Source: Aurelia coerulea
Taxonomy: Eukaryota; Cnidaria; Scyphozoa; Semaeostomeae; Ulmaridae
DNA: 64,000 nt
Assembly: GCA_039566865.1 (NCBI GenBank)
Contig: CM076961.1
Location: 11,617,501-11,681,500 of the forward strand
Direction: 5' to 3'
Within the stretch, counting starts at the first letter, position 1. Every line of letters starts with the position of its first letter. Shown here in pieces: positions 1-64,000 of this stretch. The position numbers and the translations under genes are program-made. The notes beneath the pieces were generated by a model. That model searched no databases and was not told the origin of the DNA. It saw nothing but the letters and a program-made list of their open reading frames with translations.

Positions 1-1285
1 TTCCTTCAATGTTTAGCCTTTGGTCTGCTTTCTCTTACAAATTTTGATTATATTTCTCAGAGATTGCAAATATTAGCAACAAGCATTATATTGTATTACA
101 AGATTCATATTCACGTTCACTATAACATTCGTATTTGCATTCAGATTCAGAGCACTATTTTAGGTCATAATAACTGCAAATGGAAAAAAATATCAGATAA
201 TAAAACAATTTAGCTATGCTCTATTGTATGGTGGTTTTTTTGAATTTTTTTCTGTGGCAGGTTTGGCATGAAAACGGGCAGTGCACCCTCCATGACCACA
301 CGCTAGGCCACATCATTGGCCTTGTAAAAAAAACGCACTATTTTATTATGTTTATTTATTACTATATCTATTCAAAATATGAGTCAAATCTCTCAATAGG
401 GCAGAGGGAAACCCGCAAATCTTCCAATTTGACGCTTATAAGCCATTGATATCGCGTATTCCGATCACATGACTGAAAATTTGGCTTTCGAGATAACTTT
501 TCGAGTACCTTCACGAAGATAAAAATGGATATTCGACTAATAAATATACAGAGCTGATTTTACCACGAATCGATTTGAGAGGCCCCACTCCACATTTGTT
601 TTTCTGCATTTGATTGAAATTTCATCAGGGATCGGCGTTACATCGAATTTCATTCCTTCGAAAATTGGCCTATATTCAAGAAATCTTCAGGAACGCTACA
701 AATAAGATACAGCTTTCAAAATTTCACATGTTACGTGAATTATGTTCTGGAATAGCATGAACATATTTGTTTGTTTGATTTTTGAAAATCCTTAACGAAT
801 TAAAGACAAATGACGGAGATATAAGGTGATTTAAGTCAGGGGCCTGGGCAATCTAAATATAACCTATTGAATTCCATTGTATTTGATGATATTGAGAGAT
901 TAGCAAATCAATTAGACAAATGAAAGCACTAAGCCATCTTTTGTTCTATTTTTAAACAAGGCGCTATATATCCGTCATTTGTCTTTAAAGCTATTTGCTG
1001 CCAAGAAAGCTGATAGGCCTACCTTAACCCGGAGCAGAATCCCAGTAATCGGCATTAAGTCACTCTTTTCCGCAATAATAACCAGCGGATATATTAACGA
1101 ATAACTTAACCACAGTTTCAATTTTTTCCCACCAATTTTTCATCGTTGATTTCGATAAAATGTGATAAGACTTTACAGCCTCTGCAACAAACCGTCCAAA
1201 TATCGGTACCAAATACATGGAAAACTTGCATAAAACAAAAGGTTGTGCAAGGCTCATTCCCATATTGACACAGCAAATTGATACA
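1..1285 (-). repeat. Dispersed repeat, inverted copy of 15320-17280
   Basis: Read on the minus strand, this segment matches 15320-17280 on the plus strand almost throughout. Shared landmarks are the stretch near 1-80 (matching 17190-17280), the one near 1020-1100 (matching 16540-16600) and the one near 1160-1280 (matching 15330-15480). The copy continues beyond the left window edge. Short open frames here (216-449, 1060-1305) are not conserved between the copies and I do not regard them as genes. The family is unknown. Confidence 0.8.
804..984. mobile_element. 181 bp piggyBac-type MITE with TTAA target duplication
   Basis: The ends are inverted repeats beginning AGACAAATGACGGA on both sides, each flanked by TTAA (800-803 and 985-988). 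The opposite-strand copy of the surrounding repeat (near 16630-16650) has a single TTAA and no insert, so the empty site is visible in the same window. TTAA duplication is the hallmark of the piggyBac superfamily. There is no coding capacity, so it must have been moved in trans. Confidence 0.85.
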
Positions 1286-1451
1286 TATTTATATATCATA
1301 TTCATATTTTAAACATATTTATACAGGGTACAAAATTCAATAAATATTGTTTTACAATTTGGCCCTGTCAAAAGTAAAGTTCCTAATATAATACATATAA
1401 GCAAATTAGATGAAAATTTACACCTGAATACACCTGAATATCTGTACAAAA

Positions 1452-1725
1452 TTAAAGATTTTCGTACCCCAACTGTCTCAACCTTGATTTAAAAGAGTAG
1501 ACAGAGGGAGCCCCTTTGATATTGTCGTTAAGCATGTTCCACACTTTTGTACCACGGTAAGAGAATGCCTTTTGGCCACTTACTGTTCTCATTAACGGTG
1601 CTGCAAGATAATTTTTAGTGTTTCTTAGCTCACGAGTGTGGAAATCTGATAGTCTTACGAAAAGATCACTGATGTACTGTGGTGCTAGATCGTTTATATC
1701 TTTGGACACATCGTGGTTGGCATTC
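1452..1725 (-). pseudogene. 3' end of a CR1/L2-like non-LTR ORF2
   Basis: The last ~90 codons match the C-terminal tail shared by other elements here (compare 21996-23198 and 53940-56756). They carry a DLAPQYIS segment, a GQKAFSYRGTKVWN segment and a closing FKSRLRQL segment before the stop. AT-rich sequence down to about 1330 is probably the 3' UTR. The open frame continues upstream to 2021, but that part has no resemblance to the family. It is a 5'-truncated dead copy. Confidence 0.75.
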
Positions 1726-1729
1726 AAAC

Positions 1730-3330
1730 AGCAGTACAGTGATGCAGTTTCGAAAAGAAAACAAAATTTATGATGAATGCGTTGTGTTGGAATAAAAGCA
1801 GAAAAAACTAGAAAGAACAAGGAATCTCTCTGCACAAAATCAAATTCTTGTGAGGAAGAAAGACAAGTCGCAAAGAGAGGAAGACAGCGGTTGATCGATT
1901 TCGTGAGGACAAGAAGAGACAAGCTCAAATAACTGTGCAGGAAAGTCCGTTTAAGCTGCTCGCAACAGCAGCACACAAATTTGGGAGACTGAGAATTGTT
2001 TTGCCAGAACTTGAAGAGCATTGGAAAGCCGTTTTCAGGACAGACGATGTAGGGGTTTCTATAATCCTATCCTTTCTGTTCAGATGCTTCCTTTTGAAAG
2101 CGACGAGCAAGCTGAAGGCGAATACAGGCCTGAAGCGAAGTAAACAACGCACAAAAGGGAGACGATCACATCAAAGGGTAATTAGCTTTTTTATTCTTCG
2201 ATTTTGTAATGGTTTTTATCATCTGTTGACTCAAGAATTATGACTGTAAAGATATCATACGACATTCCAAATCCCTCAAGGATTCTTTACCGTTTTTTTG
2301 TAGGCAATTCATGATAATCTGTGAGATCACAACAAATGCCAAGGCCAAACGAAAGAACGAAGGCAGTGTCTGAAACACTTCCGCGCCGATCTGTCAAGGC
2401 TTGGTCAGAGGATGATTCACAGAGAGACGTGGCTTAGGAAATGATTCCAATGCACTGTTTTGTGACGAACGATCGTTTGCTGCAGTTGGTAAATCATGAA
2501 CACTTTACTAGCATCCTAAGAAACTCATTTTCGTTATTTCATATTCCAGTATTTGCATGAACAACAAATGAGTAAAACAGTTTCGCACAGTTTTGCAAAT
2601 GCTAGGAAACACCATTTCTCAGTAGCTTGCAAAGTTGAGTGCATATACATTTTTATATATTCTTTTTTGTGACATTGTTATTTCTTATCTGTCAATCTGC
2701 TAGTAGCCCATCTTGGTCTATTTTGGAACGGTTTTAGCTCATCTTCCTAAACGTCTCTGATAAAACAACGCCGGGCTTCCCTTCTCGCTATAAGCCTCGG
2801 CTCGCCCTAACTCCGCTAGGAATCATCTTTGTCGTCTCTGCTTCATAGTCAGTTTAAATGGTTTCAACTGCGCTGCTAAAATCGGAACTTCCTTCAGTAC
2901 TGATTTCAATGTCTGTCAAAATGAAGCTTGCATTAGTCATTCTCTAAAGTTACGATTTACGATCGAAATGCAAACATGATATCAGAATAATCCTGTAAAT
3001 CATCAACGAAACCAACGTCACTGCGGAATTAACAATATATCACAAAGGGTTCATCCCGGGATGTACGTCATGACCAGGCTCGACCCAAACTTCTCACTGC
3101 GCGTTTTTCTCTCCAAAGTAGGGGTTTTCAAACGTCCATAAAACAGGGTTATTAACGAGATTTCGCTATTTTTGATTATTCATATGACTATTCATTTTAA
3201 AGATTTGTACATCATAGTTAATTGTTCCCCTCTGAAATGGATCTTTTGGTCGGCATGAAAGGCAACACTGAAAAAGTCATTTATGCAACAGGAACATATT
3301 ATAACAGCAATTCGATATACTAGTTTAAAG
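1730..3330. other. No recognisable gene
   Basis: Short overlapping frames occur on both strands (for example 1935-2243) with no domain or family pattern. I see no RNA gene, LTR or inverted terminal repeat. It may be unique intergenic or intronic DNA, or a repeat too decayed to recognise. Confidence 0.4.
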
Positions 3331-3340
3331 CAAACTCATC

Positions 3341-3402
3341 GGTTAATAAGATGTAGGCTAAAGTTCGTACGGTTAATAAGATGTAGACTAAGTTCGTACA
3401 TT
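3341..3402. repeat. Two-copy tandem duplication, ~30 bp unit
   Basis: The phrase GGTTAATAAGATGTAG followed by CTAA and GTTCGTAC occurs twice in direct succession. It is followed by two similar ATTATAAGT copies up to about 3430. Confidence 0.75.
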
Positions 3403-3703
3403 ATAAGTTTCCTAATACATTATAAGTCTCTTTTTTAACATACGTAAAATAAGTTCTAGTGTTGTTTTTGTGGGGGTATTGGAAGCGCTTCATGGCAGGG
3501 AGTGCCTACTACTAAATATATAGTAAACTCTAGAAGCAGAGCAGACCAGTAAACCTAACTCCGGAGGAGCAGACTCCATCGTCAGGGATTCCTAACTTAA
3601 CTAACTTAATCAACTAACCGAACCTGATGGCCTAATCGGGAGCAGACCTCATAGGCAACCTGCCAGCGTGCACACCAGCAGGGATTCCTAGGTGGACCGA
3701 AAT

Positions 3704-3820
3704 GCTGCGGAGGAACAGTCTCCGACTTGGAAAATGCGGAGGAACAGACTCCGACGTGGAAATTGCGGAGGAACAGTCTCCGACTTGGAAATTGCGGAGT
3801 AGTAGACCCCGATTATAAAT
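3704..3820. repeat. Tandem repeat, ~29 bp unit, four copies
   Basis: Four consecutive units begin TGCGGAG and contain CAGTCTCCGACTTGG or a variant; the last has diverged. Related single units (GGAGGAGCAGACTCC) lie at 3562-3580. The minus-strand frame 3632-3841 merely reads through this repeat. Confidence 0.8.
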
Positions 3821-4157
3821 TTTTGTGGGGATGGGCCCCACGAAAAGGCAATAAGAACTGATAATTTTTTAGATTTTCGAGTTTGTGTTTTGAAGTGAGT
3901 TTTAACATGTTTTTAACTGGATAAAAGGCACTTCACCGCCACAAATTGCAACGCAATTCCCCACAAACGAGAAGGAGAAAAAGCTGTATTTTGTTTTAAA
4001 AAAGTAGGCGAAATTTTTGTGTTGTTCTTTGTATTATGTTTCCATGATTTAGAGTATGGTATCAATATCTTTTGCTTTTGTGTTCATATGGATAAATAAC
4101 AGCAAACCACTAGGCGTTATCTCAATAAATGCTTGTTGCTCACGTGGATGCGACATC

Positions 4158-4230
4158 AATAACAATATTAATAATGATAATAATAATAGTAAATAATAAT
4201 AGGAACAATAATAACAAGAACAATAATAAT
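4158..4230. repeat. Imperfect AAT microsatellite
   Basis: An AAT/AAC-rich imperfect trinucleotide run. The short frame 4129-4323 is a product of this low-complexity DNA. Confidence 0.8.
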
Positions 4231-4232
4231 GC

Positions 4233-4718
4233 GGGTTCTACAATAAGTTTTGGTACGCTAACCTCTCCTTTGTTTCGGTTTTGGGTGAATACGAGGCAAA
4301 GAAATGATGTACCCTCGTGTTAGGCCCGTCTTAGCCGTGCTGGAATCAAGAAAAGCCGCATGAACTATTTGTGAAACAACTCGGAAGAAACCTTCGATGG
4401 GGAAGATGTGCTGTTTGAAAATACGTTGGTATGGAGATATTTTAACATTCTATCTGTATATATAAGCCTCTGTGAACTTGGCTTGAGTGCTATTAGAGAT
4501 TGGCAAAATCGCAATAAGGTGGTCTATTTTTATTCTTCCCTATTTATTATTACTATCCAGCTAACTAGACGAACTAGGTAGGCCAATTGCATCAAAAAAG
4601 TCACATCCATTAGGTTTCAGCATAAGCTCTTGATAAAATGACCGAGCTTGCTTCATGCTAGTGATTATAAGCCCATGATCAAGTAAACAACATGTGTAAC
4701 TAAGGTCAACGAATTAAT
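4233..4718. other. No gene seen; possible 3' flank of the DIRS-type element
   Basis: AT-rich sequence with no domain signal on either strand. It lies downstream of the tyrosine-recombinase frame (minus strand), so it may hold the terminal repeat of that element. I could not find the split direct repeats or inverted ends expected for Ngaro or DIRS. Confidence 0.3.
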
Positions 4719-5739
4719 TTACTTTTGTAGGGACGAACTAAGCATGTCCTGAGCTGCAGTGGCTAATACTTCTTTTGGCAGCTCGATATATCGTTTATAA
4801 CATTCAGAAGACCATCTACCCATTGTCTGGATCAACCAAGGAGGCATACCGGCTGCTGCTGCTGTAGTAGCAGCACCCCTACGAAAACTGTGACTAGCAA
4901 ACTCTTCTGGTTTAAAACCCAATAACGACAAAATTGTTCCTTAGTTCGGAGGTGAATGATACCCGGCTAAGTGGTTGGCCATTGGCATACACAAATAGTT
5001 GTCCAGGTGGGGGCTTTGTCTTCCTAAGGTATAGAGGCATTGATGTGACTGCACAAACGTGGGACCCTGACTTTCCAATGGTCAGAGAGACACCTCTTTT
5101 AAATTGATCGGTTTTTGATTTCTTTATGTTGATACATAAGTAGGTTGGTTGCTCAATTGTGGGCATTATTGTTACATCAGCCAAGGCCAGATTAGTTTCT
5201 GGGTTGAAAGCTCTATCACATGTGAATTCGCTGATTCTAAGGAAGCCAAAAAATGCGAGGCAAAATGACGCCCAAATCATGGCATTATCAACACTAGGTG
5301 CCCTGTTTGGTTGCAAATTCTCAAAAAACATCTCTAGGTGGGTTAACAAAATTGGATGACGAACTCTAGTGTGAATCCCTTGGTGTATTTTAATACCTCT
5401 TAGTGTATACTGGAGTTGGGAGAGATGCTCTATGTCAAGACTGAAACCATTCCGAATGTGCAGATCCCTTACCGCAGCAAGATAGGTCTTGATTGTGTCA
5501 AGCTTCAAGGTCTTTGCCAGGTATGTGACAAAATAGCATAGTGTTGTTTCATTTGTGGGAAGAATAGGACCAAAATCATGTACTTTGAAGCCATGGCAGA
5601 ACTCGTAGAATTGCTTGACACCTGAGCGATAACATGCTTTGGTGCTTTCAGCCAGAGATAAATTGTTAAATGTTTGGAGAAGCGGATTCAAAGCTTCAAA
5701 AGGTGCGGCGGGATTTGCTGCGGTAAAGCATCTGCCCAT
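4719..5739 (-). pseudogene. Tyrosine recombinase of the DIRS/Ngaro element
   Basis: This enzyme would integrate circular cDNA by site-specific recombination rather than by DDE transposition. The first frame (5739-4912) has the N-terminal SAM-like region and the catalytic block around FLRISE (Arg) and KKSKTDQFKRG (Lys). After a one-base frameshift near 4935, the second frame (4931-4719) carries HSFRRG (His-x-x-Arg), GRWSSECYKRY (Trp and the nucleophilic Tyr) and the stop. The whole tetrad is therefore present but split between frames. The start overlaps the RNase H frame by about 50 bases, as is usual in these compact elements. Confidence 0.82.
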
Positions 5740-7378
5740 GGGGCCAGTTCTCGGAATCGGTCCACCTGAAAACGGGACAGAGAGTCAGCGATGTCGTTTC
5801 TTATGCCCGGGATATGCTTAGCAAAAAAATAGAAATTATGCTGCATTGTGGTTAGTGTTAGTGTGCGGACTAAATCCATAATCTTGGGACACTTAGAACG
5901 TCTAGAATTAACTACGCTAACTACTGCTTCATTATCGCAAAAGAAAGTAATACGTTTCCGACTCCACAAATGCCCCCACACAGAACAAGCAACAACAATT
6001 GCAAACAGTTCCTGCCAAGCTATTGAAACCCCATTACAACCTAGCAACTGGGATGGTGACCAACTACCCTGGAACCAAGAAGTTCCGAATATACCACCAA
6101 AGCCGAGTCTTCCTGACGCATCGGTGAACAGCTTCAACTCGGAGGAGCTTTCCCAGAAATGGTTTAGGAAAAGGGCCTTGCCGTTCCAGTCACACAGAAA
6201 AGATTGCCACATCCGAATGTCATCCCGAAAACCCTTCCCCAGGTAGATGTGATGATGTGGCTTTGTTACCCCCACTGTTAAAGCTATAATTCTTCGAAGG
6301 AAGGCTCTACAAGAGGGGACAACTTTGCATGCAAAATTGAGGACTCCAATATGTGACTGGAGTTGGACAAGGGTAGACGACCGTTTTGTAAGCCAAAGAG
6401 CAAGCTCCTCCTTTAAGCGTGTCACCTTATCCTCAGGAAGACGCGCTTCCATCCGTTTGGGATCTAGAATAATCCCTAAAAATTCCAGTACCTGGGAGAG
6501 TCCTTCTGTCTTACCTTTAGCTAATTGAATATTAAGTGCTTTGAAAGTCAAACACATGCTGGTAAGATTTTCCTTACAACTTTGGTCTGGAGTTATGGGA
6601 CTTTGGGGGTCAATGATAAAAAATCATCCAAGAAATGAGCTACGAAAGAAATTCTACACTTTTCATGCAAAATCCACTCCACCGCTTCGGATAGCTGATT
6701 AAATAAAAACGGGGCACTGCGTAATCCAAAGGGAAGAACCTTATCGTAGTAGTACAATCCATCCCACTGCATTCCTAACAGCTCCCAGTTATCAGGGTGG
6801 ATAGGAATGAGGCGAAATGCAGATTCAATATCGGTCTTGGCCAAAAATGCCACTTCTCCTTGTTGGTGTATTGCCTGTATTGCATGATCGATCGTAACAT
6901 AGGTTAGAGAAAAAGCTTCCTTATTAATTGAAGAATTTATTGAGCAACCAGATTTAGGGTATGAAAGGTGGAAAATAGTACGGTACTTGTTTGAATGCTT
7001 CTTTGGAACAAGACCAATAGGAGAAACTTGAACATTGTCCAAAGGCGGTTCAGAAAAAGGCCTTGCAGTGCGACCTAAGCTTACTTCCCTATCTAAGTTC
7101 TCCTGAATTTTGCTAGGAAGGGCTAAAGCAGTGGGCAAATTCCTCGAAAATCTAGCAGTTCTAGGACCATTGTAACCTATTTTGGCCCCTTCCCGCAGAT
7201 CTGTGCAAAGTTTTGTAACAAAAGGCCTATCTGGGTGATTAGAAAGATTCTGTTCTAATAAGTCAACATTAACTGGGGTTATGGATGCTTCTACACCTGA
7301 CTTTACACTACTTTTGGCCTGCTGTGAAGCTGAGTTGTCCCCCGGAGGTGGGACAACGGATACCTGGGTGGACTGCAT
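5688..7378 (-). pseudogene. Reverse transcriptase-RNase H of the DIRS/Ngaro element
   Basis: The frame 7378-6593 holds the reverse transcriptase fingers and palm. It shows a VSPIGLVPKKHSNKYRTI segment, a KTDIESAFRLIPIHP segment (first Asp), LPFGLRSAPFLFNQL and the FLDDF catalytic box. A frameshift near 6590 moves the reading to 6557-5688, which gives ALNIQLAKGKTEG, the thumb, and an RNase H domain with LFTDASG, FFCDNEAVV and NDIADSLSR. Catalytic residues look intact, so the lesion is the frameshift. The downstream recombinase begins inside the end of this frame. Confidence 0.82.
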
Positions 7379-7399
7379 TGCAGAAGGGCCTGTTACACA

Positions 7400-8542
7400 C
7401 GTGACGGAAGGACACGGGGAGGATACACATTCTGCACCTCGGTTGAAGTTGACGCATATTCGTGCCCCCTTTGTTGCAACTCCTTCACTGGATATTGGGG
7501 GTCCCTGGATGAAAAAAAGGCTCAGTGAAAATCCTCTTCTAGCTGGCCTGGGCTAGCAGTGATTTCAAAAAAATGAGCTCTGAGCCACAACTGCTGGTCG
7601 AGTTACTCTTGTTGCGGACCCAATTTAATGCTCTGTGATTAACGTTTTAGCTGCCTTGGCACGAAATCCGATAGTAACTTCCTAGACAGATTTCATACAA
7701 TAGCCACCCAAGATTTTTGTGATATGCTGCTGCAAATATCTTTAGGGGATGATTTCACAGATAATTGATAGAAGCTCTGAACGGATGACCGAGCTGCAAA
7801 CAACTTCTGAATAAACCAAAAATCTTCATGAACATAGGTTAAATAAACGCATCTGTCCACTGCAGATCAAAAATTGTAGTCCTTTATGCGATGAAGGTTT
7901 TTTCATCTTGTTGATCATTTGGGGTTATGAAGATCAATATTCAATTTTAAGTTGTAATCATCGATCTTTTTTATCTAACGTGAAAGAAACATTGCTGGGT
8001 GCTTCGGAGGCTACTTGGTGTAAGTTGTGCGGCAGTAGTTTATCAAGTTCGAAAATCTCACCGGATTGCACAGCCTTGACGAAGTGCTGCGGAATATCCA
8101 AGGATGTGCCCAGATCTGCACTTTGGAAAAAGGGGGGCTGTTCCTGGGGCAGAATTGTGCTGCCAAGTCGCACGAAACTCTCTGCACTGACTGGCCTCTC
8201 CGGTTGTTGTTGCAAACATTGCGCTTGTGCGGCTTGTAGTACTGGTGCTGGATTTGCCGAGAGAGCTTGAGCTTGTAGGGCAAGGGCAGTTTGAGCAGCT
8301 TGCGTCGCAACTTCCGCCAAACTATTCTGGATCGCCCGTTGCACTAGGGTGTCCACTGTAGCTTCTAGTTCGTTGACGTTGCTCGAACTCGCATCTCCAC
8401 CTTAATTGGTACTTGCTGCAGGAAGAACGGTCGCTGGTTCTATTTCTCTTGCAGGCCAGGAGCTTGCTGTGGTAAGCCTTGTGTTCGTTCTTACCGCTCT
8501 CTTCGAAGCAGCCTGCTTCTTAGTCGCTCTTATCTTCGGCAT
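7400..8542 (-). pseudogene. Gag-like region of the DIRS/Ngaro element
   Basis: A basic start (MPKIRATKKQAASKRA) at 8542 is followed by an in-frame TAA at 8404-8402. The same frame then runs to 7958 through Ala/Gln-rich sequence. From 7958 to 7400 coding-like sequence continues in changing frames. It includes a Cys/His cluster around 7400-7470 (ICVNFNRGAEC in one frame, FRHVCNRPFCNAVHPG in another) that resembles the zinc motif ending DIRS-type Gag proteins. Gag would package element RNA. Assignment rests on position and the Cys/His cluster. Confidence 0.6.
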
Positions 8543-8559
8543 TGCAAAATGAAATTTCG

Positions 8560-9060
8560 TGTGGTGCTCGATGTAGCGCAAAAACCGAAAAGATGCATAA
8601 GGAAGGGGGTTATTGGTTTAAATACCATTACGAAATCACATGCTTGCTGTATATTAATAGTTTGCTGATTTGCGTGCGTAGAAGCACGAAATTCCAGAAG
8701 AAAAACATGATGTTATCAGAAATACCTCAGATGTGAGGAGGGGCTTCCTTTGTACCGTTGCGAGCAGACTTTGAAAGGTTGAGGTGCACTTAGTTGATAA
8801 GCACGCGCGGAAACGTAAGAAATAAGTGACTATTAGGAATCTGAAAGGACCATCTAACGGGATTATCGAGTATAGAATATGGTTCAAAGGGCATCTCTGC
8901 TTTGCACGTCAGATATCGGGTCAATTTAGTTTCAGCAAACGAAGCACAAAGTATGTGCTCTTGTGCATCAGCCCACCTAGAAGGGGGACCTGGGACCGAG
9001 TTAGGAAGGAACTTTGTTGAACATTTCAAGTTGAAAATTAACCTACATAAAAGGTGCCCT
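8560..9060. other. No recognisable gene
   Basis: Overlapping short frames on both strands (8654-9029) show no family signal. It separates the DIRS-type element from the truncated 3' side of nonLTR-A. Confidence 0.35.
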
Positions 9061-9077
9061 TTTACTGCAACATAGAT

Positions 9078-9706
9078 GTTTCTTTCAAAATCATTTTTTT
9101 GATGGACAACCAGCCTAGTTCTTTGCGTAACGGCACAGAAGGTGCATCATAAGGACTACCCGTATTGATTCGGGCAGCCCTGTTTTGCAGTTTTTGTAGA
9201 GACTCTATTCTAGTAATACCACTACAGCCCCAAACGGAGCAGCAATAGTTTAGATGTGGTTCTACAATACTACGATAAATGTCCTTCAATGTCTCCATAG
9301 ATACGAAGTTTTTACAGTATTTCAAAAGGTCAATTGCTCGAGAAACTTTCCCTTTTATACTCTCAATTTGGCACCTCCACGTTAGACTGTTGTCTATTTG
9401 GAGACCAAGGTATTTTACTTTGCTCACTAAATCAATTTCAGTGCCACCAACGTTAAACACAGGTAAAAAAGCAGGCTGCACTGCCATTTTATTTACATTT
9501 TGCATTGACCCAACTATCATAGCCTGTGTTTTGACGACGTTCAAGGATAGCTTATTACCTTGAAGCCATTTCTCGATATCAACAAGTTCGGCGTTTAACA
9601 CCATGTGCATTTCTTTCAAGTTTTTGGAGGAATAGGAAATCATGGTATCATCAGCATACGTGTTTGCCTCTGCCTTCTTCAGTGCAAAGGGAAGATCATT
9701 TATATA
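9078..9706 (-). pseudogene. nonLTR-A, 3' half of reverse transcriptase (interrupted copy)
   Basis: Minus-strand coding from the LLYINDLP segment at 9706 through YADD (codons at 9659-9648) and the thumb, with LQGNKLSLNVVKTQAM, KYLGLQIDNSLTW, YCCSVWGCSG and KLQNRAARI. It ends abruptly at about 9078, so the 3' end is lost. The 5' half of the same element is at 13588-14600. The two halves were separated by the 3.85 kb insertion at 9721-13573, since a 14 bp piece of this gene is present at both edges. The family is CR1/L2-like. Confidence 0.85.
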
Positions 9707-9720
9707 AAGTAGAAAGAGAA

Positions 9721-10543
9721 AATTAATAAGAATCCTTGACCAAATCGCCGGGACTTTGGTTTGACACTTGTTTTGACATCAGAACACATAGAAGATTAAA
9801 ATAAAATTGGGGGTCCCTCTTGAAAATGCCAGGAACACCTCCACAGCGGCCCAAATAGCTAGACTGCGGCTCATGTAACGCCAAATGCTCAATTTGAAGC
9901 CATTACAACAAAAAAGTGAGTAAATCATTGCATTAAGTATGTAGTAAATGAAAATAAATCCATTTTGAACACCAGAGAGGGGATAAATCCGGTCTTAATG
10001 GCATTTAACAGAGCAAAAAAGCATATGCTCCTCCGTAGAGGCGCAAAAATTGAATTTTCTGCTTTTCTTGCCGCTAGAATGTTTCCAGTGCAGTCAGGGG
10101 GTCCAAGACAAGAGATTTTCTAAGCATTAAGATTGGTTCATGATGATGATTAATTGTTGGCGTTGCATTATTGGCTATTGGTAGGAAATTGGCCTGATTT
10201 TCCTTGCCTCCATCGTTGATTAATCATTCAATAATCATCAACTTCCTCATCTTTACCTCCATTAATATTTGCGCGTTCTTTTTCAATCTTATTATTGTAA
10301 TTTCTCCTTCATCATTAATGGCATCATCAACAACCGACTCATTATGTTCTGGAGCCTAAATCTTAGCGATGTTGATAGAGCCAAGTGCATCAGGCAGCAT
10401 TTTTACCTAAAGTACTAGATCTTTGAATCGAAAATGTAAGCTGAGACTGTTAGAAATCTGTAGTTAGCTAATCTTCCCATAGCCTTCCAGTTTGATGAAT
10501 TCGTTCATTTGTATAGATACGAAGAATTCAGCTTCTTAGGTTA
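9721..10543 (+). repeat. Left inverted arm of foldback element
   Basis: About 823 bp, matching 12741-13573 in reverse complement with few differences. Easy landmarks are the CAATTTTTGCGCCTCTACGG region (as read on the right arm) and the ATCATCAACTTCCTCATC stretch at 10235-10252. No coding signal. Confidence 0.88.
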
Positions 10544-11700
10544 TAGTTCTTGTAGCCCCTCCATCCTGACATCTTGCAGCAATGGACATTAAAAATTTCA
10601 AAGACAACATATTAATTGGGGCTGACATTTGAGATCGCACTAACATTATGTTTGGGCAGCGCAAAAAGCTGCACACACCGTCCGTGTCATACAAACAGAC
10701 TTACGATGGGAACATAGCACGATGACCTGATAATTTTGGTCGATGACCTGAGCAAATCAGGACCTTCTAAAAGGCGTTTCATAGATTCGAAAAGAGTTTG
10801 ATATTTCACCGTCAACAACAATTTCCATCTGTAAAGAAGAAATAGTACATCTTTTTGCAAGAACTGATTGTAATTTCAATAGAATTGATGTTGTTGAACA
10901 GTGTTGGGAAGTTTCTCTCACCTTGATCTCGAGGATTTCTGCAATCAGAGAAACAGACTATGCATTTATCTTTATTAACATTTGGAACATTATTCACATA
11001 GGCCCATGTTTCTACCAACTACGGTGAAAATCCGATATGATGCGATTTTTAATATCTGCTCCCCCCCCCCTGGAGCCTGAGGCAAATAGCAACTTCTACA
11101 TAATACCTTCTCCTAGAATGTAGAATTGCTCGCTGCTGTAACTGAGTTTGAGAAACAATCTATTCCCTACAAATACATGACTGCGCACCACATGCATGGC
11201 GATCTGATACGTCCTTATGTTATGGCCTTTGCGCATGATCATGTGTACCTAGAGACTCTTGACCTTGTGTCTTGAGGTCCCTTGAGGTATTACTGCAAAT
11301 CCGATCAAATGTTCTCCAAACGCCTGGATGATTTGATGAATTCCAATTGATACTTAAAAAATCAGTTATAAGAAGTCAGGAGTACTAGTTCCTGGTGCTG
11401 TCTAAGGCATCTCCTAAATCTGTAGCTCATGAGGTCTTGCTGCATCTGATTGTCATTTTCATGGAGAAGGATAATCTTAATAATGAAGTTAGCAGGTGAA
11501 AACCTCTGGTTGGCTCATATCTTCAATTGAACAAAGTGTTGGGTCCATTCCGCACCCACTGGTCCATCCTTCTTTCATCCTTGCAATCAGCTAAGTTTTT
11601 TCTGGATCTGGTTTGTCTCATCTAGATAGTATTTCATGAGGTAGTATACAACTTGGTTGCTGTACCAAGGGACTCCAGATTCCAATTCAACTAGCAGAAA
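10544..11700. other. Foldback core, no recognisable gene
   Basis: No domain found on either strand. A C-run at about 11044-11054 is the only low-complexity tract. It may be captured host or repeat DNA. Confidence 0.35.
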
Positions 11701-11705
11701 ACAAT

Positions 11706-11886
11706 GCTCTTCTAACTCGAAATGTGTCAAAACAGCGCGCTGCAATACAGGCATTTATAAGAACTGATTTGTACCAAGAAACATAAGCGACTGGAATTCA
11801 TTGCCTGACTCAGTGGTGGTTCTAAACGAGAGAAATAATTACTCTAAAGCTGCATTGGCAAACTTTCTAAAATATTTTGAAGCCTG
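11706..11886 (+). pseudogene. C-terminal tail of a non-LTR ORF2
   Basis: One plus-strand frame reads a FVPRNISDWNSLPDSVV segment and then KAALANFLKYF before a stop at 11886. The DWNSLP block followed by a basic helix closes many CR1/Jockey-group ORF2 proteins. It is a fragment carried in the core of the foldback element. Confidence 0.65.
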
Positions 11887-12114
11887 ATTTGATTTCTACT
11901 GGGTGACATTTTTCAGTGGCGGAGCAATAGGAGGGTATGGGGGGGGGGGTAAATACCAACCCCATCACCGTTTTGGAAATGCAGTCATTTAGATTCGTCC
12001 AAAAATGTCATACACATTTTAAGGTAGGGGTACGTCTGTGTTCAGTCTCGCGTTCTTGGTCATCTAATGCTAAAAATGATCTCGTCATTCTGAGATCTTT
12101 TTGTGCCGTTTGTG

Positions 12115-12283
12115 ATCGTATAGCAAAGTGAAATTGATTAACACATACTTGCGTGAAAAAATGGGAGAAGAACGACTAGAGCAGTTGGTGCTCATTAGTA
12201 GTGAGCGGGATATTTCCAGTTCAATAGAGCTATCGTCACTGCATGAAATGTTTGCCATCAAGCCAAGAAAACTTAATTTGAAA
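12115..12283 (+). pseudogene. hAT transposase C-terminal dimerisation fragment
   Basis: The segment starts at about 12115 and reads KLINTYLREKMGEERLEQL then ISSERDI, and ends near RKLNL. This is the pattern of the hAT C-terminal dimerisation domain found in ZBED and ZMYM-like transposase derivatives. Upstream catalytic domains are absent. The open frame continues to 12562 without further similarity. It is a relic inside the foldback core and cannot be its transposase. Confidence 0.65.
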
Positions 12284-12740
12284 AAGGAAAGGCCACGATA
12301 CCAGCGTCGATTGTCGGATCCGAAGATGCTTGCGGTGACGAATAAATTAATAAGTTTAAAGGCAGAAACACTGCAATACAACAAAAACAACAGCAAATGG
12401 TTGCATAGATTTTATGGCAATATTTTGTTCTGCGATGCAGGACTTCGTCAGGGCTGTAATGAAGAAAACTCCCCCGTTGAACATTCTCAACGTTGCAGGC
12501 TGACTTCTTTAGACTACATACTTTGGCACTTGTGTTCAAGATCAAATGTATATTTCAAATAGATTCTCATATAACTCATTTTAAGTTTTACTATTTGTAA
12601 TACTAGTTGTAATGCAATTGAAAGGCCTTGCATTGAAGTTTCTCACATGTATATACAATGATTTTATCCGTCGTTTTCCATCTAGAAAGGGCATATTTCT
12701 ATATTAAAAAAGGCGTTTCCCTAAGATCTAAAGGGTTAGC

Positions 12741-13573
12741 TAACCTAAGAACCTGAATTCTTCGTATCTATACAAATGAACGAATTCATCAAACTAGAAG
12801 GCTATGGGAAGATTAGCTGACTACAGATTTCTAACAGTCTCAGCTTACATTTTCGATTCAAAGATCTAGTACTTTAGGTAAAAATGCTGCCTGATGCACT
12901 TGGCTCTATCAACATCGCTAAGATTTAGGCTCCAGGACATAATGAGTCGGTTGTTGATGATGCCATTAATGATGAAGGAGAAATTACAATAATAAGATTG
13001 AAAAAGAACGCGCAAATGTTAATGGAGGTAAAGATGAGGAAGTTGATGATTATTGAATGATTAATCAACGATGGAGGCAAGGAAAATCAGGCCAATTTCC
13101 TACCAATAGCCAATAATGCAACGCCAACAATTAATCATCATCATGAACCAATCTTAATGCTTAGAAAATCTCTTGTCTTGGACCCCCTGACTGCACTGGA
13201 AACATTCTAGCGGCAAGAAAAGCAGAAAATTCAATTTTTGCGCCTCTACGGAGGAGCATATGCCTTTTTGCTCTGTTAAATGCCATTAAGACCGGTTTTA
13301 TCCCCTCTCTTGTGTTCAGAATGGATTTCTTTTCATTTACTACATACTTAATGCAATGATTTACTCACCTTTTTGTTATAATGGCTTCAAATTGAGCATT
13401 TGGCGTTACATGAGCCGCAGCCTAGCTATTTGGGCCACTGTGGAGGTGTTCCTGGCATTTTCAAGAGGGACCCCCAATTTTATTTTAATCTTCTATGTGT
13501 TCTGATGTCGAAACAAGTGTCAAACCAAAGTCCCGGCGATTTGGTCACGGATTCTTATTAATTTTCCCTTACT
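12741..13573 (-). repeat. Right inverted arm of foldback element
   Basis: Reverse complement of 9721-10543 with a few substitutions and small indels. Its outer tip has about 10 bases more than the left tip. The outer edge abuts nonLTR-A reverse transcriptase sequence. Confidence 0.88.
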
Positions 13574-13587
13574 AAGTAGAAAGAGAA

Positions 13588-14600
13588 GTGGTCCGAAACA
13601 GGAACCTTGCGGCACTCCGATATCAATATCTTTGATGTCAGAAGAGACGCCATTTACTTTGCAAAACTGCTTTCTGTTATTCAAGTACGATCGGAACCAA
13701 TCATTTACCATAGAAATTCAACTTATCGAGAAGAATACCTTGATCAACGGTATCAAACGCCTTCTTAAGGTCAATGAAGGTCATAGCTGTAAATTTCCCT
13801 TTATCAATGTTGATGAACCAGTCATTCGTGCATTTTAGAAGGCAAGTGACAACAGAGTGCAAAGAGCGAAAGCCGGACTGTTGTAAGCATATGAGCTTGT
13901 TATCGTCCAGATATCTATATAATTGGTTGTACACGAGTTTTTCAAATAATCTAGAAACAGCTGGTAGAACAGATATTGGCCTGTAGTTTGATCTTTCATC
14001 AGATGGGCCCTCCTTAAATATGGGAGCTACTCTAGCAACTTTCCAGCTGTCAGGGAAAACTGCAGAAGATATGGAAAGGTTCAAAATTTCACAGAGTGAA
14101 TCTGAAATAACAGGAAAGGCTACTTTTAAGAAATAGCTAGAAATGTTATCCACACCAGACCCATGGGAGGTCTTGATTTTATTTAAGGCCTTTTCGATGG
14201 TCCTCTTTTTGATGGCTGCGAATCTGAATGGTTCTCTGCCATTCGAGGGATTTGATATTTCATATTGATGAGACAGAAGGGGATTAGCCTGAGCAGGTAT
14301 CTTGTGGCTGAGATTCTTCCCACACTGCAGAAATAATTGTTCATCGAGTTAGTGATATCATCATCTGTATTTATCTCCTGTTCGTTCACTTTTAGGGAAT
14401 CAATATTGGTAGTCTTAGATCTTTTATTCAACAGGAGGTTTATTGTTTTCCATGACTGCTTTAAGTCACCTTTACTGGCAGCTAACTTCTTGGAAAAATA
14501 TTCTCGCTTGAGATTTTTGTTGAGAATGTTAGCTTTCGCTTTGATAATAGCTTTGATGATAGATTGTACACCTTTGAGTATATATTGCAGTGGAAATTTC
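13588..14600 (-). pseudogene. nonLTR-A, 5' half of reverse transcriptase (interrupted copy)
   Basis: Read from 14600 down, the pre-RT linker is followed by the fingers and palm (WKVARVAPIFKEGPSDERSN, SGFRSLHSVVTCLLK, FIDLKKAFDTVD as motif A). After a frameshift near 13705 come [17 protein letters not shown] and [15 protein letters not shown] (motif B), where the foldback element cuts it. A second shift lies near 14280. It is 5'-truncated, lacking the endonuclease. The rest of the gene is at 9078-9706. Confidence 0.85.
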
Positions 14601-14652
14601 TTTACACAAATCATTTACTTTTCACATCAACAGCCTTCCAAACAACGTTCTA

Positions 14653-15185
14653 GTACAATAGTTATTGTATGGTGATAAAGACCTTTCTGATGACGTAAAT
14701 AAGAATATACTAGAAATGACCTTAAATTTTATCCACAAAACTGGTCGGTTTGGCTGAACTCAAATTTTTATTATACGTCACACAGCCACAAAGTGTTTTA
14801 GTTGCTCCCCGTTTGTTAAGTCTGTTTCACACTTGATGTTCGGTAAACGATGTATGAACCAAAGTTCATCCACACAAAATCGGAGTATTTCAAAAGGATT
14901 ACATTGAAAACCAGTAACCCTGTTCTGTCGTCTGGGGTTCCTATCATTCGGTATCGTGCGCCTATGCTGGCCTTACATCAATTGTGAAACACTTCCCAGT
15001 ATTTGTCAGTAATTAATTGTATTGTATGCGTAGCTTTTTGTAGATGTTTTACTTAATCTCATTTATTTGCATGTCTTTATGTTAATGGCCACGGGCGTAG
15101 TCATTGTCTTTTGCTGCCTGTGGTATCGTACCTGTAGTGTTGTATTGTAGTATAGTAATTAGAAAGTATAGTAGGTAACATGTAA
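14653..15185 (+). pseudogene. 3' end and UTR of a non-LTR element (CPTNDG family)
   Basis: The final codons (LLYGDKDLSDDVNKNILEM then FIHKTGRF and a stop at about 14756) and the following UTR match the same part of copies at 29905-30230 (plus) and 24070-24680 (minus). The 5' part is lost and it abuts nonLTR-A head to head. Confidence 0.75.
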
Positions 15186-15319
15186 TGTAACATTTTATGA
15201 ATATGAAAAAAAATTTACTTTTCCGATGTGACAAAGAAATTTGCAATCTTAGAGAAATGTATCATTTTCTCTTTATTTTGCTGTGCCTTCAGGAGTGGGC
15301 AATCTATTCTCAAAGGTGT

Positions 15320-17280
15320 CATTCTGCTGTGTCATATGGGAGACCTAAGTCTTGCAAAACCTTTTGCTTTATGCGAATCTTGCAAGACTTCCAAGGCGTT
15401 TGCAACAAGAAAACTTTGAATCAACGGTGCAGTAGTTGGACAGTTTGCTGCTGAGGCTGTAGAGTCTTATCTCATTTTATCGAAATTAGGGTAGGGTGGG
15501 GTAATATGGGTGTACGGGGTAAAGTGGGTCTACTGAGCTTTTCGCTAGAAATATCCTTCCTCGTTAAATGCAAGAAAGGCTGGCTATCTTTCTTTTAATG
15601 TCTGCATAATAAACTGCCTTTTTACATAAAACATTCGTCTTAGATGTATCTCCACTGGTTTTATAAAATAGCTTTACTGAACGGGCTATTGTGCAAGAAT
15701 TTCAAAGCTCAGGAAAACTTTCTCCTGCCACTGTTGTTTTATTTTTCTGGTCAATTTAATGACCGTGAGGTGAGAGTTTGGTCTTTTACAAATGAAATAA
15801 CGTTTATTTCGAAGTCATTGACGCAATTGTTCTTTTTATTTTCATTTTTTTACCAGGTGAGGTAATGTGGGCCTACTGAGAATTCAGCCATAATTCAAAT
15901 TCAACGAAGCCTTGAATTGCTTAAAATTTTCGCACTTATATAGATCTTGCCACGTTGTTTTCTGTCTAAAATGAGAAAACGGGTTTCCTATTACTGCAGT
16001 AGCTGTTTGGTAGCCAGTAAATTGGAGTAAACATACTGCAAACATCTTTATTTGATTGTTATTATCAAATTCGATCACTGACTTCCAAGTCGTAACGATG
16101 GTGGATCACAGCACGGGAACGGGATTGCTAGCGATAAAAGGCAAAGACTGTGATTTTATTGAAAAGAGAATAGTTGGGAAATGTAAGTCCATTAATTTTT
16201 TAGCCATTTAGCCTTTCATATTCCGATTTTGTACACGTTTTGAAAATAGACCCATTTTTCCCGCTCGTCGAAAAAGGTGGGCCTATTTTAGTTGCCAAAA
16301 GAGAAAATTGTTTAAAAATATTCAACTGCCTTTGTCAGAATTGAGATTTTTTCCCAAGAAAGAAGAAGCATTGAATGTCAATTAAACGAAACTTTGGAAA
16401 TGTTTTGCATTTTAGTGTCGTTTTGCCAGCTATCCATCGTGAGGTTTTGCTCATTTTAGACCCACATTGCCCCACCCTACCCTATCGATGAAAAATTGGT
16501 TGAAAAAAATTGGAACTGTGGTGAAGTTATTTGTTAATGTACCTGTACCCGCTGGTTATTATTACGGAAAAGATTACTGGGATTCTGCTCCGGGTGAAGG
16601 TAGGCCCATCAGCTTTCTTGGCAGCAAATAGCTTTAATTCGTTAAGGATTTTCAAAAATCAAAGAAACAAATATTTTCATGTTATTCCTGGACATAATTA
16701 ACGCAACATAGGAAATTTGGAAAGCTATATCTTATTTGCAGCCTTCCTGGAGAATGCTTGAACATAGGCCAATTTTCGAAGGAATGAAATTCGATGTAAC
16801 GCCGATCCGTGATGAGATTTTAACCAAATGCAGAAAAACAAATGTGGAGTGGGGCCTCTCGAATCGATTCGTGGTAATACCAGCTCTATATCTTTATTAG
16901 TCGAATATCCATTTTTATTTTTCGTTAAGGTACTCGAAACGTTATCTCGAAAGCCTTATTTACATTCATGTGATTGGAATACGGCGATATCATTGGCTTA
17001 TAAGCGTCAAATTGGAAGATTTGCGGGTTTTCCTGTGCCCTATTGAAAGATTTGACTCGTATTCTTATTTGTTCTCTGATATTTGTTTTTTATTTGCAGT
17101 TATTATGAAGTATAATTGTGTTACTGAATCTGAATGCGAATCCAAATGTTACAGCGAATGTGAATATGAATATTTTAGTACAATACCGTGATTTTTGCTA
17201 ATATTTGCAATCTTTAAGAAATATAATCAAAAATCAGTAAGGGAAAGCATAATACCAAAGGCCAAACATTGCAAGAAAAT
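15320..17280 (+). repeat. Dispersed repeat, inverted partner of 1-1285
   Basis: Plus-strand copy of the repeat at the left window edge, interrupted by a TA-flanked element at 15489-16482. Outside that insert the two copies align with small indels. Short frames within (16828-17046, 16970-17191) are not shared and are not called as genes. Confidence 0.8.
15489..16482. mobile_element. 994 bp non-autonomous DNA transposon, TA target
   Basis: The ends read GGGTAGGGTGGGGTAAT on the left and, in reverse complement, GGGTAGGGTGGGGCAAT on the right. Each is flanked by TA (15487-15488, 16483-16484). The inverted partner repeat near 1140-1160 lacks the insert. The motif GTGGGYCTACTGAG recurs inside at about 15525 and 15868, and a related GGTGGGCCTA lies near 16276, which suggests internal reuse of subterminal sequence. 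No transposase is encoded. TA duplication fits Tc1/mariner-like or other TA-targeting families. Confidence 0.82.
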
Positions 17281-17401
17281 TACAGTCATCTTGGTTAGGC
17301 CATGCAAAACTAAAATTCAGGATTTAGGCCCTTTTCGAACCCCATTCTCAATCTAATTCTCAGTCCGAATATCGTTCCCATTCGCCTTCTGAATGGGATG
17401 C

Positions 17402-17660
17402 CACAAGTATGAATTTTTTTTAACAAGTATGAAATTTGTGTGGACCAGTATAGAAATTTGTTTGGACCAATATAAAATTTGTTTCGAACAAGTATGAATT
17501 TTTTTGAAAAGGTATGAAATTTTGTTGAACAAGTATGAAACTTCTTTGAACATGAAATGAGTATAACATTTTTGGAGCATGCATGGAATCTTTTGAAAGA
17601 GGGTAGAGTTTTTTGGAATAATTATGAGATTTGTTGACAAGAAGTATGACATTTGTCTAA
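17402..17660. repeat. Degenerate ~21 bp tandem repeat
   Basis: Units resembling AACAAGTATGAAATTTGTTTG repeat about six to ten times with increasing divergence. The minus-strand frame 17353-17652, rich in Phe, Lys and Tyr, is a reading of this array and not a gene. Confidence 0.7.
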
Positions 17661-17859
17661 ATAAAGTATTATTCTCATCAAAAAAGGAAAATAAAACGAA
17701 ATGTAGGTAAAATATTTACATTTTAGTAAGGAAGTATTTGAATTTCCCGACAACCATGCATATTACCATAGGGAAGAATAAACAAAAGAATAAACAAAAA
17801 ACAACCTTAACAACAAAAACCAAAACCAAAACCAAAAAAGGAAAAAAGAAACAGAGGGA

Positions 17860-18893
17860 AGTCGCGTCTATGAAATTACTTGAAAAGAGTTGCTTGTAAA
17901 ATCTCTTGGATCGTTTAATGAAGGATATTGTTGCCTCAATAATCATTCTATTCTCGACTACATTCAAATCAGAAGTTCCATTCAATAGTAATTCACGCAA
18001 ATCTTTTGAATCCATATTTGTGATGTCTAACCCAGGTACATCCACGAGCTGAATGAAGAGATCTGTGCGCATCAAGTCAAACTGTGGTCAATGCAGGAGA
18101 AAATGGTCGCTATCTTCGTTTCCCGTACCACATTCAAAACGAGGGCTTAAGCAGTCAAAGCTGTGCCGAAACATTGAGTGTGCTGAATTTCACCCGCAAC
18201 TTTGTTAGGTTCTTAAGACCTGTCTTGTTATGAACATTGTTCACATATTTGTAACCGGTCTGATAACTACAAGTAATTTTCATTTAATTCTGCAAGAGTA
18301 TTGGAGTCTTTGATATTTGATCCAACAAATCCCATTCAAAAAGGAAGTTTTGGAAATAGGTAATTGCAAAATGCGCTGTTGTTCCAGTTGGTTGGTATTC
18401 GTGTTGACGTCGCAAGTTGTATGAAACATTGCGTTCGACAGGAATTTCACCGAAGAGATACGCCGGACTTCGCGTTTTTTTAAGATTAAAAAAAAAGTCA
18501 ACCCTCAGCATTAGAGTTGGGTGGTTAGGCTTTTTCCTCTTGTTAGAAAAATAACCTCTTCAGTCTTTTCTGCATTTTCCACTGCCATGCCCACAATCAC
18601 ACTCTTTCTAGATCCTTAGTTAGCTCATCAGCACTTCTAGCGACATTTTGAACAACAGAGCAAAGAGAAGTGTCGTCTGCAAAGAGTTTAACATCGCTGT
18701 TTATATTTTCAACAAGGTCATTGATATAAACAAGAAATAATGGAGGGCCCAAAACAGAGCCTTGGGGTACTCCCGCAGATATCCTCCTCCATTCTGAACT
18801 TTTTCCATTCAGCACTACTCGTTGCTCCCGATTAGCAAGGAAATTTGAGATGAGGGAAAGAAGATTACCTGAGATCCCGTAGCATTCAAGCTT
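17860..18893 (-). pseudogene. Non-LTR ORF2 remnant (nonLTR-I)
   Basis: Read downward from 18893, the order is a palm fragment (SNFLANREQRVVLNGKSS, GVPQGSVLGP, then FADDTSL), a deleted thumb, a segment near 18440-18280 with YNLRRQ and FFEW-like text, and a C-terminal Cys-rich motif (ECGTGNEDSDHFLLH near 18110) ending at about 17860. Frameshifts, stops and deletions are throughout. The C-terminal zinc-like motif resembles the one in the CPTNDG family. Confidence 0.7.
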
Positions 18894-18897
18894 TTAT

Positions 18898-19215
18898 AGG
18901 CACTTTTGGACGAAAATCGCCCATAAATCATAGCAAGAAGCAAATCGTGCTCGTTTGTGGCGACTGGTGCATTCTTACTTATTTTGACCTGCTGAATTCG
19001 AAAATCGTTGTTGCCAAGCCAAATTTCGCGTTTTTCACGCCTAATTTACATGATTTAAGCATGGCGGAATTTGGGAACTTATATTTATGTATATTTCTAC
19101 CAAACTTTTCACAAATGAGAGCAGTGGGGTAATTCAATATTCTGTAACCGTTAAAGATGACCAAATTACAAAATCATCCCCTAATTTGCATAAATTCAAA
19201 ATGGCAGATTTATTA
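18898..19215 (+). repeat. Left ~0.32 kb inverted arm
   Basis: Shares GCAAGAAGCAAATCGTGCTC, an ATTCGAAAATCGTTG block and a TGGCGGAATTT block with the reverse complement of 21598-21923. Identity is moderate, with small gaps. Confidence 0.75.
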
Positions 19216-19429
19216 ATGATAATGATGAAAACATGATTTATTTCCATTAACGATTCAAAAGCAAATTTGGGTACTAAATAAGATAACAACGTTGGAACAA
19301 GAAATGATAACAATTATTTGCATAAACCTGTAATGAAAAGGCTAACGTAATTATAAACAAGGATGATAAATTATCTAAACCTTCCATATTTATTTTCATG
19401 CGTGTTTTAGTGTTCATTGTTCATGCAAG

Positions 19430-21317
19430 ATGTTTCTGCCCCTTGCCTGAATCCACACATTGCAGAACATACTAAGCCTCATTTCCTGCACTTGCATCCC
19501 TTATTTCGGCAACAATTCTTCCTGGAGTGGTACGTGATAAGTTCAAGGCATGCGTCCGAACCTGTTGCAGCCTCGTGAGTGTTGGCTTTAGTCGCTGTGG
19601 GTCTTCGCCTGTGTGCCAGCCATATTCTGTTGCGTATATCAAAAATTGGGACGTCAGCATTGAGCCAAACCAACATTGCAAATACAGTATGCTCTCAGTA
19701 TGTGTTGCTTCAAAGCATCGCTGGTTGGTGGTAGCAATTCTGGCTGTTTTATGGTTGGAAACAGGAAAAGGCGAGTTTCGTCGATGCTGTTGCATCTTTA
19801 AACATTCTAAAATATGCAGAAAAATATTGCAATAGATTTGATGTCATATGTAAGAGGTAAGTTTCTGAAGTCTTTCACGAGCTCTGCATTGAGCTGCAAA
19901 ACCTTTGACGCTGAGTGCTTTGTATGACCTGCAATGTAGGAGGTAGTATCGCATCCTGTTAAAGCGTGAAAGGCAAAAAGAGACTGAATTATTTCTGGTT
20001 GTTGCAATTGAAAGACTTTGTGGACTGGAAAGAACTTTCGTTTTTTTGCTGTACCTGCCAAGAGCCAAAGTTATTTGCAGCTGATTTATGCAAAATGGTG
20101 CAAGAGTAACAGGTAACATCGGTATCTCTTGCATAGACAACTATTTGGTCACATGTGCTGTGAATTGCGTGCAGCACCATCCTTGTATCTGCTTCTTCGT
20201 GTGTAGACTTCAGCAATCTCAAATCGTCCTCCTTGTTTGTAGACCAAACCTCCTCCGTTCATCTCGTCGCCAAATCCTCCTCCAAGTACGACCCCAGTGT
20301 TAGGTGGTACACGTTGGATTATTTCATTTGAAAGGAACTTAGCCAGGTCAGCCTTATTCTCCCCAAGGGCAAGACAATTTTGCCACTTCTATGGTAACGG
20401 CACATCTCTGTTTTCAACAGCACGACAAATTGGGTGGCAGGTCTTTGTCCTTCGCATGCGGTTAGAATGTTTCACGGAATTATCTTTGTAGTGATTTAAA
20501 ACAACATCAATTCTTTCGTAGGTGCCATTGAAACGCATCACATTATTTACAAAGATTTCTTGTAAATCACCGAAGGTTTCTGCTTTTGCAGGCCGTCCCA
20601 AAGAAATAACCATGGCTTAACCGTCAATGATTATTTGAGATGAAGATCTTGCTATTTCTGTTTCCTCTGGTATTTCAACTTCGGCTGTAACTTCTTGCAA
20701 TAATTCGGCTTTGTTGCAACTACGTATGTTGCCATTCATCTCAGCAAATGTGAGTGGAACTGGGAGAAGCTCATGCTTCAAGATGCTGCGTTAATCAACT
20801 TTCCTCACAGCTTCATACGCTACAATTAACCTTTGCATAACTCCTCTGTCGGCTTTTAAAACTTTTTCTACTGAAAATTTGGATCCTACAGTTCATTAAA
20901 TGTTGGGGCATTGTTCTTCTTCAGTCGATGGTAGTAGCTGATCTGAGGTTCCCATCAGGACCATTTGAGATCAATCTTTCTGATACAAAGGCATCAAGTT
21001 GTATTTTTCCAAGTATTTTCGCCTGTAGAAGTGAAGATTGAATTTTCTCAGCTGATACATCCTTTGTCGCAACGTTTTTTAGAACTGTTGCCTTAGACTC
21101 TGTTGCAAAGACATCAAGTCTCTGGTTTGGATACAATTGAATGCTCCTCCTTCTCGTCTCTTTTTTGACGACCGTTCAGTTCGTTGTGTGTGGCTTTCAC
21201 TACGTCAAGATTGAACAAGTGTCTTTTTTTGCAATCTCTGACCTCCAGTGGAAGGAAAGCGCGCAACTTTGCAGTGCAGATACTGCATCTGTGATGTATC
21301 ACAAAAGAAAGTGCCAT
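19430..21317 (-). pseudogene. Remnant of an uncharacterised metazoan gene family (HEEADTR / ALTGCDTTS / CXC)
   Basis: Minus-strand coding pieces in order are: 21317-20921 (ending with QLDAFVSERLISNGPDG); a stretch to 20620 with SSSQIIIDG; 20613-20389 (LGRPAKAETFGDLQEIF then YKDNSVKHS and ENRDVPLP); 20222-19989 (STHEEADTRMVLHAI, VYARDTDV); 20061-19807 (FHALTGCDTTSYIAGHTKH); 19795-19472; and a cysteine-rich tail at about 19545-19430 (NCCRNKGCKCRK, then CSAMCG). I recognise this motif order from a large family of uncharacterised proteins in invertebrates and fish. The EEADTR and DTDV acidic motifs resemble FEN/PIN-type nucleases and the tail resembles a TSO1-like CXC domain, both by inference. 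Multiple stops and shifts make it dead. Confidence 0.65.
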
Positions 21318-21597
21318 GGTACAATTTTTTATTTTTTATCGTATTATTTGGTGCTTGATAAGTCTGCTCCTGCTAACAAAACGATATGTTGACAGTTGGA
21401 ATATAATTTGATACAAAAATAGAAGATTTCATATGTATCATGTCATGACATCATCCTTTTGACAGATATTTAAATTAAGTGTCCTGGCAGGCTGAAAATG
21501 AGCTACTTTAGTTGAACAAAATATAAATTGTAAGCATTGTAGATTTCTGCTGAAATTGAAGATTTATAAAATGTATCTCAGATTAAGGGTCATGACG

Positions 21598-21923
21598 TCA
21601 TTAGTGAAAGGTCTGCCATCTTGATTTTATGGAGATTAGAAGATCAATTATGAAATATTTTCGATTTCAAAGGATTCAGAATGATGAATTACCCCAAATA
21701 AGACAGATCAAACTCGTTTATAACAAATAGTAAACAAAGACCACAGAAATCTATGTTCCAAAATTCCGCCATGTTTAATTTATGCAAATTAGGCACGAAC
21801 AACGCGAAATTTAGCTTGGCAACAGTGATTTTCGAATTCAGCGGTCCAAAATTACCAGTTGCCACAAATGAGCACGATTTGCTTCTTGCACTCATTTCTT
21901 GGAAAAAGGTGCCCAGTAGATTG
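21598..21923 (-). repeat. Right ~0.32 kb inverted arm
   Basis: Reverse-complement partner of 18898-19215, ending at AAAAAGGTGCCC. The ORF 21689-21895 on the minus strand lies wholly in the arm and is not a gene. Confidence 0.75.
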
Positions 21924-21995
21924 TGTGTGTTATAAATAAAAGTTGGTTGACTGTTGAGTCACCAGGTTTCAGTCTTATCTCTCTGACAGAAGTCT

Positions 21996-23198
21996 TTGCA
22001 CTCTGTGGTTACTTGTTTATTAAATAGCACTGACGATTGGTATATAAATATGGATAACGGGAAATACACTGCGATGGTATTTATCGACTTAAAAAAAGCT
22101 TTTGATACCGTTGATCATCAAATTTTACTTGCGAAACTAAAAAAATATGGCATAAATGGTCATGAGCATTCTTGGTTTAAGTCCTATCTGCAAAACCGAC
22201 GTCAATTCTGCAAGGTCAATGGCACATCCTCAAGTTTACAAAAGGTTGATTGCGGAGTGCCACAGGGTTCATGTCTTGGTCCACTCCTTTTTCTAATTTA
22301 TATTAACGATCTCCCTATGTCTCTCCGTAAATGCAATGTGACAATGTATGCTGATGACACAAGTATTTCACATTCTGCGAAAAATATCAACGAGTTGAAT
22401 GACACACTGAATAGCGATCTCGATCGGCTAAAGGAATGGTTACAAGGGAACAAACTGTCACTAAATGTCGTAAAGACACAGGCGATGGTTGTATGTTCTC
22501 GACCAAACCTAAAAAAGATTGCTGACAATAAAGTAGAGACCCCATCATTTGTTATTGATGGCGCTGAAATTGACATCGTTAAAAATGTAAAATATTTAGG
22601 AGTCCAACTTGATGATAGCCTCGTTTGGGATCGGAACACGAAAGTATTATGTAGCAAACTGTCTGGTGCTCTAGGATTTTTGAAATATGCCAAAAAATTC
22701 GTACCCAAGGATACCTTAAGCAAAATGTATCATGGCATCGTAGAGCCACATTTCCGCTATTGCTGTTCTGTTTGGGGAGGCTGCAGTGAAACCAGATTGC
22801 AAACCATACAAAAATTGCAAAATCGAGCTGCAAGAATTGTCACCAATAGCAGCTATGATGTATCCGCCTCAAATTTGATCAAGGAACTAAATTGGCCAAC
22901 GGTTACGGAAATGATAAAATGCGAGACAGCTACTATTACATACAAAGCATTGTCAGGTCTTGCACCCGGCTATCTTTCAAACCTTTTCAAGAAAAACTCT
23001 GCGCGTGATATCAGTATGAATTTGCGGAATGCCATTGCCGATGTCCTTGTTCCAAGGATGAAAACTTGCAGTGGGCAGAAAGCGATATCTTTCCGGGGTG
23101 CAAAGACTTGGAATGAATTGCCTTTGGATGTCAAACAAGCACCCTCTCTTAGCATTTTTAAAAGTATGCTGAAGAGTAATTTGCCTCTCTCAGGCTAA
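21996..23198 (+). CDS. nonLTR-B reverse transcriptase, 5'-truncated, 400 codons open
   Basis: Uninterrupted reverse transcriptase from just before motif A to the C-terminus of a CR1/L2-like ORF2. Residues 1-10 are HSVVTCLL-type sequence. FIDLKKAFDTVDHQ is at about 28-41 (catalytic Asp), CGVPQGSCLGPLLFLIYIND at about 87-106, and YADD at about 117-120. The thumb has LQGNKLSLNVVKTQAM, then KYLGVQLDDSLVW, YCCSVWGGCS, QNRAARI and FRGAKTWNELP. The 5' part (endonuclease, fingers) is missing and sequence before about 21985 is unrelated, so this is a truncated insertion. A 3' UTR runs to about 23350 and ends in an A-rich GAAAATGAAAA tail. Despite the open frame it is not expected to be functional. Confidence 0.88.
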   Translation: MHSVVTCLLNSTDDWYINMDNGKYTAMVFIDLKKAFDTVDHQILLAKLKKYGINGHEHSWFKSYLQNRRQFCKVNGTSSSLQKVDCGVPQGSCLGPLLFLIYINDLPMSLRKCNVTMYADDTSISHSAKNINELNDTLNSDLDRLKEWLQGNKLSLNVVKTQAMVVCSRPNLKKIADNKVETPSFVIDGAEIDIVKNVKYLGVQLDDSLVWDRNTKVLCSKLSGALGFLKYAKKFVPKDTLSKMYHGIVEPHFRYCCSVWGGCSETRLQTIQKLQNRAARIVTNSSYDVSASNLIKELNWPTVTEMIKCETATITYKALSGLAPGYLSNLFKKNSARDISMNLRNAIADVLVPRMKTCSGQKAISFRGAKTWNELPLDVKQAPSLSIFKSMLKSNLPLSG

Positions 23199-23359
23199 CT
23201 CCTTTGTTTTTCATTTATTTTTTTATTTAGATTGTAAATATAGGTAATTTGATAGTAATTTTAGTAACATTGTAAAGTTTGGCACGGCCCCCTGTAAAGC
23301 AATCCTCTCGATTGACGGGGCCACCGTGTAAAAATAATGAAAAATGAAAATGAAAACAG

Positions 23360-25131
23360 AAAACAGTACTACAGAGTAAATGGGATCGATTCCGAAACTG
23401 GGGGGAAGTGGAAGTAGGAGTACCCCAAGGATCATTTTCGGGGCAACCTCTATTTTTGATCTACATCAATGATCTCCCAAGTGCTGTCCAGGGTTCAACT
23501 GTATCCATGTATGCTGATGATACTAGCCTTTGCTTAAAATCAAAAGATATTTCTCAGCTGAATGAGGCTATTACTGACGATCTTGAGCATTTAGACTTGT
23601 GGTTGAAGGGCAATAAGTTCCCCTAAATGTTGCAAAAACACAATCTATGTTACTTGCAACCAACAACACTGCAGGAAAACTGAATCTTGAAATTTGTGGT
23701 AGTGAACTGGAAGTTGTCAGGAAACCAAATATCTTGGTGTTCACGTTGACAATAGTCTAGATTGGAAACAACATATTAAAGCGGTATCTACCAAATTATC
23801 TAGAGCCATCGGATTCTTGAAACATGCGAAGAATATTCTTCCAATTGTTTCTTTGAAAACATTGTACTCGAGTATTGTGGAGCTCCATTTTCGATACTGT
23901 TGTGCGGTATGGGGTTGTTGTGGCACCGTTGATATTAATCAGCTCCAAAGGCTGCAAAATAGAGCTGCTAGAATTGTAACGAACAGCAGCTTTGATGCCC
24001 CAAGTAAACCACTCATCGAGAGTCTTGGTTGGAAAACCGTTCGTGAGCTTATCGACGGAGATTCTATATATTTTTTTTTTATATATACCATTATAAATTT
24101 TTTACAAGACGAATTACTTATGACGCTACCTACTAATTACTCTACGAAACACTACAAGGACGATAATACCACGGGGAGCAATAGACTATGACAACCCCAC
24201 GGTAACTAATATAGAAAGAAATAAAAACTACTAGGTGAATCAGGAAAGATGTACCACCCGCCCGCAAAACCGCACCCCAAAAGCCACCCAACCGATTCGC
24301 ACAATTTCATAGAGATTTTAAACGACGTGTCAAAGAGGCTTAAACGAAAATTTTGTCCAGGCCTCGGTCAAGGATTTGAAAGAATTAGACGAATCGGATG
24401 TGTGACCCCCGCGCCACGACTCCCCAAGCAGGCAACACACCCCCGACCCACCCATTACATAAAGATACACGTAATTTCTGCTAAGAAATAAATCAACCTT
24501 ACGGAACTTTACATACAAGACACTTTACGAAGACATACTTGGTGGTTGGATGAGGTATGACTAGATATGATGCGGTCCTAATCGAATCGACCAGTTATTT
24601 TGATGAATTCTAGAGTCAATTCGAGAATATTTTTGCTAACGTCATTGGGAAGGTCTTTGTCACCATATAATTAAAGTTGCGTTAAGACCTCGTTTGGAAT
24701 ATTAACATTTCCAAGTGGTCGTAGTAATTCTAAGACTCGAACGAGAAGATTTCGGCGTTGAATCTCAAAGGAAGGGCAAAGCAACAAGAAGTGTTCCGTA
24801 TTCTCTATACCGTCGTTCGTAGGGCACATTGGGTTGATGGTATCCCTAAAATTATGCTTGAACTTGTGAAAGCTCAATTTGCTAAGACCACCCCTAAGTT
24901 GAGTAAGATAGGATAGATTCTAGATTGATGGTTTACAAGTCTATGAGTGGGCTTGCTCCACAATACATGAGCAATCAGGATGCCATCGGACGCATAAGGA
25001 CAAGGACTAACAAATTTCAATCCAGCTTCTATCCTCACTGCCTGTCTGAGTGGAATAAGCTTGATCCAGAAATTAGACTTTCACCTTCTATTGCTGCTTT
25101 TAAAACAAAGCTGCAATCCAAAATTCGTCCC
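23360..25131 (+). pseudogene. nonLTR-C ORF2 remnant, split by nonLTR-M and Gypsy-1
   Basis: It starts in the palm (GVPQGSFSGQPLFLIYIND, then MYADDTSL near 23515) and runs through the thumb with frameshifts near 23620 and 23720 to LIDGDS at 24062. After the 848 bp insert 24067-24914 the gene resumes in frame (MVYKSMSGLAPQYM) to KLQSKIRP at 25131, where Gypsy-1 is inserted. The C-terminal zinc-like domain follows at 29615. AGATTCTA at 24059-24066 and 24915-24922 and GTCCC at 25127-25131 and 29615-29619 are the two target duplications. Confidence 0.82.
24067..24914 (-). mobile_element. nonLTR-M: truncated CPTNDG-family element with 8 bp target duplication
   Basis: It is inserted antisense into nonLTR-C. 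The coding part 24880-24600 (minus) gives FHKFKHNFRDTINPMCPTND, then ENTEHFLLLCPSF and LYGDKDLPNDVSKNILEL. The rest to 24070 is a 3' UTR like that at 30000-30230, ending at an A/T tail (TATATATTTTTTTTTT at 24066-24080 on plus). AGATTCTA flanks both sides. Host and insert have the same type of C-terminal domain, so one family member landed in another. Confidence 0.82.
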
Positions 25132-25252
25132 TGTAGACTTCTACGGTAGGCCGAGACCAGAGAGGAGACGTGTGCTTCGGAGCAAGCTACGCAATAAAAG
25201 TATCTTACATGAAGTATTTACAAAACATAACAATAAAACAGAAATCACTACA
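25132..25252 (-). repeat. Gypsy-1 3' LTR
   Basis: 121 bp, beginning TG and ending CA. One mismatch (A versus G near position 25244) to the 5' LTR at 29494-29614. Confidence 0.93.
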
Positions 25253-25308
25253 ATGCTCCCTTTTTTTAAACGACACGTCCAAGTTTATAGTCTTTCCTTC
25301 TCTCCCGT

Positions 25309-28300
25309 TTACCTGTTCATATTCGATGGTACGACAAGTCCATATCTTCGAACTGGTATTCTCGATCGCTGTGATCGTCTAGGCCTAACGTCCTGATTCT
25401 CTCCTCTGATCTCTATCTCATTGTTCTCTGATTCTGTATCTGCTGTTTCTCTACGATCTATGTCTCTGTTCTCTGTTTCACTATCGCTATCATCATCATC
25501 TCTCACGGTCTCATAACGTGTTACTTTCTTGAAATGTGATATATTTCGTGTAATGATATGTCTTTTGTTCTTTGCTACAACTCTGGTGCCTTTGCGACTT
25601 GTAACAGTGAATCTTTCTGGACTAAACTTAGAGGTCAATTTATTCCTTTTCTTTTGTAGACAGATTACGATGTCTCCTTCCTTGATGTCTGATTCTTTTG
25701 CATTGTGCCTTTTGTCGTAATACTCTTTGTTTCTTTCCTTACTTTTCTCTATGTTCTCTTTCGCCTCTTTGTGCTTGTTTACGGTTTTCTTGGCTGGCAG
25801 TTCAGGTAAATATCCTCTGATCTTTCAATTATACAACAGTTCACATGGTGCTATCTTTGTTGTTGCATGAGGAGTCGTTCTATACGAAAGTAAAAATCTT
25901 TGGAGTTCCTGTCTCCAGTTTCTCCCCTCGAGCTGTGCGGTTTGTAATAATTTTTCCAGTGGCTTATTGAAGTTCTCAACATTAGCATTTCCCTGTGGCC
26001 AAAGAGGAGTACTTGGATTCCAGTCAATATTAAGTGCTTTGACGTATCTCTCAAACTCTGTCCCATTAAACGGTGGTCCATTATCACTTGAAAGCTTGAC
26101 TGGTATGCCATGGGTGGCGAAAATTCTGTCCCATTTTGGAATCACTGCAGGCGCTGCTGTAGAGTGTACGATCTCCACTTCTGGAAACTTTGTGTATTTA
26201 TCAATTGCTACTAATAAATACTTTTGAGAATTCGGTATTGGTCCAAGAAAGTCAATAGCTACGTCATACCAAGGTATGTCTTCAGTAGGTGTTATCTGCA
26301 TTGGCTCGACTGGTTTACTTGCACCAACTGCTTGTCAAGAGCTGCATTTTTCGATTAATTCTTTGACTCTTTGGCTCATATTTGGATACCAAATTTTTTC
26401 CCTTAGTAAGCTCTTTGTTTTCTCGATGCCTTGATGGTCTATATGTGCTAATCTTGTTGCTCTGTCTTGTAAGACTTCTGGAATGATGATTCTGGTGCCT
26501 TTCATTAGGATATCTTTTGTTTTGTTGACTGTGATCTCTTCTGAACATCTCTTATATGGTTGAATCTCTTTGTCTTGTGTATTCCATTGTCCTGTGTCTA
26601 AAGCTCGCTGAACTTTTTGTAAGACTCAGTCTTTCTTTGTTTCCTGTTTGATCTCTTCCAGTGTCATTGACTTTGGTACTGTGTGCTCAATGACATAATT
26701 AACATATTCTTCACCAATACGTTCCTCTGAACTTTCTTTCATAATGATATCAATTGGATGTCGGCTAAGATAATCAGCTTCATTCTTTTGTCCACTCTTG
26801 TAAATAACTCGAAAGTTATAAGGCTGTAGTCTCATGATCCATCTTTCTATTCGTGCTGGAGGCTTTGATCTTGGATTATTAAATATAGCCTCTAGTGCCT
26901 TGTGATCTGTGAAAATATCAAATTCTGTACCCAATAAGAACAATCTGAAATGCTCTACACCCCAAACTAGTGCTAGTCCTTCAATGTCTGTCTGTGAATA
27001 ACGACTTTCTACTGGGCTAAGGGCTCTGCTGGCGTATGAAATAATCCTGTAACTTCCGCTATCATTTTCTCTCTGTGCAAGAATACCACTGATACCTTTC
27101 GGTGAACCATCCACTATTAGAAGACTTCTCTTTTTAGTGCCGAAGTAAGCTATTACAGGTGCTTGGGTCAACTTTTGTTTCAATTGACTAATAGCTCTTT
27201 GTTCAACAACTGTCCACTTGAACTTGACATTCTTCTTTGTTAACTCTCGTAATGGCAATGTTATTGTTGCATAGTTAGGAATGTAGTCACTGCATGTATT
27301 TGCCATTCCTAGAAAGCTACGTACTTCTGAAACGTTCTGCGGAGGCGCAGCATTTTGAAGCTTTGACACTCTGTCTGGGTCAGGCCTTGTTCCTTTTTCA
27401 GTGAAGATTAGGCCATAGAATTTTATTTCTGGTTGTAGAAAATGGCATTTTTGTCCTTTTGCTTTGATATTCAAATCAGATAATCTCTTCAAACAATTCT
27501 CAAGGGCTTTGTCATGTTCTTTACGATCCTTTCCAAATATGATTATGTCATCGGCAATATTTTTCACGCCTCTAATGTCACCTAGATTACGTTGCAGAAT
27601 GTTCTGAAATAATTCAGCACTGCTAGATGTGCCATAAGAAAGTCTTGTGTATTGAAAAAGACCTTCGTGCGTTGAAAATGTTGTAATAAAACGGCTCTCT
27701 TGTTCTAACTGCACTTGATGATATGCTTGTTTCAAGTCTATTTTCGAAAAATATTTCGATCCGTTCACTTCTGCTTTGAAATCGTCTAAAGTTGGCATAA
27801 TATGTCTTTCTCTGATGATCGCTTTATTAGCTCCCCTCATATCTACGCAAATTCGTGTCCCTCCATCCTTCTTTGGAACGCATACAATGGGTGAGACCCA
27901 GGGAGTGAGCTGGTCTACCACTTTTTCAATGATTCCTTGCTCTATTAACTTTCCCAGTTCCTTTGAAACGGCTTTTCGCATGTGATAAGGTATCCGTCTC
28001 TGCGGTTGTAATACTGGGGTTACGTCATCCCGTATATGCAATTTCACTTGTTGTTCCTTTAGTTTTCCTTCTCCAATGAAAACATTTTCGTATTTATTCA
28101 ACAGCTTTTGGATCTTTTCATCGTTACTCTGCGGTATTTCCGACTTCTTTTCAGGACTATTTTCTTTCGAAGTGTCCTGTTTCTTGTCTGGATTTGCGTC
28201 CTTTTGTGCAGGCATTCCTTTGACTTTATTTATCAATTGGATTAGCGCAAGCTCTTGTGCCGTCTTTGCACTAAGTAGGTTACCCCCGGTTCCTTCCACT

Positions 28301-28537
28301 ACATAGAATGTTGAAAGTGTATAGCGTGACTTTGACTCTATTGATGCTTGGAAACATCCTTTCAATTTCAAAGGGGTGGAAGAACCATAGGCGAATATTT
28401 TTGTCTTTGTTGGCTCCAGTGTTATTTTGTCCATAATCTTTTCATAAGTTTGGTTGTCGACCACATCTACAGTTGCCCCCGTATCGATTAGAAATTTGAT
28501 CTGCTGTGACTCATTCAAACGAAGTAAGGTTTTGTGC
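25309..28537 (-). pseudogene. Gypsy-1 protease-reverse transcriptase-RNase H-integrase
   Basis: The protease active site DTGATV is near 28485. The reverse transcriptase has KIDLKQAYHQVQLE and an ADDIIIFG catalytic box, and RNase H has LIVDGSPKGISGIL then FTDHKALEAIF. The integrase has a zinc-binding region with H and C residues, then AIDFLGPI, LSSDNGPPFNG and NANVENF as the DDE triad, followed by a C-terminal basic/acidic tail to 25309. The frame is never shifted, but stops occur at 26628-26626 (TGA, before integrase), 26337-26335 (TGA, replacing a zinc-binding Cys) and 25827-25825 (TGA). These would block integrase production unless read through. I see no chromodomain. Confidence 0.9.
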
Positions 28538-28539
28538 TT

Positions 28540-29436
28540 TTAATTTCTTGTGTTGTCAACAGCATAGGCGTATTCATCTTCTGAAGAACTTGTTTCCTCC
28601 GTGGGGTTAGAAGAAACTACTCTGGCACGCTGTGGTTTTCTATCCCCTTTTTGACCTTGATTTTTGGTTGGCTTATAATAATTTCGACCTTGTGCGGGCT
28701 TTCTTGGTTGAAGTTTCCTTGGGTTTGTGTCTTTGGGTTTTCGACACACTTTTGCGAAATGTCCTTTCACACCGCAGTTTGAACAATTCGCTTTTTTAGC
28801 GGGACATGGCTGGTTAGAATGTGGAAAAGAAAAACCACAACTAAAACATGTCTTTTCTGTGCGTATTTCTTTGATCTGTAAATCTTGGAAAGTTTCTTCC
28901 ATTCCCGAGGCTTGGGCGGAACTAACTTCGGTTTTTCGTCTGTCTATCAACATCTCTTCAAGCTTATATTCAGGATCGCGGAGTGCTTTTCTCCGTAGTC
29001 GGCTTGATTTGCCATTGCAAACTATCTGCATTTTAATTTCTAAATCAGTATCATGGAATTTACAATGTGTTGAAAGAGTATGCAGTCTTGTGTGGAACTC
29101 ATCAATTGTCTCATCCGCTCTTTGTTTGGCTTGACGAAAATTGTAAATTTCGTAAATCGAGTTTCTTGCTGGCTCGAAATGCTTTGTCAGGGCATCTTTG
29201 GCTTTCTGATAATCTTTACTTTCCCCTTTATCTGGCAATGTTTTGAATATTTCGTATACTTCTGGTCCTGCCTGGTATAACAGTAAGGCGCGTTTTCGTT
29301 AATCTTCCTTGATATCTGCGGCAATCAGATATGTTTCAAAACGTTCTATCCAACTCGTCCATCTTGCTCCAGTGTTCGTTGGATCCGATTTAGGCTGAAA
29401 TTGTGGCATAGGCGAAACATTAGTTGCTGTAGGCAT
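28540..29436 (-). pseudogene. Gypsy-1 Gag
   Basis: Capsid-type retrotransposon Gag. The start at 29436 reads MPTATNVSPMPQFQPKSD, parallel to the start of Gypsy-2 Gag. An in-frame TAA at 29301-29299 interrupts it at codon 46, and the frame then runs to TAA at 28542-28540, in phase with the protease. Capsid-like sequence (DALTKHFEPARNSIYEIYNF) is followed by two Cys-rich knuckles (CFSCGFSFPHSNQPC and CSNCGVKGHFAKVC) and a basic tail. In Gypsy-2 the frame runs on from Gag into protease without a stop, so the second stop may also be a mutation. Confidence 0.88.
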
Positions 29437-29493
29437 TCTCTTTATTTATCTATTTCTTTAATCCCGTTCGTCTTTAATCCCGTTCGTCGCCAT

Positions 29494-29614
29494 TGTAGAC
29501 TTCTACGGTAGGCCGAGACCAGAGAGGAGACGTGTGCTTCGGAGCAAGCTACGCAATAAAAGTATCTTACATGAAGTATTTACAAAACATAACAATAAAA
29601 CAGAAGTCACTACA
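29494..29614 (-). repeat. Gypsy-1 5' LTR
   Basis: 121 bp, nearly identical to 25132-25252. In element orientation it is followed at once by ATGGCGACGA, the presumed primer-binding site. Confidence 0.93.
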
Positions 29615-30230
29615 GTCCCCTCCCAAAATCTGTCTTTCGGATACACACGATCCGACATGGTTTTCGTGTCTTAGCCAACTTAGGATTGGTCTCAGTAAAT
29701 CAAATTTTCGCAAATTCAAACACAATTTCAGGGATACTTTAAACCCAATGTGCCCTACCAACGATGGCATTGAGGATACGGACACTTTTTGTTGATCTGC
29801 CCTTCTTTTGAAGTACTACGTAGAGATCTTACGCTGGAGTTTCTGCTTTATTACGACCAGTTGGACATACCATTCTTTTGAACGAATTTCTAATGCAGAT
29901 TTTATTGTATGGTGATAAAGATTTTCCCGATGGTATCAATAAAGGTATACTCTTCTTAACTCTCTGCTTTATCCATAAAACTGGTTGGTTTGATTAGAAA
30001 TCTAAAACTCGGTAGCAAGTCATATAACCACCTCGTCCCTTTTAAGTAAATGTTTTACTCTTTTTTTGTAGTTACGTGTAGTTTTATGTATTTTGTTAGA
30101 TTTTTTCTGTATCTAAATAGCCACATGGGTAGACGTAGTTTTTGCTCCCCGTGGTCTTGTCCTTGTAATAGAGTAGAGTAGCTTGTAAGTGTAGTAATTA
30201 AGTAAATATGTATTATAAATTTTTAGCAGA
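29615..30230 (+). pseudogene. nonLTR-C C-terminal domain and 3' UTR (beyond Gypsy-1)
   Basis: Continues the gene cut at 25131: a KSNFRKFKHNFRDTLNPM segment, then CPTNDGIEDT (Cys/His-type end domain), a decayed stretch, LLYGDKDFPDGINKGIL near 29905-29955, and FIHKTGWFD before a stop. The 3' UTR to about 30230 matches copies at 14756-15185 and 24070-24600 (minus). Frames change several times, so it is dead. Confidence 0.75.
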
Positions 30231-30239
30231 GTGTAGGAA

Positions 30240-32110
30240 AAAACTAAGCCAGATGAGACTGTCCTAGATCATGAGGTAAGCATTGATGGGTATGAGATAA
30301 AAATATGTGACAGAAATAGACATGGCGGAGGAGTAGCTTGCTACATAAGGGCAGATTTGGTATTCAATCCAAGAGAAAATTTTTCAACAGACATTGAGAA
30401 TATATTTTTGATATCTAGCTACCAAAATCAAAACCAATCCTTTTGGAATTCTTTACAGGCCTCCGACAACAACTGGTTTTTTAAATAAACTAACACTGGC
30501 TATTTCCAAAACAAATAACTTTGAAAACCAAGAGGTTTAAATTCTTAGAGATCTAAACATCAACTTGAACAGTGCAAATGATATATCAAACGGAATTAAA
30601 AAGATATAAAGAGTTCTGCTCCCTCCATGGCTTAAAGCAAATGATTAATTCGCCTATGCGCGTCACTGATAAATCAACCTGCCTCCTCGACCACATACTT
30701 ACAAACTCTTCTCCTAAAATTTCTCAGCCTGGGGTTCTTGGTCTAGGTTTATCCGATCATCAACTGATTTGTTGCACTAGAAAGACTACCCGAACCAAAA
30801 GTCATGAACATACTTTTATCAAGATATGTACTTTCAAAAATTACACAAAGCAAGTCTTCCTCGATAAACTGGGTAAAATCAAATTTCCAAACTACTTGGA
30901 ATACGAAAACATTAATGCTGCATATTCCCATTTCGTTGAATCGATCACTAATATTATCAATAAAATAGCCCCTGTCAGGGAAATTCGGATAAGGAAGGAC
31001 TCACAGGAGTGGGTGGACCATGAGGTTCTTGAGGGGATTAGAAATCGTGACAAATTGCAAGAAAAACTTCGAACATCTAAAATCCATTCTGACTATGTAA
31101 ACTTCAAGAAAGCGCGTAACCATGTTCACAATTTTATAAAACAGAAGAAAAAGTCGTTTGTCATTGGAAAACTAAACGAGAATATTGGAAACCCAAAGAA
31201 CTGTGGAAGTGTCTAAAATCTTTAGGATTGTCCTCGGGGAAAGAGTCGCCTTCCAAAATTTGCTTAAGCAACAAAGGTAAACCATGTTTTGATGATAAAA
31301 CAAATGCCGACTTTTTTAAGGACTTTTTTTCAAATCTGGCTTCGATTTTAGTTAAGAACTCAAACGGTACCCTCATAGACAAGACAATGTGCATAAATAC
31401 TACCAACACCTTAACCTCTCTGAAACATTTGCACTGGTCCCCACTTCTCTCAAAACTGTCATATAACTCTTCGAAGAAATCAACCATTGAAAAGCAACTG
31501 GATTGGATAATATTGCTGGGGAATTCCTCCAAGATGGCGCAGCAGCGCTAGCAGCCAATAAGTGAATTATGTAATCCCTCAATCCTTCGATCCAAACAAG
31601 CAAAATTGAAACCACTTGTCAAGAAAGGATCGAAAGACGATCCCAAAAACTATAGACCAATTTCTCTGCTTCCTCAACTTTCAGAAATTCTAGACAAAAT
31701 TATTCATGGTCAAGTACAAAAGTACCTTGATGAAATGAAATCATTAGATACCAATCCGGCTTTCGCGCAAATCATTCTTCAGATACTTGCCTATCCTACT
31801 TGAGTGATAAGATCCATGAAGGATTTGAAATTGGTATGCTCGCAGGCATGATTTTGATTGACCTACAAAAAGCATTTGACACAATTGACTTGTTTGTTTG
31901 TCAACTTATTTTCATTCGATTATCTTTATCTAGCTATACATATTTACATATTATATATTACATATTATCTTTATCTAGCTATACATATGACTATGTAATT
32001 GTCCTAGATAACATGGTATGTCTCGGCTTTAGCGATTCTACCATTTCATGGTTTAAATCTTAACTCCAGGACCGATCATTTTCTGTCAGTATTGGAAAAG
32101 AATATTCAAA
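30240..32110 (+). pseudogene. nonLTR-L: endonuclease to reverse transcriptase remnant
   Basis: Starts inside an APE-type endonuclease (GYEIKICDRNRHGGGVACYI near 30285-30345). The longest open part, 30572-31216, carries LLDHILTN and LSDHQLI (the C-terminal endonuclease motifs) and the pre-RT linker. Fingers follow at 31228-31720 (KKGSKDDPKNYRPISLLP) and motif A at about 31845-31885 (MILIDLQKAFDTID). An AT-rich insert (about 31890-32003), with a duplicated CTTTATCTAGCTATACATAT segment, then splits the palm before GFSDSTISWFKS. There are many shifts and stops. It lacks motif C. Confidence 0.78.
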
Positions 32111-32119
32111 CCCTGGTAA

Positions 32120-33047
32120 TTTGGCCTAGGATGGGCAGCCTTTAACAGGAATAAAGCAGCGCTAACATTGAAAAGGATATCATGTCATCTAAAATCGAAG
32201 ATCTTTAACACCTATAAGATACCGGTAGTACTCTATGGATTAGAATGTGTAAACTGGACCTCGAAATCCTTGCACAAACTTGTCGTTTTTCAAAATCATA
32301 TGATGAGATTCATGACAAACAAACGACTGTCTGATCATACGTGAATTGAAGACCTCTTCGTACAACAAAGCTCATTCCCATCACATCCGCAATTACATCC
32401 AAAATCCTGAAGCTCTACGGTCACACCAAACGCTGTACTCAAGGCGTAAGCAAAATCTGCCTCGAAGGAATGACAGAAGGCAAAGAAAGTAGAGGAAAAT
32501 AACCAAAAAGATGGCGAGACAACATTAGTCTTTGGACTGGACAGTTTTCAGTTTCAGTTTTCATTATCAACAAATATATCTAAATACATCAATACATCAA
32601 AGACTACAAATAAATTACAATTTTTACCTAAATTAAATAAGACAATCAATATACAAATGACAATATATTAGCACACAAGGATACACTACAAGGATACACT
32701 TACACCCAACACAAAGAAATGAAAAGAGACATGGTACAGTACGAAACATAAGTATTTAGATATATTTGTCTAAGGAGTAAGGAGGAGCTCTCTAATAGGT
32801 AAACTAATCGAGAGAGAGCCCCCCCCCCCCCCATCTAAAAACTAAAAAACAAGGAAAAACTTTTCTTAAGAATAAACACAAAACCAGAAGATGCCTCCAA
32901 AGAACTAAATGTTGGTGTAAAATCAAAGACCATAACCATTGACAAAGACGAAACCTGATGTCGCTAAACACTTCTGTCAAAGACCGAAATCTATCGAGAC
33001 AATTGTCGCATGTTGATGCGCAATCTGCCGAAGGCGGAGAAGGCGAA
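32120..33047 (+). pseudogene. nonLTR-K: C-terminal ORF2 fragment split by an antisense non-LTR tail
   Basis: Frames across 32130-32535 give LTLKRISCHLKSKIFNTYKI, VLYGLECVNWTSKSLHKL, ICLEGMTEGKESRGK and WRDNISLWTG. After a 300 bp insert, 32955-33047 closes with MSLNTSVKDRN-type sequence and a stop. The GKxxRGxPPKRWxDN...WTG pattern with a following short helix is typical of C-termini of several LINE clades. It is heavily mutated. Confidence 0.6.
32536..32835 (-). mobile_element. 3' UTR-only insertion of a CR1/L2-like element
   Basis: In antisense this reads as AT-rich 3' UTR ending in GAAAACTGAAACTGAAAACT-like A-rich text at 32536-32560. It interrupts nonLTR-K between WTG and its final helix. 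A 13-base C run lies at about 32820-32832. No coding part survives. The target duplication is not clear. Confidence 0.55.
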
Positions 33048-33392
33048 CGATGATGAATTTGTCATGTGGAGTTCCTCAGGGGTCAATTCTTGGTCCACTC
33101 ATTTTTCTTTTGTACGTGAATGACATGATGCGAGCAGTTGACTGTGACTTGCTTCTGTACGCAGATGATTCCTGCTTAATCTTTAGAGCCAAAGACATCG
33201 AGAAAATAGATACCACCTTGAATAGGAACTTCAACTCTTTGTGTGATTGGTTTTTGGAATACAAACTTAGCATTCATTTTGGAGAAGACAAAACCAAATC
33301 CATTCTTTTCAGCCGAAAAAATGAAAAAACCTAAAAAAGCTTAACATCAGGAGAGGTGAAATGGAGATAGAATAGCAGTCAAAGGTCACATA

Positions 33393-34118
33393 CCGGGTGA
33401 GTCAGAAAAAACGTGGGGTGTTTGGCGGACTGTGACGTCGCGTTTAGCCATCCGACCGTTGTGAACTAAATTATTCCGAGCATCCATAACTCTGACTTAG
33501 ATCATAAACTTTTCCCCATCGAAATCGGTCATGTGATTCATTATTTAAAAACTATTTTCTTCCTAAAACTTTGTATGGGAGTCTGGCAAACTGAGGAAAC
33601 CTTTAACCAAGTCCCTTCAGCATATTAGCCTTGCCAAAGCTGCAAGTAGACGTGGTATTATCTGGGGAGCATGAAACAGTTAGGAAATTGTGTTTTCTCC
33701 TCTGCGATGCCTTGTCACGTCATAACTTGTCCTGCAAAGAGAATATGTTTGAGAGACAGTAAAAAGGCATGCTTCTTTGTGTTGTAAAGAAATCTATTTG
33801 AACAAGATCAACGCGATGCTTCATGACAAAAACTATTTCTTTCTCCCCTGATAATACCACGTGTACCTGCAGCTTTGGCAAGGGTAAAATGCTGAAGGGG
33901 CTCTATCAAAGATTTCATAAGTTTTCAAAACTCCCTTACAACGTCTTACGAAGAAAATATTTTCTGATTAATACATCAAGTGACCGATTTCGATGGGGAA
34001 AGGCTTATGATCTAAGTTAGACCTTTGGCTACAAGAAACAATTAGTTCGCTACGATTGGGTTGCTGAACGCGACGTCACAATCCGCCAAACACCCCACGT
34101 TTTTTCTGACTTACCCGG
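33393..34118. mobile_element. 726 bp TA-flanked DNA transposon, CCGGGT ends
   Basis: The left end CCGGGTGAGTCAGAAAAAAC is mirrored on the right for more than 50 bp with few mismatches. TA flanks both sides (33391-33392, 34119-34120). The flanks join back into nonLTR-D thumb sequence. The frame 33823-34020 is short and unsupported as transposase. Non-autonomous. Confidence 0.85.
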
Positions 34119-34355
34119 TATATTGGATGTGTTCTGGAGGAAAATCTCTCTAGGGAATCAATGGCAACTAAAGTGCTTGGAAAAATAAATGGCAAGCTGA
34201 AATTTCTCTACAGAAAACAAAGCTTTTTGGATAACTCCCTTCGTAGATGGCTTTTGAATGCTCTTATCCAACCCCACTTTTTGATTACGCGTGCACCTTA
34301 TGGTTCCCGATGTTGAATAAGTGTTTGTCCAAAAGAATCCAGTCAGCTCTGAATT

Positions 34356-35347
34356 AGACTTGCCCCAAGTCTATCTCTTCCATCCATCTGCTGTTCCCTT
34401 TGCGGTAGATCCTGGATCCGCCATTTCATTTCATTTCACTTCATTCTTCGTTATTCTATGGTTCAAGTCCGATTGTTTGTCTACAGGCTCAAGATAATCG
34501 GATTATCCAAGCTTATTGTCTGAAAATATACCCCCCAAATGAGTTTGCTTGAAATACACGATCCATTTAAACTGATCAGTTTAAACTGTCAGTCTTTTTC
34601 ATCAGTTTTAACTGATCAGTTTCGCCCGACTACACGATCAGTTTCGCCCGACTACATGATCAGTTTAAACTGATGAGCTTTTTCGCGATGGACAGTGAAA
34701 TGGAATGTGCTGCTGCAGCTATAGTAGTTGCTGCACTTTAAAGATGAAGGAAGAAAATTATAAAACGCAAAAAGAGATCTGCATGGGTCTGCTGCATGGA
34801 TCTGGTTCCTAAAGTTAAAAAGTTTCTTGTCAACGAATGAGCACAGAAACATTCGATGAATTATTGCAGTTGGCTTTGAATGATATACGGAAACAAGAGA
34901 CAGTGGCTCTGCTTCAAAAAACACTGATGAAATACTCTGTTCCATTCGTTTGCTTTTATAGCAGCCATTTTTCCTTTGGTGTTTCCTTGCGCAACTTCCA
35001 TGGCTAATCCGAGGACAATGCGTCCATTTGCAGAGCTTAGCGGCGCTATTGATTTTAATCATGATTGACATTCAGTTTAAACTGAAAAGTTGAACACGTC
35101 CAACTTTTAAAAAGACTGATCAGTCTAAACTGATGGTGATAAAAACGTCAGTTTTTTGCCGACTACACGATCAGTTTTCTGATCTTCAGTTAAAACTGTC
35201 AGTTTAAATGGATCGTGTATTTCAGCCTAGAATCTCTCGAGCTCTCTGGACGGAATGTTGGAATGGCGGATCCATGAAATGGCGGATCCAGGAACTACCG
35301 TAAAGGGAACGGTAGACGGACGGAAGAGATAGACTTGGGGCAAGTCT
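34356..35347. mobile_element. 992 bp MULE-like element with hairpin tips and 11 bp target duplication
   Basis: Inverted ends of about 85 bp begin AGACTTGCCCCAAGTCT, itself a perfect 6 bp-stem hairpin. The direct repeat AGCTCTGAATT lies at 34345-34355 and 35348-35358 and belongs to nonLTR-D. A target duplication of 9-11 bp suggests Mutator-like transposition, by inference. It contains a second palindromic element (34549-35224). The frames 34652-35071 and 35227-35463 are not convincing genes. Confidence 0.8.
34549..35224. mobile_element. Nested palindromic element rich in GATCAGTTTAAACTGATC
   Basis: The ends, TGAAATACACGATCCATTTA on each side (right end in reverse complement), mirror each other. 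Inside, self-complementary CAGTTTAAACTG units repeat at 34575-34675 and 35060-35215, along with three copies of CGACTACA(C/T)GATCAGTTT. I could not define the target duplication. Confidence 0.65.
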
Positions 35348-35690
35348 AGCTCTGAATTTAAAACACAGCACATGTTGGGGCTACATAATTCAAAGCTATA
35401 AATTTGCTTCCCACAGAGAACAGAGTTGATCAACATATGTGTAAACATAATGAAATTTTTCAAAGGAACAGCCTCAGCTTAAACTGACGAAATATTCCAC
35501 CCAATCGACCAAAGCCGAGTGACACGAAAGTCCAAGTTTAAATTAAACCTTCCTTTTCGCAAAAGTAACTCTGGCCAAAAATGCCTGTCGCACTTAGGGC
35601 CTAAAATATGGAATAGCCTATCTTCGAGTTTAAAATCTACAACTAATACACGTTTTTTCTTTTATAAGAAACTGGTTTATAAGAAACTAG

Positions 35691-36010
35691 TACTACAATG
35701 ACCAAAAATTTACGAAACTCTAGTACTACGCTCAAGAAAAGTTAAGAAACCCTAAAACTTTGTTTCTGTATGTCTCTCTTATTCTATGTCTCCCCAACAA
35801 AGGTACATTGGTATTTTCTTGACTTTTAACTGCAAAATGGGTAAATGTAGCCACGAATCTCTAAAGCATTGCTACAGGGGAATTTTCCAACTCACATCCA
35901 AAGGCCAAACCCAAGAACCAAAGCAATAATAACCACTGGCTTTAGGCTTAAAATGATGCGGTTTGCTACAATGAATTAAACTCAAATCAACGTCCAGTAG
36001 ACCAAAGATA
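35691..36010. other. Probable nonLTR-D 3' UTR plus unassigned sequence
   Basis: TTATAAGAAACTGGTTTATA near 35660-35685 resembles the end of the TA element at 49721-50109. The stretch to about 35835 looks like a non-LTR 3' UTR. I see nothing in 35840-36010. Confidence 0.35.
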
Positions 36011-36420
36011 CGCATAAACGAAGCATAATCAAAACGAATAAGAAACTAACGAATAATGCATACACAAGGAATAACGAAGAATACGAAGAAATTAATACGA
36101 TACGACAGGGTCAATTATACTTACAAACTTTATTTCCTCGTAGCTATAAAAGCTCAGCAAAATCCAAAGCAAATGCCACCGCGTGCTGCCAAAGTTTCTT
36201 CTTCGTGTCCCGGTCTTCTATCATGTTCACCTTCACTGTCTCTAGAAGCCCCGAAAGCAAGGCGCGCTTCGCTTTTATAGCTACGAGCATCGAACCGAGG
36301 CTTACAACTATGCTACGTGTCACTATATTACTGAACCAAATGAACAAAACAACTATACGACGTAAACAACTTAACAGATGAAAAACAACCAAATTTAATA
36401 CACAGGGGACAACAGATCCC
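36010..36420 (-). repeat. Putative BEL/Pao 3' LTR
   Basis: Follows the integrase C-terminus. In element orientation it begins near TGTTGTCCCCTGTG and has a TATA-like GCTATAAAAGCG at about 36270-36281. No second LTR survives for comparison, so both edges are estimates. Confidence 0.45.
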
Positions 36421-36519
36421 GTATCCCTAGAGTACATTTGTGCGTCACATCCGGCCCCAAACAGTGGACCAGACGGTAACTGTTTCCTTTTCTTGATCTC
36501 AAGCACAAATATCCTTCTT

Positions 36520-36692
36520 ATCTATTTTCTCTATCTTCCGCTGCCTCAAGAAGGCATAGCTTGTCTATAGGTCGCAAAAGTGCTGATTTGCTTGTCTTCA
36601 CCTTCACAGAACGAACCAGACCGTCTCTTCCCTTTGTCACCTCAGTCACTCTTCCCAAAGGCCAAGAACCTCAAGGTAATGATTCATCCATG
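36520..36692 (-). pseudogene. BEL/Pao integrase C-terminal segment
   Basis: Reads VLVMDESLP, a TGA stop, [28 protein letters not shown] and [10 protein letters not shown]. This is the well-conserved tail of Pao-type polyproteins. It directly abuts the TTA tract at 36702. Confidence 0.82.
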
Positions 36693-36701
36693 ACCAAAAC
36701 A

Positions 36702-36707
36702 ATTATT

Positions 36708-36767
<60 letters not shown>
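36702..36767. repeat. TTA microsatellite
   Basis: About 20 TTA units with one interruption, at the junction between BEL sequence and the non-LTR cluster. Confidence 0.95.
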
Positions 36768-36943
36768 AATAAATTGTGGACAAATATTCTATTTCGGACG
36801 TATTAGCTGTAGATTTTTCAATTTATTTTAAGGAACATTTTAATCATACTTTTCGAACTTATTTGTAAATTTCCCCATCATGCCTAATTGAGAGTGATGG
36901 GTGTCATCATGTATCGTAGTATTTGTAGGGAATAAAAAGTTTC

Positions 36944-36982
36944 CATTATTATTATTATCATTATTATTATTATTATTATTAT
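36944..36982. repeat. TTA microsatellite at the 3' end of an R2/R4-like element
   Basis: About 13 TTA units immediately next to the 3' UTR of the element at 36985-37660. Confidence 0.95.
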
Positions 36983-36984
36983 GA

Positions 36985-37660
36985 ATGTTACGCACAAATT
37001 AATTGACATTTGGAATTACTGTCCAAGATATCGGGTCACATCTAGTGTCCTTAGATATCAAGAACCTGTCTGATGATTCTCGCCGTGCCTAGAAGGGTTG
37101 ACTTCTGTATTAACTCAATTCTTATTGTTACACCTATTTCCTTCAGGTACTGTTCAAGTCTGCCTGTTACAGTGCCAAGGGCACCTATGACAATTGGGAT
37201 GACCTTGGTTGACACATTCCAAATCTTTCTGATTTCTCTGGCTAGATCTTGGTACTTTGTGATCTTTTCCTGTTCCTTGTTTCTTATGTTCACATCAACT
37301 GGTATGCCTACGTCTATTATGATCGTTTCATTCAAATTTTTATCCACTATTATGATGTCTGGCCTTCTCGCATGTATTTCAAGATCCGTCTGTACTGTAA
37401 AGTCCCATAATACTTTGAAGTGTTCATTTTCAACAACGCTCTCAGGTTGATGTTGGTACCACTTGTCACTAATTTCAAACCCTCGCTGACGTAAAATATC
37501 CCAGTGGAGTGCTCTGGCTACGCAGTCATGTCGGCGTTTGTATTCTTTTTGCGCAAGATTGCTACATCCGCTTACAATGTGGTGGATTGTTTCATCCTTT
37601 TCACTGCACATCCTGCATTTTGCATCTTCCCTGCTTTTATCAATCCTTGCTTTTATGGCT
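36985..37660 (-). pseudogene. C-terminal domain of a non-LTR element with restriction-like endonuclease (copy 1)
   Basis: The open part 37611-37051 gives a zinc-like MCSEKDETIHHIVSGCSNLA motif. It is followed by a PD-(D/E)XK-type segment (RPDIIIVDK, TIIIDVGIPVD, then KYQDLAREI) and a C-terminal region ending RIIRQVLDI. This layout belongs to non-LTR clades such as R2, R4/Dong and NeSL, which cut their target with a restriction-like enzyme. Only the 3' end is here; the reverse transcriptase is missing. It ends in a TTA microsatellite. Confidence 0.8.
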
Positions 37661-37671
37661 TGCTTTTATTA

Positions 37672-38190
37672 TTATTATTTGTTCTTTGCTTTTAATGCAG
37701 TACAGTTCTCGCCACTGTGCCGAGGTCAGTCCATGTCCCTAAGGCAACAGCAGTGTTCACTTGATGGACAACGTTCTTCTCAGGATGTGGGCGCTTCCGA
37801 GGAGAGCAATCTTCTGCAATTCTTCAATCCGTATGTGGCCAGGAATTTGACTGACGTACTTCTCAAGGCCTTTCTTGATGAGTCCCAGTGCTCCCACTAC
37901 AATTGGAACTGTCGATGTCTTCATTTCCCACATTTTTGTTACTTCAATTTCAAGATCTTTATACTTGGACAGCTTCTCTACTTCTTTAATCGATACATTT
38001 CTTTCAGATGGTATACTCATGTCAATCATAATGCATTTCTTTTCTTTCTTGTCTTTGATAATTATGTCAGGTCTATTAGCTTTTATCTCTTTGTCTGTGC
38101 TTACAGGCATGTCCCATAGTACGGTGGCAGCTTCATTTTCAGTCACGTTCTCAGGTTTGTGCTCATGCCATTTATCTGCAGTTGGGAAAT
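37672..38190 (-). pseudogene. C-terminal domain of a non-LTR element with restriction-like endonuclease (copy 2)
   Basis: A second, diverged relative of 36985-37660. The frame 38146-37757 shows RPDIIIKDK, CIMIDMSIPSERN, KYKDLEIEVTKMW and a GALGLIKKGLEKY segment, ending HILRRTLSIK. It is a different subfamily from copy 1, so not a tandem duplication. The 3' side meets a short TTATTATTATT run (37664-37680) and the 5' side meets the long TTA tract at 38194. Confidence 0.8.
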
Positions 38191-38193
38191 GGT

Positions 38194-38194
38194 A

Positions 38195-38280
<86 letters not shown>
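38194..38280. repeat. TTA microsatellite, about 29 units
   Basis: Uninterrupted TTA/ATT run next to the 3' UTR of the element at 38283-38890. Confidence 0.95.
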
Positions 38281-38281
<1 letters not shown>

Positions 38282-38282
38282 A

Positions 38283-38890
38283 CATTCTTTAAAGTTGGTT
38301 ATTAAAAATAGCTCTACTTCAAGAACTAATAAAGACCAACTATTTACAAAAACAAAAATAAATTACAGTTCATGATAAGAAACGAAAATACCCTAAAATA
38401 CCCTATTTACAAATTTTGCAACGGCAAGTCTCTCCAATCCATTTTTTTATGCATGACTTAAAAGAACAGACGGAGGTGGCAATTTTTGTATCATTGGGCA
38501 GGGAATTCCATAATATGCTACCACGAAAAGATAAACTATCGTTGCCATAAGTAGTTGTTTTAGTTTGAGGCAACATCAACAGATTCTTTGATCGTAGATT
38601 GTAATTATTGTCCTTTTCATGGAACATATCCCACAAAAAAGAAGGGTTTTGTTGTGTTAAACTGCTATAAACCTCGAGCATTAACTTTTGCAAGTTCTTT
38701 TGATGAATAGTGCACTCCTTTCCTCTCTGTAACAACTCATCAAAAGAAGATATAAAATCGTAAAAGAGAATTCGAAGCGCTCTCTTATGGGTGCGATTGA
38801 GATCATTATTCGCAACCTTTCCGCAAAACATCCATATCAACGGACAATAATTAAACTGAGACATTTTGAATGAGTTGTACAGTAAAAGAG
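38283..38890 (-). pseudogene. nonLTR-N: C-terminal ORF2 fragment (CKICK family)
   Basis: The frame 38864-38403 is open: FNYCPLIWMFCGKVANNDLN, ALRILFYDF, then LSFRGSILWNSLPND and the terminal ETCRCKICK. This Cys-ending tail is shared with nonLTR-F (51441-51967). It is 5'-truncated. The 3' UTR ends in the TTA tract. Confidence 0.78.
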
Positions 38891-38911
38891 ATTGTTTCTC
38901 ATCTAAATAAT

Positions 38912-38963
38912 TTGAGACTCTAGAGAAGGCACTGATCTTGAGACTCTAGAGAAGGCACTGATC
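38912..38963. repeat. 26 bp direct duplication
   Basis: TTGAGACTCTAGAGAAGGCA followed by CTGATC occurs twice head to tail, at the edge between nonLTR-N and BEL integrase sequence. A shorter ACTGATC echo follows. Confidence 0.85.
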
Positions 38964-38989
38964 ACTGATCTGAGAAGGCAATGTCATCG

Positions 38990-39617
38990 ATGGCTAAGTT
39001 TCGCTTGACAGTTTGCCATTTTTGTCTCATCTGCAATATAGGTAAGTACTCTCTCGTCCATCTTCTCCAAAAAATGTCAGCAAGATTTGCACTTGTCTCC
39101 ATCTTCTTCTTGAATAGCTATCAGATTTTACGAAAAGGCCAGGTGAAAAACATTCATTTGATTTCAGAAGCAAAAGATGGTTTGGTGTCAGGGCATTGGC
39201 ATCTTTTGGGTCATCGGACACTTTGGTTAATGGTCTTCCATTGATGATCGACTCAATCTCGCAGAAGAGGGTCTGAAGTCCTTCGTCATCCAGCAGCTGC
39301 TTTCGAAGAAGTGCCTGCATTATCTTTCTTGTTGATCTGATGATTCGTTCCCGTACTCCACCCATATGAGAAGCTTTTGGAGGGTTTGGAATCCATTTCA
39401 TTTCCTGCTGCAGAAAGTGCTGATGTAGTTTGTCTTTATTCCATTGATCTATTGCTTCCTTGAGTTCTCGATTGCCACCAACAAAGTTTGTTCCATTGTC
39501 AGATCTCATTTCTTGTGGTCGACCTCTTCTTGACATGAAGTGTCTTAATGCATGAATGAAGGAATCTGTATCTATACCATGAATTACTTCGATATGAACA
39601 GCACGAACTGCCAAACA
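38990..39617 (-). pseudogene. BEL/Pao integrase core, distal part
   Basis: Reads RAVHIEVIHGIDTDSFIHAL, MRSDNGTNFVGG (second catalytic Asp), IPNPPKASHMGGVRERI, IESIINGRPLT and a region ending near WRQVQ. A frameshift near 39080 precedes KWQTVKRN-type sequence. The upstream half of the integrase is at 51019-51440, on the far side of the 11.4 kb foldback element. Confidence 0.87.
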
Positions 39618-39635
39618 TATGGCGGCTGATATGTG

Positions 39636-39778
39636 ACATCGAACATCTAACATCGAAGATCGAAGATCTAACATCGAACTTTATCATTTCTTCGTTTGAC
39701 GGGGGTTTACACTAGTTGGAAGGGCATAGAAACGCTTGCAGAAAAGCACCAGAAAGTAAAGGACTGACCCCCTGTAAA

Positions 39779-39811
<33 letters not shown>

Positions 39812-40416
39812 AGGTCTTGAATATCGAAGATCGAACATCGAATATCTAACATCTCGAAAATGGAACATCGAAGATCGAAGATCTAACATCGAAGATCGAA
39901 GATCTAACATCGAACATCTAACATCGAACATCTAACATCGAACATCGAACATCTAACATCGAACATCTAACATCAAAGATCTAACATCGAAGATCTAACA
40001 TCGAAGATCGAAGATCTAACATCGAACATCGAACATCTAACATCGAAGATCGAAGATCTAACATCGAAGATCGAAGATCTAACATCGAAGATCTAACATC
40101 GAACATCTAACATCGAACATCTAACATCGAACATCTAACATCGAACATCGAACATCGAACATCTAACATCGAAGATCGAAGATCTAACATCGAACATCTA
40201 ACATCGAACATCTAACATCGAAGATCGAAGATCTAACATCGAAGATCGAAGATCTAACATCGAAGATCGAAGATCTAACATCAAAGATCTAACATCGAAG
40301 ATCTAACATCTAACATTGAAGATCTAACATCGAGATCTAACATCGAACATCTAACATCGAACATCTAACATCGAACATCTAACATCGAACATCTAAAATC
40401 GAACATCTAACATCGA
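39636..40416 (+). repeat. Left heptamer array, unit AA(C/G)ATC(G/T)
   Basis: Nearly every 7 bases read AACATCG, AACATCT, AAGATCG or AAGATCT, about 100 units. It is broken at about 39695-39775 by non-repeat DNA. Just after the break a short stretch (39779-39815) is in the opposite orientation (GTTCGAT units). Confidence 0.9.
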
Positions 40417-40585
40417 GCAAAGAACATTTAAGACTACGACCTGTAAGATCCTGCCAACTTCCGGTTTGACCTTGGATTGCCGTTTAAATTGAATCGTCAT
40501 GGCTTACCAAGCAGTTGCAGAGAACAGAGCGCCATGTGTTATGCCGATTTACTTGCTGATTTTTAGCATTGGGAAAAATTTTCAC
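40417..40585 (+). repeat. Left inner inverted segment of foldback element
   Basis: About 170 bp, including CCAACTTCCGGTTTGACC and CACTTGCTG-like text, matching the reverse complement of 50232-50385 with a few changes. Confidence 0.85.
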
Positions 40586-40589
40586 GACC

Positions 40590-41330
40590 ACACCCTTTAG
40601 ATCGTTGAAAAACGCCCTGTTTTTGGATAATTTGCCATTTAAAGAAGCAAGGGATCACAGCTGATGAAGGTCTTTCCCAGAAAAGTTTGAAAATATAACT
40701 TAAATTTCCCGAGGATATAGACTATTTTTGAATTGCATAAAATCAAAAGTGATAGCTTGATAAATTCTGGTAACTTCCTCGAATATAGATAAGTTTGAAT
40801 CTTCATCTCCATCAACTTTGCATTCATAGCCCTTTTCACTGACAAAAATGAACAAACTTCTGCAAATTATTGAGGTGGCTGAAGCCCCCCCCCCAACCCC
40901 CCCCCCCAACCCCCCCGCTTCCGACGGGCCTGCCTCAATGCCTACCCTACCTTGAATATTTTTCAATATGTCGACGTTGTATGTAATTTTCTCTCCTTTC
41001 TATAATTTTATCCACATGCTTGGAGTGCTTCGAAGCTTTAAATTGATGAAACTATGGTGGTCTATTTTCACCAAAATTTCATTACTTTGACGCTTTAGAG
41101 GCTCATGTTACATTTTTAAATATTTCCCCGGGGGGAGGGTACTTCCATTATGGCCTAACAGGGGGTCCAGTCGGTTGTTAAAAGGGTCTTACCAAATGGC
41201 TACCAAATAGCCCTATTGGTCATACTATCAATTAGGGGTATTCTGAGATTCCTTGGCCAGCATCATTCTTATCCTTGCTGAAGGCCACAATAGGAGACAT
41301 TATTTGATCCACAAAGGCCCTGCCCACCAT
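40590..41330. other. Foldback core, no gene; C-rich tract
   Basis: No coding signal. A C-rich run with short AA breaks lies at about 40887-40918. The minus frame 40700-40966 reads through it (glycine-rich) and is not a gene. Confidence 0.4.
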
Positions 41331-41340
41331 GTGCAAGGCA

Positions 41341-41635
41341 CTTTTCAATTTGTTGCGGACTTTTTAAATTGTGCGAGCCACATTCGAATTATTTGCGGAT
41401 TTTTAAATTGTGCGAGGCGTATTTCAATTTGTTGTGGATATTTAAATTGTGCAAGGCGCATTTCAATTTGTTGCGGACGTTTAAAATTTTGCGAGACATT
41501 GAAAATTGTGCGAGGCGCATTTGAATTTGTTGCGAGCTTTTTAAATTGCGCGATGTACTTTTGCATTTGTTGCGGACTTTCTAACTTGTGCGAGGCATAT
41601 TTGAATTTGTTGCGGACATTTTAAATTGTGCTTTT
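41341..41635. repeat. ~40 bp tandem repeat, seven diverged copies
   Basis: The unit is approximately TTTCAATTTGTTGCGGACTT then TTTAAATTGTGCGAGGCGCA. The plus frame 41253-41624 (repeated LNCARRISICCG) is a by-product of the array. Confidence 0.85.
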
Positions 41636-41727
41636 GGTTCTTTAATTTTGCATTTAGCTTTGTAATTTCATGTTTTCTTTTGTTTATCTGCGATTCATTC
41701 TATAATTGTGCGACTCTTTTTATATTG

Positions 41728-42630
41728 TGCGTGACAGTTGTGGGCCACCGTAGAAATAAGATTCTTCAGTTTTTTTAGTGACTTGAGACCGCCACTAATC
41801 TTCCCGTTCACTTTGCTGAATTGTTCATCCCAGTTTAGCCCTTCATCCACTATAACCCCTAGTGTTTTGGTCTTCGCGACACGCTTAATTTCTGAATCAT
41901 TAACCCTAATCCTACGGGGCTTTTTTATCTAACATAGCCGGGGGGGGGGGTGTTTTCGAGCCACCCCTCTATAAATATCCGTAAACTATTGGGAAACCAT
42001 TGAAGCTTGGCAAGGGCATAGTCCTAACTATTCTTAGCCGAGTGGTAGTTTTGGGCGTGGCCATCTCATTAGGTGACATCATTAAGATGTCATAATGCTG
42101 GAAAATGTCAAAATAAATGGTTTTCCGGCTGATTTGTTCTAAAAACGGAATAAACGGAAAATCACTTTTTCCATTGTTATTTGGCGTATTATTAATTTCC
42201 AATTCAAATATGATGCATAGAGGTGTTTTTAGACTGTTATTTTGGAAGAAAATGACAAAAATTTATGGCATCATAACTACAAACTGTGTTTTTCCGCCGA
42301 AAATTGATAATAATTGGCTCAAAATGCTTTAAAAGTATTGCATAAGGTAACTCTATGCATTTTTAACAAAATCTGTTGGAAAAAACTTCAAAATTTGCCA
42401 AAATGACTCAAAATGGAAAACACCCCCCGCCGGTAGGGTTAGAGTTGAGATTCAGTGGTTCTGAAATTTCAACCTTATTTGTTCTCCGTGGATGGCCAAT
42501 AATCATGTATTGAGTTTTTTCGGGTTTGCAACTTAAAAAGAATGTCCAAATTGTTATTGTTTTAGTGGTAAATGGGTAGAGTTGTTGACTCTCGTGAACA
42601 TGTCTTTCGTATAAGAAAGCATGTCCCATT
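41728..42630 (-). pseudogene. nonLTR-G: thumb fragment split by a MITE
   Basis: Minus-strand 42600-42436 reads LSCKPEKTQYMIIGHPRRTN and VEISEPLNLN. Beyond the insert, 41930-41728 reads RVNDSEIKRVAKTKTLGVI, DEGLNWDEQFSKVNGKISGG and LKSLKKLKN. These are consecutive parts of a CR1-group ORF2 after the catalytic box. Confidence 0.72.
41937..42433. mobile_element. ~497 bp TA-flanked MITE with G-rich ends
   Basis: GCCGGGGGGGGGGTGTTTTC on the left, CCGGCGGGGGGTGTTTTC in reverse complement on the right, TA on both flanks (41935-41936, 42434-42435). The exact tips are uncertain because of the G-run. Confidence 0.7.
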
Positions 42631-42639
42631 GAGGGATCC

Positions 42640-43250
42640 GAAGACCATTATCTAAGCTTCAAAATCAATAGGCTCCCTGGTTTTGCTGCCCGATTTGGAA
42701 ATTTCTACATTTTTTCAATAGCAGTCACCCCAGCATTTCCCCAGACAGGACAGCAATTACTAACAGTGTCAGAAAGAAACATAAACTCTCATTGTAGGTC
42801 GGGTGTGCTTTTCGGAAAATTGGTAATAATAATAATCAACGAATATCTCAACAGGATAACCTAACAGTATTATTCAATATTTATTACAAAATGTCCTTTT
42901 AAAACTTACGACATTGAAATAAAATACTAGTGAAACTTAGATATTTACAGAAATAAATATCACCAAAATGGCTATCTAAATAATGTCTAAAAAGAAGTCT
43001 AGCTTCGATTTTCCTTGGCTGTAGAGGCAAGTGGTTGAATTCTTTTGCAGCCAAGAAATAAGTCCCTTTCGTCCAAATTCCGCTTTCATTAGTGGCAACT
43101 TTACTGATATTTCCTCATCCCTTCTGTTCTTTCCGTGTGTATTCTTATCATCATATCACAGACTTTCGTTGTAGATTATCAAAGACCAAAGTGCAAGCTC
43201 TTTTCTTTAGTTGCTGCATCAATTTTAGGTATACGTAGGTCAACAGTCAG
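42640..43250 (-). pseudogene. Non-LTR debris
   Basis: Near 42780-42650 a minus-strand reading gives SNCCPVWGNAGVTAIEK and FPNRAA-like text. Near 43150-43040 it gives VCDMMIRIHTERTEGM-like text. These match C-terminal regions of CR1-group ORF2 but are short and broken. The hAT-type element at 43259 interrupts this debris, which resumes at 49292. Confidence 0.45.
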
Positions 43251-43331
43251 GCTATTTGCAGTGGCGTAGCCAGGGTCCTGCCTTTGGGGGGGCAAGATGC
43301 GAGCGAAGCGAGCAAAAATGGGGGTCCGGGG

Positions 43332-43461
43332 TGTCGGATATTGAAGGGTGGACGCAGATAGTACACCATTTTGTTGTCTGCCTCGTGTATCAACCCTAAC
43401 TTAGATTCCGGGGGCCTGGGTCTTACATATATGATAATAATCATAACCATAAAACATTACA
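43332..43461 (-). repeat. Gypsy-2 3' LTR
   Basis: 130 bp, TG...CA, identical by eye to 47616-47745. Confidence 0.95.
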
Positions 43462-43577
43462 TCATTCCCCTTTTTTTTTGACAACATAAACATAACATAA
43501 CGTGTTTGTTCTTTGAGTCCTGTTCTCTTTGCATAGTATATAAAAATAAAAATAAAGAAATAAAATAAATTCTCCTC

Positions 43578-46398
43578 CTAGTCTGTTGCTACAACTGTTC
43601 CATATCTTTCGGGCATTCGTCTTTGTCTAACAGGATATCTGTTTTCTCTGTTATTCTCTTCAACTGTTTCTGTTCTTTTGTGATTGTCATCATCAGACAA
43701 TTCATCATCATCATCATCTTTCTTACTAAACTTTTTGAAAAAGCTAATATTTCTAGTGACTTTCCTTCCATCTTGTCTTTCTGCTGTTACTCTGGAACCT
43801 TTACGATATATAACTTTGTAATTAGTGCTTTCAAAGTTTGCAGAAAACTTGTTCTTTTTATCTTGTTTTAACAAAACTGTATCACCAACTTTGATATCAG
43901 AAATCTTTATTTGTGTGTCTTCTTTTATCTGCATAGCTTTTCATCTTCTCTTTCCCAACTGCATCATTTTCCTGAGCTTCTCTGTGTCTTTTAGATTTAC
44001 TTGTCTTGATTAAACAAGGTAGTTTCCCTCTAATGACCCTATTGTATAGCAGTTCTGAAGGTGCAATCTTTGTGGTTGCATGTGGGGTGGATCTATAACT
44101 CAATAAAAATCTTTGAAGTTCTTGTCTCCAATTTCTATTTTCTATACATGCAGCTCTAATTGCTTTTCCTAGAGGTTGATTAAATCTCTCTACCTCTGAG
44201 TTCCCTTGGGGCCATAATGGTGTAGAAGGGTCAAACTTTATTCCTAGAGTCATCAAGTATCTTTCAAAATCATCACCATTAAATGGTGGACCATTGTCTG
44301 TTACTATTTCTTCAGGAAGTCCATGCATTGCAAAAACTTGATCTAATTTTGGAATAATGGTTGGAGCAGCAGTAGATCTTACAATTTCTGTTATGGGGAA
44401 TCTAGAATAAGCATCTACAATAACAAGTATATACTCACTACTTGGAAGTGGTCCATAAAAGTCAATATGCAGTTTTTTCCAAGGTCCAGATGGCATAGGT
44501 CTCATTCGCAATGGTTCTGGTGCTTTTTGTGTTCCTACTGCTTGACAAGGTAAACAGCTACTAATCTCTTCTGTTACCAATTTTTCAATAAATGGAAACC
44601 AAACTTTTTCTCTGATCAGGGCTTTAGTCTTAGCAAGGCCCTGGTGACCCTCGTGAGCTAGTTTTACTGATCTTTTCCATAACGATTTAGGCATGACAAT
44701 TTGGTTTCCCCGCAAAATAATTCCATTTGCATGATTAATTGTCAATGAATCTTTGGCTAGCTTGTAAGGTACTAAAAGCTGGTTACTCCAATCTCCTGTT
44801 TCAATTGCCTTTATGACTGCTTGGAGTGTCCCATCTTTTTCTGTCTCTCTTTGTACTTCTTCTATGGTCATGGCTTTTGGTATCGCATTTATTGTTATAT
44901 ATCTCACATACTCATCTGCCATGTTTTCTTTGACACTGACTGTTGTAGGATGTCTTGACATGAAGTCAGCCGGATTATCTTTTCCAGGCTTGTAAATAAC
45001 TTTGAAACAATATTGCTGTAAGCGGAGCACCCATCTTTCAATGCGTAATGATGGTTTTGATTTAGGGTTCCCATAGATCACCTCCAAAGGCTTGTGATCT
45101 GTTATCAGGTTGAAACTTTTTCCATAAAGATACATATGAAAATGCTCAGTACCCCACACAATACTAAGTGCTTCTTTCTCAGTTTGTGAGTATCGACGCT
45201 CCACAGGGGTAAGTGCTCTACTGGCATATGCAATCACTTTTTGAGGCTCATCTTTGTTTGATTGTGCAAGAATTGCAGAAATACCAATGGGACTGGCATC
45301 TACAATCAGGTATGTTTCTTTTTCAATATCAAAATATGTCATAACTGGACTGTCCGTCAGAACATCTTTGAGTTTCTTAAATGCTTGTGAGTGTTCTTTC
45401 TCCCATTTGAATACAATGTTTTTGTGAGTTAATCTTCTCAGTGGTTCTGTTATATCTGCAAAATTTGGTATGAACTTTGCACTGAAATTTGCCATTCCTA
45501 ATAAACTTCTCACTTCTGATGCATTGTTTGGTATAGGAGCATCTACTAAATCTGCAATCTTCTTTTGATCTGGTTTGACACCATCTTCTGAAAATACCAT
45601 ACCAAAGAATGAAAGTTCTGGTTGTAAAAATTTACATTTTTCTCTGTTTACTGTGAGCTTTCTTGCCTTTAATCTTGCAAGACATTCATTCAATGCTTTA
45701 TCATGCTCTGCTCTGGTTTTGCCAAAAATGATAATATCATCTGCTAAGTTTCTGACATTATCTATACCCTTTAAAGCTTCTTGTAATGTATGTTGAAATA
45801 ACTCAGCAGCTGCATTTGTGCCATAGTTTAATCTTTTGTACTGGAATAAACCAATGTGCGTGCTGAACGTAGTGATATATCTGCTATCTTTGTGCAATTC
45901 TAACTGATGGTATGCTTGACTAAGGTCTATCTTTGAAAAGAATTTAGCTCCATTTAATTGTACCATAATTTCATCAACTGTGGGCATGACATGTCTAACT
46001 CTTTTTATGGCTGTGTTTGCTGAACGCATATCAACACAAATTCTAATTGACTTATTGTCCTTCTTTGGTACTGCAACTATCTGGGATATCCAAGGGGTTG
46101 CTTGCCCCTCTGGCACTCTCTCTATTATTCCTTGTGCTTCCAGACTTAACAATTCTTCTTCTACTTGCTTTCTGATGTGAAATGGTATACGTCTGGTATT
46201 TTGAACAACTGGAGTTACATTTTCATCAATGTTCAATTTAATTTGAACTCCATCTAACTTTCCTATTCCTCTAAACATTTCTTTATTTGCAAGTAAAGCA
46301 GCATCAACTGATTTATCATGGGTAGATCTGATAGGAATCCATGAACAGGTGGAAGCAATTTGTGGTTTCACATTTTTGTCTTTCACTTTTGAAACCAT
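43578..46398 (-). CDS. Gypsy-2 reverse transcriptase-RNase H-integrase
   Basis: The open frame 46398-43897 (833 codons) carries the reverse transcriptase (KIDLSQAYHQLELHKDSRY, an ADDIIIFG box), RNase H (LIVDASPIGISAIL, LITDHKPLEVI) and integrase. The integrase has an HEGHQ...CLPC zinc region, IDFYGPL, VTDNGPPFNGDD and NSEVERF as the catalytic triad. A frameshift near 43910-43930 moves the last ~110 codons (GDTVLL...KVTRNISFFKK and an acidic end) to the frame 43934-43578. Upstream it is in phase with Gag-protease but separated by the TAA at 46431-46429. There is no chromodomain and no envelope gene. Confidence 0.92.
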
Positions 46399-46428
46399 TG
46401 GATTGATGTGAAATGTAACAAGACCAAG

Positions 46429-47580
46429 TTATTGGGATGTCTCTGAACCTAATAGTGAACCAGAGTTCCCTTCTGTGACATAAAATGTGGCTACAGTAAT
46501 GCGCTTTTTGGTCTCCACAGTGGCTTGGAATTTTCCTAATAATTTCACAGGGCTGTTGCTGTTGTATGGGTACACTTTAACTGTTGTTTTCTCTAATTTA
46601 GGATCTGATGGTATCTGACTAAATGTTTCTTCATCAAGAATATTTACTGAGGCTCCAGTATCCACAAGTAAATCACATTTGTAATCACTGATTTTGGCAG
46701 TAACAGTGTTACCAGGTTTTTCCTTCTGTTTCACAGCATAGATGTAATCAAAATCTGAATCAGAATCACTTTGTGTTTTATCCACTGATTTTGTTGTAAT
46801 TGGCCTAACATGTCTTTTGAAAGGCTGTGTTTTCCTTGGCTCTTGTTGAGTTTTGCTCATACAATACTTTGCAAAGTGGTTCTTTTTCCCACATTTATGA
46901 CATATCTTACCAGCAGCTGGACACGTCTGGTTTTTATGAGGGTAAGATCCTCCACACTGATGACATTTCTTTGTTTGTACATGTCCTTTCTTGTGCTGAC
47001 TGTGTATTACACGATGCACTTCTTGCTTTATTTCAGTGTTACCTTCAATGCTACTTGCTTGCTGTGTACTTGTTTCATCTCTTTGGCCATCTAATAACAT
47101 TTCTTTCAGTGTGTATTTTGGATCTCGTAAAACTTTCTTTCTTAAACGACTTGATGATCCATTTGTGACAATTTGCAACAATATTTCGAACTCTTTTCTA
47201 TCCCCAAAGTCACAACGTGAGGCTAAGTTCTGTAATCGAACATGGAATTGACCTAAAGTCTCATTTGGCTCTTGTCTGGCCTGGCGAAATAAATATGTTT
47301 CATGAAGCAAGTTCTTCTGTGGCTCAAAATGTCCCGTGAGCTTTTCTAACGCTGTTTTGTAATCATCTCCATTATCTGGGATTGTATTCAGGATATCTGC
47401 AACTGGTTCTCCAGCCAAATAAATCAACAGGGCTCTTTTTCTTTTATCGTCTTTGATATCAGCAGCGACCAAGTACTGCTCGAATCTTGAAACCCAACGT
47501 TTCCATGCGTTACACGCGTTGGCAGGGTCTGACACTGCATCAAACGGGGGCACAGGTTGTATTGAACCAGCTCCTGCCAT
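46429..47580 (-). CDS. Gypsy-2 Gag-protease
   Basis: 383 codons from 47580. Capsid-like Gag (WKRWVSRFEQYLVAADIKDD, LTGHFEPQKNLLHETYLFRQ) precedes two zinc knuckles (CHQCGGSYPHKNQTC and CHKCGKKNHFAKYC), a Ser/Asp patch and a retropepsin with DTGASVNILDE. The frame ends at TAA 46431-46429, then continues in the same phase into the reverse transcriptase frame. By comparison with Gypsy-1, a Glu codon stands at that place, so the TAA is probably one nonsense mutation rather than a designed stop. Confidence 0.92.
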   Translation of the reverse strand: MAGAGSIQPVPPFDAVSDPANACNAWKRWVSRFEQYLVAADIKDDKRKRALLIYLAGEPVADILNTIPDNGDDYKTALEKLTGHFEPQKNLLHETYLFRQARQEPNETLGQFHVRLQNLASRCDFGDRKEFEILLQIVTNGSSSRLRKKVLRDPKYTLKEMLLDGQRDETSTQQASSIEGNTEIKQEVHRVIHSQHKKGHVQTKKCHQCGGSYPHKNQTCPAAGKICHKCGKKNHFAKYCMSKTQQEPRKTQPFKRHVRPITTKSVDKTQSDSDSDFDYIYAVKQKEKPGNTVTAKISDYKCDLLVDTGASVNILDEETFSQIPSDPKLEKTTVKVYPYNSNSPVKLLGKFQATVETKKRITVATFYVTEGNSGSLLGSETSQ

Positions 47581-47615
47581 TTTCTTTTTCTTTCCTAGTT
47601 TATTCTCGTCGCCAT

Positions 47616-47745
47616 TGTCGGATATTGAAGGGTGGACGCAGATAGTACACCATTTTGTTGTCTGCCTCGTGTATCAACCCTAACTTAGATTCCGGGGGCC
47701 TGGGTCTTACATATATGATAATAATCATAACCATAAAACATTACA
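47616..47745 (-). repeat. Gypsy-2 5' LTR
   Basis: 130 bp, identical to the 3' LTR, followed in element orientation by ATGGCGACGA. Confidence 0.95.
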
Positions 47746-47750
47746 CGGGG

Positions 47751-49250
47751 GCTTGCCCCCGGAAAAATTTTTGGGGGCCACGCCCTTTAGAATGCCGGAA
47801 ACACCCTCTTTTAGACAAAGCCACCCAGAATCGAAGAATAAAAAGACCAAGTTCATTAAAGTTGCAGATGAAAATTTAGCTACTTGGAGTTGCCTACTCC
47901 CAGGACAAAAACAAGAATATGCCTGAACAATACGAGCAGATGAACTAGGTTCATTAAAAGTTTCAATGCCACTTTAAAAAGCAATCAATGACAGCTTCCC
48001 TTCTTCTTTTAGTCTTATTTAAATTCTAATCAAAATTTTGTAGTTTAGAAACTCTAATGTTATTGCTAACATCAGAATACCCATATCATGCGTGGTAGAT
48101 TGATTGGAACACTTGTGAGCAGAAGGGTTGATTGACCCATCGAGGGCTCACGAAGAATGCTAAGGGTTTGGGCCCATGAAGAAGGTTTTATACCATCGTT
48201 TGCCAACTTCAATTTTTATTCGTCTGTCGTCTTGAAACTCTTATCAAAGCGCTAGAAAAACAGCAAATGCTCGTGCAATCGAATGGTGACGTTTAATGAG
48301 CATAAGAAACATAAAGAGAATGCAGCGGTGTGGCCAGGATAAATAAAGTGGGGGGCACTACAACGAGGGGGCCTGGGGGCGAAGCCCCCAGGAAAATTTT
48401 TGGGGCCACGCCCTTTACTTTGGCTTAGAATGCATCTTCCAATAGCCTGCTTGCCTTTAGAGACAAGGAAACCTTGATCGTTTTGTGGCAGTTAATGTAT
48501 GAATCAGAACACGAGAAAAATTTTTGAAAAAAGATCCTTTACTTTGGCTTAGAATGCGTCTCCCAATATCATACTTGCCAGTGCCAAGATTTGACATTTA
48601 TCGGAAAATTCTTTACCAACCTATACCCAGCTATTTTCTCTTCGGTTTTAGATGAAATTTTTGAGAAGCACACATTGACTTTCAGGGCATTTTCGAAAAG
48701 AGGGGCACTGTCGATAAAATTGAGGAAGGCTTAAGTAAATGCTAGATGCATCTGGGAGTGTAGAAATCACGATGAAGTAGACCCGAATTAGACAAGTGGC
48801 AGCATAGACATAGAAGTGCGAGCGAAGCGAGCAGAAATTTCTGAGAAGCACTTAATTTGATTTATATTCTTTCCCAAATAGGTGCAATACACATATACAG
48901 TTAAAGGGGCACCTAAGTCGGGTTCATTGATTCTAATAAAGCTGCAATGTCTGGACGTGATAACAAGCCAAGCGGTAGTATGATGTTATACGAGACATAC
49001 TATGACAGATGTTTGGAATTGCGAGCGAAGCGAGCAAAAATTTTTGCCATCCCTGTTGACTAAATGATGCGAAGATGCCATTTATTAGTTAAAGGATTGA
49101 CTTCCTTTTCCCCTTTTGACATTCACAAACAGCGCTGCGACAACTGTTGGAGGTAAATACAACTTACCCCCCCCCCCCCTTCAGTTTCTCAACGGATTTG
49201 GAAGAATCTCGAAAACCACCTTTGGCGATGATTGGGGGGGCGGCCACCCC
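47751..49250. other. Body of hAT-type element, no gene
   Basis: Contains a partial internal duplication: CCTTTACTTTGGCTTAGAATGC occurs near 48412 and 48536, each followed by TCT(T/C)CCAATA. It also has GGGGG-rich short palindromes such as CCTGGGGGCGAAGCCCCCAGG near 48371. Short frames (48648-48851, 49116-49415) are low complexity or repeat-derived. Confidence 0.5.
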
Positions 49251-49524
49251 CCCCCCCCCCTTGCCCCCCTGGCTACGCTACTGGCTATTTGTCTTTATAA
49301 CAACTCCTGCTATGCGCTCAATGCTTTCAATTTTGCTCTTGTACTACTGAGACCGAGCAAGGGCGGGCATGTCACACTGCGAACCATGGTCCTACCTTTG
49401 TCCGAAAACCGGTAGCTAACTACCAAATTTTGCACCACCTTTGTCCCAAAAACTGGTAGTTTTTGATGGCAAATTTCCGCTGCTATTTTTTTTCAATTTT
49501 GCGGACAATTTCTACATGATTTTA

Positions 49525-49618
49525 TCATTGACGAAATGACGGCAGCTTGTTGAAAACAATTGAATGACCAACTTTGTCGAACGCTTTTGATAGATCAATG
49601 AAAAGGAACGGGTATGTT
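49525..49618 (-). pseudogene. Non-LTR RT motif A fragment
   Basis: A minus-strand reading KTYPFLFIDLSKAFDKVGHS and IVFNKLPSF matches motif A of CR1-group reverse transcriptases. It probably belongs to the same debris as 42640-43250. Confidence 0.6.
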
Positions 49619-49720
49619 TTTGAAGCTTCGATGGCACGTCCCCGACCAAAACTTGGCCAAGTGCCCCCCGGGGTCATGATACCGCAATACTGCACGAAAA
49701 AGACACCAAATACCGCAATA

Positions 49721-50109
49721 CACTCATGTTTTTTTATAAGAAACCGCTTATAAGAAACGGTAGGCTCAATTTTTCGAAAGTTAAGAAACAACCCTACCTG
49801 GATTTTAAAAGCTAAGAAACTTTTGTAATTTACAGTTTTAATTTTCCTGTCGCAATCAAATATTTTTGACTCTGTACAGTTATTATTGCTACTGCTTGGA
49901 CATTATTTTGAGTGCGAATTATGTTATTGACTTGTTTTGAGATTTTACTGAGTAATTTGGGAACCCTTCAGACAAAACAAGATTAAATCTACACTTCTGG
50001 CATTAAAAATATAAGAAAAATGTAAGAAACTTTTGGTAGCAAAATGGCCCAAAAATTTAGGAAACTGCCTACTAGCCCCCGACCTTAGTTTCTTATAAAA
50101 AAATGAGTG
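49721..50109. mobile_element. 389 bp TA-flanked MITE, CACTCAT ends
   Basis: CACTCATGTTTTTTTATAAG on the left mirrors the right end (TTCTTATAAAAAAATGAGTG). TA lies at 49719-49720 and 50110-50111. Degenerate TAAGAAAC units recur inside. Sequence near 35660 is related. Confidence 0.72.
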
Positions 50110-50231
50110 TACCCAACCAAAATATAGCAAAATACCGCAAAGCGCTGGAAAACTAAAAAACATGGTTATCAACAACTTATTTCGAAGGATTAGAAAATGA
50201 CCGCTATGTCCACGTTTTAGGTTTTTCCCTA

Positions 50232-50385
50232 TACTAAAAGTCAGCAAGTGAATTAGCATAACACATGGCGCTCTGTTGGCTGCAACTGCTTGGTAAGCCA
50301 TGGCGATCCAATTTAAACGGCAATCCAAGGTCAAACCGGAAGTTGGCAGGATCTTACAGGTTGCGTAGTCTTAAATGTTCTTTGC
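50232..50385 (-). repeat. Right inner inverted segment of foldback element
   Basis: Reverse-complement match to 40417-40585, including the GGTCAAACCGGAAGTTGG region. Confidence 0.85.
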
Positions 50386-51000
50386 TCGATGTTAGATGTT
50401 CGATTTTAGATGTTCGATGTTAGATGTTCGATGTTAGATGTTCGATGTTAGATGTTCGATGTTAGATCTCGATGTTAGATCTTCAATGTTAGATGTTAGA
50501 TCTTCGATGTTAGATCTTTGATGTTAGATCTTCGATCTTCGATGTTAGATCTTCGATCTTCGATGTTAGATCTTCGATCTTCGATGTTAGATGTTAGATG
50601 TTCGATGTTAGATGTTCGATGTTAGATCTTCGATCTTCGATGTTAGATCTTCGATCTTCGATGTTAGATGTTCGATGTTCGATGTTAGATGTTCGATGTT
50701 AGATGTTCGATCTTCGATGTTAGATCTTCGATCTTCGATGTTAGATCTTCGATCTTCGATGTTAGATCTTCGATCTTCGATGTTAGATCTTCGTTGTTAG
50801 ATCTTCGATGTTAGATCTTCGATGTTGGATCTTCGATCTTCGATGTTAGATCTTCGATCTTCGATGTTAGATGTTAGATCTTCGATGTTAGATCTTCGAT
50901 GTTGGATCTTCGATGTTAGATCTTCGATCTTCGATGTTAGATGTTCGATGTTAGATCTTCGATCTTCGATGTTGGATCTTCGATGTTAGATCTTCGATGT
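50386..51000 (-). repeat. Right heptamer array
   Basis: About 88 units of the same 7 bp repeat read on the minus strand (AACATCG, AACATCT, AAGATCG, AAGATCT), with a few CAACATCG variants. The plus frame 50612-50800 (repeating MLDLRSS) is a reading of the array. Confidence 0.9.
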
Positions 51001-51018
51001 CACATATGAGCCACCATA

Positions 51019-51440
51019 CAAACATGTGAAAAGTACACCATACCTTTTTTCTTGACAACGTCTTCTCTTCACCGTGAACGGTCCAAAACAGTCGTATGCA
51101 ACATACGTAAACGGAGGCATAGCAGGACTGACTCGATCTGATGGTAAATCTGCCATCTTTTGCAGGCCAGGCTTCTGTTCTGGGTCAGAGCCATCATGTA
51201 TGATTGTCAGCCTGTTTGCAACAAATGCCTGGAATCTTCTGTTTTCATTGTAAATGTACCTCAAAACTGCTTGGCTATCAGTCCAAAATAATGATTTGTT
51301 GATTTCGCAGTCGAGCTCCTTTCTGATCATTTGGTCCAATTTGCTGATAACTCAAGACGTGGAATTGTCATATACTTCGAAGGGGATAGTCGTGACTTTC
51401 CAGTTACGAATGCACAGTGAACCGCGCCTTTGTTATTAGT
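51019..51440 (-). pseudogene. BEL/Pao RNase H to integrase junction
   Basis: Minus-strand 51440-51350 gives GAVHCAFVTGKSRLSPSK and TIPRLELSA. Then 51339-51019 gives SLFWTDSQAVLRYIYNENRR (RNase H Asp), and after an apparent internal deletion of the integrase zinc region, FTYVAYDCFGPFTVKRRR and KRYGVLFTCL. Translation past FTCL runs into the foldback tip. Confidence 0.85.
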
Positions 51441-51967
51441 CATTTTTAGTCATTTAAACCTGTGCAAGCTGCCAACAATTAAGACATTTGGCTTTGGACT
51501 CGAATCACTGTCTTTTCGGGGTAGTTTCCTATGGAATACTCTTGATGACAGAATCAAACAAGAACCAACACTGTCGCGTTTCAAAAAGAGGATCAAAGAA
51601 TGGACTCCAGAGAGATGCACCTGTAAAATATGTCGTTAAAAATATTTTTTTTCTACCGGGTGTCCCAAAATGATGTATTATCGTTTAGTCGCTTATATGT
51701 CCATAACCGATGAACCGATTTTCAAAAACTGGTAAAACCATAGCAAACATCTTTAAATACAATTTAGCCTTTAGGCAATCTAATAAAACAAAGTGTTTGA
51801 AAATCGGTTAGTTGGTTATGGACATGTAAGCAATGGGACGATAATACATCATTTTGGGACACCCGGTACTTTGTATATATTATGTTTGTAAATAGTTGGT
51901 TTGAATTAGTATTATCTTTATACTACTGTAAATACCAACTTTAAATATTGATATTGATTGATTGATT
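51441..51967 (+). pseudogene. nonLTR-F: 3' end of a CKICR-tailed element
   Basis: The coding end (LESLSFRGSFLWNTLDDRIK then RFKKRIKEWTPERCTCKICR and stop at 51639) resembles nonLTR-N. The 3' UTR contains a 211 bp MITE (51656-51866) and ends in GATATTGATTGATTGATTCA at about 51948-51967. It is inserted antisense in BEL RNase H. A short TCATT may be the target duplication. Confidence 0.78.
51656..51866. mobile_element. 211 bp near-palindromic MITE, CCGGGTGTCCC ends
   Basis: Ends CCGGGTGTCCCAAAATGATG on both sides, extending with mismatches through most of its length, so one strand could fold into a long hairpin. TA flanks it (51654-51655, 51867-51868). No coding. Confidence 0.88.
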
Positions 51968-52515
51968 CATTCTGATGTATGAGACTGTTCCATAACCATC
52001 TTCAGAAGCATCTGAGAAATGGTGTAGCTCTGTCATGTTTGGTTCACCAAATGTTTCTGGCTTGAAGCATCTGTCAACAGAAAATTCTTGAAGTGTTTGT
52101 AGTTCTGCAAGCCATTGCTTCCAACATTGAAGTTCTTCTTCTGGGGCAGGATCATCCCATGCAAGCTTCTTCCGACCAAGTTGATGTAGAATCATCTTTG
52201 CTCGAAGGATAAACGGTGAGACAAATCCAATGGGGTCATACACTGATGATACGATGCTCAATATACCTCGTCTTGTGTCTGGCTTGTCCTTGAAACCAAT
52301 GTTGTATTGAAATTTATCTTTTTCTGTATTCCATTGGAGACCCAAGGCTCTTTCAGTTGGGAGCGTGTCCTTTTCAAAATCTACATTCTTCAATTCCTTT
52401 GATAACTCAGAGTCTGGAATGACCTCCAATACTTCTGGCTTGTTACTTGTCCATTTCGTCAGATGGAATCCTCCATGAGATAGCAGCTCAGTAACTTCTT
52501 TGTACATTTTGATTG
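51968..52515 (-). pseudogene. BEL/Pao reverse transcriptase end to RNase H start
   Basis: The open frame down from 52507 gives LLSHGGFHLTKWTSN, LPTERALGLQWNTEKDKF, YDPIGFVSPFILRAKMILHQ and MTELHHFSDASEDGYGTVSY (RNase H catalytic Asp in FSDAS). Both edges are later insertions. Confidence 0.88.
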
Positions 52516-52606
52516 CAGATTGTGTATTTCTGCATATTGTGTTGTTGTTGTTGGTGTATTGGAGTACAGACGTGTTTTTCGAGAGTTGTGAAATTTTCTG
52601 AATAAA

Positions 52607-53939
52607 ATGGTGAAATCTTCAAAATCCGATGGCAGAATTGATCTGTGTGAAGCTAATGCTGTTATTAAAGCAATTGATTTGGTTAGGAAAAAGAATAAAG
52701 GCCAGTATCTGGATAATATAGCTGAAATTTGTGCCACTGAATACGAATGGAGCTGCGATGAAACCATTGAAGCGTTAAAGGTTGCAAAAACAAAGAACCT
52801 GATAAAGGAAGTGTTATACAATGAAAAGATTTCTTATCGCATCATCGAATCGACAAATGATTTCACTGCTCACGTTGAGCCTGAGTCCTCTGAATCGGCA
52901 AGTATCGCTGATACCGTAATTTTGGGCGCTGACGGTACGACAGACTTCGAGGATTTTAAAAAATTTATTCATGGAGAGGTACTCAACCTTAAATCCCAAC
53001 TAGAAAGCCGTTTGCCTTCAGCCCCGAGCCCGGCCCCGAGACCTGCGATAGACTATGAACGAGCTTTTATCAAAAGTCTCGAGCATAGAATTTTATCTCT
53101 GGAGAAGCAGCTAGATGACAAACAATCCATCATTAATAAATTGCTTGCTGAGAGGGCATCATCAAATCTAAACGCGCTTGGGCAGCGAGGAAACCGCTCA
53201 GCCGTAGTAAAGGACAATGAAGCCCATTCAGTCCATTCAAACGATACAAAGACGTCCGCACCTCCAAACAAAGAAATCAATGGCTTGCCAAAACAACAGC
53301 AAAGTGCAGCTAAAGTGTCAACAACAAGAAACCCCGAACACAAAAACAAACCAGGAAGCAAACCTGCGGGTGACAAGAAGAAGACGGAAACATCAAGTGT
53401 AAATGGAAACGAAGGGCAGGAAAAAGCTCAACCTGAGAAGAAGGATATAAGAAAGCGAGTCTTTATCGTCGGTGACTCAATCCTAAATGGCATCAGTGAA
53501 TATGGCCTCAACAAAAGTCACGATGTGAAAGTACGACCCCACAGTGGAGCTACGACGCAAGACATCAAGGACCATATTAGGCCAATAATCAGAAGAAAGC
53601 CAGATTTAATTATAATTCATGCAGGAACGAATGATTTGACGAAGGGATGTAATACCGTGGATGAAATGAATGAACTCATTGATGCTGCGAAAGAGTGACT
53701 CCCCCTCAACTGAAATCGTGATCTCATCATTAACGACAAGAAGAGACAGTATTGGAATGCCGAAGAAAGTAAAGAATTTAAACAGAAAGCTGAAAGATGC
53801 CTGTGATAAACACCACATAAAGATGATAGATAATTCGAACTTAGATGTTGAATGTTTGAGTGCTAAGAACTTACATCTTAATCCAAGAGGTAATTCATTA
53901 TTAGCTAGAAACTTTTTGAATTTTATTAATGACTTTTGA
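52607..53939 (+). pseudogene. nonLTR-E ORF1 (unknown N-domain plus SGNH esterase-like domain), one frameshift
   Basis: ORF1 proteins bind element RNA. Residues 1-70 form a compact region (DLCEANAVIKAIDLVRKKNK to NEKISYRI) that looks like a winged-helix type fold, by inference. A short coiled coil lies at about 145-185, followed by a low-complexity Gln/Lys/Ser linker. An SGNH hydrolase domain begins at about residue 283 (RVFIVGDSILNG) with HAGTNDLTKG as block III. A one-base insertion near 53695 (after DAAKE) shifts the frame. The rest reads in 53670-53939 and ends KNLHLNPRGN...FINDF. Block V lacks the usual Asp three residues before His. The stop TGA is directly followed by the ORF2 ATG. Confidence 0.8.
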
Positions 53940-56756
53940 ATGCTTGACGAACTCAATCATAACCCGACCAGTGAAACGGTAGGACCTGTGATGACATCAA
54001 CTGACGTTGACGCAGTAACTAGGGATAATAAATCTAATGATACCTGTGAAACATTGCACAGCTCTCCTCGAGTAAATGAGGTGACGAAGCAAGCGGGATC
54101 ACTCGGTTTTCGGAAGGGGATGGTTATTGCTTCTCTGAATGTCAATAGCTTGCCCTTGCATAAAGATGAACTTTCGACGTTTATCAACGATAAAGGGATT
54201 CACATTCTTGCACTTAATGAAACAAAACTTGATAAAAAAACACCAAAGCAACTGATGAATATCAAAAATTACAAAATTGAACGGGAAGACCGTAACAAGC
54301 ACGGGGGCGCGGTTGCAATTTACATTAGAGAGAGCATAAACCACTCACGACGAGACGATATTCCATTAAATGGCCTAGAGCTCGTCTGTATCGAAATTAA
54401 GCCCGTCAAAGCAAGCCCTTTCATAGTTGTTGCTTGGTACCGACCACCCAGTGGTCCCGTTGCGACATTCGAAAAATTGGAACAAGTTCTCAAATTCTTG
54501 AAGGTGTCGTTAAGTGATCATTATATGATCTTCTGCGTTCGGAAGTACCGTGGAGCCTTAAAAGGACAGCACAAAAAAATTACTACCCGTCAAATGAAGG
54601 ACTTTGATCAGAATAGTTTCCTTTCTGATATTTCCTCTATTGACTGGGATTCAATCCTCAACTTTAGTAAGGATATAAATACAGCTGTAGAAAATTGGTC
54701 AAATGTACTGTCGATGATCATAGAAAAGCATGCGCCCATGCGGCATCGGAGAGTTTCTGAAAAGTACTGCCCCTGGATTACTAGTGAGCTAAAAGCTTCA
54801 GCTAGAACGAGAGACCGTCTGAGAAAATCGGCGGTAAAAGCTGGATCTGAGATCCTGATGACTGCTTACCGGCATGTCAGAAATGTTGTTACCAAACAAA
54901 ACAAAGCACTAAAACGACAGTACTTTTCTGAGAAAATTCAACGCTGCGAGGGTGACATGAAAGAAACTTGGAAGACTATTAATCAGCTGGTTAATAAGCG
55001 GTCTAAAACCACAAATGTTTCTTCACTACAAGAAGACAACAAAATCTTAACGAGTAGCGATGAAATAGCGGAGTCGATGAATCAGTATTTCTGCAGTATT
55101 GGACAAAAGCTAAGCGTAAAGATACCTTATGCAGAAAACCCACTTCTGCGTGGAGATTTTTCCATGAACAAAAATTCAACTGGGTTTCAGTTTAGAGCGA
55201 TAACACCGGCAGACCTCATGAAGGCAATGCAAAAGTTTAAGGTATCAAAGAGCTTTGGAACAGATGGCATCTCAAGCTATTTTCTTAAAATAGGGATGCC
55301 TGTTCTCGCACCAGTGCTGAGTACCATATTTAATAAATCGATTTCGGAGGGCTTATTTCCAAATAACTGGAAAGTTGCTAGAGTAGCTCCTATCTATAAA
55401 GAGGGTCCTACTGAAGATAGGTCAAATTACAGACCTATATCCGTGCTCCCTGTCGTTTCGCGTCTTTTTGAGAAGACAATCTTCGACCAACTTTACGCCT
55501 ACTTCGACGATAATAAGTTGTTCTACTCACATCAATCCGGCTTCAGGGCCCTGCACTCGGTTTTGACGTGCTTATTGAAGAGTAGTGATGATTGGTACCA
55601 TGATTTTGACAAAGGACTCCTTTCATCTGTAGTATTTATTGACTTGAAAAAAGCCTTTGATACTGTAGATCATGCAATTCTCATTCAAAAGCTTTGTCAT
55701 TATGGAGTGCGGGGAAGGGAGCTGGATTGGTTTAAATCATATTTACAGGATCGTAAGCAATGCTGTAAAGTAAATGGACATACATCAAAAATAGAGAACG
55801 TGAACTGTGGCGTACCGCAAGGTTCGTGTCTCGGTCCACTACTGTTTTTGATATACATAAATGATTTGCCCTGTGCGTTGCAAAGCACAAAAGTGACCAT
55901 GTATGCTGACGACACAAGCATTTCGTACTCATCAAAATCTATAGCCGAGATAAATGAAGCAGTTAATTCAGACCTTAAGAGGCTTCAGCTTTGGTTGGAA
56001 GGTAACAAACTTTCCCTTAATGTAGCCAAAACGCAAAGTATGATCCTCGGTTCCTCGAGTAATTTGAAGAAACATCATCTGGACAATGGAGATCCTGAGA
56101 TCAATCTCCATATAAATGAGGACAACCTAGATATAATTGGATCAAATAAGTATCTTGGCGTTCACATTGATTCCGAGCTTAAGTGGAGAGAACACATATC
56201 TTTTGCTGTAGGTAAGATTGCCAGAGCAATGGGCATGCTTAAATATGCTAAAAAATATCTCCCATTGGAAATAGTAAAAAACATGTATACAAGTATAGTT
56301 GAACCACATTTCAGAAACTGCTGCTCGGTGTGGGGTTGTTGTGGAGAAACCCTGCTCGATAAGCTGCAGAAGCTACAAAACCGTGCCGCACGAATTGTTA
56401 CTAACAGCTCATATGATGCGTCATCTCTTCCTTTGATTGGAAGGCTAGGGTGGTTAACTATAAAGGAAATGATAGAATTTGAAACTGCAACTATGGTTTA
56501 CAAGTCTCTCCATGGTTTAGTTCCTGAATATATACAGCTAATGTTTACAAAACTGTCGGAAAACAATTTACGGTCTCTCCGTAATACCGACACGGATCTC
56601 AGAATACCTCGCTTTACAACCTCTTACGGGCAACGTAGTTTCTCATATCGAGGTGTAACTGTGTGGAATACACTTAATACAGAAATAAAAAGTGCCCCTT
56701 CACTGGCCACTTTCAAAAATTTGCTGAAACAAGCTTTGAAGAATCAAAGGGTGTGA
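53940..56756 (+). CDS. nonLTR-E ORF2: endonuclease-reverse transcriptase, 938 codons
   Basis: ORF2 nicks DNA and copies element RNA into it. The APE-type endonuclease begins at about residue 60 (IASLNVNSLPLHKDE, LALNETKLDKK, KHGGAVAIYIRES, VVAWYRPPSG). The text then jumps from KLEQVLKFL to SLSDHYMIFCVRK, so the GDxN block and the following ~60-90 residues are missing without loss of frame. The reverse transcriptase is complete: SFGTDGISSYFLKIG, SGFRALHSVLTCLLK, FIDLKKAFDTVDHAIL at about 565, CGVPQGSCLGPLLFLIYIND, YADDTSISY at about 654, the thumb, and the FSYRGVTVWNTLN tail. RT looks active; the endonuclease should not be. The ATG follows the ORF1 stop without a gap. Confidence 0.9.
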   Translation: MLDELNHNPTSETVGPVMTSTDVDAVTRDNKSNDTCETLHSSPRVNEVTKQAGSLGFRKGMVIASLNVNSLPLHKDELSTFINDKGIHILALNETKLDKKTPKQLMNIKNYKIEREDRNKHGGAVAIYIRESINHSRRDDIPLNGLELVCIEIKPVKASPFIVVAWYRPPSGPVATFEKLEQVLKFLKVSLSDHYMIFCVRKYRGALKGQHKKITTRQMKDFDQNSFLSDISSIDWDSILNFSKDINTAVENWSNVLSMIIEKHAPMRHRRVSEKYCPWITSELKASARTRDRLRKSAVKAGSEILMTAYRHVRNVVTKQNKALKRQYFSEKIQRCEGDMKETWKTINQLVNKRSKTTNVSSLQEDNKILTSSDEIAESMNQYFCSIGQKLSVKIPYAENPLLRGDFSMNKNSTGFQFRAITPADLMKAMQKFKVSKSFGTDGISSYFLKIGMPVLAPVLSTIFNKSISEGLFPNNWKVARVAPIYKEGPTEDRSNYRPISVLPVVSRLFEKTIFDQLYAYFDDNKLFYSHQSGFRALHSVLTCLLKSSDDWYHDFDKGLLSSVVFIDLKKAFDTVDHAILIQKLCHYGVRGRELDWFKSYLQDRKQCCKVNGHTSKIENVNCGVPQGSCLGPLLFLIYINDLPCALQSTKVTMYADDTSISYSSKSIAEINEAVNSDLKRLQLWLEGNKLSLNVAKTQSMILGSSSNLKKHHLDNGDPEINLHINEDNLDIIGSNKYLGVHIDSELKWREHISFAVGKIARAMGMLKYAKKYLPLEIVKNMYTSIVEPHFRNCCSVWGCCGETLLDKLQKLQNRAARIVTNSSYDASSLPLIGRLGWLTIKEMIEFETATMVYKSLHGLVPEYIQLMFTKLSENNLRSLRNTDTDLRIPRFTTSYGQRSFSYRGVTVWNTLNTEIKSAPSLATFKNLLKQALKNQRV

Positions 56757-56968
56757 AAGTTCTCGTACAGCATCAAACTTTTTCTTTTCTAACCAGAACA
56801 TATCATATATATATTTTTATTTTTCTTTGTAATACAGGTTGCTTTGTAATTTATTCATGTAATTAGGTTAGTTAGGTTTTTAAGCAGGGCACATTGAAAA
56901 TCAGTGTATTTAATTCTACTGAATGTATAACCCTGTTGAAATAAATAGAAATGAATGAAATGAATGAA

Positions 56969-57920
56969 AGTATCCTTGACTGACTTCAACAGGTCATCCA
57001 CGTAGAAATTTCTGCGCACAGTTTCAGTGACTTCAAAGGCATATCGGTCTGCATTGTCGACAGCTGTCTTCCTCAGAGCATAGCTTGCACAGCATGGCGA
57101 CCATACACCACCAAAGAAATGGACGAGCATCTGATACTCTTCTGGATCTTTGCTTAAATCACCATGGGGAAACAAAGGAAGCGCAATGCATCAATATCAT
57201 TTGGGTGAACACGTACCTGGTGGAACATGGATTCAACATCTGCCATCAGTGCCACTGATTCTTGTTGGAATCGGAGTAAAACACCAACAAGTGAGTTCGT
57301 GAAGTCAGGGCCTTGCAGTACATTGTCATTCAGTGATTTCCCACGGTATGTTGCTGCACAGTCGAAAACTATTCTGACTTTCTCGGGCTTCTTCGGATTG
57401 AGCACATTGTGATGTGGTAGATACCATACGGCTCCATCATTTCTACTGATCTGATCTTGAGGGACCTTTCTTGCGTGGTCTTTCACCATGAGATCATCAA
57501 TGAAGTTTGTATACTTCCCACAAAGGCCAACATCCCTTGACAACTTCCTCTTCAGGTGTTTCAGTCCGTGTTCCGCCACTGATTTGTTGTTTGGCTGACA
57601 TGGTTGGATGTCTCTCCATGGTATAGCAAGTTGATAATGCCCATCAACAAGTTTGGCTGTGTCATCGAGTACTGCTAGTGCCTTCTTATCTTCCATCGAC
57701 ATCGCTTTGCAGTTGTTGTCAGCAGTTGATTCACAAAAGTCACGATTGATATATTGCTTGAATTGTTCCTCTAACGTGTCATCATTTTCGCAGGAAGAAA
57801 TGTTAGCACGACTTGTATAACTCACCATCACAAGAACTAATAATAATGACTTGTATGTGACACCATGGACACCTACAATCACTATCAACATTTTTTGAAC
57901 CCAATTCTGCGTCATATTTT
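56969..57920 (-). pseudogene. BEL/Pao reverse transcriptase, N-terminal and palm part
   Basis: Minus-strand frame 57915-57154 gives DDTLEEQFKQYINRDFCEST, YQLAIPWRDIQP, WYLPHHNVLNPKKPEKVRIV, FDCAATYRGKSLNDNVLQGP and VALMADVESMFHQVRV. After a shift near 57160, [19 protein letters not shown] and [14 protein letters not shown] (YVDD catalytic box) follow to 56969, where nonLTR-E begins. The upstream protease and Gag are missing. Confidence 0.9.
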
Positions 57921-58469
57921 AGTTGGTACAACCCCTTTAAAATAGAAGCATTTTCTTGTCAGACTGCCAATGACTTAGAACAGGGTTTGTACGTCATGTC
58001 CATTTTTGTACATTTGCCAAAGGTGTTTGAAAAAGGTGAGTATAATTGCAATGAGGCTACTTGACCAATTTTGTATGAACATTATATAGAATTCCATGTC
58101 ACTTCAGGATGAAACCTGATGGTTCTGAATTCTGAATAGCATTGCTGCATCAGTATGACTTTTTTGAAATAACTGCTTCAATATTTAGGACCTTTTTATT
58201 TCTATGAAATTGTTCGTTTGTGATTGTATTTAGAATAACTAGAAGAGAGAAGAGGCTCTTCAAAAGAGGGTAATTCAATCTCTTGGCTTTCAAGGAAGTT
58301 GAACGCATTAACTTGTATGAACCTTCTCCCTCGTTAATATTTCCCCCCTGCTTATTCTACTGGAAATATTAAATGTGTCCGATTAGTAGGATACTTTTCT
58401 TGATCCCCGATAACTTCATGGCATCAAGTTTTTGATAATTTAGGAATTATAAAATTTGGATTTTTGCAG
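57921..58469. other. Probable intron sequence upstream of the kinase exon
   Basis: No repeat or coding signal recognised. It ends in a pyrimidine-rich stretch and acceptor AG (58468-58469). Confidence 0.4.
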
Positions 58470-58698
58470 GTATGAGATAATCAGTAAAAAAGGACCAAGG
58501 ATCATTTCCGGTATCCAGAAGGTGAATGCGGGACGGATTGAATACGATGACGATCTGCCAGAGGAAACAAGAATTTCAAAAGGCCTTAAATTACTTTTGC
58601 GACCAATCTTGCAAGAACTTCTTGAAACAAATGAAGAAGAAAACGTCATTACGTTTGATCAGTTCTACCAAAGAGTCGAAGATATTGCCTCCCGAAAG
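58470..58698 (+). CDS. TBK1: Exon of a TBK1/IKK-epsilon-like kinase (end of kinase domain)
   Basis: A 229 bp exon-like segment is open in one frame, preceded by TTTGGATTTTTGCAG and followed by the donor GTATCA after GAAAG. It encodes about 76 residues: YEIISKKGPRIISGIQKVNA, then GRIEYDDDLPEE, ISKGLKLLLRPILQELLE and ITFDQFYQRVEDIASRK. I recognise the C-lobe tail of the TBK1/IKBKE kinase domain (ISGxQK, a Leu-rich helix, FDQF). These kinases phosphorylate IRF-type factors and autophagy receptors in innate immune signalling. The first base completes a split codon. No other exon is visible within the window. It could be a pseudogene copy, but the intact frame and splice signals favour a real exon. 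Confidence 0.75.
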
Positions 58699-58819
58699 GT
58701 ATCAAATACTTTCTTACGATCTATCAGACCCCTGTTCATTCATGTTTGTCTCAGGGCTAAATATCTTACTCCACCACTTCCCGAATAATTGAACATTTAA
58801 AGCGCACACAACATTGTGG

Positions 58820-59890
58820 TTACGTTTCATTTCATTTCATTTCGTTTCATTTTTTTGCATTTCATTTATTTAGCTAAAGGGAAGGGTAGCCCTTCAGCAG
58901 AAGTGCTGATTTTCAAGGGGCCCTCTCATAAATTTAAACTAAACTAAATCACCAAAATTGATTAATATTAAAACTATAACTAAACCTATTAACAATCTAA
59001 AAACCTATTTACAATGTCAAAATTTACAATTAAAAGGAAAACCCTAAATTGACTGCTTACATAATGACAGGGAGGATGCTTGTTTTGACTCAGCTGAGAG
59101 GCTATTCTACAACTGTGCTGCTTTGAAAGAAAATGATTTTGACCGTTTGTTGTTTCTTTTTCAAATGTAGCCTCGGGTCCGTCTTTGTATTGCGGAGGCT
59201 ACGGGAGGAGCATTCTGAGTTTCTTGTGAAAAGTCTACTCAAGTATTGCGGAGCCAACCCATTCAGCGATTTGAAGACCATTGTTCCAGAATCATTTTTA
59301 ATGAGTTCTTGAATGGTCTTCCAACCCAGCCCTTCAATAAGTGGTCTGCTTGGGGAGTCGTTGTTTCTTATAATCCTTGCAGCGCGATTCTGAAGTTTTA
59401 GCAACTGATTAATTTCAATTGAGCCTGACACCCCCAAACAGAACAACAGTTTTGAAAGTGCGGCTCCACAATACCTGTGTAGAGAGTTTTCAAAGATTCT
59501 CTTCGTAGGAATGATTTGGCATGCTTCAAAAAGCCTACTGCCCTGGAAACCTTGATAGAGGCCGCTTTGACTTGTTCTTTCCAATCCAGAGACCAGTCAA
59601 TTTGTACACCAAGGTATTTTGTTTTTTTAACAACTTGCAGTTCATTTTCACGAAATTTCAATTTCAGTTCTTCATTCCGACTTTTAAGAGTGGCATGTTT
59701 TTGTCTGGTGGAAACAATCATGGGGTTTGTTTTGGCAACTTTCAAAGAAAGTGTGTTGCCTTGTAGCCAAGTGTCCAGTCGCCTTAGGTCGTTGTTGATA
59801 GCCTCATTTAGGTGAGTCAAATTGTAGGACTGGTGGCATAGACTGGTATCATCAGCAAACATGGACACAGTGGAATCCTGTACAGCTGGA
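58820..59890 (-). pseudogene. nonLTR-H: 3' half of a CR1/L2-like ORF2
   Basis: Minus-strand coding from LPPAVQDSTVSMFADDTSL (FADD box near 59855) through LQGNTLSLKVAKT, KYLGVQIDWSLDWKEQV, FQNCCSVWGC, a shift near 59420, then QNRAARIIRNND, MVFKSLNGLAPQYLSRLF and a mutated tail. The 3' UTR runs to 58822 and ends in ATTTC/GAAAT-type pentamer repeats. The 5' edge at about 59890 meets an AATT/TTA simple repeat. Confidence 0.82.
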
Positions 59891-59895
59891 GGGAG

Positions 59896-59933
59896 ATAAT
59901 TAATTAATTAATTAAATAATTACCAATTAATTA

Positions 59934-59990
<57 letters not shown>
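59896..59990. repeat. TTAA and TTA simple repeats
   Basis: ATTAATTAATTA-type repeats (59896-59935) run into about 18 TTA units (59936-59990), at the truncated 5' edge of nonLTR-H. Confidence 0.92.
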
Positions 59991-59991
<1 letters not shown>

Positions 59992-59999
59992 GACAAAAT

Positions 60000-60442
60000 T
60001 GTTCTTACCTTGGTCCTGAGAAATCGTTGCTTTTTCTCGTCGTAAAATTATATCTGTTTTTTACTTAATCAACCTCAGTAATCTTGTGTTGAATAAAACA
60101 GACGGGACAAATTTGCTTCAATCGACCTTTTAGCTATTCTGAAAAATAATTTGATTCAAATCAAACGATATTTTTTCATATTTTGCAAAATTGTCTAATG
60201 ATCACAATAGTGATAGAAGCTCTGATGTCACTCAATCGAACCTCTCGTATAAAAATGTATTGAATAGAGAACTTCCGGACTCATAGAAGGAAGACGTGTT
60301 TTTAGTTTGCTCTGAATTTATCAAAATTGATATGTTTTAACACAAGTTATATTCACTGTGGATATTTAGTAGTATTATTTGTCCAAGCTTTTTTACATTT
60401 TTCGCTTGCATTTCACATAATGGATTCGAATGCACACCAGAA
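60000..60442 (+). other. Probable 5' leader of the terminal non-LTR element
   Basis: No coding. It lies between the TTA tract and an intact ORF1 on the plus strand. The element's 5' end is somewhere in it but cannot be fixed without another copy. Confidence 0.4.
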
Positions 60443-62557
60443 ATGAGTAAATACACTTTGAATGAAAGAAAAACGTGCATCACGATAGTGTCGCCTGTGA
60501 ATGAAATCCCCTCGTGGATTTCGCTCTTTGACAATCGTTATGGAAATCACCTAAATCGAATTGATGGCTTTGCTGTGGAAAAAAAAGATGATCATGGTAA
60601 GAAGACCTCTTTCTCCATCATTAATCATTCGGCAAAAAAATCAAAGAAGCCAGTTCTCACTTTGACCCTTTATTCAACGGGAACTATCATGGCACAGGCC
60701 CAAGAAACGTCATTGGCAATCTGGAAAGAACTTGAAATGGAGAATGTTTTCAAAGTTAAGGAAGGTAGTTTAAAACCAGAAGATTCTCTTGAAAATTTCA
60801 TCGAAAGACTGCAGATTGTTAGCCCTATTATTCCTCTGCCAGAAAACATTCCACTGCCTAAAGATGACTCTGATTCCGAATCCGAATTAAATATCGATAC
60901 CGATCACAACATGAAAATTAAAGCAATCCCATCAGACAAGTACTCCCAAGAACACACTCTAGATAAAATACTTGATCGTTTGGTTAACCTAGAAAATGAT
61001 AATATCAATCTTAAAATCACAATTTCGCAGTTGACATCAGACTTATCCGAAAATGTCATTGAAATCTTGACTTTGAAAAATGACAACAAAGCACTGCGCG
61101 ATTCAATCAGTGAACTGAAATCAGCCAAAGATAAAATCTCCCAACCTACTTGCTGTGAAACGGATACAAATAATCTTCAAAACAAAATTAAATCGCTGGA
61201 GAAAAAGTTTGGTGATTTAAAATCAACGGTGACCGACCTAAATAAAGATCATAGTGAATCGCATCAACAATATTTAAATTTTTTGGAAAACTATAATGAT
61301 GGAATTTGTTGCGACAAAACTGGTGAACGCCTTTCCCAGAAAAAAATCTGCTCAATACAACAGGATGTGCTCGTTGCGCAAGATGATGTGCAAAAACTTC
61401 AATCAAATTTCGATGCCCTTAAAAACAAGATGAACGATAAGCTCAACCATTTTACACAGCTAGTGAAAACAGCAACTGTTCCAAGCCCCCAAATCAACCC
61501 TGATACACCCATGTCAGTTCGTTCAAAACCTGTCGCTGAACAAGTAAGCTTGGAAAAGGCACCCCCGCTTTGCGAAAACGGATATGCAACAGGGGAAACA
61601 GCATCTTCACAGCATTCCTATGCAGCGTCAGCTATGAAGTCATGCGATGCATCAACAAGTGATGATACCATCAAAAACACTGCGCCTGTCATCAACAAGA
61701 TTAATCTAAATGAGAAAAGTACATTAATCATTGGCGATTCTATGTTGAAATTGATAAACACAGCCCGATTTGACAACAGCGGTAGAACATTCATTCAAAC
61801 CATCAGAGGCGGCAAAATAGAAGATATTTCCTCTTACATATCTAAACTTTCGCCTTGCAACCCCAAATCTATCGTGCTCCACGTGGAAACAAACAACCTG
61901 TCCTCTGATTCCCGTACCACGATCGTTGAAAAATTTGAAACCATAATTCAACAGATCAACAAGAATTTCCCGTCTGCCAAGTTAATAATTTCTGAAATCA
62001 TTTATCGCGAAAAAAGCTATGGCCCAAACAAGGATGACTCTGAAATTACATACATAAACAGAGCGCTACAAAACCTTGTCAAGAAATACGGTGCACATAT
62101 CATAAGTCACAACAACTTACGAGACCCAAATTACAGGTACGATGGCCTGCATCTCACCTACAAAGGAACCTCGATTTTGATAAATAATATCAAAACAACG
62201 TGTTGGCCCTCAACACCAAGACAAAGTAAGCAAATGGCAAACACACAGCGAAAACAACAACCACAACAACCACAACGACCCAACAACCTTCAACAAACAA
62301 AACCAGTTGATGGAAGAGAATCTGAACAGGCGCCGCAAACAAACAACGCGAAGAACATCGATGCAACAAACCTTCAACCATTTCATCAAAATGGCGTTTT
62401 CCCAAATGGAGCCCTACCTTTGCCTAACTTTCATCAACAAAATCGTGGATTCTTTTGGCCCTATGGAAACAATAATTTCTCATATTTTCCTTCATTCCCA
62501 CCCTTTACAATGGGACCTGGACCACAATGGCCAAGAACTTACGGACAAGCATACTAA
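60443..62557 (+). CDS. Non-LTR ORF1, 704 codons: N-domain, coiled coil, SGNH-like domain
   Basis: Intact ORF1 of the element running to the window end. Residues 1-110 are a compact domain (ITIVSPVNEIPSWISLFDN, VLTLTLYSTGTIMAQAQ) that I cannot assign. An acidic patch lies near 140-150. Residues ~160-345 are a long coiled coil (LENDNINLKITISQLTSDL, LQNKIKSLEKKFGDLKS), probably for trimer formation. From about 425 there is an SGNH hydrolase-like domain: STLIIGDSML (Ser block), HVETNNLSSD (block III, where Gly is replaced by Glu) and YDGLHLTYKG (Asp-x-x-His block). A Gln/Pro/Asn-rich tail follows from ~590. The start codon is the first ATG of the frame. ORF2 follows after a ~120 bp spacer. Confidence 0.82.
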   Translation: MSKYTLNERKTCITIVSPVNEIPSWISLFDNRYGNHLNRIDGFAVEKKDDHGKKTSFSIINHSAKKSKKPVLTLTLYSTGTIMAQAQETSLAIWKELEMENVFKVKEGSLKPEDSLENFIERLQIVSPIIPLPENIPLPKDDSDSESELNIDTDHNMKIKAIPSDKYSQEHTLDKILDRLVNLENDNINLKITISQLTSDLSENVIEILTLKNDNKALRDSISELKSAKDKISQPTCCETDTNNLQNKIKSLEKKFGDLKSTVTDLNKDHSESHQQYLNFLENYNDGICCDKTGERLSQKKICSIQQDVLVAQDDVQKLQSNFDALKNKMNDKLNHFTQLVKTATVPSPQINPDTPMSVRSKPVAEQVSLEKAPPLCENGYATGETASSQHSYAASAMKSCDASTSDDTIKNTAPVINKINLNEKSTLIIGDSMLKLINTARFDNSGRTFIQTIRGGKIEDISSYISKLSPCNPKSIVLHVETNNLSSDSRTTIVEKFETIIQQINKNFPSAKLIISEIIYREKSYGPNKDDSEITYINRALQNLVKKYGAHIISHNNLRDPNYRYDGLHLTYKGTSILINNIKTTCWPSTPRQSKQMANTQRKQQPQQPQRPNNLQQTKPVDGRESEQAPQTNNAKNIDATNLQPFHQNGVFPNGALPLPNFHQQNRGFFWPYGNNNFSYFPSFPPFTMGPGPQWPRTYGQAY

Positions 62558-62679
62558 CAAATATACTACAAATATCCACTAACCCAAAATAAAGATCCAA
62601 AATAAATTCAGGACTAGCAAACTTACCGTTTTATTCAATCGCAAACAATGATATCAATTTACTCTTTAAATCAGATAAA

Positions 62680-64000
62680 TTGAAGCTTAATGATCTAATA
62701 GATAATCATAATTTAACTAATTATATTTCTGATACAGTTAATGAAGTGAATAAAAATGAATATTATACAATTGATTCCATAAACAAATTAAACAATAATG
62801 ATATTGATATATCAATCTTTCATTTAAATATACGTAGTCTAAATAAACATTCAGCAGAACTTATAAATTTATTGAGTGAAATTAAAATATCTTTCGACTG
62901 CATTTGTCTCAGTGAGATAAATAAAACTAACATCAGCATGTTCAAAACTCTTAAACCCCGTGCGAAAATATATGGGTTAACCTAAATAAAAATAGAAAAG
63001 ATTCAATCGTAGGTATCATCTACAGACACCCAAGTGGGGACATAGCAGATTTCAACCATCAATTAGAAAGAACAATTCAGGAAATCCACAAACTAAAAAC
63101 CGATAGATGTATAATTATCGGTGATATAAATATAGACCTAATCAAATACAATCAACCTGGTAAAGCAAGAACAAAAGATTACCTAGATATGATGCTTTCC
63201 CATGGATACCTACCGCGCATTACATTACCCTCAAGAATAACGGATCACTCAGCTACTTTGATTGACCATATCTTTGTTAAAGAAAGAAATCCAGCTGAGA
63301 CGTCAGACTCAGGTAATATTTTCACCGATATCTCAGACCATTTTGCAAATTTTTACCTGGTTCAAAATGCAAATCCTCCGGGTCGTCAACAAAGACAAAA
63401 AGTTCGAATATTTGGTAACAAAAATCTTGCAAACTTTGTTGAAACTTTGCAACACACTCACTGGGAACCATTATATTCACAAGCTGACCCCAATGCCTGT
63501 GCAAATTTCTTCAATAATGTAATTAGCCATGCTTACAAAAAATCCTTCCCTTTGAAATCTATTTCCAGTAAGAGAATTAAGGACAAACCTTGGATCTCTA
63601 CATCACTGAAAACAAGTATTACGAAAAAGAACCGTCTTTTTTATATATACACACGAAACCGTACCATTGACAACAAAAAAAGATATTCGCAATATCGCAA
63701 CATTTTGATTTCTTGCATCAGACACTCCAAAAAGATGTACTTTCAAGAATTGTTTGATAAGAAATCTACAAGAATTACAAAAATGTGGGCCGTTCTTGGT
63801 AAAATGCTAAACCCAAACAAGAAATCCCAATGCTCTTCTATTAAAGAAATAATTTCTGATGGAATTTCGTACAAAGATGATTCAAAAATAGCAAATGCAT
63901 TAAACTCCCATTTCTGTAACATTGGAAGTAAAATTTCTTCAAAAGTACAAAACACAAAGTTTCACTTTTCCTCCTTTCTTAAAGCACCACGAGACAAAAG
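62680..64000 (+). pseudogene. ORF2 of the terminal non-LTR element, damaged endonuclease, runs off the window
   Basis: The first frame, 62680-62985, holds the start of an APE endonuclease (ISIFHLNIRSLNKHSAE, ISFDCICLSEI). After a deletion and frame change near 62955-62965, a second frame stays open to the window end (from about 62964). It has GIIYRHPSGD, CIIIGDINIDLIKYN (catalytic Asp), TLIDHIFVK, ISDHFANF and the linker up to the start of the RT. So the central endonuclease block (the HGGVGI-type region) is lost but GDxN, DHI and SDH are kept. The stretch 62558-62680 is a short spacer. The RT lies beyond the window. Confidence 0.78.

Follow-up and report, generated by a model that had tools for sequence, protein, structure and literature searches.

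What kind of mobile element has long inverted ends built from a 7-bp repeat, and which enzyme could have moved it? This question is raised by a locus in the window, a 64,000-nucleotide stretch of the Aurelia coerulea genome (GCA_039566865.1, contig CM076961.1). A sequence-only reading of the locus had described a foldback-type mobile element with heptamer-array ends, devoid of a transposase of its own, and had pointed to Galileo as a possible relative.

Structure of the element and its insertion site

We found that the element has the make-up of a foldback, with a variable middle between long inverted ends that consist of short tandem repeats, and its inverted tips, arrays and inner segments were all confirmed (Table 1). 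TRF reported the main left array with a period of 7 and 86.9 copies, and the right array with a period of 21 and 29.6 copies as well as a period of 14. The best ungapped inverted pair between the arms (39854-40438 and 50364-50948) extends over 585 nt with 92% complementarity.

Table 1 Features of the foldback element and its target site (positions in the window)
Feature	Position	Strand	Remarks
Target site duplication CAAACA, left copy	39612..39617	.	Single copy in 10/10 paralogous sites read
Whole foldback element	39618..51018	.	11,401 bp with nested retrotransposon
Left tip TATGGCGGCTGATATGTGAC	39618..39637	+	
Short outer heptamer array, left arm	39636..39679	+	TRF
Unique segment, left arm only	39680..39778, limits approximate	+	
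Main heptamer array, left arm	39819..40427	+	Units ATCGAAC, ATCGAAG, ATCTAAC
Inner unique segment, left arm	40417..40585	+	Inverted repeat of it at 50222-50385
Middle, differs among copies	40586..50221	.	No transposase recognised
Nested Ty3/Gypsy-type LTR retrotransposon, later arrival	43332..47745	-	LTRs 43332-43461 and 47616-47745
Inner unique segment, right arm	50222..50385	-	
Heptamer array, right arm	50386..50998	-	
Right tip TATGGTGGCTCATATGTGAC (read inward)	50999..51018	-	
Target site duplication CAAACA, right copy	51019..51024	.	

The size of 11.4 kb given in the sequence-only reading holds for the element as it stands, but not for the element proper. The middle contains a Ty3/Gypsy-type LTR retrotransposon in which reverse transcriptase, RNase H and integrase are present (Pfam). 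Its two 130-bp LTRs are 100% identical, and it is flanked by its own CGGGG duplication. The CGGGG site is uninterrupted in the sister copy L010, and the cores of L009, L010 and L011 match on both sides at 98-99.7% but lack the retrotransposon; these three copies measure 6.3-7.5 kb. Because the retrotransposon is a later insertion, the foldback element proper comes to about 7.0 kb.

The left flank of the element matches 24 other places in the assembly at 95-98%. The junction was read in ten of these paralogous sites, and all ten are uninterrupted and carry a single CAAACA, in agreement with the earlier claim that this hexamer is the target duplication; an empty site lacking it, which would have spoken against that claim, did not occur. 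The right flank agrees at 52-54 of 54 bases in nine of the ten; the tenth (L072) matches at only 35 of 54, apparently because a few bases are missing further on. The insertion had also been placed in a conserved codon run of a BEL element. This stands in so far as Pfam recognises Peptidase_A17 within 51941-52618, on which the BEL/Pao label of the site is based, but neither of the two frames immediately adjoining the insertion has a Pfam match at E 0.001.

A family with 6-bp target duplications

A search of the assembly with the left arm revealed the same structure at many other loci (at least 40 scored, of 49 candidates). We fetched 28 of them (L009-L036), which represent 27 copies, L023 and L036 being opposite ends of a single one; together with the window copy, the family examined comprises 28 copies. 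Using a tip pattern with up to three errors, both tips were called in 23 of the 28 (all but L014, L017, L025, L031 and L035), in copies 268 to 11,568 bp long. The possibility that the two arrays are independent satellites without shared tips elsewhere was therefore not borne out. Complete copies bear the tip TATGGYGGCT, i.e. TATGG..CCATA termini, and 21 of the 23 combine one left-type with one right-type tip (this includes the copy on C20, which was read in the form of two loci and added manually); the exceptions are L013, with two right-type tips, and one copy with an unclassed tip. As a query, the tip sequence of the family reads TATGGYGGCTSATATG. When used to look for an autonomous copy, the left unique segment (query 39676-39790) gave 30 assembly matches, all in family copies or fragments, with one 40-base match on C16 left unread. 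Seven further tip-like sites were read (L037-L043): one of them, L041, is a diverged relative, and the stretches read for L037 and L038 yielded no second tip. A higher-order period was also seen in the arrays. Of the five arrays tested, three (window left, L016 and L024) gave their highest self-match at lag 14 and the other two at lag 21 (L013 and window right, the latter with 0.848 versus 0.845 at lag 14), so that 21 bp does not hold up as the general higher-order period of the family.

The lengths of the target duplications bear on the rival assignments. A perfect 6-bp duplication flanks 18 of the 23 two-tipped copies and a perfect 7-bp one flanks a single copy (L032), while perfect duplications of 3-5 or 8-12 bp occur in none. 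The remaining four (L012, L013, L018 and L026) have no perfect duplication, with 4, 5, 0 and 5 of 6 bases matching, respectively. The flanks of L029 and L030 are shared, those of L026 are almost the same and those of L034 similar, so these copies are possibly not independent insertions. Such lengths do not support the kinship with Galileo, i.e. membership in the P superfamily and mobilization by a THAP-domain transposase. Our family and Galileo do share a general design, in which the long inverted ends contain tandem repeats (excerpts of PMC3688188 and PMC4168063), but Galileo duplications are 7 bp, rarely 8, with the consensus GTATTAC (excerpts of PMC4168063); the duplications in our family show no GTATTAC-like consensus, and no P transposase was recognised in Pfam scans of the cores. 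We regard this reading as the least probable of all those considered. Hardly better placed is a foldback of the Mutator type, of which Tetris and Tm1 are examples. Their inverted ends are composite and include tandem repeats, and the left and right tips of Tm1 differ slightly too, but their duplications are 8-10 bp long (excerpts of PMC4079207 and PMC3169594), a length at which none of the 23 copies has a perfect duplication. It is thus because of the duplication length that both P/Galileo and Mutator were set aside.

Another superfamily capable of 6-bp duplications, for example hAT6, is also improbable, if a little less so. The TATGG..CCATA terminus fits IS3EU rather than hAT, and the same tip type and duplication length are found in transposase-bearing elements of this assembly (rva_4 elements, below). 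What favours hAT6 is that hAT families with 6-bp duplications exist (excerpts of PMC12730594). As for IS3EU, complete families are described as always having TA..TA termini and usually 6-bp duplications (excerpts of PMC10045372), and fungal members as having TAYGG..CCRTA termini and a 6-bp duplication (excerpts of PMC12730594). The tips and the prevailing 6-bp duplications of the window's family have this published signature, and the family most likely belongs to IS3EU.

Transposases and repeat arrays elsewhere in the genome

Transposase genes of this type are abundant in the assembly. The IS3-type integrase domain rva_4 (PF24764), which we take to be the mark and core of the IS3EU transposase, gave at least 150 scored matches among 521 candidates, all 150 over the cut-off and many lying in open frames of 450-680 aa. 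In three proteins scanned against Pfam, rva_4 was strong in all three, rve was over the cut-off in one, and HTH_21 appeared in one, below the cut-off. Two-sided ends were looked for in L044-L050, seven stretches containing a transposase, and two elements could be delimited in this way, one of 9,814 bp (C21:4676871-4686684) and the other of 7,750 bp (C6:26568809-26576558), both with TATGG tips and a perfect 6-bp duplication, CTTATC and CATTTT, respectively. These ends, like the Pfam scans, support the link between rva_4 and IS3EU. Two more copies from the same two rva_4 families yielded no duplication: the one on C5 has both tips with unequal flanks, and for the one on C20 the left end was not found. 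Within the stretches fetched for L044, L045 and L046, there was no tip-plus-duplication pair. The C21 element contains a 526-aa open frame, and the relatives of its transposase that carry a species name are cnidarian (Montipora, Porites, Actinia and Paramuricea; best 120 of 1,069 matches). The tips of this element, of about 40 bp, are identical and are followed inward by inverted arrays of a 21-bp unit, the right one 451 bp long according to TRF and the left one roughly 330 bp, judged by its match to the right arm.

In the window's family itself, neither the frames of the long copies nor Pfam scans of the cores gave a recognisable transposase, as the sequence-only reading had stated; those frames contained retroelement scraps and unknowns. 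Short copies were covered solely by an rva_4 motif scan of L009-L043, whose one fuzzy match, in L024, is a chance match in the flank outside the element; a six-frame scan of L037-L043 gave no rva_4 motif. What counts against the IS3EU assignment is that, of the 55 sites in the assembly within two mismatches of the 20-bp tip, none was seen near an rva_4 gene: by eye, all lie at least about 60 kb from the 150 listed transposases (of 521 candidates). We infer that the family is moved in trans by a partner transposase, which may have been lost, may be missing from the assembly, or may use these ends despite having different tips.

The C21 ends raise the question of whether arrays accompany IS3EU transposases more generally. 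We inspected 1,851 bp near or 5' of the transposase at 15 rva_4 loci (ten fetched anew and five earlier, with the near-copies L047 and L049 left out), counting arrays with a period of 18-24 bp, at least three copies and at least 60 bp. By this criterion, fixed only after arrays had been seen, 11 of the 15 loci are positive, as against one (with a 21-bp array) of 51 control stretches taken from the window outside the element and from parts of L037-L041 and L043, which are not matched in composition. Because of the post-hoc criterion and the unmatched controls, the corresponding p-values are descriptive only (1.4e-8 for 11 of 15, and 2.4e-7 for 9 of 13 without the near-copies L061 and L065, the latter counts being entered manually). 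One of the positive loci, L044, has just 3.8 copies. At L045, L050, L059, L060, L061, L062, L064 and L065, a TATGG was seen by eye beyond the array, at a distance of 7 to 170 bp, in stretches that contain chance TATGG as well; arrays were read at both ends for the C21 element only. In a tree built from the 15 transposase domains, the midpoint root has array-bearing loci on either side, and the array label takes two changes, a number equally low in 18 of 500 shuffles. Overall, ends made of repeat arrays seem to recur as a trait of IS3EU in this genome. A point against placing the window's family there is that its units are 7 bp long versus 19-23 bp in the transposase-bearing relatives, and that their letters are unrelated.

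A strong competitor, to which we give somewhat less than an even chance, accepts the IS3EU element but denies the arrays any role in transposition, taking them for by-products of unequal exchange in the ends or of replication slippage that are harmless and hence kept. In line with it, array length and unit order vary widely among copies and even between the two arms of one copy, four of the 15 rva_4 loci are negative by the above criterion, and a 21-bp array is also present in one of the control stretches. A further point is the C6 element, which is bounded by two tips and flanked by a 6-bp duplication but lacks an array, so an IS3EU element can do without one. On the other hand, arrays are found beside transposases of well separated lineages, the C21 element has them in inverted orientation at its two ends, and they are present in both arms of the window-family copies compared, short ones included, which speaks against purely passive arrays.

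Proposed mechanism and the closest known systems

Taken together, the window's element is very probably a non-autonomous cut-and-paste IS3EU element that is moved in trans, its arrays most likely serving as extra binding sites. We infer that an IS3EU transposase moves the family. In the proposed mechanism, an IS3-type DDE transposase with an rva_4/rve integrase core, supplied in trans, would recognise the TATGGYGGCT tips, excise the element and reinsert it with a 6-bp staggered cut, with the tips setting both the cut and the stagger. The inverted arrays of 7-bp units would most likely be rows of additional sites that help the transposase to find and pair the ends. By analogy with the Galileo repeats, they probably raise the local number of transposase binding sites; in two of those repeats, extra binding sites for the THAP domain have been demonstrated (excerpts of PMC3688188).

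A broader reading, which we put forward tentatively and consider more likely wrong than right, is that well separated IS3EU lineages in this genome, with or without a transposase gene, have inverted-array ends with a period near two turns of DNA. Foldback ends might then be a recurrent functional design among IS3-type integrase transposons, a phased multi-site platform for the transposase that arose independently of the P and Mutator foldbacks. The periods behind it are mostly 19-23 bp, plus the 7-bp units with 14- or 21-bp higher order in the window's family, and a spacing near two helical turns would place the binding sites on one face of the DNA. Since the higher order is 14 or 21 bp rather than 21 bp alone, the odds of this phased platform are slightly lowered.

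Among open-licence PMC literature, excerpts of PMC10045372, PMC12730594, PMC10853768, PMC8268682 and PMC5844308 do not describe array-built inverted ends in IS3EU. Most known foldbacks have been placed in Mutator, the P superfamily being an exception (excerpts of PMC4079207); an IS3EU foldback, if true, would add an unrelated type of enzyme with the same end design. As transposase-bearing, array-ended elements exist in the same genome, binding and excision assays could be used here to test the role of foldback arrays. In addition, rearrangements are likely to occur at long inverted arrays.

Among the systems compared, the coral CMITEs are non-autonomous DNA elements like the present family, but identity with them was rejected in view of their length of about 100 bp, TTAA duplications and piggyBac-type ends (excerpts of PMC2872659). 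The fungal Styx resembles it in its large size, IS3EU-related coding sequence and the 6-bp duplication setting of its authors' search, but has 36-bp terminal repeats, and excerpts of PMC10853768 do not mention array-built ends. Tetris and Tm1 likewise have inverted tandem-repeat ends and non-autonomous copies with variable middles, but apart from their duplications they differ in their units, of 220 bp in Tetris and mostly 14 bp in Tm1, according to the excerpts cited above. Galileo is foldback-like too, but besides its 7-bp duplications it has another transposase and much longer repeat units. IS3EU/GingerRoot elements, finally, are described in the excerpts used here with inverted repeats of more than 30 bp, not tandem-array ends, and differ from the window's family in encoding a transposase; however, they share its TATGG..CCATA termini and 6-bp duplications, and their transposase-bearing members abound in this very assembly.

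Retroelements at the foldback insertion

The BEL-type sequence into which the foldback element is inserted belongs to a retroelement family that is young and multicopy, because the flank at 39318-39617 matches 24 other places in the assembly at 95-98% identity. The Ty3/Gypsy-type retrotransposon within the foldback element is a recent insertion and has long open frames of 414 and 843 aa.

Features in the window and at L063, a stretch beside an rva_4 transposase locus
Feature	Position	Setting	Characteristics
Ty3/Gypsy-type retrotransposon	43332-47745	nested in foldback element	two identical 130-bp LTRs
Non-LTR retrotransposon	53940-56756	next to BEL-type element	endonuclease/exonuclease and reverse transcriptase domains in a long open frame
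21-bp array	within C3:10088930-10090780	L063	units include tip-like TATGGTCATT

Other copies of the foldback family

Four family copies (L026, L029, L030, and L034) have similar flanks, ..GGGGGTTAA on one side and GGTTAAGGTAAA.. on the other, which suggests that they were inserted into another repeat or spread together with one. Two copies are miniature, L034 with 268 bp and L032 with 349 bp, and each keeps both tips. Another copy, the 7.6-kb L013, bears tips that both resemble the right end of the window's element, and its right array is strongly expanded, with duplications inside.

Transposase loci in the assembly

Matches to the rva_4 transposase, which has an IS3-type integrase domain (PF24764), were abundant in the assembly, numbering at least 150 (150 scored among 521 candidates), and these scored matches appeared by eye to be concentrated on contigs C5, C9, and C22. 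In the array at L063, the terminal sequence itself looks as if it had been multiplied. There are groups of rva_4 copies whose scores and frame lengths are equal, a pattern suggesting that these transposases were recently active.
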